Shown: positions 1 through 51,945 of the stretch, piece by piece | Position numbering within the stretch: the stretch's first letter is position 1 | How the letters are laid out: every line of letters begins with the position of its first letter | DNA from: Clostridia bacterium | GTDB lineage: Bacteria > Bacillota > Clostridia > Christensenellales > Aristaeellaceae | Length of the DNA: 51,945 bases | Assembly (NCBI GenBank): GCA_017463245.1 | Contig: JAFTPN010000085.1 | Coordinates: 1-51,945, forward strand | Reading direction: 5' to 3' | The notes under the pieces: model-generated | Seen by the model: only the letters and a program-made list of their open reading frames with translations | The model's database searches: none | What the model was told of the DNA's origin: nothing | Translations under genes and position numbers: made by a program

Positions 1-462
1 GTCGGCCTGCTCGGCGGCAGGCTGAACCAGAAGCATGCAAGGTACATGCACATCGCCTCTGCGCTGCTGGTCATGCTGATGGGCATGAGCATGCTTTCCG
101 GCGGTCTTGCGCTGGCGGGCGTGGATACGGCAGCGTCGGTGCCGGGCGTGAATGGTCAGGCGGTCATTCAGGATGGCGTGCAGTATGTGCACTCCGACCT
201 TGATTACCGCAGCTACCCGACCATCACTGTGCAGGCAGGTATTCCTGTCAGGTGGACGCTCACTGCGGAGGAGGGGAAGCTGAACGGCTGCAACAACGAG
301 ATCGTCATCCCCGCATATGGCATGAGCATCCCGCTGCATGTCGGGGACAATGTGATTGAGTTCACGCCTGAGCAAAGCGGCACGATCCCCTACACCTGCT
401 GGATGGGCATGCTCCCCGGGCGGATCGTGGTGGTGGATGCTTTTCCGGAGGGAAGCAGTTGA
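1..462 (+). CDS. TauE/SafE-type membrane protein with C-terminal cupredoxin domain (5' truncated)
   Basis: The reading frame is open from the window edge, so only the last 153 residues are seen. One hydrophobic helix (about residues 16-40, rich in Leu and Met) is followed by a periplasm-side beta-rich domain. That domain contains GCNNE and, near the end, YTCWMGM, a Cys and Met arrangement typical of the cupredoxin tail fused to sulfite-exporter (TauE/SafE) or UreH-like metal exporters. In that family the tail is thought to bind copper. The role in metal or sulfur-compound export is inferred from this architecture, because the transporter core lies outside the window. Confidence in the cupredoxin-like tail is good, in the substrate low. 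Confidence 0.7.
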   Translation, partial: VGLLGGRLNQKHARYMHIASALLVMLMGMSMLSGGLALAGVDTAASVPGVNGQAVIQDGVQYVHSDLDYRSYPTITVQAGIPVRWTLTAEEGKLNGCNNEIVIPAYGMSIPLHVGDNVIEFTPEQSGTIPYTCWMGMLPGRIVVVDAFPEGSS

Positions 463-484
463 AAACAATGAAAATACACAATAC

Positions 485-574
485 ATGACGAAGCAGTACA
501 TCCATTCTTTGATGGCGGTGTGTATGTGCATGAGCATGTGCTCCGCTTTCCCATGCGCCTTCCATCGAATGTGA
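485..574 (+). CDS. Cys/Met-rich mini-ORF, possible leader peptide
   Basis: A 29-codon ORF begins MTKQY and holds the run AVCMCMSMCS, then another Cys five residues later. No strong Shine-Dalgarno precedes it. A stable hairpin (630-674) lies 55 bases downstream, the layout of an attenuator. The same MCMCM signature occurs in the mini-ORF at 10645-10731, upstream of an amino acid transporter gene. Here the next gene lies on the opposite strand, so any controlled gene is missing or the element is a relic. Function is inferred from composition and context only. Confidence 0.4.
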   Translation: MTKQYIHSLMAVCMCMSMCSAFPCAFHRM

Positions 575-629
575 TTTCCGCAGAACCGGACATTTGTTTG
601 GAGTATCCGCATGGATTGCTGCAATAGAA

Positions 630-674
630 AAGCAGCTATGAACTTGAAGGTTTCCCTTCAAGCCATAACTGCTT
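630..674. terminator. hairpin between convergent genes
   Basis: Nested stem: AAGCAG (630-635) pairs with CTGCTT (669-674), and CTTGAAGG (643-650) with CCTTCAAG (655-662), around a TTT loop. The T-run afterwards is weak. It separates the plus-strand mini-ORF from the minus-strand kinase gene. Confidence 0.45.
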
Positions 675-699
675 GAGTTTACGCTATTTCCCGCGGCTC

Positions 700-733
700 A
701 TGACGAGGAGGGGTAAACCTTCCTCTACATCAT
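700..733. repeat. 34-bp imperfect palindrome, copy 1 of 2
   Basis: The element begins ATGACG, ends CATCAT and has a TAAA loop between AGGAGGGG and CCTTCCT. A similar palindrome occurs at 48577-48614 in another intergenic gap. The nature of the family is unknown. Confidence 0.5.
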
Positions 734-766
734 AATTCCCCATATGGCAGGGGCATTTTGTTTGGG

Positions 767-1561
767 TCAGAAGCCGCCGAAGTGGCTCAGGGTTTCCGCA
801 GCGATGCGGGAGCCTTTTTGCATGGCTTTCACAATATCGCCATTCTGCATATAGGAGCAGACGAAACCCGCGTGGTAGCTGTCGCCGCAGCCGGTGGTGT
901 CCACAATGGTGTCCACCTTTTCGGCCGCCACACGGTATTCCTGCCCGCAGTGGTAGGTCACGCTGCCAGCTGCACCAAGGGACATGTTGAACAGCCCGTC
1001 ATGGTGCGTGGAGAAATCCTGGAAGTGGTGGAGCAGCTCTTCCTCGCCGCTGATCATGAAGAAATCGATGTCCGCTGCCAGCTGCGCCATATGAGCAAAA
1101 TCCCGGTACACATCAAAGTCCACCGCCAGCTTGAAGCCGTGCTGCTTCTTCAGTGCCAGCACCTCCTGAAAGCAGGAAGCCCAGAAGTGGATGAACACCA
1201 CATCGGAGGCCGCAATGATGCTGCGCTCCTCCTCCGTCAGGTGGATATCCTCCAGAATTTTGCCATTCCACGAGTCCGGCTTGTAGTACCTGTCGCCCTC
1301 CGGGGTGAGGTAGGTGTAGTTGTTGGCGGTGGTCTGGGCGGCGTCGATGCGGATGTGCCGGGCGTTGATGGGCTTATCGGCAATGGCATCCAGAATGGCC
1401 TGCCCGTAGGCGTCCTGCCCGATGACGCCCAGCAGCGTCACCTCCACGTCCGCAAAGGTGCAGGCGTGGGCGGCAAAGTTCAGCGCCTCGCCGCCGGGGC
1501 GGATCTCGTTGGTGCCGTCGAATACATCGGCGCAAAGGCAGGGAAGGGCGGTCAGCTTCAT
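767..1561 (-). CDS. PfkB-family carbohydrate kinase (fructoselysine 6-kinase-like)
   Basis: A 264-residue ribokinase-fold enzyme, expected to phosphorylate a sugar or sugar-amine using ATP in the cytoplasm. The N-terminal substrate-side GGEALNFA motif (about residue 23) and the C-terminal DTTGCGDSYHAGF motif (about residue 215), with the catalytic Asp and anion hole, are both intact. The short length and the PGGEALNFA style resemble FrlD-type kinases, but no fructoselysine deglycase is nearby, so the substrate is open. The start follows a clear AGGAGG. The gene lies just downstream of rny with a terminator between them, so it probably has its own weak promoter or relies on read-through. Confidence 0.8.
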   Translation of the reverse strand: MKLTALPCLCADVFDGTNEIRPGGEALNFAAHACTFADVEVTLLGVIGQDAYGQAILDAIADKPINARHIRIDAAQTTANNYTYLTPEGDRYYKPDSWNGKILEDIHLTEEERSIIAASDVVFIHFWASCFQEVLALKKQHGFKLAVDFDVYRDFAHMAQLAADIDFFMISGEEELLHHFQDFSTHHDGLFNMSLGAAGSVTYHCGQEYRVAAEKVDTIVDTTGCGDSYHAGFVCSYMQNGDIVKAMQKGSRIAAETLSHFGGF

Positions 1562-1583
1562 GCAAGTCCTCCTGTGTGGCGGT

Positions 1584-1615
1584 AAAAGAAATCCCCACCG
1601 GGGTTTCCGGCGGGG
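1584..1615 (-). terminator. Rho-independent terminator of rny
   Basis: On the minus strand CCCCGCCGG and CCGGTGGGG form a strong stem, followed by ATTTCTTTT, beginning about 10 bases after the rny stop codon. Confidence 0.8.
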
Positions 1616-1624
1616 ACAGCGTGA

Positions 1625-3187
1625 TTACTTGGCGTATTCGGTGGAACGGGTTTCGCGGATCACGTTCACGCGGATCTGACCCGGATACTCCATTTCCTTC
1701 TCGATGCGCTTGGCGATCTCCTTGGCCAGGATCTTGGTTCCCTCGTCGGTCACGTCGTCGGGCTTGACCATGATGCGAACCTCGCGGCCGGACTGGATGG
1801 CGAAGCACTTCTCCACGCCGTCGAAGCTGTTGGCGATCTCCTCCAGCTTCTCCAGGCGCTTGATGTAGTTCTCCAGGCTCTCGCGGCGGGCGCCGGGACG
1901 AGCGGCAGAGATAGCATCGGCGGCCTGCACCAGCACGGCTTCCACGGTCTGGGGTTCCACATCGTTGTGGTGAGCCAGAATGGCGTGGATCACATCGGGG
2001 CTCTCGTGATACTTGCGGGCCAGCTCGCCGCCCAGGGTCACGTGGGTGCCCTCGGCCTCGTGGTCAACGGCCTTGCCGATGTCGTGCAGGAGGCCTGCGC
2101 GCTTGGCCAGCTGGACGTCGGCGCCCAGCTCGGCGGCCATCAGACCAGCCAGGTGGCTGACCTCGATGGAGTGCTTCAGCACGTTCTGACCATAGGAGGT
2201 GCGGTAGCGCAGGCGACCCAGGAGCTTCACCAGCTCGTGGTGGATGCCGTGCTGCTGGGTCTCGAACACGGCGTTGTCGCCGGCCTCGCGGATCTGGTTG
2301 TCCACTTCCTTGCGAGCCTTTTCCACCATTTCCTCGATGCGGGCGGGGTGGATGCGGCCGTCCATGATGAGCTTCTCCACGGCGATGCGGGCGATCTCGC
2401 GGCGGACGGGGTCGAAGGCGGACACGATAACAGCTTCGGGGGTATCGTCGATGATCAGGTCAACGCCGGTGGCGGTTTCCAGGGCGCGGATATTGCGGCC
2501 TTCGCGGCCAATGATGCGACCCTTCATATCATCGTTGGGCAGGGCGATGACGGACACGGTGGACTCGGCCACGTGGTCGGCAGCGCACTTCTGAATGGCC
2601 AGGGCGATGATGTTGCGGGCTTTCTTTTCGCCCTCTTCCTTGGCCTTGGCTTCAATGTCGCGCACCATGGCGGCGGCATCATGGAAGGCGTCCTTCTGCA
2701 CGCGCTCAACGATGATCTGCTTGGCCTCGTCCTGGGTCATGGCGGCGATGCGTTCCAGCTCGCTGGTCTGCTTGGCAAGCAAAGCCTCGGCTTCTTCCTG
2801 CAGCTTCTGGATCTCGGCCTGCTTTTTGTTCAGGCTTTCCTCGCGGGCTTCCATGTTGTCGGCCTTCTTGTCCAGGGTCTCTTCGCGCTGGATCAGTCGG
2901 CGCTCGTTGCGCTGCACTTCGTTGCGGCGCTCGCGCATTTCACGCTCGTTTTCAGCCTTTTCGCGGTCGTTTTCCGCCTTGGCCTTCAGAATTTCTTCCT
3001 TGGCCTCCAGCACCTTTTCCTTCTTGTACTCATCCGCCTTGCGAACGGCGTCGTCGTAGAGATGCTTGGCGTATTCTTCCGTGCGGCCGATCTTCTTTTC
3101 GGTCACGTTCTTGCGGTAGGCGCCGCCGGCCACAAAGCCGATGGCAGCAGCCGCCAGAGCGATCAAAATCCATACGATAGGATGCAA
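1625..3187 (-). CDS. rny: Ribonuclease Y
   Basis: A 520-residue membrane-anchored endoribonuclease that starts mRNA turnover in Gram-positive bacteria. In order: an N-terminal membrane helix (residues 4-22), a long charged coiled coil (about 30-200), a KH RNA-binding domain containing [15 protein letters not shown], and an HD domain with the metal-binding HDIGK motif and a later HHND. Length and order match the family (about 520 residues). The start is preceded by a purine-rich AGGAGGG. A consensus promoter lies about 360 bases upstream (3549-3577), giving a long structured leader. The gene is followed by a strong terminator and appears monocistronic. Confidence 0.97.
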
Positions 3188-3548
3188 ACTGTTTCCCTCC
3201 TTTTCCTTTTTAATCTTGTTTCAAAATGTTGTTGGGAACGGCCAAAAGCCGTGCAGAAAAAAACTTCCGCACGGCTGTAGCTGCTTTCATGCTGATGGAC
3301 TTCCGTCCGCTTTAATTTGAAATTTTCCCGACGGCCTGCCGAAAAAAGAGCCTGCCGCGCCTCACAAAAACTACATAAAAGGACACAATGCGCCCTTCGC
3401 GCAATTTCTATGCAGCCGACCGAACCAAGCGGTTCAGCCGCCGAAAAACGACGCTCCACAGGGGAAGCGATAACAAATGAGCGGGGATTTCTATCGAAAA
3501 CAGCTCGGAAGCGTACCAAAATGTACCTTCCCACAGCCGATCACAAAC
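3188..3548 (-). other. long 5' leader of rny
   Basis: These 361 bases lie between the rny start and its promoter. They contain a hairpin (about 3246-3280) with AGCCGTGC pairing to GCACGGCT around a T-rich loop, and on the minus strand the stem is followed by TTTGG. No conserved coding sequence is visible. A GTG-started frame exists but has no recognisable features. The leader could be a target for cleavage or autoregulation, which is inference only. Confidence 0.5.
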
Positions 3549-3577
3549 ATTGTACCTATTTTCAACGGTTCTGTCAA
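3549..3577 (-). promoter_or_regulatory. sigma-A promoter for rny
   Basis: On the minus strand: -35 TTGACA (3572-3577), 17-base spacer, -10 TACAAT (3549-3554). It lies back to back with the promoter of the nucleoside hydrolase gene. Confidence 0.8.
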
Positions 3578-3583
3578 CCCCCT

Positions 3584-3611
3584 TTGCAGGAGCAGATGCG
3601 TGTGCTATAAT
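3584..3611 (+). promoter_or_regulatory. sigma-A promoter for the nucleoside hydrolase gene
   Basis: -35 TTGCAG (3584-3589), 16-base spacer, extended -10 TGTGCTATAAT with TATAAT at 3606-3611. The gene starts 28 bases downstream. Confidence 0.8.
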
Positions 3612-3638
3612 AAGAAAAACGCAAAAGGAGTACGCCCT

Positions 3639-4511
3639 ATGCATTACCGTTTTACCGTTCAGGAGAAAAAACGCCTCCGCGTCATCATCGATACCGATGC
3701 AGCCTGCGAGGCTGACGATCCCTATGCCATTGCCCACGGCCTTCTGACGCCCCGCTTCATCGTGAAGGGCATCCTGGCCGAGCAGTTCGGCGTGCCCGGC
3801 TCCGTCCAGAAGAGCTACGATGCCATTGTGCATCTGCTGAACCTGATGGACATCCACGATATCCCCGTGCTGCACGGCGCGGAGCCGCTGGAAAGCGAGA
3901 CCGCTGCCCCGGAATGCGAGGCTGCGGATTTCATCATCCAGGAAGCGCTGAAGGACGATCCCCACCCGCTCTACGTTCTGTGCCAGGGCGCGCTGAGCAA
4001 TGTGGCCGCGGCCATCAACAAGTGCCCGGAGATCCAGGACAAGTTCATCTGCATCTGGATCGGCGGCGGGTTCTATCCCAAGGGCGGGCAGGAGTTCAAC
4101 TCCGCCAACGACTACCATGCGGCCAATGCAGTGTTCTCTTCCCGGCTGGAGGTGTGGCAGGTGCCCATGGAGACCTACACCCGGATGCAGATCGGCTATG
4201 CCGAGCTGGAATACAAGGTGCGTCCCTGCGGCAAGGTGGGCGAGTATCTGTTTGAGCAGATGATCGAACACGGTATGCATGCCCACTGGGTGCAGGGCGA
4301 AAGCTGGGCCATCGGCGATCAGCCTGCCATCGGTCTGGCGCTGAATCCTGGCTGCGGCCGCTATCGTATGCAAAGCGCCCCCCGCTTCGGTGAAGGCGGC
4401 GTGTATGTGGATTGCCCGGAGAACCGGGAGATCCGCGTGTACGAGGACATCGACCAGCGGTACATTCTGGAAGATCTCTTCTGCAAGCTGGCGCTGAATT
4501 ATCGGAAATAA
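3639..4511 (+). CDS. Nucleoside hydrolase (IunH/RihB superfamily)
   Basis: A 290-residue cytoplasmic enzyme predicted to split ribonucleosides into base and ribose for salvage. The N-terminal Asp cluster IIDTDAACEADDPYAI replaces the classical DTDxGxDD. It keeps the calcium-binding aspartates and resembles the EADD-type subgroup of the family. A later WIGGG stretch and a C-terminal Asp also fit the fold. The start is set by AAAAGGAG eight bases upstream of ATG. It has its own promoter and a terminator behind it, so it is probably monocistronic. The exact nucleoside cannot be read from the sequence, and the subgroup may act on other N-glycosides. Confidence 0.85.
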   Translation: MHYRFTVQEKKRLRVIIDTDAACEADDPYAIAHGLLTPRFIVKGILAEQFGVPGSVQKSYDAIVHLLNLMDIHDIPVLHGAEPLESETAAPECEAADFIIQEALKDDPHPLYVLCQGALSNVAAAINKCPEIQDKFICIWIGGGFYPKGGQEFNSANDYHAANAVFSSRLEVWQVPMETYTRMQIGYAELEYKVRPCGKVGEYLFEQMIEHGMHAHWVQGESWAIGDQPAIGLALNPGCGRYRMQSAPRFGEGGVYVDCPENREIRVYEDIDQRYILEDLFCKLALNYRK

Positions 4512-4635
4512 GCAAGATTAAAAGCGTGCCCGAAGGTTCCCAAAGGGCATGGCGAAGAGCGACTCCTCTGCAAAAAACGGCAAAAGAGGCGTCCGTCACA
4601 CGAGTTGTTTTGTCAAAGGACAACAGAAAACATAA

Positions 4636-4682
4636 GGGCTGCCTGCGCGGACGTCATATCCCGCAGGCAGCCCTTTGTTTTA
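4636..4682. terminator. bidirectional terminator between nucleoside hydrolase and trpB genes
   Basis: GGGCTGCCTGCGCGG pairs with CCGCAGGCAGCCC, followed on the plus strand by TTTGTTTT and on the minus strand by TTATGTTTTC. It serves both convergent genes. Confidence 0.85.
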
Positions 4683-5903
4683 TCCCTTGCGTACGCCGTA
4701 CTTCTCAATGATATAGTCCATGTCCTTGTCGCCGCGTCCGGAGAGGTTGATGAGGATGGAGCCCTTGTCCATCTTTTTCGCCAGCTTCATGGCGTAGGCG
4801 ACGGCGTGGGAGCTCTCGATGGCGGGGATGATGCCCTCCATCCGCGACAGCTCGAAGAATGCGTCGATGGTCTCGTCGTCCGTCACCACGTCGTACGTAA
4901 CGCGCCCCAGATCGTGCAGGAAGGCGTGCTCCGGGCCGGAGGAGGGATAGTCCAGACCGCTGGCCACGGAGTAGACCGGCGCAGGCTCGCCGTTTTCGTC
5001 CTTGAGCATGATGCTGTTGAAGCCATGCATGATGCCCTCCTCGCCGTAGGTCAGGCTGGCGGCGTGGTCGCCCAGCGCCGTGCCGCGTCCCAGAGGCTCT
5101 ACGCCGTAGATGTCCACCGGGTCATTGAGGAAGCCGGAGAACAGACCCATGGCATTGGAGCCGCCGCCTACGCAGGCGACCACCGCGTCCGGCAGCTCGC
5201 CCGTCATTTCGAGGAACTGCTCCCGGGCTTCGATGCCCACCACGCTCTGGAAGTCCCGCACCATCATCGGGAAGGGGTGCGGGCCAACCACCGAGCCGAT
5301 GCAGTAGATCGCGTCCCTGTACTCCCGGCAGTAGGCTGCGAAGGCCGCGTCGACCGCCTCCTTCAGCGTCTGCAGACCCTCTGTCACCTCGATCACGTTC
5401 GCGCCGAGGATCTGCATTCTTGCCACATTCGGGGCCTGCTTGCGGATGTCCACCGCACCCATGTAGATGTCGCATTCCAGACCGAAATAGGCGGCTGCCG
5501 TCGCCAGCGCCACGCCGTGCTGTCCCGCACCGGTCTCGGCGATGACCTTCTTCTTGCCCATGTACTTGGCCAGCAGCACCTCGCCCATGCAGTGATTCAG
5601 CTTGTGCGCACCGGTATGGTTGAGATCCTCACGCTTGACATAGAGCTGAACATTGCCCAGCTTGCCCGACAGGCGCTCCAGGTAGGAGATGGGCGTGGGG
5701 CGCCCCTGGAACTCCTTGCGGATGCGGCGCAGCTCGCTGATAAAGCGGCGGGACTTGCAGATGGTCTGGTAGGCGGTGTTGATCTCATCCATGGCCTTTT
5801 GCAGCTCCGGGGGGATGTAGGAGCCGCCGTACTTGCCGAAAAAGCCGTTTGCATCGGGGTAGTTCTTGAAATAGGTATCAAAATCGACGTTGTTGAACTT
5901 CAT
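4680..5903 (-). CDS. trpB: Tryptophan synthase beta chain
   Basis: A 407-residue PLP enzyme that joins indole and serine to make tryptophan. It shows the N-terminal [12 protein letters not shown] motif, the PLP-lysine motif [10 protein letters not shown] (about residue 95), ETGAGQHG, and the phosphate-binding [10 protein letters not shown] loop. Length is normal for the family. No trpA or other trp gene is adjacent, so it stands alone. Expression is controlled by a Trp-specific T-box leader just upstream. A lone T-box trpB fits salvage of indole or a scattered trp pathway, but the rest of the genome is not visible. Confidence 0.95.
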
Positions 5904-6035
5904 AAATCATGTCCTCCATTTCAGAAGTGGGTCGTGTGGGAATGGTGGTTCAGCGTGCGTCGCCATCGTCTGGTCAGCATTGCCATTGCACCCCGCCTCC
6001 TTGTCAGAAATCGCTTTCCTGTATTTCCGATCAGG

Positions 6036-6332
6036 GAAAACAAAAACGTCCCTGACAGAAATCGAAACTCTGTCAAGGACGAATAATCTACATTATCCGC
6101 GGTGCCACCTTGATTCACGGATTGCTCCGTGCGCTTAGCGGGATACCAGCATATCCCCGGCAAATGACGTCTGCCTCCAACGTCGCAGCATACTCCGGGG
6201 ACGCCCCCGTTTCCCTGCGCCCTCAGCGGTCCATTTGACAGCTTGTTTCTTGCCTGATTCTCACCATCGCAGGCTCTCTTTGAAGTCATGACTGCCGTTA
6301 TCTCCGCTTCAACGGTTTAGGTAATGAAATTT
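6036..6332 (-). ncRNA. T-box riboswitch, tryptophan specifier
   Basis: The trpB leader on the minus strand has the canonical T-box AAGGTGGCACCGCGG (6097-6111). A terminator follows (GTCCTTGACAGAG pairing with CTGTCAGGGAC, then TTTTTGTTTT, 6036-6080). Stem I carries a specifier loop with UGG (6231-6233) before ACCGC, matching the tryptophan codon. The T-box UGGC pairs with a GCCA acceptor end, as expected for tRNA-Trp with discriminator G. Uncharged tRNA-Trp should stabilise the antiterminator and turn trpB on. Confidence 0.93.
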
Positions 6333-6338
6333 GTTTGT

Positions 6339-6368
6339 ATTATACTACCATTTCAATAGGTTTGTCAA
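6339..6368 (-). promoter_or_regulatory. sigma-A promoter for the trpB T-box transcript
   Basis: -35 TTGACA (6363-6368), 18-base spacer, -10 TATAAT (6339-6344) on the minus strand. The -35 box contains the stop codon of the decayed nifS frame. Confidence 0.85.
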
Positions 6369-6517
6369 CAGGAGTGCTGGGGTTTTTTCCCTGTGTCATG
6401 CCGAGCTGCAATGCCGTTTCTCTCATAGTGATCCTGCAGCATGGCCTGCATGGCGGCGGGGCTCATCTTTGTGGCAGCAGCGTTGTCGAGATAGATACAT
6501 CTGTCATAAGTGCATCC
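6365..6517 (-). pseudogene. cysteine desulfurase N-terminal remnant (nifS/iscS-like)
   Basis: Just downstream of cysK, a minus-strand frame encodes CIYLDNAAATKMSPAAM and about 15 further residues that match the start of NifS/IscS desulfurases. The similarity then ends and a stop occurs at 6365-6367. A good ribosome-binding site (GGGAGG) and ATG (6517) sit upstream but are one base out of frame with the conserved part. The gene therefore has both a frameshift and loss of almost all of the roughly 380-residue enzyme, including the PLP lysine. The original order was probably cysK-nifS. Confidence 0.75.
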
Positions 6518-6530
6518 TCCCGGTTTGCCG

Positions 6531-7463
6531 TCAGTCTGCGAACAGCGGCGTGGAAAGGTATCTGTCGCCGGTATCGGGCAGGAGGACAACAATGGTCTTG
6601 CCGGCGTTCTCCGCCCGTTTGGCCAGTTCGATGGCTGCCCATGCTGCTGCGCCGGAGGAAATACCCACCAGCACGCCCTCCTTGCGACCGATCAACCTGC
6701 CGGTGGCGAAGGCGTCCTCGTTGGCGACGGGGATGATTTCGTCATACACGGCGGTGTTCAGCACATCCGGCACAAAGCCTGCGCCGATGCCCTGAATCTT
6801 GTGTGCGCCCGCCACGCCTGTGGACAGCACAGCAGAGGTGGCGGGCTCCACGGCCACGACTTTTACTGCGGGATTTTGTTCCTTGAGGTATTCCCCCACG
6901 CCCGTCACCGTGCCGCCGGTGCCCACGCCTGCCACGAAGATGTCCACCGTGCCGTCCGTATCCGTCCAGATCTCCGGGCCGGTGGTGCTGCGGTGTGCCT
7001 GGGGATTGGCAGGATTGACGAACTGACCGGGGATGAAGCTGCCGGGAATCTCCGCTGCCAGCTCCTGCGCCTTGGCGATGGCGCCCTTCATGCCCTTGGC
7101 GCCCTCGGTGAGCACCAGCTCTGCGCCGTAGGCCTTCATCAGCTGGCGGCGCTCCACGGACATGGTTTCCGGCATCACGATGATGATACGGTATCCCCGC
7201 GCTGCCGCCACCGCTGCCAGGCCGATGCCCGTGTTACCGGAGGTGGGTTCGATGATGACGGAGCCGGGTACGAGCTTGCCGGAGGCCTCCGCCTCGTCGA
7301 TCATGGCTTTGGCGATGCGATCCTTCACCGAACCGGCGGGATTGAAGTATTCCAGCTTGGCGAGAATGCGAGCCTTGAGGCCGTATTCCTTCTCAATGTG
7401 GGTGAGTTCCAGCAGAGGGGTGCTGCCAATGAGCTGATCGGCAGAAGTGTAGATACGGGACAT
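6531..7463 (-). CDS. cysK: Cysteine synthase A (O-acetylserine sulfhydrylase)
   Basis: A 310-residue PLP enzyme making cysteine from O-acetylserine and sulfide. Visible motifs are the PLP-lysine region [11 protein letters not shown] (about residue 41), the substrate loop [10 protein letters not shown] and the phosphate-binding [12 protein letters not shown]. Family length is normal. The start follows AAAGGAG. It is the last intact gene of a minus-strand set with metY and an ECF S component, and a broken nifS follows. The setting indicates sulfur amino acid interconversion, probably under the same cysteine-responsive control as the transporter upstream. Confidence 0.96.
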
Positions 7464-7560
7464 AGCTGCCAGCTCCTTTCATGTTGTCATTCCGACATTA
7501 TCTGTTAAGCAAATGGGAATTCGGAAATAGGGGTGTTCGGTCATAGGAGGCGGACGTTCC

Positions 7561-8100
7561 TTACTGTACGCTATCCGTCAACTTCCGGATCTCATCGGAC
7601 CGGCGAAGCACCGGAACGATGATGCCGGCAATGATGATGCCCACAACACCCTGGCCGATGTTTCCGACAATGCCGCCGGCAGCGCCAGGACCCACGCCCA
7701 GCAGGACAGCCTCATAGAAGAAGTAGCCCAGAACCATGAAGGCTTCCGCTGCGACGCCTGCTATGATCAGGGAGACAAACGCCTTTTTCGCCGGGGCGTT
7801 TTTGCCAAGCCGGTTGAATATCCATGCCGCGATCAGCGCTACGCCAGCCTTGATCACAAGCGTTCCGGGAACAAAGGATATGTACCCGGCCAGAATATCC
7901 GCCAGAGCGGAGCCCAGCCCCGCAGCAACGGCCGCATAGAGCGGATGCAGCAGGAATGCGCAGATCAGGATGATGCCATCTCCCAGATTGGCATAACCGC
8001 CGGTGGCGGGGATCGGTATCTGCACAAGCATGGTGAATACGCAGATCAGCGCGGCAAACAGGGCAGTCAGAACGGTTTTGAAGGTGGTATGATGCTTCAA
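7561..8100 (-). CDS. ECF transporter S component
   Basis: A 179-residue, strongly hydrophobic protein with five or six membrane helices. Features such as GYANLGDGIILICAFLLHP and GSALADILAGY are typical of the substrate-binding S subunits of energy-coupling factor transporters (ECF-RFT/YpaA-like family). I place the start at a TTG codon (8100), because AGAGGT precedes it and the hydrophobic region begins soon after. Longer in-frame extensions run into metY. It would work with a shared EcfAA'T module encoded elsewhere. Substrate is unknown. Its place between metY and cysK suggests a methionine- or cysteine-related vitamin or precursor, which is inference. Confidence 0.8.
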   Translation of the reverse strand: MKHHTTFKTVLTALFAALICVFTMLVQIPIPATGGYANLGDGIILICAFLLHPLYAAVAAGLGSALADILAGYISFVPGTLVIKAGVALIAAWIFNRLGKNAPAKKAFVSLIIAGVAAEAFMVLGYFFYEAVLLGVGPGAAGGIVGNIGQGVVGIIIAGIIVPVLRRSDEIRKLTDSVQ

Positions 8101-8137
8101 GTCAAAGACCTCTTTTCTTTTGGGAAGCGGCTGGTGA

Positions 8138-9427
8138 TCAGGCGTTCCCCACAGCGCTGAAGCCCTTCTCCAGATCGGCAATGATATCATCGATGTGCTC
8201 TGTGCCGATGGACAGGCGGATGGTGTTGGGCTTGATGCCCTGATCCTCCAGCTCATCCGCACTCAGCTGGGAGTGGGTGGTGGTGGCGGGATGGATCACC
8301 AGACTCTTCACATCCGCCACATTTGCCAGCAGGGAGAAGATCTCCAGACTGTCGATGAACTGATGCGCCTCGGCCTGACCGCCCTTGATCTCGAAGGTGA
8401 AGATGGAGCCGCCGCCATTGGGGAAGTATTTCTGATACAGCGCATGGTCGGGATGATCCGGCAGAGAGGGATGGTTCACCTTCTCCACCTGCGGATGCCC
8501 GGCGAGGAATTCCACGACCTTTTTGGTGTTCTCCGCATGGCGCTCCAGGCGCAGGGACAGGGTCTCCACACCCTGCAGCAGCAGGAAGGCATTGAACGGA
8601 GAGATGGCAGCGCCGGTATCGCGCAGGAGGATCGCGCGGATGTAGGTGACGAAGGCCGCCGGGCCAGCCGCATCCACGAAGGATACGCCGTGATAGCTGG
8701 GGTTCGCCTCGGCGATGGGGGCATACTTGCCGCTCTTCTTCCAGTCGAATTTGCCGGAATCCACGATCACGCCGCCCAGCGTGGTGCCGTGGCCGCCGAT
8801 GAACTTGGTGGCTGAGTGCACCACGATATCAGCGCCGTGTTCGATGGGGCGGATCAGGTAAGGGGTGCCGAAGGTGTTGTCGATGACCAGCGGCAGGCCG
8901 TGCCGGTGGGCGATTTCGGCAATTGCGTCGATATCCGGAATATCGGAATTGGGATTGCCCAGCGTCTCAAGGTATACTGCCTTGGTATTGGGCTGGATGG
9001 CGGCTTCCACCTCGGCCAGGTTGTGCGCATCCACAAAGGTGGCGCTGATGCCGTAGAGGGGCAGGGTGTTAGACAGCAGGTTGTAGCTGCCGCCGTAGAT
9101 GGTCTTCTGCGCCACGATGTGATCGCCATTCTGGGCCAGCGCCTGAATGGTATAGCTGATCGCCGCTGCACCGGAGGCTACCGCCAGCGCCGCCACGCCG
9201 CCCTCCAGGGCTGCAATGCGCTTCTCCAGCACGTCCTGGGTGGAGTTAGTGAGTCGGCCATAGATATTGCCGGAATCCGCCAGCCCAAAGCGGGCAGCGG
9301 CGTGGGCAGAATTACGGAATACATAGGAAGTGGTCTGATAAATGGGTACTGCACGGGAATCAGTGGCGGGATCGGGCTGTTCCTGACCAACGTGAAGCTG
9401 GAGGGTCTCAAACTTGTAGTTGCTCAT
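8138..9427 (-). CDS. metY: O-acetylhomoserine sulfhydrylase (MetY)
   Basis: A 429-residue PLP enzyme of the Cys/Met metabolism family that turns O-acetylhomoserine and sulfide or methanethiol into homocysteine or methionine. It carries [16 protein letters not shown], the aspartate/PLP region [11 protein letters not shown], the PLP-lysine motif [12 protein letters not shown], and the C-terminal [10 protein letters not shown] and SIGTEH motifs. The roughly 430-residue length favours MetY over the shorter MetB/MetC (about 390). It lies between the ABC binding-protein gene and the ECF S component, with a structured 162-base gap upstream. With cysK it links sulfide to both cysteine and homocysteine. 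Confidence 0.93.
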
Positions 9428-9589
9428 GTGCTTAGCCTCTTTTCTGTATTTTCATCATTTTTATCGGCCATCACCGAGACAAGCTCGGCGCTGGCTACAC
9501 TTCGGCCAACGCAAGCGTTGACCTCGTTAGTCGGGGCGAAATGCCCCTCCCTTTTTATTAGGAAAGGTTTTTACCGGAGCTGTATTCTC
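9428..9589 (-). other. structured leader or spacer upstream of metY
   Basis: On the minus strand this gap holds a GGGGCATTTCGCCCC hairpin, CAACGCTTGCGTTG, and CCGAGCTTGTCTCGG nested inside a GCCA/TGGC stem. No terminator T-run and no SAM-box consensus is seen. It could stabilise the binding-protein mRNA end or regulate metY. Confidence 0.4.
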
Positions 9590-10423
9590 TTATTCAGCGG
9601 TGATCACGCCGCCCTCGACAACGAGGCTGTCAGGATTGACCGCGTCGCCGTAGACGTCCTTGAGCGTGGCCTCGAAGTCCGCATGGAAGAACTGCTCGGA
9701 GGCCAGCGCCTCGATCTCGCTGTTGATGTAGGCCAGCACGCTCTCATTGCCCTTCTGCACGGCGGGAGCGATGCTGTCCAGGCTGCCCAGGGTCTCGATG
9801 CCCACGGTGAAGCCGGGATTCTCCAGCGCCCAGGCCAGCACCTCGGTGTTGTCGGTGGAAAGGGCGTCGCCGCGGCCATCCAGCAGGGCGTTGAAGGCCT
9901 CGGTGTAGGTGTCGAACTTCAGCAGCTTGACCTCGGGATGATTGTTGGTGAAGTAGGTCTCAGCCGTGGTACCCTTGGACACGATCAGCGTCTTGTCTGC
10001 CAGCTGGGTCACATCGGTGATCAGCGCGCCGTCGGGGGAAACAACGCCCAGGGCTACCTTCATGTAGGGCAGGGCGAAGTCAACGACCTCGGCGCGCTCC
10101 GGGGTGACGGTAAAGTTGGCGAGGATGATATCCACCTTTGCGCTGGTCAGGAATTCCACACGGTTGGGCGCGTCCACGGAGACCAGTTCCAGCTCCACGC
10201 CCAGGTCAGCCGCCAGGCGGCGGGCGAAGTACACATCGTAACCCTGATACTCACCGTTTTCATCAACGTAGCCAAAGGGCTTCTTGTCGGAGAACACGCC
10301 GATGGTCAGCTTGCCGCTTTCCTTGATCTCATCCAGCGTGCGGGCGGTAGAGTCGGCAAAGGCAGGAACGGTCAACAGAGCCAGAGACAAAACCAGAGCA
10401 AAGATACGAACGATACGCTTCAT
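9590..10423 (-). CDS. Polar amino acid ABC transporter, substrate-binding protein
   Basis: A 277-residue secreted protein. It has an N-terminal signal peptide (MKRIVRIFALVLSLALL, cleavage near AFA-D) without a lipobox Cys. The family-3 solute-binding fold follows: KLTIGVFSDKKPFGYVDENG, GYDVYFARRLA, DIILANFTVTPERAEVVDFA and later TTAETYF. The ATG at 10423 follows AAGGA. It pairs with the two permeases and the ATPase encoded upstream, but is expressed from its own promoter with a long leader containing a Cys-rich peptide and a terminator. This argues for cystine/cysteine or a related sulfur amino acid as substrate, an inference from regulation and from metY-cysK nearby. Confidence 0.9.
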   Translation of the reverse strand: MKRIVRIFALVLSLALLTVPAFADSTARTLDEIKESGKLTIGVFSDKKPFGYVDENGEYQGYDVYFARRLAADLGVELELVSVDAPNRVEFLTSAKVDIILANFTVTPERAEVVDFALPYMKVALGVVSPDGALITDVTQLADKTLIVSKGTTAETYFTNNHPEVKLLKFDTYTEAFNALLDGRGDALSTDNTEVLAWALENPGFTVGIETLGSLDSIAPAVQKGNESVLAYINSEIEALASEQFFHADFEATLKDVYGDAVNPDSLVVEGGVITAE

Positions 10424-10575
10424 AATGAAATCCTTCTTTCTGTTTAATGTGATTTGGTCAGCCATAGGAATATGCAGCACTTCAGCATCACATTCGACAG
10501 ACATCCGTTGCACGGGTAAAGCTCCTCACCCGGTTCAGCATCGAACCACCTCTTTCCTGAAAGAGTCCAGCTGTT
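10424..10575 (-). other. structured 5' region of binding-protein mRNA, downstream of the attenuator
   Basis: After the terminator, successive stems can be drawn on the minus strand: CTCTTTC/GAAAGAG, GGTTC/GAACC, GGGT/ACCC, and AATGTGAT/ATCACATT enclosing the last 50 bases before the ribosome-binding site. No known riboswitch consensus (SAM-I, T-box, cobalamin, lysine) fits. It may be an unrecognised cis-regulator or only folded spacer. Confidence 0.35.
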
Positions 10576-10582
10576 TGGATAC

Positions 10583-10617
10583 AAAAAAGCGGAATGGACA
10601 TCTTCTGTCCACCCCGC
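10583..10617 (-). terminator. Rho-independent terminator in the leader of the binding-protein gene (attenuator)
   Basis: On the minus strand GCGGGGTGGACA pairs with TGTCCATTCCGC around GAAGA, followed by TTTTTT. It lies 28 bases after the stop of the Cys-rich leader peptide and before the binding-protein gene. It can therefore act as an attenuator and also stop transcripts coming from the ATPase gene. Confidence 0.85.
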
Positions 10618-10644
10618 TGCAGCTGTTATCGCCAGCATCTATAT

Positions 10645-10731
10645 TTAGATGCAATGCCGATAAACACCTCGCTGAGACAGACAGCAGGCGCGCCACATAC
10701 ACATACACATCATGGAAGCACGGTTCGTCAT
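10645..10731 (-). CDS. Cys/Met-rich leader peptide
   Basis: A 28-codon ORF with a strong AAAGGAG nine bases before ATG. It starts MTNRASMMCMCMWRACC and has five Cys and five Met in total, with four Cys within nine codons. The end of the ORF overlaps a hairpin (TTATCG and GCATCT pairing with AGATGC and CGATAA around AAATAT), and a terminator follows. This is the layout of ribosome-mediated attenuation: stalling at Cys (or Met) codons would change which hairpin forms. The consensus promoter directly upstream supports expression. The peptide itself probably has no other role. Confidence 0.7.
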   Translation of the reverse strand: MTNRASMMCMCMWRACCLSQRGVYRHCI

Positions 10732-10757
10732 GGCTGTTGTCTCCTTTCGAGTATTCT

Positions 10758-10771
10758 TTGTCTATCGACAT
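10758..10771. promoter_or_regulatory. putative Rrf2-type operator at the binding-protein promoter
   Basis: The minus strand reads ATGTCGATAGACAA here, differing at one position from ATGTCAATAGACAA within the palindrome at 12935-12948. It covers the expected transcription start region. Confidence 0.6.
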
Positions 10772-10776
10772 GGTGT

Positions 10777-10805
10777 ATTATAGTCGATCGTTTCCAGTTT
10801 GTCAA
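10777..10805 (-). promoter_or_regulatory. sigma-A promoter for leader peptide and binding-protein gene
   Basis: -35 TTGACA (10800-10805), 17-base spacer, -10 TATAAT (10777-10782), just downstream of the ATPase stop codon. Confidence 0.88.
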
Positions 10806-10814
10806 TAGGCTTTT

Positions 10815-11561
10815 TTAACTTTTTTTGTAATCAAAGGTGTCAAGGAACTGCTGGGCGCGCTCCGTTTCCGGCTGATGGAAGAATTTCTCCGGCGGGGCCT
10901 GCTCCACGATGTCGCCGCCCTCCAGGAACACGACCCGGTCCGCCACCGCCTCGGCAAAGCGCATTTCATGGGTAACGATGGCCATGGTCACGCCGTCCCG
11001 GGCGAGATCCAGGACAACATTCAGCACTTCCCGCACCATTTCCGGGTCAAGGGCGGCGGTGATCTCATCCAGCAGCAGCATTTCCGGGTGCATCAGCATG
11101 GCACGGACGAGGGCGACACGCTGCTTTTGACCGCCGGAGAGCTGACCGGGCATGGCGTGCGCTTTGTCCTGCAGACCGACCCGGACGAGGAAACGCTCCG
11201 CCTCCTCTGCCACCTCACGGCGGCTCTTGCCCAGCGCCTTGATGGGGCCAAGGAGCAAGTTGGCCATCACGTCCATATGGGGGAACAGATCGTAGCTCTG
11301 GAACACCATGCCGATCCTTTGCCGCACCAGATGGAGCGCCTTCTTCTGCCCGCTGATCCTTTCGCCCCGCAGCAGGATCTCGCCGCTGTCGACCGCCTCA
11401 AGGCCATTGATGCAGCGCAGCAGCGTGGATTTTCCGCATCCGCTGGGGCCGATAATCACCACGACCTCACCCTGCGCAATGCTGAGAGATACGTCCTTCA
11501 GGACGGAGACGCCCTCGAAGGACTTGTGCAGATTCCGGATCTCCAGCAAGGTTTCAGCCAT
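10815..11561 (-). CDS. Polar amino acid ABC transporter, ATP-binding protein
   Basis: A 248-residue ATPase of the GlnQ/HisP type that powers uptake with the two permeases encoded upstream. Walker A GPSGCGKST (about residue 38), Q-loop FQSYDLFPH, signature LSGGQKQR and H-loop VTHE are present. Walker B reads LLLDEITAALDPE, with Ile where most relatives have Pro after the catalytic Glu. ATG 11561 is chosen because GGAG lies nine bases upstream. An earlier in-frame ATG (11576) overlaps the permease stop and is less well placed. Translation is coupled to the permease. Confidence 0.93.
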   Translation of the reverse strand: MAETLLEIRNLHKSFEGVSVLKDVSLSIAQGEVVVIIGPSGCGKSTLLRCINGLEAVDSGEILLRGERISGQKKALHLVRQRIGMVFQSYDLFPHMDVMANLLLGPIKALGKSRREVAEEAERFLVRVGLQDKAHAMPGQLSGGQKQRVALVRAMLMHPEMLLLDEITAALDPEMVREVLNVVLDLARDGVTMAIVTHEMRFAEAVADRVVFLEGGDIVEQAPPEKFFHQPETERAQQFLDTFDYKKS

Positions 11562-11566
11562 ATCGA

Positions 11567-12241
11567 TCAGCTCCATTTCTTTTCCAGCCAGCCCGCCAAG
11601 AGCGAAATGGGCCAGCAGACGATAAAGTACAGGAAGAAAACCACGGCATACAGCCATACGGCAGCCTGCGGCGCATCATAGCGGTTGGCGTCGATGATCT
11701 GCTGCGTCACCTTCAGCACCTCCACCACGCCGATGAGCATCACCAGCGAGGTGGTTTTGATCATCCGCGTCGCCAGATTGATGGACTGGGGGATCAGACG
11801 GCGCAGCGTCTGGGGCAGCAGCACATAGCGAAAGCTCTGCACCTTCGTCAGGCCAAGGGCGGCTGCGCTTTCCCGCTGATGGCGGGGGATGGAGGTCAGT
11901 GCGCCGCGAACCAGGTCGCCCATTTCGCCCGTTCCCCAGAAGGTGAAGACGATCACAGCGGCGGTCTCGGCGCTCATCTGAATATCGAAGGTCTTCGCCA
12001 TGCCGAAGTACACCAGAAACAGCAGCACCAGCTGAGGCACGATGCGGATGGTTTCCAGCCACAGCCTGCATATGGCGCGGATGATAGACGAGCGCAGCGT
12101 CATGATCAGCCCCAGCACCAGCCCCAGCAGCACGGACAGCACGATCGACATCGCGGACAGCTCCAGCGTTACGCCGAGGCCGCCCAGCAGACGTTCCAGA
12201 TTACGTCCCTTCAGCAGGACGGACAGAGCCTGATCCGGCAT
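11567..12241 (-). CDS. Polar amino acid ABC transporter permease (second)
   Basis: A 224-residue membrane protein of the HisM/GlnP family. It has about five helices, an N-terminal GLGVTLELSAMSIVLSVLLG segment and a conserved cytoplasmic coupling loop ESAAALGLTKVQSFRYVLLPQ that contacts the ATPase. The ATG follows AAAGGAGG by seven bases. Its start overlaps the end of the first permease gene by 41 bases, so the pair is translationally coupled and probably forms a heterodimer. Confidence 0.92.
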   Translation of the reverse strand: MPDQALSVLLKGRNLERLLGGLGVTLELSAMSIVLSVLLGLVLGLIMTLRSSIIRAICRLWLETIRIVPQLVLLFLVYFGMAKTFDIQMSAETAAVIVFTFWGTGEMGDLVRGALTSIPRHQRESAAALGLTKVQSFRYVLLPQTLRRLIPQSINLATRMIKTTSLVMLIGVVEVLKVTQQIIDANRYDAPQAAVWLYAVVFFLYFIVCWPISLLAGWLEKKWS

Positions 12242-12881
12242 GGTGCATCCTCCTTTCCAGCAGCGTGAACAGCAGAGAAACGGGCAGCAGGATGACCAGA
12301 TAAGCCGCCACCAGCATCAGCAGCGCCTCGTCTGTTTTGTAATACATACCAATGAGATCCTTCGCCACATACATCAGATCGGCCAGCGCCACGGCAGAAA
12401 ACACACTGGTTTCCTTGATGAGGAAAATCACATTGGCGCAGATGGCTGGAACCGCTGTGGCAAAGGCCTGGGGGAATACGATGTATTGCAGCACCTGCCA
12501 GCGGGTCAGCCCGAGGCATGCGCCGCTTTCGTGCTGGGACTTTTCGACAGCCTCTATGCCGCTGCGCATGGCCTCTGCCATGTATGCGCCGCCCAGAAAG
12601 GTCAATCCCGTGATGGCGCAGGCTTCCGCTGAGAGGCGGATCCCCACCTTCGGCAAACCGAAATAGAGGAAGAACAGCTGCACCAGCAGGGGCGTGTTGC
12701 GCGCCAGCTCGATATACGCCTTTGCGATCTGTCGCAGCACCGGCACCCGGAAGTATCGCGCCATGCAGCACCCGAAGCCCACCAGCAGCGACAATCCGAT
12801 GCCCATCAGCCCGATGGACAGCGTCAGCCCGGCGGCCTCCACATACATGGGCGTAAAGCGATGGATGAAATCCCAATCCAT
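12201..12881 (-). CDS. Polar amino acid ABC transporter permease (first)
   Basis: A 226-residue permease paralogous to the next gene. Hydrophobic helices, IELARNTPLLVQLFFLYFGLP (first 20 residues of which are the family hallmark region) and the EAA coupling loop ESGACLGLTRWQVLQYIVFPQ region fit the HisMQ family. ATG 12881 is chosen because CAGGAGG lies nine bases upstream. The gene is first in the permease-permease-ATPase operon and has a consensus promoter that overlaps a palindromic operator for the divergent Rrf2 regulator. Confidence 0.92.
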   Translation of the reverse strand: MDWDFIHRFTPMYVEAAGLTLSIGLMGIGLSLLVGFGCCMARYFRVPVLRQIAKAYIELARNTPLLVQLFFLYFGLPKVGIRLSAEACAITGLTFLGGAYMAEAMRSGIEAVEKSQHESGACLGLTRWQVLQYIVFPQAFATAVPAICANVIFLIKETSVFSAVALADLMYVAKDLIGMYYKTDEALLMLVAAYLVILLPVSLLFTLLERRMHHAGSGSVRPAEGT

Positions 12882-12912
12882 GGCACGTGACCTCCTGTTC
12901 AGGATAATGGGT

Positions 12913-12941
12913 ATTATATCCACAATTGTCTACTATGTCAA
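12913..12941 (-). promoter_or_regulatory. sigma-A promoter of the ABC transporter operon
   Basis: -35 TTGACA (12936-12941), 17-base spacer, -10 TATAAT (12913-12918) on the minus strand. The -35 box lies inside the palindrome at 12925-12949. Confidence 0.88.
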
Positions 12942-12949
12942 TAGACAAT
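12925..12949. promoter_or_regulatory. palindromic operator, probable Rrf2 binding site
   Basis: ATTGTCTA and TAGACAAT form perfect 8-base arms separated by nine bases. The site covers the -35 box of the transporter operon and lies 72 bases upstream of the Rrf2 start. One half recurs at the binding-protein promoter. Confidence 0.7.
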
Positions 12950-13020
12950 CAAATTTCTTTGTCCCAAACAATTGCAATTCGTCATCGGAGGATGTAAAAT
13001 GGAAGCAGGAGATGATGGAT

Positions 13021-13452
13021 ATGCTGATTTCCACCAAGGGACGCTATGTAACCCGAATGCTGCTGGACATCGCGCAGAACCAGGGGGATGGTTATGTCTC
13101 CATGAAGAGTATCGCCGAGCGGCAGGGGATGTCCAAGAAGTATCTGGAGCAGTTTACTGCCACGCTGGCCAAGGCCGGCCTGCTCGAGATCCGCCGGGGC
13201 AATCAGGGCGGCTACCGTTTGCTGGTCGATCCGGCAGCTATCACGCTGGCCGACATCCTCTACCTGACAGAGGACTCAATGCACGCGGTCGCCTGTCTTG
13301 AGCATACGCCGAACCGCTGCGAAAAGTGCGGATCTTGCATCACGCTGCCCGCCTGGGAAGGGTTGGACAAGGTGGTGCACGAGTACCTCACCTCCGTTAC
13401 GCTGCAAAGTCTGCTTGCGCAGGCGAAGGAGAAGCAAGAGGGCGCTGTGTGA
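13021..13452 (+). CDS. Rrf2-family transcriptional regulator (CymR/IscR-like)
   Basis: A 143-residue winged-helix regulator. It begins MLISTKGRYVTRMLLDIA as is typical for Rrf2 proteins, has the recognition helix region MSKKYLEQFTATLAKAGLLEIRRG and the wing GGYRL. A Cys cluster (CLEHTPNRCEKCGSC, about residue 98) could hold an iron-sulfur cluster or sense cysteine status. ATG 13021 is preferred for its spacing from GCAGGAG; two in-frame ATGs (13012, 13015) lie just before. Divergence from the sulfur amino acid transporter and the shared operator suggest it represses transporter, binding protein and perhaps itself. Confidence 0.9.
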   Translation: MLISTKGRYVTRMLLDIAQNQGDGYVSMKSIAERQGMSKKYLEQFTATLAKAGLLEIRRGNQGGYRLLVDPAAITLADILYLTEDSMHAVACLEHTPNRCEKCGSCITLPAWEGLDKVVHEYLTSVTLQSLLAQAKEKQEGAV

Positions 13453-13771
13453 ATCAAATCGCCAGGCAGAAACAGCAATGATGTCGTATTATCATTGCCC
13501 CTGCGCAAAGCAAAGTGGCACCCGTACCATATACTGGTACAAGGATATGTCCTGAAGTTGAAATGACAAATTTCAATTTGTCCATAAGATGTAAAACGCA
13601 AAAGAAGAAAAAGAGCGTGCTGACTCACCGCCATACAGGCAGTGAATAAGCTCGCTCTTTTTCAGTTCACCCGACGATCCGGATGCTATGCAGTTTCAGC
13701 AGGCGTGGATGTTGTTTATCGCGCACATCCAGCCCATCTGATCGCGACGGACGCGTCTTTCTGCCGCAATC
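13453..13771. other. intergenic region with small hairpins, no gene seen
   Basis: Contains GTACCA/TGGTAC (13521-13537) and GACAAATT/AATTTGTC (13564-13581) hairpins and the terminator at 13608-13662. I see no coding sequence or known RNA. Confidence 0.5.
13608..13662. terminator. bidirectional terminator, also a repeated hairpin (copy 1 of 2)
   Basis: AAAAAGAGCG and CGCTCTTTTT close a long stem between the convergent Rrf2 and SLC13 genes. A related hairpin with the same outer GAGCG and inner CCGCC parts occurs at 47756-47803. Confidence 0.75.
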
Positions 13772-15043
13772 TTACACACCATACAGCAGCCAGATGTAAA
13801 TATACGCAGGAATGATAGCCGCCAGGGTGAAGGGAATGCCGATCTTGAAGAAATCGCCATTCTTCACTTCGTGGCCAGCCTTGCGCAGGATGCCAATGCC
13901 CGTGATGTTGGCCGAGGCGCCGATGGGCGTGCAGTTGCCGCCCAGGGTAGCGCCGGAGAGCAGGCCGAAGTACAGGGGCGTGGGGTCAACGCCCAGGGTG
14001 GCGGCCAGGGAGGCGATCACGGGGATCATGGTGGCCACATAGGGAATGTTGTCGATGAAGGCGGAGATCAGCACGGACGCCCACACGATCACCGTGTAGA
14101 GCAGGAACACATTGCCGCCGCCAGCCTGCGCCAGCAGACCCGCCGCCGCATCAATGACGCCCTGGGCGGAAATGCCGCCGATCATCAGGAACAGACCGAC
14201 CAGCAGGCCGATGGTCTCGAAGTCGATGCCCTTCAGCGGCTCGGTGATGGCGGTGAGGTTCTTCTTTTTGCCATAGTTGTAGATCAGGCCAACCACCAGC
14301 AGGCCGCAGCAGATGAGACCATTGGTGGTGCTGGGCTTGTTGGGGATGAAGGAGGCCAGGATCAGCAGCACGATGGCGCCCACCAGCAGCACGGTGGGAA
14401 CATAGTCCGTCACCTGGGTGCGGGCAGCAGCCTTGGGGATGGGTGCCTTTTCCTTGCGGAAAATGTAATACAGGATCAGCGCGCTGAGCACCGCGCCCAG
14501 CTCCACCGCGAAGAACATGCTGGGCTTGCCCTTGTACCAGAAGAAGTCCATGAAGCTCATGTCCAGGGCAGAACCCAGCATGATGGCCGTGGTATCGCCC
14601 ACCAGGGTGGCAGCGCCCTGCAGGTTGGAGGAAACCGCAATGCCGATGATGAAGGGCACCGGGTTCACCTTCAGTTTTTTGCAGATCTCCATGGCTACGG
14701 GGGCGATCATCAGCACGGTGGCCACATTGTCCACAAAGGCGGAGATCACACCGGCGAAGATGGCCAGCGCCACGGCAGCCCATTGCACGTTCGGCACCTT
14801 TTCCATGATCAGGTCAGCCAGCAGCTCGGGCATGCGGCTTTCGATGAACAGCGCCACCAAGCCCATGGTGCCAGCGATCATCAAAATCACGTTCAGGTCG
14901 ATGGAGGGGAGGATCTCGCCCAGGGGCAGCATGCCGCTGACGATGAAGATCAGCGCGGAGCAAAGGGCGATGTAGGGACGGTATTTGCTGAACACCAGCA
15001 TCAGCACATAGGTAGCAGCGAAGAGGATCAGGGCCGGTATCAT
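13772..15043 (-). CDS. SLC13/ArsB-type (ion transporter superfamily) permease
   Basis: A 423-residue membrane protein with about 11 helices and the internal repeat typical of the IT superfamily: SAFVDNVATVLMIAP in the first half and SAFIDNIPYVATMIP in the second, plus hairpin motifs AVSSNLQGAATLVGD and GATLGGNCTPIGASAN. Relatives move citrate or other dicarboxylates, sulfate, arsenite, or sodium against protons. The substrate cannot be assigned. It starts 80 bases after mntP on the same strand, so it may be in the manganese-riboswitch transcript, which would point to a metal-linked anion such as citrate (inference). Confidence 0.85.
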   Translation of the reverse strand: MIPALILFAATYVLMLVFSKYRPYIALCSALIFIVSGMLPLGEILPSIDLNVILMIAGTMGLVALFIESRMPELLADLIMEKVPNVQWAAVALAIFAGVISAFVDNVATVLMIAPVAMEICKKLKVNPVPFIIGIAVSSNLQGAATLVGDTTAIMLGSALDMSFMDFFWYKGKPSMFFAVELGAVLSALILYYIFRKEKAPIPKAAARTQVTDYVPTVLLVGAIVLLILASFIPNKPSTTNGLICCGLLVVGLIYNYGKKKNLTAITEPLKGIDFETIGLLVGLFLMIGGISAQGVIDAAAGLLAQAGGGNVFLLYTVIVWASVLISAFIDNIPYVATMIPVIASLAATLGVDPTPLYFGLLSGATLGGNCTPIGASANITGIGILRKAGHEVKNGDFFKIGIPFTLAAIIPAYIYIWLLYGV

Positions 15044-15123
15044 GGGTGGTTCATCCTTTCCTGTGCAGAAGAGAGTAAGATTACTGTATCACATGTTGGG
15101 GTGGATGCCAATGGGAAAATCGG

Positions 15124-15687
15124 TCAGCCAAGAATTCCTAGATGCTCCAGGAGAATCTTGCAGCCCATGAGGATCAGCACCGCGCCGCCCAGCAGCTCGG
15201 CCTTGCTCTTGTACTTGGCGCCGAACACATTGCCCACCTTCAGGCCGATGGCGGAAAGGGTGAAGGTGATCACGCCGATGAACAGCACCGCCCACAGGAT
15301 GTTCACCCGCAGGAAGGCGAAGGTGACGCCCATGGCCAGGGCATCGATGCTGGTGGCAATGGCCAGGGTGACCATGGTTTTGAAGGAGAAGGAATCATCC
15401 AGCTGTTCCTCTTCTTTGCTTAGAGCCTCGCGGATCATGTTGCCGCCGATGAAGCCCAGCAGCACAAAGGCGATCCAATGGTCGATGCTGACGATGAAGG
15501 ACTCGAACTGGGTGCCCAGCAGATAGCCGATGAGGGGCATCAGCGCCTGAAAGCCGCCGAAGTATGCGCCTACGCACAGCGAGTGCTTCACCTCGGCCTT
15601 GCGCACGGAAAGCCCCTTGCAAACGGACACGGCGAAGGCGTCCATGCTAAGCCCCACGGCGATGAGAAAGAGTTCCAGCATACCCAT
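15124..15687 (-). CDS. mntP: Manganese efflux pump MntP
   Basis: A 187-residue membrane protein of six helices, the length of MntP (about 185). The repeated family motifs [13 protein letters not shown] (near residue 14) and [15 protein letters not shown] (near residue 110), each with the key Asp, are present. ATG 15687 follows AAGGAGG by eight bases; an in-frame upstream ATG has no such site. A yybP-ykoY manganese riboswitch directly upstream supports the assignment, because it switches expression on when manganese is high, protecting the cell from excess. Confidence 0.96.
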
Positions 15688-15719
15688 GTGTATTTCCTCC
15701 TTAACGGTCATGAAGGACG

Positions 15720-15772
15720 AAAAAAACGAGACTCATCCGTCCTTCGGTACAGAAAGAAACAGATAAGTCTCG
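15720..15772 (-). terminator. expression-platform terminator of the manganese riboswitch
   Basis: CGAGACT pairs with AGTCTCG, followed on the minus strand by TTTTTTT. The 5' strand of the stem is shared with the aptamer, so ligand binding should block termination. Confidence 0.85.
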
Positions 15773-15857
15773 TCGCAATGTACAAAGCCAGGAACGGTTG
15801 TTCCAGAATGTTGACTTCGTCCCGCGGTGAAGCGCCGACTACTCCCTTACGGGGAGT
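15727..15857 (-). ncRNA. yybP-ykoY (manganese) riboswitch
   Basis: On the minus strand the mntP leader contains the conserved elements in order: GGGAGTAG, a GC-rich stem, GTCAACATTC, and GCGACGAGACTTATC, then the terminator. This is the yybP-ykoY consensus, known to bind Mn2+ and to control MntP-type exporters. Confidence 0.92.
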
Positions 15858-15887
15858 ATGGTAGCATATGGGCGGGGAGGTAGTCAA
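15858..15887 (-). promoter_or_regulatory. promoter for the mntP riboswitch transcript
   Basis: -35 TTGACT (15882-15887), 18-base spacer, -10 TACCAT (15858-15863). Transcription should start a few bases before the aptamer. Confidence 0.6.
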
Positions 15888-16390
15888 GACTAACTGGAGG
15901 CGAAGAGGGGGAGAAAAGCATGGTTTTTCCTTTGTTGATTTGCTTGTGTGGAGGTTTTCGGACGATGTGCATTGTTGGGGCGGGTGACGGAAGGAGGGGT
16001 TCTGCTGCTTGCTTCATTGCGATAGTTGGCTGTGCATTTGTAGGGGCGAACTGTGTTCGCCCGCCACGTTGCTTTTCCTGCCTGCTGGGCATATGTGCAG
16101 CGTGCGGGCGATCGCAGATCGCCCCTACATTTGCGCAGCGAAGCAGCAGGGCGCATGATGCGGCTTTCCACCTCATCCGGCCTTACGGCCACCTTCCCCT
16201 CAAGGGGAAGGCTTTTGCATGGTCATACACCATGGCTTCCCCTTGAGGGGAAGCTGTCGCCGCAGCGACTGATGAGGTGGAAAGTCCCTTTCCCCGCGTC
16301 GCGGCGCGACCGTACTCGCGCCGTGACCCCTGCTTATGTGCGTACGAAACGCCATCCCCGAATGGGTCCAGGGATGAAATCCCTGGTGGT
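15888..16390. repeat. mosaic palindromic repeat array A
   Basis: No gene is visible. Two inverted copies of the GGGGCGA..TCGCCC module lie at 16040-16067 and 16104-16130. A 121-bp element with perfect 14-base terminal inverted repeats lies at 16164-16284. The module GCGTCGCGGCGCGACCG..CGCCGTGACCCC is at about 16291-16330, followed by a short AGGGAT/ATCCCT hairpin near 16370. The same modules recur in the same order in arrays C, F, G and H. Confidence 0.75.
16164..16284. mobile_element. MITE-like 121-bp palindromic element
   Basis: Ends in CTTTCCACCTCATC and its exact inverted copy GATGAGGTGGAAAG. Internally it has two CTTCCCCT..AGGGGAAG palindromes in mirror order and no ORF. Full-length relatives are at 24810-24931, 33413-33534 and 40168-40288, and a half copy at 19157-19216. 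No transposase is present and target-site duplications are not obvious. Confidence 0.55.
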
Positions 16391-16408
16391 ATTTCTTGTG
16401 TACTTTTG

Positions 16409-16437
16409 TTGACGGGGCGCATTTGTTTTCATATAAT
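16409..16437 (+). promoter_or_regulatory. sigma-A promoter of the 2-oxoacid:ferredoxin oxidoreductase operon
   Basis: -35 TTGACG (16409-16414), 17-base spacer, -10 TATAAT (16432-16437), 30 bases before the ferredoxin-subunit start. Confidence 0.85.
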
Positions 16438-16467
16438 AATACAATACCGATTCAGGAAGGAGGCGGC

Positions 16468-16674
16468 ATGATGGCCAAGTTGACCATTGCCACGGAGATC
16501 TGCAAGGGCTGCGGCCTGTGTGCAGATGTTTGCCCCAAGAAGCTGCTGGCATTGAGCCACGACATCAACAGCAAGGGCTATCACCCCATCGCCATTACCG
16601 ATCAGGAGAAGTGCATTGGCTGCGCGTTCTGCGCCCGGATGTGTCCTGATGCTGTGATTAAAGTAGAGAAGTGA
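16468..16674 (+). CDS. 2-oxoacid:ferredoxin oxidoreductase, ferredoxin-like delta subunit
   Basis: A 68-residue protein with two complete [4Fe-4S] motifs, CKGCGLCADVCP and CIGCAFCARMCP. It carries electrons from the oxidoreductase core to free ferredoxin. AAGGAGG precedes two adjacent ATG codons (16468 and 16471), either of which may be used. It is first in a tight four-gene operon (delta, alpha, beta, gamma), the usual order for VorDBAC/KorDABC enzymes of anaerobes. Confidence 0.93.
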   Translation: MMAKLTIATEICKGCGLCADVCPKKLLALSHDINSKGYHPIAITDQEKCIGCAFCARMCPDAVIKVEK

Positions 16675-16684
16675 GGTTAAAACC

Positions 16685-17758
16685 ATGGGTCAGAAAATGC
16701 TCATGAAGGGCAATGAGGCCATTGCCGAGGCCGCCATCCAGGCCGGATGCCGGTTCTTCTTCGGCTACCCCATCACGCCCCAGAACCAGATCCCCGAATA
16801 TATGTCCAAGCGTTTGCCCAAGGTGGAGGGCGGCTGCTTTTTGCAGGCTGAAAGCGAAGTGGCGGCCATCAACATGGTGTATGGTGCCGCTGGCGCCGGC
16901 GCCCGTGTGATGACCTCCTCCTCCAGCCCCGGAATCTCCCTGAAGCAGGAGGGCATCAGCTACATCGTTGGTGCCGAGCTGCCCTGCGTCATCGTGAACA
17001 TGGTGCGCGGCGGCCCCGGCCTGGGTTCCATCCAGCCTGCCCAGAGCGACTATTATCAGTCCACCCGCGGCGGCGGCCATGGCGACTATCGCATGCTGGT
17101 GCTGGCGCCTTCCTCTGTGCAGGAGGCCGTGGAGCTGACCCAGAAGGCCTTCGACCTGGCGGACAAGTACCGCAATCCTGTGCTGATCATGGGCGACGGC
17201 CTCATCGGCCAGATGATGGAGCCTGTGGAAATGCCGGAGTATGTCAAGCCTGAGCTGCCCGAAAAGACCTGGGCTGCCACCGGCTGGAAGCCCGGCTGCG
17301 GCCGCGACCGCGCCATCATCAACAGCCTGTATATCGATCCTAACGTGCTGGAGCAGCACAACCGCAAGCTGTTCGCCAAGTATGCAGTGATGGAGCAGGA
17401 GGAGTGCCGCTGGCAGGAGGAAATGACCGACGATGCGGATTATGTGATCGTTGCCTATGGCACCACCGCCCGTATCGCCCGCAGCGCTATGCGCAAGCTG
17501 CGCGAGAATGGCATCAAGGTGGGTCTGATCCGTCCCATCACCCTGTGGCCCTTCCCCAATGCACCCATCCAGAAGGCCGCCGAGCACGCCAAGGCCTTCC
17601 TGACCGTGGAAATGTCCATGGGTCAGATGGTGGACGACGTGCGCTTGGCCGTGAACGGCAAGAAGCCTGTGGAATTCTACGGCCGCACCGGCGGCATTGT
17701 GCCCACGGTGCGCGAGATCGTGGAGCAGATCGAGAACATGGCAAAGGAGGCGAAGTAA
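16685..17758 (+). CDS. vorB: 2-oxoacid:ferredoxin oxidoreductase alpha subunit (VorB type)
   Basis: A 357-residue subunit with the conserved start [25 protein letters not shown], and [26 protein letters not shown] that shape the active site for thiamine-bound substrate. The C-terminal domain contains [12 protein letters not shown]. The closest style is VorB (2-ketoisovalerate oxidoreductase), which oxidises branched 2-oxoacids to acyl-CoA with reduced ferredoxin. Oxoglutarate (Kor) specificity cannot be excluded. The start lies 10 bases after the delta subunit stop. Confidence 0.92.
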
Positions 17759-17759
17759 G

Positions 17760-18497
17760 ATGGCAGTCGTTTATGAAAAGACCAAGATGCTGACTGACAA
17801 GCCTCTGCACTATTGCCCCGGCTGCACCCACGGCATCATCCACCGCCTGGTGGCCGAGGCCATCGACGAGCTGGGCGTGCAGGACAAGGCCATCGGCGTT
17901 GCGCCCGTTGGCTGCGCCGTGTTCGCCTATGATTACTTCAACTGCGATATGATGGAAGCTGCCCATGGCCGTGCTCCCGCTGTGGCCACCGGCTGCAAGC
18001 GCGTGAACCCCAACAACGTGGTATTCACCTATCAGGGCGACGGCGACCTGGCCTCCATCGGCGCGGCGGAGATCACCCACGCGGCCACCCGTGGCGAGAA
18101 CATCACCGTGATCTTCGTCAACAACGCCATTTACGGCATGACCGGCGGCCAGATGGCTCCCACCACCCTGCCCGGTCAGGTGACCACCACCAGCCCCTAT
18201 GGCCGCGACCCCAACCATTGCGGCTATCCCATCCGCGTCAGCGAAATGCTGGCCACCCTGGATGGCCCCGCCTACATCGCCCGCGTGTCCGTCCATGACG
18301 TGAAGCACATCATGGAAGCGAAGAAGGCCATCAAGAAGGCCTTCCAGATGCAGATCGAGGGCAAGGGCTTTGCACTGGTGGAGGTGCTGTCCTCCTGCCC
18401 CACCAACTGGGGCATGACCCCGCAGGAAGCCCTGAAGTGGCTGCAGGAAAACATGATCCCCCAGTATCCCCTGGGCGTGAAGAAGGAGGTCGAGTGA
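17760..18497 (+). CDS. 2-oxoacid:ferredoxin oxidoreductase beta subunit (TPP-binding)
   Basis: A 245-residue thiamine diphosphate subunit. HYCPGCTHG near residue 17 and the TPP/Mg motif [12 protein letters not shown], ending with [11 protein letters not shown], are intact. The start ATG directly follows the alpha stop codon (TAAGATG), with AAAGGAGG inside the end of the alpha gene. Together with alpha it forms the catalytic core that decarboxylates the 2-oxoacid. Confidence 0.94.
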
Positions 18498-18498
18498 G

Positions 18499-19035
18499 AT
18501 GGAAGCTCAATTCCTGATTGCCGGTTTCGGCGGACAGGGCGTGCTGCTGATCGGCCAGCTGCTGGCCAAGGCTGCCATGCACGACGGCATGAATGTCTCC
18601 TGGATGCCCTCCTACGGCCCTGAAATGCGCGGCGGCGAAGCCAACTGCGCCGTGGTGGTCTCCGATGAACCCATCGGCAGCCCCCTGGTCACCGAGCCGC
18701 CCATCGCGGTCATCATGAACAAGCCCTCCATGCTGAAGTTCACCCCTTCCATGGAAAAGGGCGGCCTGATGCTCTACAATTCCTCCCTGATCGACATTGA
18801 GCCCGACCGTGAGGACATCACCGCCGTGGCCATCGATTGCAACGGCATTGCGGAAAAGCTGGGCAACGCCCGCACCGCCAACATGGTCATGCTGGGCGCC
18901 ATCATCCAGCGCACCGGCGTTATCTCCATCGACAGCGCCATGGAGGCCCTCAAGGCCACCTTCGGCCCCAAAAAGGAACACCTCCTCCCCATCAACCGCG
19001 CTGCCATGGAAGCCGGCGCAGAAGCGGCGAAGTAA
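18499..19035 (+). CDS. 2-oxoacid:ferredoxin oxidoreductase gamma subunit
   Basis: A 178-residue subunit starting EAQFLIAGFGGQGVLLIGQLLA, with SYGPEMRGGEANCAVVVSD, the standard signature of the gamma (CoA-side) domain of 2-oxoacid:acceptor oxidoreductases. It overlaps the beta gene end closely (GTGAGATG), with AAGGAGG upstream. Last gene of the operon; a duplicated hairpin module and a Rho-independent terminator follow. Confidence 0.94.
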   Translation: MEAQFLIAGFGGQGVLLIGQLLAKAAMHDGMNVSWMPSYGPEMRGGEANCAVVVSDEPIGSPLVTEPPIAVIMNKPSMLKFTPSMEKGGLMLYNSSLIDIEPDREDITAVAIDCNGIAEKLGNARTANMVMLGAIIQRTGVISIDSAMEALKATFGPKKEHLLPINRAAMEAGAEAAK

Positions 19036-19046
19036 CGGGTGCAAGA

Positions 19047-19112
19047 TGCGAGAGGGCGGCTTTTTCTGAGAAAAAGCCCCCTCTCGCGCTCTCCCCGAAA
19101 AAGCGGCGACTT
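19047..19112. repeat. 66-bp hairpin module, copy 1 of 2
   Basis: Begins GCGAGAGGGCGGCTTTTT, then GAAAAAGCCCCCTCTC as the opposite arm, then a short GC-rich tail. A near-identical copy is at 44963-45029. Both copies follow a stop codon by about 10-20 bases and could act as terminators or mRNA 3' ends. Confidence 0.7.
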
Positions 19113-19156
19113 TTGGCATAGCATGCACTTCAATGCGGCTGTAAGGGAAGTGCAGA

Positions 19157-19216
19157 AAGCCTTCCCCTTGAGGGGAAGGTGACCGAGCGTAAGCGAGGTC
19201 GGATGAGGTGGAAACT
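19157..19216. repeat. half copy of the GATGAGGTGGAAA element (array B)
   Basis: Contains CCTTCCCCTTGAGGGGAAGG and ends GGATGAGGTGGAAA, equal to one arm of the element at 16164-16284. The other arm is missing. Confidence 0.65.
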
Positions 19217-19230
19217 TTCAAAAATGAATT

Positions 19231-19260
19231 GCTGCAAAAAAAGCAGCTTTTTTTGTTTTT
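19231..19260 (+). terminator. terminator after the oxidoreductase operon
   Basis: GCTGC pairs with GCAGC around seven A residues, followed by TTTTTTTGTTTTT. Confidence 0.7.
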
Positions 19261-19329
19261 GGAGAAGGAGTTTTGCTTGCTCTCAGAGAATGAGAACATA
19301 TGTTCTTTTTTTACAAAGGAGGATGAACC

Positions 19330-19887
19330 ATGAGCGTTTATGATGTATGCCCGGTGCTGAAAAGCGAAAACTTCACCCTGCGGCTGGTGGAGCGGGAGGA
19401 CGCGCCAGCCCTGCTCCACGTCTACAGCGACGAGCAGGCGGTGCCGCTGTTCAACGGCGACAACTGCAACGGCGACGACTTCCATTATACCACCCTGGAG
19501 CGGATGGAGCAGGCCATCGACTTCTGGCTGAAGTCCTACCATGAGTGGAAGTGCTTTGTCCGCTGGACGATCCTGGCGGGGGAGGAACCCATCGGCACGG
19601 TGGAGCTGTTCCACCGCCTGGCGGAGGACGCCTTCAACCACCACGGCCTGCTGCGGCTTGACCTGCGCTCCGATTACGAAACGCTGCCCAACCTGATGGA
19701 GCTGCTGGCGCTTTTGCACCAGCACGCCTACGAGCTGTTCGATTGCCCCATCCTGGCCACCAAAGCGCCCGCCTTTGCCCAAACCCGCTGCGAGGCCCTG
19801 CGGCAGAGCGGGTACATCCCCTCGGCCAGCAAGATTGTGGGGCATGATGGCACGGAGTATGGGGAGTATTGGGTGAGGGAGGAGTAA
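19330..19887 (+). CDS. GNAT-family N-acetyltransferase
   Basis: A 185-residue protein whose N-terminal half (TLRLVEREDAPALLHVYSDE) and the central IGTVELFHR strand fit the RimJ/RimL-like acetyl-CoA-dependent acetyltransferases. The classical Q/RxxGxG/A acetyl-CoA loop is not clear, so the C-terminal half is divergent and activity is less certain. ATG follows AAAGGAGG. The gene appears to stand alone between the vor operon terminator and repeat array C. Substrate unknown. Confidence 0.75.
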   Translation: MSVYDVCPVLKSENFTLRLVEREDAPALLHVYSDEQAVPLFNGDNCNGDDFHYTTLERMEQAIDFWLKSYHEWKCFVRWTILAGEEPIGTVELFHRLAEDAFNHHGLLRLDLRSDYETLPNLMELLALLHQHAYELFDCPILATKAPAFAQTRCEALRQSGYIPSASKIVGHDGTEYGEYWVREE

Positions 19888-20321
19888 AATTAGAAATTAT
19901 GAATTCGGAATTATGAATTCGGAATTGAGAGTGTGGCACGGGCGGGCGATGGCAGATCGCCCCTACAGGTGCACGGTAACCAAAAGGCTCCCTTGTGTAA
20001 AGGGAGCTGCCCCGAAGGGGCTGAGGGATTGAAAGTTGCATCTTAGCACATCTGCATACGGAGTGGTGCAAGCAGCGCCAATCCCTCCGTCAGCCGCAAG
20101 CGGCTGCCACCTCCCTTTACACAAGGGAGGCTTTTGGGGTGCGTAACCAAACAGTCCCCGCGTCGCGGCGCGACTGTATTCGCGCCGTGACCCCAAAGGA
20201 AAACCCATCCTGTATGCTCACACAGGATGGGTTTCGAAAGGGCTGAAAGCCCTTCGTGGGAGAGTCCAGAGAGGGCAAAGCCCTCTCTGGTGGGGTTTCC
20301 AAAGGGGCAAAGCCCCTTTGG
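19888..20321. repeat. mosaic palindromic repeat array C
   Basis: In order: an AATTCGGAAT-type module (19889-19930); GCGGGCGATGGCAGATCGCCC (about 19940-19968); a 150-bp element bounded by AAGGCTCCCTTGTGTAAAGG and its inverted copy (19984-20133); GCGTCGCGGCGCGACTG..CGCCGTGACCCC (20154-20194); and three nested stems such as AAAGGGC/GCCCTTT and AGAGAGGGC/GCCCTCTCT (20225-20321). They abut the prsA-like stop codon. No gene is visible. Confidence 0.75.
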
Positions 20322-21812
20322 TTACTTCAGCGCATCGTAGTTGACGGTGGCGTTGGCTTCGGTGACCCACTGGGCGAGGGTCTGGTCGTAGGTGGTTTCC
20401 TGCTTGGTGGTGAGCTGGCCGGCGGTCAGTTCTTCCTGGACTTCCTCCATGGGGATGGCGCCCTCGGCCACGTCGGCGGTGTACTGGATGATGTAATAGC
20501 CATAGGCGCCGCGGGTCTTGGGGGAGATGTCGCCCACGTTCTTCAGCGCCATGGCGGCGGTGACGAAGGGCTCGTCAAAGCTGGTGAAGCCTTCGCAAAC
20601 GGCATAGCCGGTGATGGCGGTGGCAGCGCCTTCCTTCATGCCGGGGTCATCGGTCTTTTCGGCCATGAGGGCGTCCCAGTCCGCGCCTTCCTTCAGCTGG
20701 GCGATGATCGTATCCGCCTCGGCGTCCAGGTTGGCAAAGGCATTGTTGGTGGCGGTGGTCAGCTGGTGCTGATAGAAGGCCAGCAGCGCCTTGGCCTCGG
20801 CCAGGGACTTCACGGCGGCGGCAGTGGCCTCGTCCACGGTCTCGTCAAAGTCGGCGGTCACTTCCATGGCGGGCGCCTGGGTGGCCACGGGGTCGGTCAG
20901 GTTGGTGGCGGTGGCGGCGAAGGACACGGCCATGGCGGGCTGCGCCATGCTGACGGTGACCTTGGTGAGCAGCGCATCCGCATCGGCAACGCCCAGGTTG
21001 GTAAGGGCAGTTTCGGCGGCGGTCACGGCGGCCTTCTGCTCGGCGATGAGGCCTTCCACCTCACTGAGCAGCGCCAGATCATCGGGGGTGAACTCCACCA
21101 GGATCTGCTTCACCATGCGGTAGCCGGCGGGACGATAATAAGCGGTGGTGCTGGCATTGTTGATGCGGGCGCCATAGGCGCTGGGCGTGGTCTCGAAGGT
21201 GGCGCGGTCGGCCTCCACGCTCTGGGTGTAGGCAGCCAGCAGCTCCTCGTCGGTCACGGTCACATCCTTCACGATGTGGGCGTAGAGCTTATCCTGGAGC
21301 AGGTAGGCGGTCTCGGACTCCGCCAGCAGCTCGCGGGTCACGCCCAGCTCTTCACACTTGGCGATCAGGGCGGCGTCCAGCTCCTCGCCGGTGAGCTCGG
21401 TATCGGCAAAATAGCTGGCCTTCACGCTCTCCAGGTTCTGCGTCCAGGCAGTTTCCACCGCGGCGTCCAGCTCGGCCTGTTCCTCTTCGGTCAGGGTGGA
21501 GAGCCCCAGCTCGTTGATCTTCTGGGTCATCACGGCTTCCTCGATGAGGTAGTTGATGACCTGCTCCTGTGCCTGGGCAATGGTCTCAGGGTCGTTGGCA
21601 TCGAAGGCCATGCCGTACATGGAATAGATATAGTTCATGTAGGACAGCTGGTAGGCCACCTCGTCCTGCACCTGACCCTTGGTGTACACGGTGGCGCCCA
21701 CGCGGATGATCTCGGTGGCGCGATCCACCTCGGGATCCTTTTCAACCAGGGCGCAGCCGGTGAGCAGCATGGCCACGGCCACCAGCAGCGCGAGCAGGGA
21801 CTTCTTACGCAT
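20322..21812 (-). CDS. PrsA/SurA-like peptidyl-prolyl isomerase lipoprotein
   Basis: A 496-residue extracytoplasmic foldase. The signal peptide ends in lipobox LLTGC (Cys20), so it should be membrane-anchored. A long helical SurA_N-like chaperone region (about 25-230) is followed by parvulin PPIase pieces: YRMVKQILVEF begins the domain, and FDEPFVTAAMALKNVGDISP with GYYIIQY ends it. Between them about 170 residues of Ala/Thr-rich sequence are inserted, so the domain is split. ATG 21812 follows AAGGAGAG. It is the last gene of the long minus-strand run but has its own promoter. Confidence 0.88.
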   Translation of the reverse strand: MRKKSLLALLVAVAMLLTGCALVEKDPEVDRATEIIRVGATVYTKGQVQDEVAYQLSYMNYIYSMYGMAFDANDPETIAQAQEQVINYLIEEAVMTQKINELGLSTLTEEEQAELDAAVETAWTQNLESVKASYFADTELTGEELDAALIAKCEELGVTRELLAESETAYLLQDKLYAHIVKDVTVTDEELLAAYTQSVEADRATFETTPSAYGARINNASTTAYYRPAGYRMVKQILVEFTPDDLALLSEVEGLIAEQKAAVTAAETALTNLGVADADALLTKVTVSMAQPAMAVSFAATATNLTDPVATQAPAMEVTADFDETVDEATAAAVKSLAEAKALLAFYQHQLTTATNNAFANLDAEADTIIAQLKEGADWDALMAEKTDDPGMKEGAATAITGYAVCEGFTSFDEPFVTAAMALKNVGDISPKTRGAYGYYIIQYTADVAEGAIPMEEVQEELTAGQLTTKQETTYDQTLAQWVTEANATVNYDALK

Positions 21813-21854
21813 AAAACATACTCTCCTTGATCTACTGTGATAGGGGACTTTTTT

Positions 21855-21884
21855 ATTATACCGCAATTCGGTGGGGGATAGCAA
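21855..21884 (-). promoter_or_regulatory. promoter for the prsA-like gene
   Basis: -35 TTGCTA (21879-21884), 18-base spacer, -10 TATAAT (21855-21860). Confidence 0.65.
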
Positions 21885-21917
21885 GGGATAAGCTGTGAAA
21901 TGTCCGTGAACAAAGGA

Positions 21918-22826
21918 TTACAGGGACTCGCGGAGGTCGTATTTCTCCTTCAGGTAGCCATCCAGATTGCCGTATTCGCTCACGGTGATCTCCTGAATGC
22001 CCAGGCGCTTCATCATGGCGGACAGGATGCAGATGCCGTGGACGACGATATCGGCACGGTGGGGCTGCAGGCCGGGGAGCGTCAGGCGCTCGGCCATGGG
22101 CATATCGGATAGCAGCAGCGCCTGGCGCTCCACTTCCTCCAGGGTGAGGCGGGTGCCGTGCATGTAGGTGCGATCCGTCCAACGGATGCCCTTCACCATG
22201 GCGGCCAGGGTGGTAAAGGTGCCGCCGGTGCCGATCCAGCGGTCGGGGAAGCTCAGCGTGGGGTGGTGGGCAAGCTTTTGCTCCAGGATGTCGGTGGCCA
22301 GCTGCTCCACGGCGGGGAGGTCGCCATGCCCGGTGATGGGCGCCTGGCGGAAGAGGCGCACCGCGCCCATCTGGCAGGAGAAGGCACACACCAGGTGGGC
22401 GCCTTGCCCCACCACCAGCTCGGTGGAGCCGCCGCCGATGTCGATCACGCCGCTGTAGCCCCCATCGGTGGCACCCAGGAAGGAGAGCTGCGCCTCCCGG
22501 TAGCCGGAGCAGATCTCCAGCTCCACCTGGGCTTCCTCCAGCAGACGCTGGGCGAATTCGGCCTGGTTGCTGGCATCGCGGGTGGCGGAGGTGGCAAAGA
22601 GATGCACCGCCTCAGCGCCCTGCTCCCGGGCTTCCTGCGCCATGCGGGTCACGGCGGCCAGGGTGGCGTCCATGGCGGATTGGCTCAGGTTGCCGCTTGC
22701 GTCCAGGCCGGCAAAAAGGCGGGTGCCTTCCCTGTCGCGCATCAGGCGGCGGAAGGAGCCGCCCTCCATATCGATCAGCAGCATTCTCACAGAATTGGAT
22801 CCAATGCCGATGGCAGCAGCTTTCAT
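21918..22826 (-). CDS. Ppx/GppA phosphatase family protein
   Basis: A 302-residue member of the exopolyphosphatase/pppGpp phosphatase family. The actin-fold motifs are clear: AIGIGSNSVRMLL at the start, ATSATRDASN, and DIGGGSTELVVG (about residue 130). The C-terminal HD-like extension of larger Ppx enzymes is absent, as in many Clostridial forms. ATG 22826 follows AGGAGG. It is downstream of divIC, a neighbourhood in which Ppx/GppA genes are common in Clostridia. It may act on polyphosphate or on (p)ppGpp; the sequence does not decide. Confidence 0.9.
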   Translation of the reverse strand: MKAAAIGIGSNSVRMLLIDMEGGSFRRLMRDREGTRLFAGLDASGNLSQSAMDATLAAVTRMAQEAREQGAEAVHLFATSATRDASNQAEFAQRLLEEAQVELEICSGYREAQLSFLGATDGGYSGVIDIGGGSTELVVGQGAHLVCAFSCQMGAVRLFRQAPITGHGDLPAVEQLATDILEQKLAHHPTLSFPDRWIGTGGTFTTLAAMVKGIRWTDRTYMHGTRLTLEEVERQALLLSDMPMAERLTLPGLQPHRADIVVHGICILSAMMKRLGIQEITVSEYGNLDGYLKEKYDLRESL

Positions 22827-22884
22827 GGCTTGTCCTCCTAATGTGAAAAAGTGTAAAGAAAAAAGTCCGCACAAACGGACTTAC

Positions 22885-23226
22885 TCAATAAACCATTTCC
22901 TGCATCAAAATACGCAGCTCTGCTTCGGTGTAGCCCTCCAGGCACTCGGGATTCACGATCTCGAAGCGCAGTTCGCCCGGCTTGAGGAAGGCATAATCCG
23001 TGCGGGCGCGGCTTTCGATGTAGCTGGTGGTGCCCACCTGGGAAAGCTCGCTGGTGAGGGCGAGCTGATCGTTCTGCAAACGGGTGAGGGTGCGCTGCAG
23101 GGCAGCCTGCTGGTTGTTGACCTCCTGCAGGTCCTGCTTGTTGCGCCAGAAGGCCCAGCCGAACAAAGCCAGAATCACCACGCATACCAGCGCCAGCGCC
23201 TGCCAGCGTACCACAACGCGATCCAT
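22885..23226 (-). CDS. divIC: Septum formation initiator family protein (DivIC/FtsB-like)
   Basis: A 113-residue single-pass protein. A membrane helix (about residues 9-27) is followed by a coiled coil rich in Leu, Gln and Asn (28-65), then YIESRARTDYAFLKPGEL, the usual motif after the coiled coil in DivIC/FtsB. It recruits and stabilises the FtsL-containing divisome complex. It sits directly after yabQ, as in Bacillus and many Clostridia (yabP-yabQ-divIC), which supports the name. Confidence 0.9.
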   Translation of the reverse strand: MDRVVVRWQALALVCVVILALFGWAFWRNKQDLQEVNNQQAALQRTLTRLQNDQLALTSELSQVGTTSYIESRARTDYAFLKPGELRFEIVNPECLEGYTEAELRILMQEMVY

Positions 23227-23232
23227 CCCGGC

Positions 23233-23619
23233 TCACCTCTCTTCATCCATGTGTAGATTTGATTCATCATCCACCGGGCGTTTTCCTGCTTTTGGCGGGT
23301 GGGAATCCTTATATTTTTGCAAAAGCCTGCCCAGCGCTGCAATGGGCTGGGACAATCCGGCAAGATACAGCAAAATCCCCAGCAGAATGCCCAGCGCCCC
23401 ATAGGCGCGCAGCCCCTGGTGATAGCGCAGCATCACCCCGAAGAGCATGGCGGCGCAGCACAGGGCGGTGAGCCCATCCCACACCCCGGCAAGCACGGGG
23501 TGATGGCGGCGCAGGGCAATGCCCAGGTGCAGCATGGCGCCCAGCACCAGCCCGCAGACCATCAGCGAAAGGAAGGCCTGCTCCTGCTGCTGGTGGGCGA
23601 AGAGGGTCTCCAGCATCAT
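23233..23619 (-). CDS. yabQ: Spore cortex biosynthesis protein YabQ
   Basis: A 128-residue membrane protein with four hydrophobic segments (about 13-35, 43-63, 69-88 and a shorter one) and a charged tail, matching YabQ, which is needed for spore cortex formation and sits in the forespore outer membrane. Sequence conservation in the family is low, so the call leans on topology and on position between yabP and divIC. It overlaps the yabP stop by four bases (ATGA-type coupling). Confidence 0.88.
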   Translation of the reverse strand: MMLETLFAHQQQEQAFLSLMVCGLVLGAMLHLGIALRRHHPVLAGVWDGLTALCCAAMLFGVMLRYHQGLRAYGALGILLGILLYLAGLSQPIAALGRLLQKYKDSHPPKAGKRPVDDESNLHMDEER

Positions 23620-23897
23620 CCCAGCGCCCGGCGGAGGAACCCGCCCCTGCGCCCCTTGGGCGTGCCATCGTAGGCAGCGCTGTCGATGGATCCCTCCAAG
23701 AGCAGCTTGCCCTCTTCCAACTGCAGGCTGGAAACGTGCAGACCCGTGCCGGTGAGGATCAGCCGCCCGCCGTGGGTGTGGAGGATCACGGTGCTTTCGT
23801 CAAAGCTCTCCACATCCGTCACGCCGGTGAGGCTGGCCTTGGCGCGGCGGTCGATGGCGAGGCTGAAGGGCTTTTCAGCGGTGGTGTTTTTCTGCAT
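23616..23897 (-). CDS. yabP: Sporulation protein YabP
   Basis: A 93-residue protein with the YabP/YqfC beta-rich core: SLTGVTDVESFDESTVILHTHGG, then LILTGTGLHVSSLQLEEGKLLLEG. It is a spore coat-associated factor made in the mother cell. ATG 23897 is preferred because AAGGAGG lies seven bases upstream; another ATG two codons earlier is too close to it. First gene of the yabP-yabQ-divIC set and good evidence that this organism can sporulate. Confidence 0.93.
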   Translation of the reverse strand: MQKNTTAEKPFSLAIDRRAKASLTGVTDVESFDESTVILHTHGGRLILTGTGLHVSSLQLEEGKLLLEGSIDSAAYDGTPKGRRGGFLRRALG

Positions 23898-23942
23898 GGG
23901 CATCCCTCCTTGATGGGATACCCTATGCGGCGCACCTGCCGC

Positions 23943-24749
23943 TTATTCTCCCTGATGCTCCTGCCAGGCCTGCTGCACGCTTTCGATGCAGGCCAGCCAG
24001 CGGGCGTTGTGCTCGGTCTCCCACAGGGCGGTTTCGCCCAGGCGGGCGATCATCTCAAACAGGCCGGCAAAGTCCCGCTGATCCCGCAGGGCGGCCAGGC
24101 TTTCCATGGTGATGTCGCTGGTGTCGCCCAGGTATTCCAGGTTTTCCGCGCAGCTTTCCAATAGCTCGGAAATGGACATGTCAAAGTCCTCCCGCTCCAG
24201 GGTGACCTCCAGCTTGCTCAGGCGCTCCACGGCTTCCTCCGGGGGATAGCCAAACTCGTACTGGTGCAGAAGCCACAGCCAGCTTTCGGCCATGCGATCC
24301 CAGTTGTCGTGGATGTGGCCGCCGGAGATGATCACCATGCCCTTGTCCAGGGCAAAATCCCAGCTGGCCCGCAGTGCCAGCATGGGGATGCGGCCGCATT
24401 GCACGTGCAGCGCCAGCCAGTCCTCGGGCTGAAAGGCGGTCTCGCTGTCGTAGGCAAAGCAGGCGGTGTACAGGCCGCAGGCTTCCTTGCGCAGGGTGTA
24501 GCGGCAGGTTTCGTCCTCCGCATCGCCAAAGGGGGAGGCGGCGACCATGTCGTAGAGGAAGGTGCTGTCCTGGGCGCCCTCGTATTGGGCGGTGTGGTGA
24601 ACCTGCTGATACAGATCCTCCAGGGTGGGGGCGGGGCCGTCCTCGGCCTCCTCCAGGGCGTCCATGTTGCGCAGCAGGGCGCGGTTGAGGCGGAGCATAT
24701 CGGCCTCGGTGCCGATGGCCACCACGCGGGCGCGGTGCAGGTTGGGCAT
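23943..24749 (-). CDS. hypothetical protein, cytoplasmic, about 268 residues
   Basis: I do not recognise this protein. It has no signal peptide or membrane helix, is acidic and rich in Trp and Glu, and starts NLHRARVVAIGTEADMLRLN, which resembles the first strand and helix of a small ferredoxin-like domain. Later features are SGGHIHDNWDRMAESWLWLLH and a helical C-terminus ending WLACIESVQQAWQEHQGE. The ATG follows AGGAGG. It lies between polC and yabP on the same strand, with repeat array D separating it from polC. Codon use matches its neighbours, so recent transfer is unlikely. Confidence 0.8.
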   Translation of the reverse strand: MPNLHRARVVAIGTEADMLRLNRALLRNMDALEEAEDGPAPTLEDLYQQVHHTAQYEGAQDSTFLYDMVAASPFGDAEDETCRYTLRKEACGLYTACFAYDSETAFQPEDWLALHVQCGRIPMLALRASWDFALDKGMVIISGGHIHDNWDRMAESWLWLLHQYEFGYPPEEAVERLSKLEVTLEREDFDMSISELLESCAENLEYLGDTSDITMESLAALRDQRDFAGLFEMIARLGETALWETEHNARWLACIESVQQAWQEHQGE

Positions 24750-24767
24750 GGGATACCTCCTTGGGAA

Positions 24768-24931
24768 TGATGAATTCGGAATTCGGAATGCGGAATTAAG
24801 TGTGTGGACTACACCTCATTAGTCAGCGCAAGCGCTGACAGCTTCCCCTCAAGGGGAAGCCCTTGGCGGGAGTCACACTTTAAGCCTTCCCCTTGAGGGG
24901 AAGGTGGCCGAAGGCCGGATGAGGTGGAAAG
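24768..24931. repeat. mosaic palindromic repeat array D
   Basis: An AATTCGGAAT-type module (24768-24800) followed by the CACCTCATT..GATGAGGTGGAAAG element (24810-24931), which includes AGCGCAAGCGCT and two CTTCCCCT/AGGGGAAG palindromes. Lies between polC and the unknown gene. Confidence 0.7.
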
Positions 24932-24951
24932 CTGGGTTACCGCTCCGTTAC

Positions 24952-27900
24952 TTAGAACATGGATACCTGGCTGGTTTCGCTCAGGCCTTCCAGGGCGCCC
25001 TGGGCGCGGAGAAGTTCGACGACGGTGTTGCCTACGTGGCCGCGTTCCTGCAGGTCTTCCACGGAAATGAAGGGGCGCTGCTCGCGGGCGGCTACGATGG
25101 GCAGGGCGGCGGATTCGCCCAGGCCGCCCAGGCTGGTGAAGGGGCAGCGCAGGTTGCCGTCCTCGATCACAAAGCGGCTCACCTGGCTCTTGTACAGGTC
25201 AACGGGCAGGAACTTGATGCCGCGCATGTTCATTTCCAGCACCAGCTCCAGGGAGGTTTGGGCTTCCTTGTCCTTGGCGGTGGCCTTGTCGTTGTTCTTG
25301 ATGTCCCGGATGCGCTGGCGCAGGGTGTCCGGGTCGCAGAGCATGGTAGCGGCGTCGAAGCCGTCGCCGCGGACGGTGAAGTAGGCGCAGTAGTAGGCCT
25401 GGGGGTGATGCACCTTGAACCAGGCGATGCGCAGGGCGCTCATCACATAGGCCACGGCGTGCCCCTTGGGGAACATGTACTTGATCTTTTTGCAGGAGTC
25501 AATGAACCATTGCGGCACATGATTGTCGATCATGGCCTGCTCCATTTCGGGTTTGAGGCCCTTGCCCTTACGCACGCTTTCCATGGTGGTGAAGGCCAGC
25601 TTGGGCTGCACACCCTTGTCGATCAGGTAGTTCATGATGTCGTCACGGCAGCACACGCACTCGCGCAGCACGGCCGTGCCGGAGCGGATCAGATCCTGGG
25701 CGTTGCCCAGCCACACGTCCGTGCCGTGGGAAAGGCCGGAAATGCGGATCAGCTCCTCCATGGTGGAGGGGCGGGTGTCGTCCAGCATGCCGCGGACGAA
25801 GCCCGTGCCGAACTCCGGTATGCCAAAGGTGCCGGTGGTGCAGTCGATCTGCTCACGGGTCACACCCAGGGCTTCCGGTGACTGGAACAGGCTGCGCACC
25901 TTGGGGCAGTCCAGGGGCACCTCTGTGGGCGGGATGCCGGTCAGCTCCTCCAGCATATGGATCACCGTGGGATCGTCGTGTCCCAGGCAGTCCAGCTTCA
26001 CCAGAATATCGTGCATGGAGTTGAAGTCGAAGTGGGTGGTGGTGAAGTCGCTGTTCAGGTCGTCGGCGGGGTGGTTCACGGCGGTGAACTGGTAGATCTC
26101 GTATTCCTTGGGCACGACCACCATGCCGCCGGGGTGCTGGCCGGTGGTGCGCTTCACGCCCACGCAGCCCGCCATGAGGCGTTCCTTCTCGGTGTTGCCG
26201 GTCTGGATGCCCCGCTCTTCCAGGTACTTGGCCACATAGCCATAGGCGGTCTTGTCCGCCAGGCCGGAAATGGTGCCTGCGCGGAACACATGGTCGTGGC
26301 CGAACAGCTCTTCCACATAGTGGTGGGCGCGGTTCTGGTATTCGCCGGAGAAGTTCAGGTCGATATCGGGCACCTTGTCGCCCTCAAAGCCCAGGAACAC
26401 CTCGAAGGGAATGTCAAAGCCGTCCTTGGTCAGGGGCTTGCCGCAGATGGGGCAGTCCTTGTCCGGCAGGTCAACGCCCACCTGATACTGGCTCTTGTCC
26501 ACATCGAAGAAGCCCTTGCGGCAATGGGTGCAGCGGTAGTGGGGCGGCAGGGCGTTCACCTCGGTAATGCCGCAGAAGCGCGCTACCAGGCTGGAGCCGA
26601 CGGAGCCGCGGGAGCCCACCAGATAGCCGTCGTCGTTGGACTTTTTCACCAGCTTCTGGGCAATGTTGTACAGCGTGGCGAAGCCGTAGCCGATGATGGA
26701 TTTCAATTCCTTCTCGATGCGCTTCACCACGATCTCCGGCAGGTCGTCGCCGTACATTTCCTTAGCGGTGCCCCAGGTCATGTTCTGGATGTTGTCGGCG
26801 GCATCCTCCCACAGGGGCTGGAAGGTGTCCTCCCCCTTGGGGTGGATGGGGAAAAGCTGCAGCTTGTCCACCTGATCGGCGATCATGCGGGGATTGGCAA
26901 TGACCACCTCGTAGGCCTTTTCCTTGCCCAGGTAGGCAAACTCCTCCAGCATTTCGTTGGTGGTTTTGAAATACAGCGGCGCCTGCTGGTCGCAGTCGTC
27001 AAAGCCCATGCCCGCCTGAATGATGGCGCGGTTCATGGCGTTGTGGGGATCAAGGAAATGCACGTCGCCGGTGGCCACCACGGGCTTGCCCATTTCCTCG
27101 CCCAGCTTCACGATGGTGCGGTTCAGGTCGCGCAGACCCTCGTGATCCTTCACCATGCCGTTGCGCAGCATGAATTCATTGTTGCCAATGGGCTGGATTT
27201 CCAGATAGTCGTACCAAGAGGCGATCTCCTTTAGCTTCTCCCAGCTTTCGCCCTTCAAAACGGCCTGGAACAGCTCGCCCGCCTCGCAGGCAGAGCCGAT
27301 GATCAGCCCCTCGCGGTACTGCTGAATGATGTTCTTGGGCATATGGGGACGGCGGCGGAAGTAGTCCAGATGGCCGATGGACACCAGGCGGTTCAGGTTC
27401 ACCAGACCTTCCTGGGTCTTGACCAGCAGGATCACATGATAGCTTTCGCCAATGGCGCCGCCCTTTAAGGTGTTCAGCCCGGCCAGGGTGGTGATGCCGT
27501 GCTTTTCCTCGGCGTCCTTGTACATGCGGGCGAGGATTTGTGCGGTGGCGGTGGCGTCGTGCACGGCGCGGTGGGCGTTTTTCAGGCTCACGCCCAGCTG
27601 CTTGCACACGCTGCCCAGCTTGTGGCTCTTCATTTCGGGGTAGAGCTTGCGGGAGAGGGTCAGCGTGTCCAGCACAGGGGCGGAGAATGTGCGGCCCAGG
27701 CGGCGCAGTTCGGCCTTCAGCACCGCCACGTCAAAGCTGGCGTTGTGGGCGGCGATGGGGCTGTCCCCGATGAAGTCCATCAGGGCGGGGATGGCGGTCT
27801 CAGCGGTTTCCTTGTCGGCCAGCATATTGTCGCTGATGCCGGTCAGCTCGGTGATCTTGGGCTTCAGGGGCTGCTTGGGGTTCACCAGCACGGACATGGA

Positions 27901-29373
27901 GTCCGCCACGGTGCCGCCCACCAGCTTCACCGCGCCGACCTCGATCACGCGATCCACCTGGGTGTTGAGGCCGGTGGTCTCAAAGTCCAGCACCACAATG
28001 GGCTCGTCCACGCTGCGGTCGTCGGCGTCCTGCACCACAAGGGCTTCGTTGATCAGATACCCTTCGCAGCCGGGAATGAGCTTGATGGGCTGCTTCTTCA
28101 CCGCGTTGAAGGCGGCGGGGAAGGCCTGCACCACGCCGTGATCGGTGATGGCCACGGCGGGATGTCCCCACTTGATGGCCCGCTTGATCAGGTCGCCTGC
28201 GGGGGTGAGGGCGTCCATGGTGGACATATTGGTGTGCATGTGCAGCTCGATACGCTTTTCCTCGGCGGTGTCCTCCCGCTCGATGCGCTCCATGGGCACG
28301 ATGTCCCGCACGGAGATGGACAGCTCCTTGGCGAAGTTGTCGTACAGGCATTCGCCGCGAACCTTCACGTTCATGCCCATCTTGATCTGCTCCACCTTGT
28401 CCATCACGGCCTTGCGCTCTTCCTCGGTGATGGGCGGCGGGGCTTCCTCGTCATTCTTTTTGCCAAAGCGGTTGCGGTAGCGCATGAACACCTTGCACAG
28501 GATGGACGAGGTGTAGTCGGTGATGGCAAAGGTCAAAAGCAGCAGCTCGCCGCCCTTGAGCTCCTTGGTCTCCAGCTTGAAGATGTCGCCCTGCACCACC
28601 ACCAGGCCGCTGTCGCTGGCCAGCTCCTTCATTTCGATGGGGCGGTCGGCAATGCCGCGACCCATGATGGGCTTGCCCAGGGCGGTGTTGGTCATTTGCG
28701 GGAAGATGCTGTCCTTCTTCTTGGGCGGTGCAGCCTCGGGCTTGGGTTCCCTGGGCTGGCGAGGCGCGGCGGGCTTGCGCTCCTTCTTTTCCACCGCTTC
28801 CTGGCCATAGCGTTCGGCCAGCTCCTTGGCGGAAATGGCCTGGCTCTGCTCCTTTTCCCGCTCGGCGCGCAGGGCGGCCAGCCGGGCTTCCTGGTCACCG
28901 GCTACGGTGAGCTCCACCTTCACCTCGGCGGAGAAAATGTCCTTCACGGCCTGCGCCAGGCGGGCAGTGATATTCTGACGGCCCATGTATTCCAGGGAGA
29001 AGGGATCGGGGAAGGTCAGGGTGATGCGGTCGCCCTCGCAGCGCCAGTCGATCTGGCTCATCCAGCTCACGGAGGCGGGGTAGTTGCGCTTGAGGAAATC
29101 GGTCAGCACCTGCTTGTACTCACCGATGTTCTGCAAAAAGTCGTCCTTCAATCCCGGGCTGACCACCCGCAGCGCCAGGGGCTTTTGCGGGAAGATGCGC
29201 CGCAGTATCCTTTCCAGCTGCAAGAACGTCTTTTCTTCCACCAGGGTCAGGCTGTCGAAGGTGATGTACACCTTCTCCTGCGCCTTTACATACACCACCC
29301 TGGGCGATTGCAGCTGGCCTTTCAGATGGGGCAGCTCCTGGTAGATCTGTCCCAGTAAATCTTCGTAGCTCAT
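24952..29373 (-). CDS. polC: DNA polymerase III alpha subunit, Gram-positive type PolC
   Basis: A 1473-residue replicative polymerase with built-in proofreading. Domains: N-terminal region (1-200), OB fold (about 230-330), PHP domain starting ELHMHTNMSTMDALTP (about 376), split by a DEDD 3'-5' exonuclease starting VVLDFETTGLN (about 460). The catalytic core has a zinc-binding pair (CTHC and CPIC, about 950-985) and the PDIDLNFSG motif. Length and order match PolC of Bacillus (about 1440). ATG 29373 follows AAAGGAG. Its place after ispG is the usual one in Clostridia and Bacilli. Confidence 0.98.
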   Translation of the reverse strand: MSYEDLLGQIYQELPHLKGQLQSPRVVYVKAQEKVYITFDSLTLVEEKTFLQLERILRRIFPQKPLALRVVSPGLKDDFLQNIGEYKQVLTDFLKRNYPASVSWMSQIDWRCEGDRITLTFPDPFSLEYMGRQNITARLAQAVKDIFSAEVKVELTVAGDQEARLAALRAEREKEQSQAISAKELAERYGQEAVEKKERKPAAPRQPREPKPEAAPPKKKDSIFPQMTNTALGKPIMGRGIADRPIEMKELASDSGLVVVQGDIFKLETKELKGGELLLLTFAITDYTSSILCKVFMRYRNRFGKKNDEEAPPPITEEERKAVMDKVEQIKMGMNVKVRGECLYDNFAKELSISVRDIVPMERIEREDTAEEKRIELHMHTNMSTMDALTPAGDLIKRAIKWGHPAVAITDHGVVQAFPAAFNAVKKQPIKLIPGCEGYLINEALVVQDADDRSVDEPIVVLDFETTGLNTQVDRVIEVGAVKLVGGTVADSMSVLVNPKQPLKPKITELTGISDNMLADKETAETAIPALMDFIGDSPIAAHNASFDVAVLKAELRRLGRTFSAPVLDTLTLSRKLYPEMKSHKLGSVCKQLGVSLKNAHRAVHDATATAQILARMYKDAEEKHGITTLAGLNTLKGGAIGESYHVILLVKTQEGLVNLNRLVSIGHLDYFRRRPHMPKNIIQQYREGLIIGSACEAGELFQAVLKGESWEKLKEIASWYDYLEIQPIGNNEFMLRNGMVKDHEGLRDLNRTIVKLGEEMGKPVVATGDVHFLDPHNAMNRAIIQAGMGFDDCDQQAPLYFKTTNEMLEEFAYLGKEKAYEVVIANPRMIADQVDKLQLFPIHPKGEDTFQPLWEDAADNIQNMTWGTAKEMYGDDLPEIVVKRIEKELKSIIGYGFATLYNIAQKLVKKSNDDGYLVGSRGSVGSSLVARFCGITEVNALPPHYRCTHCRKGFFDVDKSQYQVGVDLPDKDCPICGKPLTKDGFDIPFEVFLGFEGDKVPDIDLNFSGEYQNRAHHYVEELFGHDHVFRAGTISGLADKTAYGYVAKYLEERGIQTGNTEKERLMAGCVGVKRTTGQHPGGMVVVPKEYEIYQFTAVNHPADDLNSDFTTTHFDFNSMHDILVKLDCLGHDDPTVIHMLEELTGIPPTEVPLDCPKVRSLFQSPEALGVTREQIDCTTGTFGIPEFGTGFVRGMLDDTRPSTMEELIRISGLSHGTDVWLGNAQDLIRSGTAVLRECVCCRDDIMNYLIDKGVQPKLAFTTMESVRKGKGLKPEMEQAMIDNHVPQWFIDSCKKIKYMFPKGHAVAYVMSALRIAWFKVHHPQAYYCAYFTVRGDGFDAATMLCDPDTLRQRIRDIKNNDKATAKDKEAQTSLELVLEMNMRGIKFLPVDLYKSQVSRFVIEDGNLRCPFTSLGGLGESAALPIVAAREQRPFISVEDLQERGHVGNTVVELLRAQGALEGLSETSQVSMF

Positions 29374-29384
29374 GGAACTCCTTT

Positions 29385-29616
29385 CGCCTTCGGCGACCAA
29401 AGGGGCTTTGCCCCTTTGGAAACCCCACCAGAGGCGCTGCCTCTGGACTCCGCGAAGGGCCGTTCGGCCCTTTCGAAACCCATTTTTCGGGATTGGAAGT
29501 GGGTTTTTCCTTTTGCAGGGGTCACGGCGCATGATGGATGCGCCGCGACGCGGGGGAGTAACTTAGCCTCCCTCTCGAGGGAGGTGGCAGCCGCTTGCGG
29601 CTGACGGAGGGAGTGG
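29385..29616. repeat. mosaic palindromic repeat array E (inverted orientation)
   Basis: Same modules as arrays C and F but in reverse order and orientation: AAAGGGGC/GCCCCTTT and related stems (29388-29490), GGGGTCACGGCG..CGCCGCGACGC (29518-29557), and a CCTCCCTC..GAGGGAGG plus AGCCGCTTGCGGCT element (29566-29616). Separates polC from ispG. Nothing else is visible in the 324-base gap beyond a possible GGTTGCT..AGCAACC hairpin near 29675-29690. Confidence 0.7.
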
Positions 29617-29697
29617 TTCTGCTCCGCGCCTCACCACTTTGCGGTTTAATTGTTGTTATGCAACAGCAGGGGTTGCTAAGCAGCAACCCCTTGAAAT

Positions 29698-30750
29698 TTA
29701 CTTGGTTTCAGCAATGCGGCGGGCGGCCTTGATGAGGTGCTCGGCCAGGTCGCCGGTGACGCGCATGGCGGTCTGTCCCTTCACAAACAGGGCGCCGCCG
29801 TTCTTGCCGCCGGCAATGCCCACATCGGCCTCGCGGGCTTCGCCGGGGCCGTTGACCACGCAGCCCATGACGGCCACCTTCAGCGGCACCTTGATATCCG
29901 CCAGCTCCTTTTCCACCCGGGCGGCAATGCCTGCCACGTCGATGCAGGTGCGGCCGCAGGTGGGGCAGGAGACCAGCTGCACGCCCTGGGTGCGCATGTT
30001 CAGCGCGCGGAGGATATCCCAGGCAGCCTTGGCCTCGGGCAGGGGATCGCCGGTGAGGCTCACGCGGATGGTGTTGCCAATGCCGCGAACCAGCAGGCCG
30101 CCGATGCCGATGGCGCTCTTGATGGTGCCCTGGCCGGGGAGGCCTGCCTCGGTAACGCCTACGTGCAGGGGGTAATCGCACTTCTGGGCGGCCAGCTCGT
30201 AGGTATCCACGGTGAGCTTCACATCGCTGGCCTTCATGGACAGCACGATGTCCTCAAAGCCTTCCTTCTCCAGCATCCGGGCGTGCTGCAGGGCAGATTC
30301 CACCATGCCCTCGGCGCAGGGGCCGCCGTACTTGGCCAGGATGTCCTTCTCGATAGAGCCGGAGTTCACGCCGATGCGGATGGGAATGCGGTGCATCTTG
30401 GCACAGGCGGCCAGCACCTTCACATTGCCCTCGCCGCCGATGTTGCCGGGGTTGATGCGCAGCTTGCTGATGCCGTTTTCCGCAGCCATCACCGCCAGAC
30501 GATGGTCGAAGTGGATATCCGCCACCAGCGGCACGGGGGAGCCATCCACCAGCTGGCGCACGGCCAGGGCGCAGGCCTCGTCGTAGACGGAAATGCGCAC
30601 GATGTCGCAGCCCGCCTCCGCCAGCGCCTTGATCTGCGCCAGGGTGGCTTCCACATCGCGGGTATCGGTATTGGTCATGGACTGCACCCATACGGGGTTA
30701 TGTCCACCCATGGTCAGGCGGCCGACGGAAACGAGGCGGGTTTCATACAT
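29698..30750 (-). CDS. ispG: 4-hydroxy-3-methylbut-2-enyl diphosphate synthase
   Basis: A 350-residue [4Fe-4S] enzyme of the MEP isoprenoid pathway (also GcpE), which converts MEcPP to HMBPP. TIM-barrel motifs VQSMTNTDTRD and LRINPGNIG are present, and the cluster ligands are in SCPTCGRTC and MGCVVNGPGEA. The short bacterial form without the central insertion is expected here. The ATG at 30750 follows GGGAGG. With dxr upstream, two MEP pathway steps lie in one operon together with uppS, which uses the isoprenoid product. Confidence 0.97.
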   Translation of the reverse strand: MYETRLVSVGRLTMGGHNPVWVQSMTNTDTRDVEATLAQIKALAEAGCDIVRISVYDEACALAVRQLVDGSPVPLVADIHFDHRLAVMAAENGISKLRINPGNIGGEGNVKVLAACAKMHRIPIRIGVNSGSIEKDILAKYGGPCAEGMVESALQHARMLEKEGFEDIVLSMKASDVKLTVDTYELAAQKCDYPLHVGVTEAGLPGQGTIKSAIGIGGLLVRGIGNTIRVSLTGDPLPEAKAAWDILRALNMRTQGVQLVSCPTCGRTCIDVAGIAARVEKELADIKVPLKVAVMGCVVNGPGEAREADVGIAGGKNGGALFVKGQTAMRVTGDLAEHLIKAARRIAETK

Positions 30751-30768
30751 GGCAATAGCCTCCCAAAG

Positions 30769-31078
30769 TAATTCGGAATTAGGAATTCGGAATGCGGAAT
30801 TTAGTTTGTGGACGGCGGGCGAACGCAGTTCGCCCCTACAGGTGCCAAGGAAGTATGGCATTGGAGCAAGTGGCAGAACCACTCCTTCCGTCAGCCGCAA
30901 GCGGCTGCCACCTCCCTCGGAGAGGGAGGCTTTTGGCTGCTTTACCCGCGTCGCGGCGCGCCCGTTGCGCGGCGTGACCCCTGCTTATATGCGCGTCCCA
31001 CGCCATCCCCGAAAGGGAGTCCAGAGGGTCGAAGACCCTTTGGTAGGGGAGTCCAGAGGGGACAACGTCCCCTCTGGT
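30769..31078. repeat. mosaic palindromic repeat array F
   Basis: In order: AATTCGGAAT module (30769-30803), GCGGGCGAACGCAGTTCGCCC (about 30815-30842), CTTCCGTCAGCCGC..GAGGGAGG element (about 30880-30933), GCGTCGCGGCGCGCCCG..GTGACCCC (30944-30982) with a CTTATATGCGCG tail, and AGAGGGTC/GACCCTTT and AGAGGGGAC/GTCCCCTCT stems (31013-31078). Fills the gap between rseP and ispG. Confidence 0.75.
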
Positions 31079-32148
31079 TACTGGAACAGACGCAGGATGT
31101 CTTTGAAGGTGAAGAAGATCATGACGGCAAAGAGGAAGAGCATGCCGATGAGGTGGACGGTGGCTTCCTTCTGGGGTGCGATGGGCTTGCGGCGGATGGC
31201 CTCGATGGTCATGAAGATGAGGCGGGAGCCGTCCAGGCCGGGGATGGGCAGCAGGTTCATGATGCCCAGGTTGATGGAGATCACCACCAGATAATTGAGG
31301 AAGGTTTCAAAGCCGCCCACGGCCACCTGCTGGGAGACCATGCTCACCACGCCCACGGGGCCTGCGGTCTGGTCGAGGCCTTCGCCGGTGGTGACCAGAT
31401 CCTTCAGGGCGGTGATGATCATGCCGCCAGCGTACAGGCAGGTGCTCCAGCTTTCGGCTGCGGCCTGCAAAAAGGAGCAGGGCTGGGTCTCGTATTGGTA
31501 GTAGCCGCTGAGGGTGACGCCGATCAGCGCCCGGCCTTCTTCCTCGCTCCAATAGGGGGTCAGCTCGGCCTCGAAGGTGGTATCGCCGCGGCGGATGACC
31601 ATTTGCAGGGGGGCGTCGCCCTCGCGGTAGGCGCCGATGGTGCCGGTGAGGGTCTCCATGGTGCCGTCCAGCATGCTCACGCCATTGATGGACTCGATCA
31701 CGTCGCCATCCTGCAAACCCGCCTCGTAGGCAGGGCCGGCAGCATTGACCTGATGGATGAAGGGCTCAATGCCCGTGGGGGTGCTGATGCCGCCGATCCA
31801 GTAGAACAGCAGCGCGACGATAAAGGCCAGCACAAAGTTCATCAGGGGGCCGCAGGCCACGGTGATGATGCGCTTCCACACGGGCTGGTTGTTGTAGGCG
31901 CGGGTGTCGGCGGTGTGCTTGCCCGGGGCGTCGTCCTCGCCATAAAAGGCGCAGTAGCCGCCCACGGGGATCAAGCGCAGGGAGAACTGGGTGTCATACT
32001 TCTTGCTTTTCCAGCTCAGGAGCTTGGGTCCCATGCCGATGGCGAACTCGGAAACATCAATGCCGGTGAGGCGGGCGGCCATAAAGTGACCCGCCTCGTG
32101 AACGGTGATCAGAATGCCCAATAAAAGCAGGGCGATCAATACATACAT
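31078..32148 (-). CDS. rseP: RIP metalloprotease RseP (site-2 protease)
   Basis: A 356-residue intramembrane zinc protease. HEAGH (residues 17-21) supplies two zinc ligands and the catalytic Glu; the third ligand is in NLLPIPGLDGSR (about residue 300). A single PDZ domain lies between (AYEAGLQDGDVIESINGV, about 150). Membrane helices flank both. Related enzymes cut anti-sigma factors and leftover signal peptides. Its position between dxr and ispG is the standard one. Confidence 0.97.
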   Translation of the reverse strand: MYVLIALLLLGILITVHEAGHFMAARLTGIDVSEFAIGMGPKLLSWKSKKYDTQFSLRLIPVGGYCAFYGEDDAPGKHTADTRAYNNQPVWKRIITVACGPLMNFVLAFIVALLFYWIGGISTPTGIEPFIHQVNAAGPAYEAGLQDGDVIESINGVSMLDGTMETLTGTIGAYREGDAPLQMVIRRGDTTFEAELTPYWSEEEGRALIGVTLSGYYQYETQPCSFLQAAAESWSTCLYAGGMIITALKDLVTTGEGLDQTAGPVGVVSMVSQQVAVGGFETFLNYLVVISINLGIMNLLPIPGLDGSRLIFMTIEAIRRKPIAPQKEATVHLIGMLFLFAVMIFFTFKDILRLFQ

Positions 32149-32174
32149 AGGGTTCCTTTCGTCGATAGGGAGGG

Positions 32175-33326
32175 TCAGCGCAGCGCGGGCAGCAGCTCGG
32201 CCACGGCGGCGCGGGCAGCAGCATCGGCAGCGAAGATGTCGTCAAGGTTGTTGGCGGGCAGGTGGCAGAGCTTCTCCACCGCGCCTTCCACCAGGGTGGA
32301 AATGGCGCCGAAGGGGATCTCCTCCCGCAGGAAGGCGGCCACGGCGGCCTCGTTGGCGCCGTTGAGCACGGTGCAGGCAGCACCGCCCGCGTTGAGGCAC
32401 TCCACCGCCAGGCGCAGGGCGGGGAACCGCACGGGATCGCCGGGCTCGAAAGTCATCTGCCCCAGGGCAAACAGGTCAAGGGGCTTGGAGCCGGTGGGCA
32501 GGCGTTCCGGGTAGGTCATGGCGTACTGAATGGGTACGCGCATGTCCGGCACACCCAGCTGGGCAATGACAGCACCATCGGCAAACTCGATGGCGGAATG
32601 GATGATGGACTGGGGATGCACCACCACCTGGATCTTCTCCGGGGGCATATCGAAGAGCCAGCGGGCTTCGATAATTTCGAGAGCCTTGTTGAACATGCTG
32701 GCGGAATCGATGGTGATCTTGGCGCCCATGCTCCAGTTGGGGTGGTTGAGGGCTTCGGCGCGGGTGGCGCGAGCCATGCGCTCCTTGTCCCAGGTGCGGA
32801 AGGGGCCGCCGGAAGCGGTGAGCAAAAGCTTCACCGGCTGATTGTCCGCAGCGCCCTGCAAACATTGAAAAATGGCGCTGTGCTCGCTGTCCACGGGCAA
32901 GAGCGGCTTGCCGATGCGGCGGGCGGCGTCCATCACCAGATGACCGCCGGTGACCAGAGCCTCCTTGTTGGCCAGCAGCACCTGGCGGCCTGCGTTCAGC
33001 GCGTCCATGACGCTCTGTAAGCCTGCAATGCCTACCACGCTGACCAGCACCTGGTCGGCGGGGACTTCGGCGGCGGCCACGCGCAGGGCTTCCTTGCCCA
33101 TGACCCAGCGGCAGAAGCGCAGATCGGCGGGGATGTCCTCCATGGGGATGGGCTTGGTGAGGCCAGCCATCTCCGGGCGGAACTCGCGCACCTGCTGGAA
33201 AAGCAGCTGGGCGTTGCTGTGGGCGGTGAGCGCCTTGACGGTGAAACGGTCGGGGTGCAGGCGGACAAGCTGGAGGGCTTGGGTGCCGATGGAGCCGGTG
33301 GAACCGAGGATGTTGATGGTAGACAT
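32175..33326 (-). CDS. dxr: 1-deoxy-D-xylulose 5-phosphate reductoisomerase
   Basis: A 383-residue NADPH enzyme that makes MEP from DXP, the committed step of the MEP isoprenoid pathway. The nucleotide motif GSTGSIGTQAL is at the start, ANKEALVTGG and PVDSEHSAIFQ carry metal and substrate ligands, and ASGGPFR and NHPNWSMGAKITIDSA are intact. ATG 33326 follows GGAGG. Length is normal (about 380). Separated from cdsA by repeat array G although the two genes are adjacent in most relatives. Confidence 0.97.
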   Translation of the reverse strand: MSTINILGSTGSIGTQALQLVRLHPDRFTVKALTAHSNAQLLFQQVREFRPEMAGLTKPIPMEDIPADLRFCRWVMGKEALRVAAAEVPADQVLVSVVGIAGLQSVMDALNAGRQVLLANKEALVTGGHLVMDAARRIGKPLLPVDSEHSAIFQCLQGAADNQPVKLLLTASGGPFRTWDKERMARATRAEALNHPNWSMGAKITIDSASMFNKALEIIEARWLFDMPPEKIQVVVHPQSIIHSAIEFADGAVIAQLGVPDMRVPIQYAMTYPERLPTGSKPLDLFALGQMTFEPGDPVRFPALRLAVECLNAGGAACTVLNGANEAAVAAFLREEIPFGAISTLVEGAVEKLCHLPANNLDDIFAADAAARAAVAELLPALR

Positions 33327-33337
33327 GTTTCCTCCGG

Positions 33338-33672
33338 AAATAAATGCGGAATGCGGAATGCGGAATTTAGAGTGTGGGCGGCGGGCGGATAAGGAACTGG
33401 GCGAGCGTGCAGCTTTCCACCTCATCAGTCAGCGCAAGCGCTGACAGCTTCCCCTCAAGGGGAAGCCTTTTGCGGGAACCTCACTTCAAGCCTTCCCCTT
33501 GAGGGGAAGGTGGCCGAAGGCCGGATGAGGTGGAACGTTGCAGTCCCCGCGTCGCGGCGCGCCCGTTGCGCGGCGTGACCCCTGCTTATGTGCGCACGAA
33601 ACACCATCCCCGAACGGGATTCTTAAGGGTCGAAGACCCTTAAGCGGGAGTCCAGAGGGCAGCGCCCTCTGG
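33338..33672. repeat. mosaic palindromic repeat array G
   Basis: In order: AATTCGGAAT-type module (33338-33370), a degenerate GGGCGG module, the CTTTCCACCTCATC..GATGAGGTGGAA element (33413-33534), GCGTCGCGGCGCGCCCG..GTGACCCC (33544-33582) with its CTTATGTGCG tail, and AAGGGTC/GACCCTT and AGAGGGC/GCCCTCT stems (33608-33672). Fills the 354-base gap between cdsA and dxr. Confidence 0.75.
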
Positions 33673-33680
33673 CGTGCCCC

Positions 33681-34502
33681 TTAAATCACCAGCAGCAGGC
33701 GGTAGGAGAAGATGACGAGGGCGACGAAGAGGACGGAGTCCATGCGGTCGAGCATGCCGCCGTGGCCGGGGAAGAGGTTGGAGAAGTCCTTGATGCCGCA
33801 ATGGCGCTTGACCAGGGAGGCGAAGAGGTCGCCCATCTGTCCGGCGACGCCGCCCAGGATGCCCAGGGCGATATAACCCCAGAGGGTGGGAAGCAGGGCG
33901 CGGGTGGCGGGATCGCAGCAGAGCCAGGCCACGCCGCCCACCATAAGGCTGCCGATGAGGCTGCCCGCCAGGCCGGCAATGGCGCCGGAAATGGTTTTGT
34001 TGGGGCTCACAGCGGGGCAGAACTTGGGGCCGCCCACGCGGCTGCCCACCAGGAAGGCCATGGTGTCGCCCATGACGGGGATGACGAACATCAGCGACAG
34101 CAGCACCACAGACAGCGCCTTGGGCTGCACCAGCGCCAGGGCGATGAGGCACATGCCCGGCAGCACGATGGTGATCAGCGGCATGACGCTGACCAGGATA
34201 TCCTCCAGCTTGGGCTCGCTGCGGAACATGACGCACACGCCGGTGACCATGCACACGGTGATAAGGATGGGGATGATCACGGAGGTGTTGAAGATCAGCG
34301 TCAGGGGGATCGAGAGGGCCATGCCGATCCAGGTGGGCAGCGCAATGGGGCGATGCCCCTTCAGCGCCAGGGCGTGATACTCCTCATACACCGCAAAGCA
34401 GATGCAGATAAAGGCTGCCACGCTCAGCACGGCGCCGCCAAAGTACATCAGCACGGAAAGGAGAACGATCAGCAGGCCAGCTGTGATATATCTCTGTTTC
34501 AT
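33681..34502 (-). CDS. cdsA: Phosphatidate cytidylyltransferase
   Basis: A 273-residue membrane enzyme with about seven helices that makes CDP-diacylglycerol, the precursor of phospholipids. The C-terminal CdsA signature is clear: SLVKRHCGIKDFSNLFPGHG followed by GMLDRMDS, and SPNKTISGA lies before it. It follows uppS by about 40 bases in the same operon. Confidence 0.96.
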   Translation of the reverse strand: MKQRYITAGLLIVLLSVLMYFGGAVLSVAAFICICFAVYEEYHALALKGHRPIALPTWIGMALSIPLTLIFNTSVIIPILITVCMVTGVCVMFRSEPKLEDILVSVMPLITIVLPGMCLIALALVQPKALSVVLLSLMFVIPVMGDTMAFLVGSRVGGPKFCPAVSPNKTISGAIAGLAGSLIGSLMVGGVAWLCCDPATRALLPTLWGYIALGILGGVAGQMGDLFASLVKRHCGIKDFSNLFPGHGGMLDRMDSVLFVALVIFSYRLLLVI

Positions 34503-34543
34503 AATGTTCCTCGACTTTCATAGCATAACCGGGAGGGGACGGA

Positions 34544-35305
34544 TTATTTCAGACGACCGCCAAAGCGGCGCTCGCGGCCACCGAAGGCGATGAGGGCTTC
34601 GTCGTAATCCTGCACGGAGAAGTCCGGCCACAGCACCGTGGGAAACAGAAACTCCGCATAGGCGCATTGATACAGAAGGAAGTTGGACAGGCGCATTTCG
34701 CCGCTGGTGCGGATCATGAGATCCACGTCCGGCTGGCCGCGGGTGTAGAGGTGGTCGGCCAGGGTCTTTTCGTTGATCATGGAGGGGGAGAGCTCCCCGG
34801 TCTGCACCAGCATGGCCAGCTCCTGGGCAGCGCGCACCAGTTCGGCGCGGCCGCCATAGTTCAGGGCGATGTTCAGCTTCAGGCCGGTGTTTTTGCCGGT
34901 GCGTTCCTCGGCCTGCAAAAGCACCTCGCGCTGCTTGGGGGGCAGGTCGGCCTTGTCGCCCAGGATCAGGATGCGGACGTTCTTGGCGTCCAATTCGTCG
35001 ATCTCCGAGGCGAAGAAGTCCAGGATCAGCTGCATCAGCGCGGCGACTTCCTCCTTGGAGCGGTTCCAGTTCTCGGTGGAGAAGGCGTAGATGCTCAGGG
35101 CCTCAATGCCCAGGTCGTCGGTGTGGCGGATGATCTCCCGCAGGGTCTCGGTGCCCTGGCGATGCCCCATGGCCACGTTGAGCTTGTGCTTTTTTGCCCA
35201 GCGGCCGTTGCCATCCATGATGATGGCCACGTGCCGGGGCAGCTTTTTGAAGTCCTGGCGGGTCTTGGGCGGCTTGCGTTTGGCAAAAGTCCACATACAG
35301 TTCAT
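34544..35305 (-). CDS. uppS: Isoprenyl transferase (undecaprenyl diphosphate synthase)
   Basis: A 253-residue cis-prenyltransferase that makes the lipid carrier for peptidoglycan synthesis. The catalytic HVAIIMDGNGRWAKK motif, STENWNRS, LNYGGRAEL, and DLMIRTSGEMRLSNFLL are all present. Start choice: ATG 35305 has GAGG close by, but ATG 35296 has better spacing; the conserved region begins well after both. Belongs to the frr-uppS-cdsA-dxr-rseP order. Confidence 0.96.
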   Translation of the reverse strand: MNCMWTFAKRKPPKTRQDFKKLPRHVAIIMDGNGRWAKKHKLNVAMGHRQGTETLREIIRHTDDLGIEALSIYAFSTENWNRSKEEVAALMQLILDFFASEIDELDAKNVRILILGDKADLPPKQREVLLQAEERTGKNTGLKLNIALNYGGRAELVRAAQELAMLVQTGELSPSMINEKTLADHLYTRGQPDVDLMIRTSGEMRLSNFLLYQCAYAEFLFPTVLWPDFSVQDYDEALIAFGGRERRFGGRLK

Positions 35306-35360
35306 ATTCCTCATTTGATTGACAAATGCGTAAGCCCCCAGGGAGCCTACGCATCGTCGA

Positions 35361-35558
35361 TTATTCCTTGGGAGTGGCGTCCATAAAGGAGCTGACTGTC
35401 CACTGGCCTTCGCGCACACGAATCACGCGGAGCGTGCCTTCGCTTCGCTGGCCGCGGGGTGCCTGGGTGGCAATGATCTCCGGCTCGGCCAGGCCTTCTG
35501 CCCGGCAAAGGGCGAGGGCGTCGTCCAGGGGCATGCCAAGCACATTCACAGCGGACAT
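35361..35558 (-). CDS. small PASTA-like domain protein
   Basis: A 65-residue protein coupled to frr by TGATG overlap (its ATG at 35558 shares a base with the frr stop). The sequence VLGMPLDDALALCRAEGLAE followed by PEIIATQAPRG fits a single PASTA-type fold (Gxxxx-A-x-L-x-x-x-G-L), without signal peptide or kinase. PASTA repeats usually sense cell wall fragments outside the cell, so a lone cytoplasmic copy inserted between frr and uppS is unusual. Function unknown. Confidence 0.7.
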   Translation of the reverse strand: MSAVNVLGMPLDDALALCRAEGLAEPEIIATQAPRGQRSEGTLRVIRVREGQWTVSSFMDATPKE

Positions 35559-36118
35559 CAAATCTCCATGATCTCCTTTTCCTTGGCGGCGCACACAGCG
35601 TCCACATCCTTGATGGCCTTGTCGGTCAGCTTCTGGGCTTCTTCCTCACCCTTGCGCTGGTCGTCCTCGGTGATCACGGAATCCTTCTTGAGCTTCTTGA
35701 TCTGCTCAATGGCGTCGCGGCGGATGGCGCGGACGGCCACCTTGGCTTCCTCGGCGCCCTTGCGGGCCACCTTGGTCAGCTCCTTGCGGCGCTCCTCATT
35801 CAGCTCGGGGAAGACCAGACGGATGATCTTGCCGTCGTTGGAGGGGTTCAGACCCAGGTCGCTCTTCTGGATGGCCTTCTCGATCTCCTTGATCATGCTG
35901 GACTCCCAGGGAGCGATGACCAGCATGCGGGGTTCGGGAGAGGACACATTGCCCACCTGGTTGATGGGGGTGGGGGTGCCGTAGTAATCCACGGTGATGC
36001 GATCCAGCAGCTGGGGATTGGCGCGGCCGGCGCGCAGGGACTGCATATCACGCTGATAAACGGAGCAGGACTTGCTCATCTTTTCCTTGGCGGTGTTCAG
36101 AATGGCTTTCATAGGCAT
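35558..36118 (-). CDS. frr: Ribosome recycling factor
   Basis: A 186-residue factor that, with EF-G, splits terminated ribosomes. The family motif SLRAGRANPQLLDRITVDYYG and the helical C-terminus (RRDAIEQIKKLKK) are intact, and length is exact for the family (185). AAGGAGG precedes ATG 36118. It is first in the operon here; the usual upstream partner pyrH is about 13.7 kb away. Confidence 0.98.
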   Translation of the reverse strand: MPMKAILNTAKEKMSKSCSVYQRDMQSLRAGRANPQLLDRITVDYYGTPTPINQVGNVSSPEPRMLVIAPWESSMIKEIEKAIQKSDLGLNPSNDGKIIRLVFPELNEERRKELTKVARKGAEEAKVAVRAIRRDAIEQIKKLKKDSVITEDDQRKGEEEAQKLTDKAIKDVDAVCAAKEKEIMEI

Positions 36119-36158
36119 AGATCAAAAACCTCCTTGAGGATGAATTGTCGATACATCT

Positions 36159-36187
36159 ATTGTAAACGTTTTTTGCCGGATTGGCAA
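36159..36187 (-). promoter_or_regulatory. promoter of the frr-uppS-cdsA operon
   Basis: -35 TTGCCA (36182-36187), 17-base spacer, -10 TACAAT (36159-36164), about 40 bases before the frr start. Confidence 0.75.
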
Positions 36188-36275
36188 GAGGGCGAGAAGG
36201 GCTTTCTTTTATTCTTCCCATTTTTCTGGGAATATGGTAAAATAGGTGTCAAGCGTACCAAAGGAGCTGATAAGG

Positions 36276-37439
36276 GTGAAACGGTTTTTTTGCCTGCTTG
36301 TGGCAGGGTGGATGCTTCTCTCCTGTGCCATGGCAGAGGAAAGCACGATCGATGCGGGCATGGCCAAGGCGTTCAAGCAGTTGAAAACCACCGGCGCCAC
36401 CGTGTATGTGGCCAAGGGCGGCAATATCGTGTATGAATACCACTATGGCTATGCCGACAAGAAAAGCAAGGAAAAAGTGAATGAGGATACCTACTTCCGC
36501 CTGGCCTCGGTGACCAAGCTGGTGGCGGGCATCCATGTGATGCAGCTGGTGGAGGACGGATTGCTGGATCTGGACGCCAGCATTGGCGACTATCTGGGCT
36601 ATGAGGTCAAGAACCTCTACTATCCCAATGTGCCCGTGACTCTGCGCCACCTGATGAGCCACACCTCCTCCCTGAGCCCCTATGGCGGGTACAGCGTTTC
36701 CAAGCGGCCTTTGCAGCAGATACTGGACGCCAGCCTGAAGCGCAAGGGCAACTGGTATAAGTATGCGCCGGGCAGCAAGTATGACTATTCCAACTTCGGC
36801 GCGGGCATCATGGGTTCGCTGGTGGAATGCGTAACGGGCAAGAACATCAACGATTCCATCACCGAGATGCTCTTCGAGCCGCTGGGCATTGATGCGGCGC
36901 TGCATCCTGCCCTGGTGGACGAGCCGGAGAAGATCGCCACCCAGTACAACGCCAGCGGCAACACCTTCAAGTCCCGCGCCAGAGCCCTGTCCAGCGACTG
37001 GGACGCCGGGGTGGATCCGGACATGCACTTCCGTATCACGGTGGGCAGCGCGTGGATGCGCGGCCGCGACCTGTGCCGCCTGGGCATGATGATGGCGCAA
37101 AAAGGTTACATGCAGATTTCGGATGCGGGGGGGGGTACACGTGTCCTGAAACACACCACCGTGCAGGAAATGATGGCTGACCAGAAGGGTCATGGCTATG
37201 TCACGGTGTCCTCGCCCTACGGCCTGTGCGTGAACCGGGTGACCAACCTGCTGGACGATCGGATGATCTACGGCCACCAGGGCCTGAGCGAGGGTGTATT
37301 GTGCAACCTGTATTGGGATCCGCAGACCCAGTTTGTGTTCGTGCTGATCTCCAACGGCTGCAACACCAACATGAACGACCGTATCGGCATTCTGTCCCGG
37401 CGGACGTTCCAGCTGGCATGGGAGGCATTCGGAGAGTAA
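36276..37439 (+). CDS. Serine hydrolase of the class C beta-lactamase/DD-peptidase family
   Basis: A 387-residue exported protein. The GTG start (36276) follows AAAGGAG by nine bases and leads into a signal peptide (FFCLLVAGWMLLSCAMA). Catalytic motifs are SVTK (Ser and Lys, about residue 85), YSN in KYDYSNFG, and GHQG near the C-terminus in the place of the KTG/HxG element. This family includes penicillin-binding-protein-like esterases and peptidases, so beta-lactam resistance should not be assumed. A nine-G run lies in the coding sequence at 37127-37135. It is followed by a strong hairpin and a terminator. Confidence 0.88.
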   Translation: MKRFFCLLVAGWMLLSCAMAEESTIDAGMAKAFKQLKTTGATVYVAKGGNIVYEYHYGYADKKSKEKVNEDTYFRLASVTKLVAGIHVMQLVEDGLLDLDASIGDYLGYEVKNLYYPNVPVTLRHLMSHTSSLSPYGGYSVSKRPLQQILDASLKRKGNWYKYAPGSKYDYSNFGAGIMGSLVECVTGKNINDSITEMLFEPLGIDAALHPALVDEPEKIATQYNASGNTFKSRARALSSDWDAGVDPDMHFRITVGSAWMRGRDLCRLGMMMAQKGYMQISDAGGGTRVLKHTTVQEMMADQKGHGYVTVSSPYGLCVNRVTNLLDDRMIYGHQGLSEGVLCNLYWDPQTQFVFVLISNGCNTNMNDRIGILSRRTFQLAWEAFGE

Positions 37440-37479
37440 GAGCGGAGCGGACGTAAGCTCAGCAGACGAGTGCACTCGC

Positions 37480-37517
37480 GTTCTCCCTCAGTCGCCGTAA
37501 GGCGACTGAGGGAGAAC
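37480..37517. repeat. perfect 17-bp hairpin
   Basis: GTTCTCCCTCAGTCGCC and its exact inverse are separated by GTAA. There is no T-run. It lies between the serine hydrolase stop and the terminator at 37533, and may be a decayed or short member of the palindromic repeat family. Confidence 0.7.
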
Positions 37518-37532
37518 GCGTGGTAACATAAG

Positions 37533-37560
37533 GGCGGCGTGTATGTTCACGCCGCCTTTT
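37533..37560 (+). terminator. terminator of the serine hydrolase gene
   Basis: GGCGGCGTG pairs with CACGCCGCC, followed by TTTT. Confidence 0.75.
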
Positions 37561-37592
37561 GCGCAACCTTCTTTCCGGGAGGTTGTGCTGCC

Positions 37593-37877
37593 ATGAAGGA
37601 ATGCCGGGAGGATTTGGCGAAAAAGATGGAGGAATACCTGCACCGCATGGAGCAGCTGCATCTGACGGAGTACCTGGCCTATGTCAGCGACCGCAGGCGG
37701 CTGATGCGCAGCCACTTCCTGGGCGGGCTGGCGCGGGGCGTGGGCATGGCCATCGGTTTCACGGTGCTGGGCGCAGTGCTGGTGATCCTCCTGCGCCACC
37801 TGGCCGAGCAGAACCTGCCCCTCATTGGCGATTTTCTGGCGCAGATCGTGACCGTGGTGCAGCGGAGATTGGAGTAA
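37593..37877 (+). CDS. DUF5665 family small membrane protein
   Basis: A 94-residue protein with a charged helical N-terminus (about 1-40), then HFLGGLARGVGMAIGFTVLGAVLVILL forming one or two membrane helices, and NLPLIGDFLAQIV. This matches a conserved Bacillota family of unknown function (DUF5665). The ATG follows GGGAGG by about ten bases. It ends two bases before lspA, so the two are coupled. Confidence 0.8.
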   Translation: MKECREDLAKKMEEYLHRMEQLHLTEYLAYVSDRRRLMRSHFLGGLARGVGMAIGFTVLGAVLVILLRHLAEQNLPLIGDFLAQIVTVVQRRLE

Positions 37878-37879
37878 GT

Positions 37880-38353
37880 ATGCGGAAATATGGCTGGATC
37901 GCCCTGGTGGTGCTGGCGCTGGATCAGCTGAGCAAGCTGGCCGTGCAGCGCCTGACGCAGGCGGTGGTGCTCCTTCCCGGCGTGCTGGGGCTGCGCTATG
38001 CCGAGAACACCGGCATGGCCTTCAGCCTGCTGTCGGGCAGGCCATGGCTGCTGGGGCTGCTCAGCGGGGCGGTGATCATCGCCGGTTTTGCGGTGCTGCG
38101 GCGCTATCAGCTGGGGCGGCTGGCCAGCGTGGCCGCCATGCTGATGCTGGGCGGCGCTGTGGGCAATATGCTGGATCGGCTGCTGCGCGGCTATGTGATC
38201 GATATGTTTGAAGTGCTGTTTGTGAGGTTTGCCGTTTTCAACGTGGCAGACGCGGCGCTCACCGTGGGCTGCGGCCTGATGATCATTTCCCTGATGCTGA
38301 TACCGAAGGATTGGAGCAAGAAGCATGGAGATACTCAAGGAAACCCTGTTTGA
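37880..38353 (+). CDS. lspA: Lipoprotein signal peptidase (signal peptidase II)
   Basis: A 157-residue membrane aspartic protease with four helices that removes signal peptides from prolipoproteins, such as the PrsA-like protein encoded here. Family motifs AENTGMAFS, GNMLDR (first catalytic Asp) and FAVFNVADAAL (second catalytic Asp) are intact. The gene overlaps rluD by 29 bases; the lspA-rluD pair is common in Bacillota. Confidence 0.96.
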   Translation: MRKYGWIALVVLALDQLSKLAVQRLTQAVVLLPGVLGLRYAENTGMAFSLLSGRPWLLGLLSGAVIIAGFAVLRRYQLGRLASVAAMLMLGGAVGNMLDRLLRGYVIDMFEVLFVRFAVFNVADAALTVGCGLMIISLMLIPKDWSKKHGDTQGNPV

Positions 38354-39239
38354 GGCCGTGGGCGATGGCCGCCGCCTGGATGTGCTGCTGTCCGAAACCA
38401 CAGGGCTGACCCGCTCCCGGGTGGCCACGCTGATGGAGGACGGATTGTGCCTGGTGGACGGCAAGACCGAGAAAAAGGCTGGCACCAAGGCCAAGCCCGG
38501 CCAGCAGGTGCGCCTCACGCTGCCCGCGCCCAAGCCTGCCATTCCCCAGGCGGAGGACATCCCCCTGGAAATCCTCTATGAGGACGCCGACCTGGCCGTG
38601 GTGGTGAAGCCCTGCGGCATGGTGGTGCATCCCGCTGCGGGCAACGAGGACGGCACCCTGGTGAATGCCCTGCTGCACCACCTGGACAGCCTGGGCGGCA
38701 TCGGGGGCGAATTGCGCCCGGGCATCGTCCATCGGCTGGACAAGGACACCTCCGGCCTGCTGCTGGTGGCCAAGAACGACGCCGCCCAGCTGGCCCTGAG
38801 CCAGCAGCTCCAGGATCGTGCCATGGAAAAGCACTACCGGGCGCTGGTGGATGGCGGCTTCAAGGAGGATGCAGGCCGGGTGAACGAACCCATCGCCCGC
38901 AGCAAGAAGGACAGAAAAAAGATGGCCATTGACCCGGAAGGCCGGGAGGCCATCACCGATTGGCAGGTGCTTGCCCGCGGGCGCGGCGTGACCCTGGTGG
39001 ACGTGCATATCCTCACCGGGCGCACCCATCAAATTCGCGTCCACATGAAGCACCTGGGGCACCCCGTCTGCGGCGACCCCATCTACGGCAGCCCCCGTGG
39101 CGCCAAGGTTCCCCGGCTGATGCTCCACGCCTACTCCCTGGCCTTTACCCATCCCACCACCGGCGAGCGCATGACCTTCACCGCGCCGCTGCCGGTGGAG
39201 TTCGTGAAGGGGATGCACAGCCACGGCATTGATATCTGA
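38325..39239 (+). CDS. rluD: RluA-family 23S rRNA pseudouridine synthase (RluD-like)
   Basis: A 304-residue enzyme that makes pseudouridines in large-subunit rRNA. An S4 RNA-binding domain (about 15-70) precedes the catalytic domain, which has the HRLDKDTSGLLLVAK motif (catalytic Asp about residue 140) and GRTHQIRVHMKHLGHPV. The short S4 linker and length fit RluD/YlyB. A terminator follows immediately. Confidence 0.94.
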   Translation: MEILKETLFEAVGDGRRLDVLLSETTGLTRSRVATLMEDGLCLVDGKTEKKAGTKAKPGQQVRLTLPAPKPAIPQAEDIPLEILYEDADLAVVVKPCGMVVHPAAGNEDGTLVNALLHHLDSLGGIGGELRPGIVHRLDKDTSGLLLVAKNDAAQLALSQQLQDRAMEKHYRALVDGGFKEDAGRVNEPIARSKKDRKKMAIDPEGREAITDWQVLARGRGVTLVDVHILTGRTHQIRVHMKHLGHPVCGDPIYGSPRGAKVPRLMLHAYSLAFTHPTTGERMTFTAPLPVEFVKGMHSHGIDI

Positions 39240-39262
39240 TCCGCCTGCACGGCGGATTTTTT
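39239..39262 (+). terminator. terminator of the lspA-rluD unit
   Basis: ATCCGCC pairs with GGCGGAT around TGCAC, followed by TTTTT. It overlaps the end of the convergent cwlD gene. Confidence 0.8.
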
Positions 39263-40022
39263 ACTTGATCTGCTGCGCCAGAGCCGCATATTCCTCCACA
39301 CCCTCTGCCACGGCCTCGCCTAACTTTTCCTGATACGTCCCGGAGAGCAGCAGCTTTTCCTCTGCGGCGTTGGAAATGAACCCGCACTCGATGAGCACGG
39401 ACGGCACATCTAATTGCAGGATGAAGTAATCCCCGGCCAGGGCGGCACGGTGCTTCCTGGGCTGGAGACGGGCGATGAGCGCCTCCTGCATGGTGCCGGC
39501 CAGCAGACGGCCGCTGTCGCAGCCCTGGCGGTAGAACACCTGGGGGCCGGACTGGGTACGGTCGCGGTATTCGTTCATGTGGATGGACAGCACCATGTCC
39601 ACCTTGGCCTCCACGGCCAGCGCCACCCGGTTTTCCATATCCTCCCGCTTCATGGTTTTGTTTGCCGGGCGGGAGTCGCTGCACAAGTCCTCATCCCCGG
39701 TGCGGGTCATGAACACCGCCGCGCCGCGCTGGGTGAGGGCTTTTTCGACCTGCCTGGCCACGGCCAGGTTGATCTCCTTCTCCCACGTGCCGCTGTCCCG
39801 GGCGCGGGCGCCGCCGTCATAGCCGCCGTGGCCAGCATCCACCAGGATGTGCCAGCCGGTGAGGGGCAGCACCGCAGCGGGGGACTCCGCCTCCACCGGC
39901 GCGGGAGCTGGCGGCGCATATTTGTGGAATGCCGCTACCGCTGTAAAAATGCCCAGCAGCACGATGAGCAGCACCGCCATGGTCAGTTTGCGCTCGCCTT
40001 TGTGTCCTGGCAGACATTGCAT
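39261..40022 (-). CDS. cwlD: N-acetylmuramoyl-L-alanine amidase, CwlD-like
   Basis: A 253-residue zinc amidase (Amidase_3). An N-terminal membrane anchor (about 14-32) and a Pro-rich linker precede the catalytic domain: ILVDAGHGGYDGGA (first zinc His), the Glu in EKEINLAVA, SIHMNEY (second His), and VLIECGFISN near the end. Size and architecture fit CwlD, which with PdaA makes muramic lactam in spore cortex, consistent with yabP and yabQ in this window. A general autolysin is possible. ATG 40022 follows GGAGGTGA. Confidence 0.88.
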   Translation of the reverse strand: MQCLPGHKGERKLTMAVLLIVLLGIFTAVAAFHKYAPPAPAPVEAESPAAVLPLTGWHILVDAGHGGYDGGARARDSGTWEKEINLAVARQVEKALTQRGAAVFMTRTGDEDLCSDSRPANKTMKREDMENRVALAVEAKVDMVLSIHMNEYRDRTQSGPQVFYRQGCDSGRLLAGTMQEALIARLQPRKHRAALAGDYFILQLDVPSVLIECGFISNAAEEKLLLSGTYQEKLGEAVAEGVEEYAALAQQIK

Positions 40023-40056
40023 GGGATCACCTCCGCAGGAAGTGTATGCGGGAGGA

Positions 40057-40460
40057 GAATTCAGAATTCGGAATGCGGAATGCGGAATTCGGAATTGAGA
40101 GTGTGGGCGGGCAATCGCAGATCGCCCCCACATTTGCATTGTCATGCAATTTGGCACGTCATGCGAGTTTCCACCTCATCAGTCGCCTAAAGGCGACAGC
40201 TTCCCCTCAAGGGGAAGCCATAGTGCGTGGCCATGCAAAAGCCTTCCCCTTGAGGGGAAGGTGGCCGAAGGCCGGATGAGGTGGAAAGCTGCTTCCCCTG
40301 CGTCGCGGCGCGACCGTATTCGCGCCGTGACCCCATCTCGGAGATCACCCAGCACCGCTCACCCCGAATGGGATTCGAAAGGGTCGAAGACCCTTCGCGG
40401 GTTGTCAGGGCAGAGCCCTGACCGGGAGTGCAGAGGGCAGCGCCCTCTGCCTCTGGTGGG
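40057..40460. repeat. mosaic palindromic repeat array H
   Basis: In order: AATTCGGAAT-type module (40057-40098), GCGGGCAATCGCAGATCGCCC (about 40106-40132), the TTTCCACCTCATC..GATGAGGTGGAAAG element (40168-40288), GCGTCGCGGCGCGACCG..GTGACCCC (40295-40333), and AAAGGGTC/GACCCTT, CAGGGC/GCCCTG and AGAGGGC/GCCCTCT stems (40376-40460). It ends just before the mnmG promoter. No gene is visible. Confidence 0.75.
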
Positions 40461-40461
40461 G

Positions 40462-40490
40462 TTTTCATTCATGGGGTCTTGTGCTATAAT
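40462..40490 (+). promoter_or_regulatory. promoter of mnmG
   Basis: -35 TTTTCA (40462-40467), 17-base spacer, extended -10 TGTGCTATAAT with TATAAT at 40485-40490. It abuts repeat array H. Confidence 0.7.
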
Positions 40491-40518
40491 GAATCGTTAT
40501 GTGATAAGGAGGGTGATT

Positions 40519-42393
40519 ATGGCGGACATTGTGGTGATCGGCGGCGGGCATGCGGGGTGCGAGGCGGCGCTGGCTGCGGCGCGCATGGGCATGGATACGG
40601 TGCTGCTGACCTTGAACATGGACGGCATTGCCCTCATGGCCTGCAACCCGGTGATCGGCGGCTCGGCCAAGGGGCATCTGGTGAGAGAGCTGGACGCCCT
40701 GGGCGGCGAGATGGGTCGCGCCATTGACGATACCTTTTTGCAGAGCCGGATGCTGAATTTGAGCAAGGGTCCTGCTGTGCACAGCCTGCGGGCGCAGGCC
40801 GACAAGCAGGCCTATCAGAACCGGATGCGCAGGGCGCTGATGAGCCAGGAGCGGCTCACCGTGCGGCAGGGCGAGGCTGCTTCTATCGAGGTGGAGAATG
40901 GCCGCGTGCAGGCAGTGACCACCATGACCGGCCAGCGCATTGCCTGCCAGGCGGTGGTGGTGGCCAGCGGCGTGTATCTCAAGAGCCGCATCATCATCGG
41001 CGAGCATCAGCAGGAGGGCGGCCCCCAGGGGCTGATGAACGCCACCGGGCTTTCCGGCGGCCTGACTGACCTGGGCTTTGAGCTGCGCCGCTTCAAGACC
41101 GGCACCCCTGCTCGCGTGGACGTGCGCTCCATCGACTTTGACGAAATGACGCCCCAGCCCGGCGACGAGCCGGTGGTGCCCTTCTCCTTCATGACGGATC
41201 GGGCGCTGCACAACACCCACCAATGCTACCTCACCTGGACGACCCCGGAGACCCACGAGATCATCCGGCGCAACCTGCACCGGGCGCCGCTGTATTCCGG
41301 CAAGATCCACGGCGTGGGGCCCCGCTATTGCCCCAGCATCGAGGATAAGATCGTGAAGTTTGCGGACAAGGACAGGCACCAGGTCTTTCTGGAGCCGGAG
41401 GGCCGCGAGAGCCGGGAGTGGTATGTACAGGGGATGTCCACCTCCCTGCCGGAGGATGTGCAGTGGGAGATGTACCGCTCCGTTCCCGGCCTGCGGCGCT
41501 GCCAGTTGACCCGCCTGGCCTACGCCATTGAGTACGACTGCATCGACAGTCGGGAGCTGCGCCCCACGCTGGAAAGTCTGCGCATCGGCGGGTTGTTCTT
41601 CGCGGGGCAGATCAACGGCACCAGCGGCTATGAGGAAGCAGCCTGCCAGGGTCTGCTGGCGGGCATGAACGCCGCCCTGCAATTGCAGGGCAAGCAGCCC
41701 CTGGTGATCACCCGGGACATGGCCTATATCGGCGTGATGACCGACGACCTGACCACCAAGGGTACCGATGAACCCTACCGCATGATGACCTCCCGCGCGG
41801 AGCATCGCCTGCACCTGCGCCAGGACAATGCCGACCTGCGCCTGACCCACCTGGGCTATGAGGCGGGCTTGGTCACCGAGGAACGCATGGAGCGCACCCG
41901 TCAAAAGCAGCGGGACACCGCTGCCCTGCTGGACACGCTGAAGCACACCCGCTATGCCCCTGGCGAAGCCCGCGATGCCTGGCTGGAGCAGCATGGCCAG
42001 CCTGTCGCGGCCACCTCCCTGAGCGCTGAAGAGCTGCTGCGCCGCCCGGAGATCACCCTCGACCACCTGGCCGAGCTGACCCCGGAGCTGGCTGATCATC
42101 CCGTTCCCGCCAAGGAACAAGCGCAGATCGCCATCAAGTACGCTGGCTACCTGGACAAGCAGGACGCCCTCATTCGCCGCGCCCGCGCCATGGAGGATAT
42201 GCTCCTGCCGGAGGATGCGGACTACAACAGCATCTCCACCCTGCGCCTGGAAGCCCGGCAGAAGCTGACCCGTCAGCGCCCCCGCTCCCTGGCCGCCGCC
42301 AGCCGCATCCCCGGCGTATCGCCCGCGGATGTGGCGGTGCTGATGGTGTGGCTGGAAAAATGCGGAATTCGGAATGCGGAATGCGGAATTTAG
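40519..42393 (+). CDS. mnmG: tRNA uridine-5-carboxymethylaminomethyl modification enzyme MnmG (GidA)
   Basis: A 624-residue FAD enzyme that, with MnmE, modifies the wobble uridine of tRNAs. The FAD motif VIGGGHAGCEAALAAARMG, GGSAKGHLVRELDALGG, FFAGQINGTSGYEEAA and the C-terminal RIPGVSPADVAVLMVWLE are present. ATG 40519 follows AGGAGG. The last ten codons (CGIRNAECGI) do not look like MnmG: they are translated from the AATTCGGAAT-type repeat that begins at about 42360 and supplies the stop codon. The tail is beyond the conserved region, so function is probably kept. Confidence 0.97.
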   Translation: MADIVVIGGGHAGCEAALAAARMGMDTVLLTLNMDGIALMACNPVIGGSAKGHLVRELDALGGEMGRAIDDTFLQSRMLNLSKGPAVHSLRAQADKQAYQNRMRRALMSQERLTVRQGEAASIEVENGRVQAVTTMTGQRIACQAVVVASGVYLKSRIIIGEHQQEGGPQGLMNATGLSGGLTDLGFELRRFKTGTPARVDVRSIDFDEMTPQPGDEPVVPFSFMTDRALHNTHQCYLTWTTPETHEIIRRNLHRAPLYSGKIHGVGPRYCPSIEDKIVKFADKDRHQVFLEPEGRESREWYVQGMSTSLPEDVQWEMYRSVPGLRRCQLTRLAYAIEYDCIDSRELRPTLESLRIGGLFFAGQINGTSGYEEAACQGLLAGMNAALQLQGKQPLVITRDMAYIGVMTDDLTTKGTDEPYRMMTSRAEHRLHLRQDNADLRLTHLGYEAGLVTEERMERTRQKQRDTAALLDTLKHTRYAPGEARDAWLEQHGQPVAATSLSAEELLRRPEITLDHLAELTPELADHPVPAKEQAQIAIKYAGYLDKQDALIRRARAMEDMLLPEDADYNSISTLRLEARQKLTRQRPRSLAAASRIPGVSPADVAVLMVWLEKCGIRNAECGI

Positions 42394-42457
42394 TTTCCGG
42401 TGCTGCCGAAGGCAGCCACACTTAATTCCGAATTCAGAATTCCGAATTCCGAATTAG
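42361..42457. repeat. palindromic element with inverted AATTCGGAAT arms
   Basis: The left arm (42361-42393) contains GAATTCGGAATGCGGAAT. The centre is a CTGCCGAAGGCAG hairpin. The right arm (42421-42457) is the inverted module (TTCCGAATTCAGAATTCC). Other arrays show this arm at one end only. It overlaps the mnmG 3' end and ends eight bases before the EamA gene's ribosome-binding region. Confidence 0.75.
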
Positions 42458-42471
42458 AAAGAAGTGCCTAT

Positions 42472-43365
42472 ATGTCTTCGTATTTGCTTGTATTGCTTGG
42501 CGTGGTCATGGTGTCCTACTCCGGCCCCCTGGTGAAGGGTGGCCTACTGGCGGGGGCGAACCCGGCCTCCATGGCCTTTACCCGGATGCTCCTGGCCGCC
42601 GTGCTGCTTTTGCCGCTGATGTTCATCCGCCGCAAGGGACAGAGCGAGGCGCCCATCCGCACTTTGCGCCGCATGACCCGCACCCAATGGCTGTGGAGCC
42701 TGGCGGCCAGCGGCTTTCTGGCCGTGCATTACCTCACCTGGATGACCAGCCTGGACGCCACCAGCACCTTTGCCTCGGTGGCGCTGGTGTGCACGCAGCC
42801 CCTGTTTGTGGCGGCGGTGAGCGGGCTGATCCTCAAGGAGCCCATTCCCCGCAAGGCATTGCCCGGCGCGGCGGTGGCGCTGGTGGGCGCGGCGCTCATC
42901 GGGCTGAACAGCATCACCGGGCAGAGCGGGGACATCGGCGGCGATCTGCTGGCCCTGGCCGGTGCGGCCTGCATGGCCGGGCATTGGCTGTGCAACCGCT
43001 ACGCCCGCCGCACCGTGGAGGCTGAACCCTTCGCCCTGCTGCTCTATGCGCAAACGGCGCTGCTGCTCCTGCTGATGCTGCCTTTCACCGGCGGCTTCCG
43101 CATGACCGGCACCGCATGGCTGTATTCCTTCGGCCTGGCGGCTGGCTCCACCCTGCTGGGACACATGATGTTCACCTTCGCCCTGGGCAAGGTTTCCGCC
43201 ACGGTGGTGTCCTTCGCCATCCTGGGCGAACCCGTTGGCGCCATGCTGTGGAGCATGCTCATGTTTGGCGAGATTCCCACGCCCTTGCTCCTGATCGGCG
43301 GCGCGGTGGTGCTGGTGGGGCTGACGCTGTATCTTGTCGGCTCCATGAAAAACGAAAAAGTGTGA
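42472..43365 (+). CDS. EamA/DMT-family transporter
   Basis: A 297-residue membrane protein with ten predicted helices in two EamA repeats; the second starts near residue 150 (GGDLLALAGAACMAGHWLC). Such carriers export amino acids, nucleosides or other metabolites. Features such as VSYSGPLVKGG and LGEPVGAMLWSMLMFGEIP are typical. The start (42472) has only a weak AGAAAGAAG, and it lies directly after the palindromic element, which may have altered its original upstream region. Substrate unknown. Confidence 0.85.
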   Translation: MSSYLLVLLGVVMVSYSGPLVKGGLLAGANPASMAFTRMLLAAVLLLPLMFIRRKGQSEAPIRTLRRMTRTQWLWSLAASGFLAVHYLTWMTSLDATSTFASVALVCTQPLFVAAVSGLILKEPIPRKALPGAAVALVGAALIGLNSITGQSGDIGGDLLALAGAACMAGHWLCNRYARRTVEAEPFALLLYAQTALLLLLMLPFTGGFRMTGTAWLYSFGLAAGSTLLGHMMFTFALGKVSATVVSFAILGEPVGAMLWSMLMFGEIPTPLLLIGGAVVLVGLTLYLVGSMKNEKV

Positions 43366-43422
43366 TGTCTCGGTTTCATTTCTTTCATGGTTGGGTATAT
43401 ATCCCATGAAAGGAGTGATTCC

Positions 43423-43938
43423 ATGTTCAAGAGAATCGCGACGATGCTGCTGGCTCTGCTGCTTGTGACCACCGCCGCCCTGGCGGAGTCCTCCACGCTG
43501 GAGGCCGCGAAAAGCCTCGTCCCCAAAACCGCTGCCCTCACCGAGACTGACCGAGACGACGGCCTGTGGGAGTATGACTTCCGCGATGGCGATATGCGCT
43601 ATGAGGTCGTGCTGAACAGCACCTCCGCTGTGCTGCTCACCACCCGCAACACCGCCGTCAAACCCGCCGCTGCCAACACCCTCACCGCCGAAACCGCCAC
43701 GGCAGGCATTCCCGGCGAGATCCTCTACGCCCAGGCCGAAAAGGACGATGGCCGCTGGGTGTGGAAGCTCATCGTGCAGGAGGGAGGCGACCTGGTGGAA
43801 TACGACCTGAACGCCGAGACGGGCGAAGTCATCGAGGTGGAGCGTTATTTCTCCACCACGCTGGAGCTGCCCACCCGCACCTATAAGCGGCTTGACCTGG
43901 AACTGGACGATGGCCGCCTGCGCTGGGATTTCGATTAA
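43423..43938 (+). CDS. secreted PepSY-domain protein
   Basis: A 171-residue protein with an N-terminal signal peptide (MFKRIATMLLALLLVTTAALA, cleaved near residue 21). The C-terminal half (YAQAEKDDGRWVWKLIVQEG and VEYDLNAETGEVIEVERYF) is a PepSY domain, found in exported modulators of proteases and in iron-linked proteins. The earlier section may be a second, diverged copy. ATG follows AAAGGAG. A terminator lies 16 bases after the stop, so it is probably a single-gene unit. Role unknown. Confidence 0.82.
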   Translation: MFKRIATMLLALLLVTTAALAESSTLEAAKSLVPKTAALTETDRDDGLWEYDFRDGDMRYEVVLNSTSAVLLTTRNTAVKPAAANTLTAETATAGIPGEILYAQAEKDDGRWVWKLIVQEGGDLVEYDLNAETGEVIEVERYFSTTLELPTRTYKRLDLELDDGRLRWDFD

Positions 43939-43954
43939 GCACTTTATCCCCTTG

Positions 43955-43980
43955 GACCGCCTTGTGCGGTCTTTTTTCTT
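43955..43980 (+). terminator. terminator of the PepSY gene
   Basis: GACCGC pairs with GCGGTC, followed by TTTTTTCTT. Confidence 0.75.
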
Positions 43981-44007
43981 GCCCATCCTGCACAAATGTG
44001 GTAAACT
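43979..44007 (+). promoter_or_regulatory. promoter of ftsY
   Basis: -35 TTGCCC (43979-43984), 17-base spacer, -10 TAAACT (44002-44007), 34 bases before ftsY. Confidence 0.55.
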
Positions 44008-44040
44008 GATATCCGAATTGAACCCCAGGAGGTATGTCCC

Positions 44041-44955
44041 ATGAGCGAAACGAAAAAGAAGGGTCTCTTTGCCCGCCTGCGCGAAGGCCTGAGCAAGACC
44101 CGCGGCAACCTGACCAATAAAGTCGATGAGCTGGTGAAGGAGACCCGCAGGATCGACGAGGATTTTTATGAAGAGCTGGAGGATATCCTGATCCTTTCCG
44201 ACTGCGGCGTGAAGGCCACCACCGCCATCATGGACGAGCTGCGCGACCGGGTGAAGGCCGGCAGGATCACCGATGCCAACCAGGCCAAGGAGATCCTGAA
44301 GCAGATCATGGTGGAGCAGATGGACATTCCCCGCCCGCCGCTGAAGTGGCCGATGGTGATGCTGGTCGTGGGCGTGAACGGCGTGGGCAAGACCACCACT
44401 ATCGGCAAGCTGTCGCTGCGCTTCCAGTCCATTGGCCGCAAGGTGATGCTGGCCGCAGGCGATACCTTCCGTGCCGCCGCTGCCGAGCAGCTGTCCATCT
44501 GGGCTGACCGCGCCCGCGTGCCCATCGTGAAGCACGACGAGGGCGCTGACCCCGCCGCCGTGGTGTTTGACGCGGTGAAATCCGCCAAGGCGCAGGACGC
44601 CGACCTGCTCATTGTGGACACCGCCGGCCGCCTGCATAACAAAAAGAACCTGATGGACGAACTGAACAAGATGCGCCGCGTTATCGACCGGGAATACCCC
44701 GAGGCCGACGTGCGCTGCATCCTGGTGCTGGACGCCACCACCGGCCAGAACGGCCTTGCCCAGGCTCGCGCCTTCAAGGAGGTCTGCGAGATCGGCGGCA
44801 TCATCCTCACCAAGCTGGACGGCACCGCCAAGGGCGGCATCGCCCTGGCCATCCGCCAGGAGCTGGAAGTCCCCGTCTGGTACATCGGCGTGGGCGAGGG
44901 CATTGACGACCTCCAGCCCTTCGTCGCCAAGGACTTCGTGGAGGCGTTGTTCTGA
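44041..44955 (+). CDS. ftsY: Signal recognition particle receptor FtsY
   Basis: A 304-residue GTPase that docks SRP-bound ribosomes at the membrane. A short N-domain (about 1-100) without the long acidic extension of Proteobacteria is followed by G1 GVNGVGKTTT (residues 111-120), DTFRAAAAEQL, DTAGR, TKLDGTAKGG and GVGEGIDDL. AGGAGG precedes ATG. The usual partners smc and ffh are not next to it here. A duplicated hairpin module follows the stop. Confidence 0.98.
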   Translation: MSETKKKGLFARLREGLSKTRGNLTNKVDELVKETRRIDEDFYEELEDILILSDCGVKATTAIMDELRDRVKAGRITDANQAKEILKQIMVEQMDIPRPPLKWPMVMLVVGVNGVGKTTTIGKLSLRFQSIGRKVMLAAGDTFRAAAAEQLSIWADRARVPIVKHDEGADPAAVVFDAVKSAKAQDADLLIVDTAGRLHNKKNLMDELNKMRRVIDREYPEADVRCILVLDATTGQNGLAQARAFKEVCEIGGIILTKLDGTAKGGIALAIRQELEVPVWYIGVGEGIDDLQPFVAKDFVEALF

Positions 44956-44962
44956 TGTAGGG

Positions 44963-45029
44963 TGCGAGAGGGCGGCTTTTTCTGAGAAAAAGCCCCCTCT
45001 CGCGCTCTCCCCGAAAAAGCGGCGACTTT
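44963..45029. repeat. 66-bp hairpin module, copy 2 of 2
   Basis: Nearly identical to 19047-19112 (GCGAGAGGGCGGCTTTTT and opposite arm GAAAAAGCCCCCTCTC, then the same tail). It follows the ftsY stop by eight bases. Confidence 0.7.
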
Positions 45030-45073
45030 CGCGTAGAAGGTCGCTTTTTGCATACTGGTTGGGAGGTGTTACG

Positions 45074-45628
45074 GTGCAGCATAAGGGAACGTGTACGATT
45101 GAAACTGACAGATTGATTTTGCGGCGCTTTGTGCCGGAGGATGCCCAGATGATGTTTGACAACTGGGCGTCGGATCCGGAGGTGACGAAGTACCTCACAT
45201 GGCCGACACATGCCAGCGTGGATGTGAGCCGCTGGGTGCTGGGGGACTGGTGTCCCCAGTATGAGAAGCCGGACTACTATCAATGGGCGATCGTGCTGAA
45301 GGAGATCGGCCAGCCCATTGGCAGCATTGCCGTGGTGGAGCATGACGACCGGGTGGCCAAGGCGCACGTTGGCTATGCCATGGGGCGCAGGTGGTGGCAC
45401 CGGGGCATTATGACCGAGGCCACGCAGGCGGTGATGGACTTCCTTTTTGATGAGGTGGGCGTGCGGCGCATTGAGGCTCGGCACGATCCGCGCAACCCGC
45501 ATTCCGGCGGCGTGATGAAGAAATGCGGCATGAAGTATGAGGGAACGCTGCGCCAGTCCGACTGGAACAACCAGGGCATTTGCGATGCTTGCTATTACGC
45601 CCTGCTGGCAGAGGAACGCCGCTCATGA
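45074..45628 (+). CDS. GNAT-family N-acetyltransferase (RimJ/RimL type)
   Basis: A 184-residue protein. TDRLILRRFVPEDAQMMFDNW is the usual beginning of RimJ/RimL-type acetyltransferases, and HVGYAMGRRWWHRGIMTEA holds the acetyl-CoA loop. The GTG start (45074) follows GGGAGG by seven bases. Its stop overlaps the next gene by four bases (ATGA), starting a coupled set of four genes. Substrate unknown; ribosomal protein or small-molecule acetylation are both possible. Confidence 0.88.
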   Translation: MQHKGTCTIETDRLILRRFVPEDAQMMFDNWASDPEVTKYLTWPTHASVDVSRWVLGDWCPQYEKPDYYQWAIVLKEIGQPIGSIAVVEHDDRVAKAHVGYAMGRRWWHRGIMTEATQAVMDFLFDEVGVRRIEARHDPRNPHSGGVMKKCGMKYEGTLRQSDWNNQGICDACYYALLAEERRS

Positions 45629-46218
45629 CTACCGTGTATTTTGTGCGCCACGCCCAGCCCAACTTTGCCAATCATGACGACCTGACCCGGGAGCTGACGG
45701 CCAAGGGCATGGAGGATCGTCATTTGGTGGAAGGTTTGTTGGCGGGTGTATCGGTGGATGCGGTGCTGTCCAGCCCCTACAGGCGGGCGGTGGACACGGT
45801 GCAGCCCCTGGCGGATGAGCGAGGCCTGGCTATCCGCACCGTGGCGGATTTCCGCGAGCGCCGGGTGGACAGCTGCTGGATCGAGGATTTCAACAGCTTC
45901 TGCCGGGCGCAATGGGCGGACTTTGACTACAAGCTCACCGATGGCGAGACCCTGCGCCAGGTGCAGCAGCGCAACATCGCTGCCCTGGCGGCTGTGCTGC
46001 GGGAATTCGCCGGGCAAACGGTGGTCATTGGCAGCCACGGCACGGCGCTGAGCACCATCATCAACCATTATGACCCGACCTTTGACCATGCCGAATTTGA
46101 AAAGATCCGCGGCCTGATGCCCTGGGTGGTGCGCTTCACCTTCGAGGGCATGGATTGCGTGGATATCACGAGCTATGATGTTTTTCAGCACACGGAAGAA
46201 AGGCGGCAACTGAAATGA
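45625..46218 (+). CDS. Histidine phosphatase family protein
   Basis: A 197-residue phosphoglycerate-mutase-like phosphatase. The N-terminal VRHAQPNFAN carries the phospho-accepting His (RHA variant of the RHG motif), SSPYRRAVDTVQPLA has the second Arg, and GSHGTALS the second catalytic His. It overlaps the genes on both sides by four bases (ATGA), so it is translated as part of a coupled set with two GNAT enzymes and an epimerase-like protein. Substrate unknown. Confidence 0.88.
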   Translation: MTTVYFVRHAQPNFANHDDLTRELTAKGMEDRHLVEGLLAGVSVDAVLSSPYRRAVDTVQPLADERGLAIRTVADFRERRVDSCWIEDFNSFCRAQWADFDYKLTDGETLRQVQQRNIAALAAVLREFAGQTVVIGSHGTALSTIINHYDPTFDHAEFEKIRGLMPWVVRFTFEGMDCVDITSYDVFQHTEERRQLK

Positions 46219-47120
46219 AGCTATTGATCATTGGCGGCAGCGGCCAGCTGAGCCGCCGCGTGGTGGAGCTTGCCCTGGAACAGGATCACGAAGTGTGGAC
46301 GCTGACCCGCGGCACCCGCCCTCTGCCGGAGGGTGTGCACAGCCTGACGGCTGACCGCGCCGACGATGCAGCGGTGCGCCTTGCCCTGGAAAGCGCAGGC
46401 GTGCAATGGGATGCGGCCATCGACTGCATCTGCATGACGGCCGCCCACGCCCGGCAGGACTTAGCGCTGCTGCCTGCCTTTACCCATCGCCTGGCGGTGG
46501 TGTCCACCGATTCGGTGTACCACCCCTACCACAAGTCCGTTCCCCAGACGGAGGAAGCCGACCACTACATGGACGATGGCGGCTATGGCGCCAACAAACG
46601 TCAGATGGAGGAAGTCTTCCTGGCTGACCGGGAAAGCCTTTCCTGGTCGATCTTCCGGCCGGGGCACATCTTTGGCAAGGGCTTCCTGCTGGGGTGCTTC
46701 CCGGAGCAGTCCCGCCAGGCCGACCTGCTGGCGCATATGCGCGCCGACAAGCCCCTGCGCCTGGTGGGTGGCGGCGAGTTCCTGATCCACCCCATCTATG
46801 TGGACGACATGGCGCTGGCCTTGCTGGACTGCCTGGACAAACCCAAGGCAGCGGGCGAGATCTTCTGCATCGGCGGCCCCGAGGCTGTGCCCAACCGGGT
46901 GTATTACGAGCACATTGGCGAGATCATCGGCCACCCGGCGAAGATCGAGTGCATCCCGCTGGAGGGCTACCTGGAGGCCAATCCCCAGTACAGCGGCCAC
47001 CTGTGCCAGCGCTGCTATTGCCTGGACAAGCTGCGGGAGGCGGGCATCCGTATGCCCGACATGCCCCTGAAGGAAGGCTTGCGCAGGCATATTGAATGGC
47101 TGGATGGGGAAGTGCAGTAA
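46215..47120 (+). CDS. NAD-dependent epimerase/dehydratase family protein (extended SDR)
   Basis: A 301-residue Rossmann-fold protein. The nucleotide motif is IIGGSGQLSRRVVELAL. STDSVYHPYH, GGYGANKRQMEE and FRPGHIFGKG follow the order of extended or atypical short-chain dehydrogenases, with the YxxxK position represented by YGANK. This subgroup includes proteins annotated as reductases or RNA-binding relatives, so catalysis is not certain. Starts within the stop of the histidine phosphatase gene. Confidence 0.82.
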   Translation: MKLLIIGGSGQLSRRVVELALEQDHEVWTLTRGTRPLPEGVHSLTADRADDAAVRLALESAGVQWDAAIDCICMTAAHARQDLALLPAFTHRLAVVSTDSVYHPYHKSVPQTEEADHYMDDGGYGANKRQMEEVFLADRESLSWSIFRPGHIFGKGFLLGCFPEQSRQADLLAHMRADKPLRLVGGGEFLIHPIYVDDMALALLDCLDKPKAAGEIFCIGGPEAVPNRVYYEHIGEIIGHPAKIECIPLEGYLEANPQYSGHLCQRCYCLDKLREAGIRMPDMPLKEGLRRHIEWLDGEVQ

Positions 47121-47143
47121 ATCCGGCAGAAAGGAAGATACAC

Positions 47144-47590
47144 ATGGGCATTACAACAAGAAAAATGGTGCAGGGCGACATTGCCGCCTGTGCGGATATC
47201 CTTTGCGCCGTGTATAACAATGAGCTGTGGCAATGCCGCTGGAAAAAGGACACCGCCATGGCGTACCTGGAGGACTTCTTCCGCATGAGCAAATTCGTTG
47301 GCTATGTGGTGGAGGACGAGGGGGAGCTCATCGGCGGGCTGTTTGCCCACGAAAAGGTGTGGTGGAACAACAGCGAGGTGTTCATTGAGGAAATGTTCAT
47401 CCGGCCTGATGCCCAGCGGAAGGGCTACGGCTCTCTGCTGATGGCGCAGGTGGAGGCCTATGTGCAGGCCAAGGGCTTGGCGGGCATCACCCTGTCCACC
47501 AACCGATATGCACCCGCCCCGGCGTTCTACCGCAAAAATGGCTTTGTTGACTGCGGCCATGTGCTGTTCATGGCCAAGGAAATGGAGTAA
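47144..47590 (+). CDS. GNAT-family N-acetyltransferase
   Basis: A 148-residue enzyme with the acetyl-CoA-binding motif RPDAQRKGYGSLLMAQVEAY and a C-terminal FYRKNGFVDCG, both classical for GNATs. AAAGGAAG precedes ATG 47144. It is the last gene of the GNAT-phosphatase-epimerase-GNAT set. Substrate unknown. Confidence 0.9.
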   Translation: MGITTRKMVQGDIAACADILCAVYNNELWQCRWKKDTAMAYLEDFFRMSKFVGYVVEDEGELIGGLFAHEKVWWNNSEVFIEEMFIRPDAQRKGYGSLLMAQVEAYVQAKGLAGITLSTNRYAPAPAFYRKNGFVDCGHVLFMAKEME

Positions 47591-47597
47591 ATAATAG

Positions 47598-47622
47598 CAC
47601 CCCCTTCATTGTGAAGGGGGTG
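47598..47622 (+). terminator. hairpin terminator after the GNAT set
   Basis: CACCCCCTTCA and TGAAGGGGGTG form an 11-bp stem, followed by a weak TTCAGTTTG. Confidence 0.7.
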
Positions 47623-47637
47623 TTCAGTTTGTCAAAA

Positions 47638-47682
47638 CCCCTCTGACTGCAATCGTATCCGGCGGCTTTGCCGACGGAGCGC
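47638..47682. repeat. CTCTGACTG..GCCGACGG direct repeat, copy 1
   Basis: About 43 bases starting CCTCTGACTG and including ATCCGGCGGCTTTGCCGACG match 49615-49657 with few differences. The two direct copies flank the DUF1349-ppk2 segment. Confidence 0.7.
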
Positions 47683-47755
47683 AATTCCTCAAAAAAGTGG
47701 GATGTGATTTGGCAAGTGTGAATTGATCCAATCACTTTTCGTCAGATCACGCATA

Positions 47756-47803
47756 AAGAGCGCACTTGCTGCCGCCCACAGGGGTGGTGAGTAAGTGCGT
47801 TCT
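47756..47803. terminator. repeated hairpin, copy 2 of 2, between convergent units
   Basis: AAGAGCGCACTTGCTG and GTAAGTGCGTTCTT with inner CCGCCC/GGGTGG form a long stem related to 13608-13662. It lies just downstream of the DUF1349 gene end. Confidence 0.6.
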
Positions 47804-47836
47804 TATTCGCTATGCAAAGCGTCAAATTGGAATTTG

Positions 47837-48445
47837 TTACTCCGAATCAGGTTGCTGTCCATCGTGCGCCAGCCATTTGCATTCCGTGATTTCCATATTC
47901 GTGAATGTTGCCTTGAATGATGAAGCTTCGGGACTGCACGCGTAAACACCGAAGCGAATTGTACCGCTGCCCTTCCACATGTGGCACACGCGCATTTGCT
48001 TGAAAGTAACGCCATCCTGTGAACACTCAATACAGTAATCATCGTTACGGCGGCTGAAGCGGTACCACATCGATTTTATGCATGCTTCAATCTCCGTGGT
48101 TGCCCAATCGGAGTATCCATTGTTCGTAACAACACTGCCAAGGTGTTGGAATCTTTCGTTTTCATATTCAATGGAGCCCTTGAGCCAGTTTTCGCTGTCA
48201 AGGTACATCACAACTCCACACTGATCAAATCTGCACTTGCTTTGGAAGTGAGTTTGAACTGTGAAGGAAAAATACTTTTCATCAGTCTCCATCTGTAATA
48301 CAGGCGCATTGTCATTTCTGAAATGATAATAGGTTCTCTGCCATAAATCAGTGTGCGGGCTTGTGAGGATTTCAATCCTTTCATCAGAGATTGCATAATC
48401 AGCAGGCTCCCTTGTCCATTGAAGCTTATTGACGTCAAATTTCAA
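47837..48445 (-). CDS. DUF1349 family protein (concanavalin-like fold)
   Basis: A 202-residue protein. The features LWQRTYYHFRNDNAPVLQM, FDQCGVVMYLDSENWLKGSI and YCIECSQDGVTFKQMRVCH are typical of DUF1349/YesU-like proteins, which have a jelly-roll fold and often occur with carbohydrate genes. Start is TTG (48445), eight bases after GGAGG. The gene is visibly richer in A and T than its neighbours and lies between direct repeats, so it may be horizontally acquired. Function unknown. Confidence 0.82.
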   Translation of the reverse strand: MKFDVNKLQWTREPADYAISDERIEILTSPHTDLWQRTYYHFRNDNAPVLQMETDEKYFSFTVQTHFQSKCRFDQCGVVMYLDSENWLKGSIEYENERFQHLGSVVTNNGYSDWATTEIEACIKSMWYRFSRRNDDYCIECSQDGVTFKQMRVCHMWKGSGTIRFGVYACSPEASSFKATFTNMEITECKWLAHDGQQPDSE

Positions 48446-48489
48446 AGAAACACCTCCGCAAATTCAAGTTTGTCGCTTTCATTCTATCA

Positions 48490-48537
48490 TGGAAAAGTAG
48501 AAACAGCAAGCCATGCAATCTGCCTGGCTTGCTGCTG
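48490..48537 (-). terminator. hairpin between ppk2 and the DUF1349 gene
   Basis: On the minus strand AGCAAGCCA pairs with TGGCTTGCT, followed by GTTTCTACTTTT. A likely promoter for the DUF1349 gene (TTGCTG, 17 bases, TAGAAT) overlaps its end. Confidence 0.55.
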
Positions 48538-48576
48538 TTGTTGACTGCTTTCATTCACCACAAACGAACCGTAGCC

Positions 48577-48614
48577 ATGACGTATTAGAAGGATAAATCC
48601 TTCCTTTACATCAT
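48577..48614. repeat. imperfect palindrome, copy 2 of 2
   Basis: Starts ATGACG, ends CATCAT and has AGAAGGA/TCCTTCCT arms around TAAA. Matches the palindrome at 700-733 in ends and loop. Confidence 0.5.
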
Positions 48615-48645
48615 ACATACTGGCTCTGCCACTTTTTTGACACGG

Positions 48646-49509
48646 TTAGTCTTCCATTTCCAGCTCCACCATGATCTGCGGGAGCTTGGCCTCTTCCGCA
48701 GGGTCAAGGGGCGGGAACTGGGGATCCATTTCTTCCAGAATGTCCACCAGAATCTCGCTCATCAGGTAGCGGGTGTACCACTTGTTGTCGGCAGGCAGCA
48801 CATACCAGGGGCATTCCGGGGTGGCGGTCTGGTTGATGCAGTCCTCGTAGGCGGCGTCGTATTCCGCCCACAGGGCGCGCTCCTTCATGTCGGAGGTGGA
48901 AAGCTTCCAATGCTTCTCTTCCAGCTCCAGCCGGTCAAGGAAGCGGCGGCGCTGCTCGTCGCGGCTCACGTTGAGGAAAATCTTCACCATGCGCAGGCCG
49001 TTGTCGTAGAGGTATTCCTCCCAGCTGCGCAGCTGGCGGAAGCGGCGCTGGAAGAAATCATCGGTGATGCAGCGCTTGGCCAGCTTGTAGGTCTTTTCCA
49101 GGTGATGCACCCGCACGGCCAGCACGTCCTCGTACTGGGAGCGGTTGAACAGGCCGATCTTCCCCCGGGGCGGCAGCGCCTGATGGATGCGCCAGAGATA
49201 ATCGTGGCTCAGCTCGGTGGAGTTGGGCGCCTTGAAGGAGGTCACCTCCAGGGCGGCGGGGTTCAGCCCGGAGAACACTTTCTTGATAAGGCTGTCCTTG
49301 CCCGCGGCGTCCCGCGCTTGCAGGGCGATGACGAGACCCTCCCGCCCGGCGGCATAGAGGCGCTCCTGCAATTCGGCAGCGCGGGCGATGTTCTTGGCGG
49401 TCTTTTCCACCAGCTCGGCCTTGTCCTTTTTGCGGTCACCGGCGGTGGTGGGCATATCCTTCAGGCAAACCTTGCGGGAACCATCGAACAGATAATCTTT
49501 TGCAGACAC
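48646..49509 (-). CDS. ppk2: Polyphosphate kinase 2 family protein
   Basis: A 287-residue P-loop enzyme that moves phosphate between polyphosphate and nucleotides. The Walker A-like motif QARDAAGKDSLIKKVFSGLNP (first 20 residues shown in part: ARDAAGKDS), the lid region GLFNRSQYEDVL and NVSRDEQRRRF fit PPK2, as does WYVLPADNKWY near the end. The usual GRDAAGKGG loop has DS in place of GG, a noticeable variation. It has a consensus promoter. A Ppx/GppA-type enzyme elsewhere in the window may share the polyphosphate pool. Confidence 0.9.
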   Translation of the reverse strand: MSAKDYLFDGSRKVCLKDMPTTAGDRKKDKAELVEKTAKNIARAAELQERLYAAGREGLVIALQARDAAGKDSLIKKVFSGLNPAALEVTSFKAPNSTELSHDYLWRIHQALPPRGKIGLFNRSQYEDVLAVRVHHLEKTYKLAKRCITDDFFQRRFRQLRSWEEYLYDNGLRMVKIFLNVSRDEQRRRFLDRLELEEKHWKLSTSDMKERALWAEYDAAYEDCINQTATPECPWYVLPADNKWYTRYLMSEILVDILEEMDPQFPPLDPAEEAKLPQIMVELEMED

Positions 49510-49539
49510 GGTAAACGCTCCTCATGATGTGGTCATATC

Positions 49540-49568
49540 ATTATACACCCTTGTCGATTTTTTGACAA
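49540..49568 (-). promoter_or_regulatory. promoter of ppk2
   Basis: -35 TTGTCA (49563-49568), 17-base spacer, -10 TATAAT (49540-49545). Confidence 0.75.
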
Positions 49569-49614
49569 CTATGGAAAAGCATATGACCCTGGAGGTGTCG
49601 GAGGCGCCGCAGCG

Positions 49615-49657
49615 CCTCTGACTGTAATCGTATCCGGCGGCTTTGCCGACGGGGCGG
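49615..49657. repeat. CTCTGACTG..GCCGACGG direct repeat, copy 2
   Basis: Direct copy of 47638-47682. It is followed by further small hairpins (TTTTCGCC/GGCGAAAA near 49670 and GTGGGCTTTAGCCCAC near 49706). Confidence 0.7.
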
Positions 49658-49740
49658 GGCGTTTTCGCCTCTGGCGAAAACATTCCTTACGCGAAGGAGC
49701 GGCCGTGGGCTTTAGCCCACAGCGACGAAGCGCAAACTCA

Positions 49741-49768
49741 AAAAAGTGACCTTCAGGTCACTTTTTTG
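49741..49768. terminator. terminator of pyrH
   Basis: A perfect AAAAAAGTGACC..GGTCACTTTTTT stem-loop begins a few bases after the pyrH stop. T-runs are present in both directions. Confidence 0.88.
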
Positions 49769-49775
49769 AATCCCT

Positions 49776-50486
49776 TTAGGGATGAACGAAGGTGCCGATA
49801 TCGCTGCCCTCGAGAACCTTGATCAGGTTCTTGGGGTCGTCCAGGCCAAAGACGCGCACCATGGGCAGGTTGTTCTCGGCGCACAGGGCGAAGGCGGCGG
49901 CGTCCATCACCTTCAGGCCGCGGGCAAGGGCGTCGCGGTAGGTGATGTCCTTGATCAGCGTGGCGCTGGGATCCTTGTTGGGGTCGGCGGTGTATACGCC
50001 GTCGATGTTCTTGGCCATCAGGATGGCGTCCACTTCCATTTCAATGGCACGCAGCGCCACGGCGGTATCCGTGGAGAAGAAGGGGTTGCCGCTGCCGGCG
50101 GCAAACAGCACGATGCGGCCTTCCGCCAGGTGGTTGCGGGCGGCCATGGCGTTGAAGGGCTCGCAGAAGCGGTTCATGTCCACGGCGGACTGCACCACCA
50201 CGTCCAGGCCAGCCTTGCGCAGGGCGTCGGCCACGCACAGGCAGTTGATCACCGTGCCCAGCATGCCCATCTGGTCGGCGGTCACGGCGTCCATGTTGGC
50301 GGCGGGACCCTGGCGGCCGCGCCAGATGTTGCCCGCGCCGATCACCACGCCGATCTCCACGCCCAGGTTGTGCATTTCGCGGATGATCTCCGCAGTTTCG
50401 CGAACCTTGTCGAAATCAAACAGATCAGCGCCGGACTTGAGCGCCTCGCCGGAGAGCTTGAGCATTACTCGCTTGTAAACGGCCAT
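49776..50486 (-). CDS. pyrH: UMP kinase
   Basis: A 236-residue hexameric amino-acid-kinase-fold enzyme that makes UDP from UMP. Motifs KLSGEAL (start), VIGAGNIWRG, TADQMGMLGTVINCLC and DGVYTADPNKDP are intact. AAGGAGG precedes ATG 50486. It has its own promoter and terminator. In most bacteria it precedes frr; here frr lies about 13.7 kb away on the same strand, with many plus-strand genes between. Confidence 0.98.
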   Translation of the reverse strand: MAVYKRVMLKLSGEALKSGADLFDFDKVRETAEIIREMHNLGVEIGVVIGAGNIWRGRQGPAANMDAVTADQMGMLGTVINCLCVADALRKAGLDVVVQSAVDMNRFCEPFNAMAARNHLAEGRIVLFAAGSGNPFFSTDTAVALRAIEMEVDAILMAKNIDGVYTADPNKDPSATLIKDITYRDALARGLKVMDAAAFALCAENNLPMVRVFGLDDPKNLIKVLEGSDIGTFVHP

Positions 50487-50523
50487 GGAAAGGACCTCCT
50501 TACATATCTTTGCACTAAATGAT

Positions 50524-50553
50524 ATTATATACCACAAAGGGCGCTCCGGTCAA
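50524..50553 (-). promoter_or_regulatory. promoter of pyrH
   Basis: -35 TTGACC (50548-50553), 18-base spacer, -10 TATAAT (50524-50529). Confidence 0.75.
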
Positions 50554-50645
50554 TCGAAATCCCCTGCTTTCGGTGCAGAAAAGGTATCATGGAGAGGGGC
50601 GGATATTTTCGTAAAAATTTCGTTGCAAGGGCAACCTTTATGTTC

Positions 50646-50674
50646 TTGTGTTTTGCTGCGGACTGTGATAGAAT
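50646..50674 (+). promoter_or_regulatory. promoter of the GH9 gene
   Basis: -35 TTGTGT (50646-50651), 17-base spacer, -10 TAGAAT (50669-50674), with TGTGA just before the -10. Confidence 0.5.
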
Positions 50675-50729
50675 CCAAGCAACCCAAGGGAAAATCATCT
50701 ATCAACAACAGAAGTGCGAGGACATTTGC

Positions 50730-51945
50730 ATGGGTATCGAAATGAAGAAGCAGGGTTTTGCCCTGAATGAAAAAACGGGTTATTTCCAGCATCATGGCGT
50801 GGATGTGATGGCCTTTGACGATATTTATCCCGCAGGCCACCAGAGCGGCGTGAGCATCCTGATGCACGGCCACCGCGTGGCCACCAACGGTGATATCCGC
50901 TTTGAGCAGACCCCCGGCCAGTGGCAGCCCCTGCCCAAGCAAGGCGAGCGCAAGCTGAACGCGGAGGCAAACACCATTGCCACCACGCTGCACTATCCGG
51001 ATATGGATTGGCACCTGCGGGGCTTCAATCCGCTGATCTACCCGGACTATGAGTTCGATTATACCGTCACCGTGAAGGGCGAAGGCAGCCAGGTGCGCAT
51101 CATTGTTGACCTGGATAAGCCCATTCCCCAGGAATACGTGGGCAAAATGTGCTTCAACCTGGAGCTGTTCCCGGGCGAGCTTTTCGGCAAGCCCTGGATC
51201 ATGGACGGCAAGCAGGGCATCTTCCCCCAGCAGCCCAACGGCCCCACCCTGTACATGCCCACCAACTACGACAAGACCGCTACCCTCCAGCCCAAGGAGG
51301 GCATCATTGCCGACCGTGCCCACCTCTCCGGCGACAACAAGGGCTATAACCCCATCATTGCCGATGATATCATTGCGGAGCCCTATGCCGTTGGACGCCG
51401 CTTCACCGTGCGCCCGGACGACGCCCTGAGCCGCTTCACCATCGAGACCAAAACCTCCGACCTGAAGCTCTACGATGGCCGCATGAACCACAACAACGGC
51501 TGGTTCGTGGTCAGCTCCGAGGTGCCTGCGGGCAAGGACAAGGCCGCCATTGAGTGGGTCATCACCCCCCATGTGGCGGAGGACTGGCTCTACACCCCCG
51601 TGGTGCAGGTGTCCCAGGTGGGCTATATGCCCTCCCAGCCCAAGGTGGCCATGATCGAAATGGATCGCCGGGATACCTCCTGCGAGGCGGTCGCCCTGTA
51701 CCGCATCGGCGAAAACGGCGCCGAGCTGGTGCGCAGGGAGGCGGGCAAGAAGTGGGGGCAGTTCCTGCGCTACAACTACCTGCAGTTTGATTTCTCCGAC
51801 GTGGCGGAGGAAGGCCTGTACCAGGTGGGCTATGGCGCGGCGATGTCCGCCATCTTCCGCATTGCGGAGGATGTGTACGACCGGGGCGTGTGGCAGCCCG
51901 TGCTGGAATACTTCCTGCCGGTGCAGATGTGCCATATGCGCGTGA
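50730..51945 (+). CDS. glycoside hydrolase family 9-like protein (3' end outside window)
   Basis: An open frame of 405 codons runs to the window edge. No signal peptide is present (starts MGIEMKKQGFALNEKTGYF), so it may act in the cytoplasm. Residues 1-285 form a beta-rich region I cannot assign. From about residue 290, VVQVSQVGYMPSQPKVAMIE is the CelD_N immunoglobulin-like domain that precedes GH9 catalytic domains, and FRIAEDVYDRGVWQPVLEYF with MCHMRV begins the catalytic part. GH9 enzymes cut beta-glucans or, without export, cello-oligosaccharides. GAGG precedes the ATG; a second ATG four codons later is possible. Confidence 0.8.
   Translation, partial: MGIEMKKQGFALNEKTGYFQHHGVDVMAFDDIYPAGHQSGVSILMHGHRVATNGDIRFEQTPGQWQPLPKQGERKLNAEANTIATTLHYPDMDWHLRGFNPLIYPDYEFDYTVTVKGEGSQVRIIVDLDKPIPQEYVGKMCFNLELFPGELFGKPWIMDGKQGIFPQQPNGPTLYMPTNYDKTATLQPKEGIIADRAHLSGDNKGYNPIIADDIIAEPYAVGRRFTVRPDDALSRFTIETKTSDLKLYDGRMNHNNGWFVVSSEVPAGKDKAAIEWVITPHVAEDWLYTPVVQVSQVGYMPSQPKVAMIEMDRRDTSCEAVALYRIGENGAELVRREAGKKWGQFLRYNYLQFDFSDVAEEGLYQVGYGAAMSAIFRIAEDVYDRGVWQPVLEYFLPVQMCHMRV

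Follow-up and report, generated by a model that had tools for sequence, protein, structure and literature searches.

A Cys/Met-rich leader peptide before a solute-binding protein gene in Clostridia: a probable ribosome-mediated attenuator at sulfur amino acid genes

How are sulfur amino acid genes controlled when a short reading frame rich in Cys and Met, followed by a terminator, stands in front of them? The question is raised by a locus in contig JAFTPN010000085.1 of a Clostridia bacterium of the family Aristaeellaceae (hereafter the window, i.e., the whole stretch of 51,945 nucleotides that was analyzed). The trp and his attenuators of proteobacteria combine an intrinsic terminator and mutually exclusive pairings with a mini-ORF that carries many codons for the regulated amino acid. 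T-boxes and SAM-I riboswitches bring about premature termination at amino acid and sulfur genes of Firmicutes by direct RNA-tRNA or RNA-ligand binding, with no translated ORF. As far as the consulted parts of two reports go, leader-peptide attenuation in Firmicutes concerns few lineages and His only, T-boxes and riboswitches being assumed otherwise (PMC2965389, PMC9413887). On the basis of sequence elements, conservation, predicted alternative pairings, codon bias and gene content, we propose, with a probability of roughly 0.86, that the locus would be a ribosome-mediated attenuator of transcription, with cysteine supply as its signal.

The leader lies on the minus strand, on which the earlier note was silent, and the series that this note had described (promoter, ribosome-binding site, 28-codon ORF, hairpin and terminator, then a binding-protein gene) was recovered in full. 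A sigma-70-type promoter (10777..10805, TTGACA-17-TATAAT, 12/12 consensus matches) opens the series, and many relative leaders are also preceded by TATAAT-like boxes. Near the likely transcript start, a small hairpin read by eye (10760..10769, GTC-GATA-GAC) may perhaps stabilize the transcript; CCCAT...GTGGG-like versions of changing sequence were seen by eye in many relatives. The Shine-Dalgarno (SD) sequence AAAGGAG (10747-10741) precedes the ATG at 10731 of the leader ORF, uORF1, whose start codon lies 45 nt from the -10 box and which encodes MTNRASMMCMCMWRACCLSQRGVYRHCI (10645..10731, stop included; 28 codons, five Cys and five Met). In the MFE fold, the SD region of this ORF (segment 1, 10732..10752) pairs with the stretch after the first Cys codons (segment 2, 10667..10693), and a duplex of -21.7 kcal/mol is predicted for the two; segment 2 could alternatively pair with the 5′ arm of the terminator, five bases being shared. 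The hairpin TTATCG..CGATAA with inner arms GCATCT/AGATGC (10626..10663), listed in the earlier note, is indeed present, and its role is refined here to that of the tip of the predicted antiterminator; its inner arms are kept in the leader of the sister species (L237). An intrinsic terminator stem-loop follows (segments 3 and 4, 10588..10618, 13 pairs), with its T tract at 10583..10587 in the sequence and, after it, a second SD-preceded mini-ORF, uORF2 (10488..10541, MLNRVRSFTRATDVCRM), which ends in TGT CGA ATG TGA. Neither the uORF1 nor the uORF2 peptide matched an NCBIfam or Pfam family.

Downstream, on the same strand, the regulated gene in the proposed model would be that of a family-3 solute-binding protein (SBP; 9590..10423, PF00497). 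The specific NCBIfam models that come closest to it describe Lys/Arg/Orn and cystine binding proteins, none reaching the cut-off. The SBP gene is followed by metY (8138..9427, O-acetylhomoserine/O-acetylserine sulfhydrylase, TIGR01326, above cut-off), which probably shares its transcript, by an ECF-type S component and by cysK (6531..7463, cysteine synthase A, TIGR01139, above cut-off). An SD-preceded Cys-rich ORF, a terminator, a predicted overlapping antiterminator and downstream genes for the same amino acid (the SBP substrate being putative) are thus found together. The gene of an amino-acid ABC transporter ATPase (10815..11567, minus strand) would not be under the attenuator, because it is located upstream of the leader promoter.

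Since the leader comes just after this ATPase gene and intergenic terminators are ordinary, the terminator might merely end the transcript of the upstream ABC transporter, the mini-ORF being a chance frame. This reading is hardly credible in view of the consensus promoter between the ATPase gene and the terminator, of the conservation of the leader in relatives and of a shuffling control: among 5214 SD-preceded ORFs of 20-36 codons, drawn from 60 dinucleotide shuffles of one window strand, none had at least five Cys plus at least four further Met, and 13 had at least five Cys. In the real window, two of 119 such ORFs on both strands have at least five Cys, namely uORF1 and one other. Furthermore, the folding of the leader RNA beats 200 of 200 shuffles (z -4.1).

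Conservation was followed through the SBP gene, searched in named genomes (best 80 loci) and in 300 same-family genomes, 72 of which have the SBP at E up to 1e-40; 71 of these 72 were examined, G141 being left out. A Cys-rich leader ORF stands at 48 of the 54 same-family loci whose SBP is at least 68% identical (window included), and at none of the 17 loci below 68%. The latter (L163-L179) make up a second SBP group, 61-67% identical, and at the two of them that were read, L163 and L170, the SBP gene comes directly after its ATPase gene. By eye, no attenuator of such kind was seen at the six leaderless loci among the 54 (L131, L136, L138, L140, L156 and L160). As to the named genomes, 28 of the best 80 SBP loci carry the leader. 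Typical peptides of relatives are MKRSAMNQIMCCMCRQRRPLPCRSI and MKQQMMMCCCMCGSLRPSRRELCLR; within the set of 48 non-redundant leaders (window included), 46 have at least three Cys codons and two (L122, L162) have two, a retention that is partly built in because most of the 48 were found by a Cys-content filter. Relatives keep the Cys codons and the three alternative pairings together, the opposite of the outcome (hairpins without Cys codons) that the earlier note had named as refuting attenuation.

The pairings themselves were analyzed in the 48 leaders. A terminator-like hairpin starts 11-33 nt past the uORF1 stop in all of them, by a definition (no fewer than four T among the eight bases that come next) that was applied without a shuffled control; in several relatives the T tract is poor (e.g., TTATATAT), and the stem of L049 is over-extended. 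Segment 2 is predicted to pair either with the leader SD region (1:2) or with the terminator 5′ arm (2:3), with shared bases in 48/48. When the fold is masked as if a ribosome stood at the first Cys codon, so that covered RNA cannot pair, at least five bases of the terminator 5′ arm find upstream partners in every leader (mean z -1.84; 36/48 below -1 and 2/48 above 0). In an alignment of 24 leaders, pairs are formed in 91.1% of cells for 1:2, 89.8% for 2:3 and 88.8% for the terminator pairing 3:4, slid versions giving 30-60%. Covariation, which the earlier note had suggested as a check on hairpin and terminator, is detected for 1:2 and for the terminator (3:4), each exceeding 500 of 500 shuffles, a control that can be inflated by relatedness, and not for the 9-pair core of 2:3, where 66/500 shuffles reach the score and 76/500 the pair count. 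RNAalifold gives, in the antiterminator region, 11 pairs changed on both sides in alignment A3 and six in A4. In swap tests, a leader's own partner outscores the average swapped one in 46 or 44 of 48 leaders for 1:2 and, more weakly, in 27 or 36 of 48 for 2:3. As far as such models go, the attenuator is real by all computational tests except the covariation of the 2:3 core, the swap test of 2:3 also being weak.

Codon usage adds another layer of evidence. Cys is written TGT 148 times and TGC 61 times in the 48 leaders (n = 209), and 472 and 1148 times, respectively, in 305 long ORFs nearby (n = 1620; Fisher 5.5e-31, ignoring kinship); ten genes of the window have one TGT and 26 TGC. Such a bias would be hard to explain unless ribosomes read the leader codons. 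Together with gene content, it makes Cys the likelier signal, rather than Met, at the window leader. That the same attenuator senses Met, or Met and Cys jointly, would be in line with the five Met of the window leader, with metY lying in the operon and, in the sister species, directly after the leader, and with the Met-rich leaders that do occur at metQ, those of permuted metQ genes being Met-dominated (e.g., MMKQQAIMMSMMMPMRMCRMSMRCC). Nevertheless, Cys codons look by eye better kept than Met codons in aligned SBP leaders, a preference for a rare codon can show for Cys only and cysK lies downstream, so that we regard a Met or joint signal as unlikely.

The reading of the locus as a ribosome-mediated attenuator, already put forward in the earlier note, is thus supported by the conservation of the leader, the alternative pairings, the TGT bias and the downstream metY and cysK. 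As to its working, we infer the translation of uORF1, stalling at its Cys codons, the direction of the response and the sensing of charged tRNA. RNA polymerase would start at the 10805-10777 promoter and transcribe uORF1 with a ribosome trailing. With ample charged tRNA-Cys, the ribosome would clear the Cys codons and be released, 1:2 would re-form, 3:4 would pair and transcription would terminate near 10583. With charged tRNA-Cys in short supply, the ribosome would stall where the TGT/TGC codons cluster, between segments 1 and 2; the terminator 5′ arm would be taken by segment 2 (2:3), and polymerase would read through into SBP, metY and cysK. The 1:2 pairing would also close the leader's own SD, presumably reducing re-initiation. 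In leaders of the RPSRRELCLR type, segment 2 lies about 30 nt 5′ of the stop codon and would be uncovered by a ribosome at the stop; therefore, the model needs the re-pairing of 1:2.

The strong alternative folds could equally be thought to belong to a riboswitch-like attenuator binding a protein or a metabolite, with an incidental ORF, and a divergent regulator gene of the Rrf2 family (IscR/CymR-like; 13021..13452, plus strand, start approximate; TIGR00738 above cut-off, CymR and IscR models below) does lie nearby. We consider this very improbable: the leader strand between 10583 and 10805 has no Rfam match even at E up to 1, the RNA sequence changes without loss of the Cys codons, the SD or the ORF, and a TGT preference would be meaningless in untranslated RNA. 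At gathering scores, an Rfam scan of the window gave no match; at the leader site, a weak match to P31 falls on the opposite strand (E 0.08, under the gathering score). A T-box and a SAM-I riboswitch (RF00162) at the leader were rejected, the sole T-box match of the window being at 6072-6321 and SAM-I matching nowhere in the window up to an E of 1.

This T-box agrees with the earlier statement that one precedes trpB in the same window: the match (6321-6072, minus strand) reaches 87.3 bits and E 1e-17, the Rfam gathering score being 93, and stands 5′ of ORF 5903-4680, which reads as a probable trpB. T-box matches at E up to 0.001 occur in 40/40 relatives (36 over the cut-off) and number 16 in the genome of the window, and SAM-I riboswitches are found in 28/40 relatives; the family has not replaced T-boxes or SAM-I riboswitches wholesale. 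Eleven leaderless SBP loci, among the 52 such in the best 80 named-genome loci, showed no riboswitch 5′ of the SBP at gathering score, a weak negative because the window's own T-box is also under its gathering score. At L069, one SAM-I riboswitch is positioned after the SBP. Elsewhere in the window, a sub-threshold match to the manganese riboswitch (15703-15846, minus strand, 33 bits, E 2e-5) lies upstream of ORF 15711-15124, which presumably resembles an MntP-type exporter.

Leaders of this kind are not restricted to SBP genes. A covariance model, R1, was made from 24 SBP leaders; searched over the 300 genomes of the family, it matched 64 sites, spread over 59 genomes (E up to 0.01). By place, 32 of these sites (including 28 of the best 30) are SBP leaders. 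The other 32, read by eye, comprise 17 Met/Cys-rich SD-preceded leaders, one aromatic leader and 14 sites with no leader. R1 leaders stand before metY in L237, the sister species of the window, where the same leader lies directly before this gene with no SBP gene between; before metQ/NlpA (L244, L246-L250, L391); before metN-type ATPases (L240, L384, L386, L387), an assignment for which L240 alone was HMM-tested (TIGR02314, below cut-off), the peptides of L240, L386 and L387 having two Cys only; and before SDF-family symporters (L245, L253 and L238, the last with one ORF between), which may be TcyP-like. The symporters of L253 and L238 match PF00375, the models matched being general ones. L239 and L393 have a leader without a clear downstream gene. 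Order-wide, R1 matches 4 of 297 genomes: two belong to the family, and the sites in the other two (L382, L383) hold no Met/Cys-rich SD-preceded ORF, so that this model gives nothing convincing outside the family; divergent leaders would escape it. A symporter search in 60 relatives found none, at a cut-off too strict to be informative.

In the genome of the window, leaders are also present at metQ (L296/L297) and at an M20 hydrolase gene (L298). The latter (G000:C13:6341-6500, minus strand) reads MAKQMQAMMMCKGMCMGMCSVFPCACCRM and is accompanied by a terminator-like hairpin and by a uORF2 containing ARDRC. Many metQ genes of the family are circularly permuted: the MetQ/NlpA protein, a single ORF of about 290 residues, starts with profile positions 94-234 and continues with 1-94, as in G000:C29 (L297, about 262-1130) and in the genus of the window (e.g., L244, L249). 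A Met/Cys-rich SD-preceded leader stands at 28 of 31 same-family permuted metQ genes, L308, L312 and L314 having none, and at 0 of 12 normal-order metQ genes (12 of 13 genes covered, G042:C90 left out); two normal-order genes found via R1, L246 and L250, do have it. Outside the family, 1 of 7 metQ loci passes the Met/Cys filter (L275). Each of 35 non-SBP Met/Cys leaders has a terminator-like hairpin, in a set pre-filtered for a T run. Their masked folds are weak (mean z -0.66, 12/35 below -1), at least two terminators look misplaced (L245, L307), and because of this weak antiterminator signal the case for attenuation at non-SBP genes consists of ORF and terminator.

The aromatic leader (L252:2309-3511, plus strand) is a Phe/Tyr-rich peptide of 29 codons, MKHFPETVYGYFSFALYFRGRACCGSIAD, with four Phe and three Tyr, followed by a GC-rich hairpin and T's; it lies directly 5′ of a gene for 3-deoxy-7-phosphoheptulonate synthase (NF006421, narrowly missing the cut-off). 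The family may thus use leader-peptide attenuation for aromatic amino acids as well.

At many loci, the sequence between terminator and gene holds the second mini-ORF, again preceded by an SD, which the earlier note overlooked. At SBP genes, uORF2 has the motif A/V-[K/R/T]-D-[R/A/V]-C (AxDRC; 26 non-redundant loci, window included), and at metQ the motif N-R-E-S-R-R-M (13 loci), whose pattern occurs in 16 of 300 genomes, a reversed control giving 0. The loci were picked by peptide motif, the codons being free to vary. The Arg before Cys or Met is CGA in 36/36 cases (23/23 before Cys, 13/13 before Met), the background in neighboring ORFs being 579 CGA among 8648 Arg codons. Asp is encoded by either GAC or GAT, and synonymous changes occur at the N, R, E and R codons of the metQ motif, so that the peptide itself seems to be under selection; it shows the conserved sequence characteristic of nascent-chain arrest peptides, arrest as such being putative. 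In 3 of the 26 (window, L130 and L131), a residue other than Arg precedes Cys; in the window, CGA lies between TGT and the final ATG. Between window and L237, uORF2 is less well kept; in the sister species it reads MLTRMRSLVRAVGNCRM, and therefore Asp is not essential. A strict pattern, run on 40 of the 72 SBP-bearing genomes, gave 27 matches, against 4 in the control. The idea that uORF2 precedes many unrelated genes was rejected on reading, 12 pattern matches being at SBP and the other 15 judged chance frames; other searches added the sites at the M20 gene, L236 and L239.

Because uORF2 lies downstream, the attenuator is perhaps not the only control. It could even be argued that uORF2 is the main sensor, through a peptide-aided ribosome pause at CGA-Cys or CGA-Met, with the uORF1 attenuator as a second layer. 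In this sense, uORF2 occurs without uORF1 at L131, L136 and L140 (SBP) and at L368 (metQ), a promoter of its own standing before it at L136, L140 and L368, and CGA stays invariant at sites whose other motif codons vary synonymously. CGA is indeed a pausing codon that slows decoding in the Salmonella his leader, according to the portion of that report considered here (PMC4046918). Against it, loci L031-L042 keep uORF1 with no AxDRC-type uORF2 listed (L033 and L034 having other mini-ORFs), Arg is missing before Cys in the window, L130 and L131, and a hairpin hiding the SD of the gene was not consistent in the 26 loci, the gene starts of L147 and L152 being misplaced. We find such a primary role of uORF2 rather doubtful. 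A combined view, tentative and short of even odds, is that a family of Clostridia could run its sulfur amino acid regulon by two-stage sensors: a Met/Cys-rich attenuator, and then a new class of mini-ORF (AxDRC at Cys genes, NRESRRM at metQ) whose invariant slow CGA before one Cys or Met codon would gauge aminoacyl-tRNA or a nascent-peptide ligand.

Coming back to the attenuator at uORF1, it resembles the trp and his attenuators in its amino-acid-rich mini-ORF, its mutually exclusive pairings (here predicted) and its intrinsic terminator. It differs from them in its Cys/Met codons, its Clostridia host and the second conserved mini-ORF often found after the terminator; furthermore, the leader's own SD serves as segment 1, which places the Cys codons in the 1:2 loop. 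Mycobacteria reportedly have leaderless polycysteine ORFs that act as a cysteine-responsive attenuator, as Canestrari and colleagues are said to have described in 2020. Compared by title, that system shares a Cys-rich short ORF 5′ of an operon, whereas uORF1 of the window has a 5′ leader and an SD. With T-boxes and SAM-I riboswitches, the locus shares the control of amino acid or sulfur genes by premature termination, but a translated ORF is proposed and neither model matches the site. The His leaders of some Firmicutes, reported at his operons or hisS, are similar in that ribosome-mediated attenuation occurs where T-boxes are usual; judging from the sections consulted, they differ from the present leaders, whose Cys/Met codons precede genes of sulfur uptake and assimilation and whose family retains T-boxes and a SAM riboswitch as well (PMC2965389, PMC9413887). 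No account of Cys/Met leader attenuators in Clostridia was found in the literature searched, whose coverage mostly excluded subscription journals. Altogether, we would describe an attenuator of known type, most likely Cys-sensing, in a setting for which no report was located, with an SD-based segment 1 and a conserved second ORF.

For the biology of the family, this means that one group of Clostridia appears to use leader attenuation at several sulfur genes alongside T-boxes. As leaders and T-boxes stand in one genome, the exchange between tRNA-sensing RNAs and ribosome-sensing leaders becomes directly comparable. In turn, uORF2 with its CGA-Cys or CGA-Met pair constitutes a candidate sensor type, and the leaders suggest substrates for the transporters that they precede: cystine-like for the SBP and the symporters, and methionine for the permuted MetQ.
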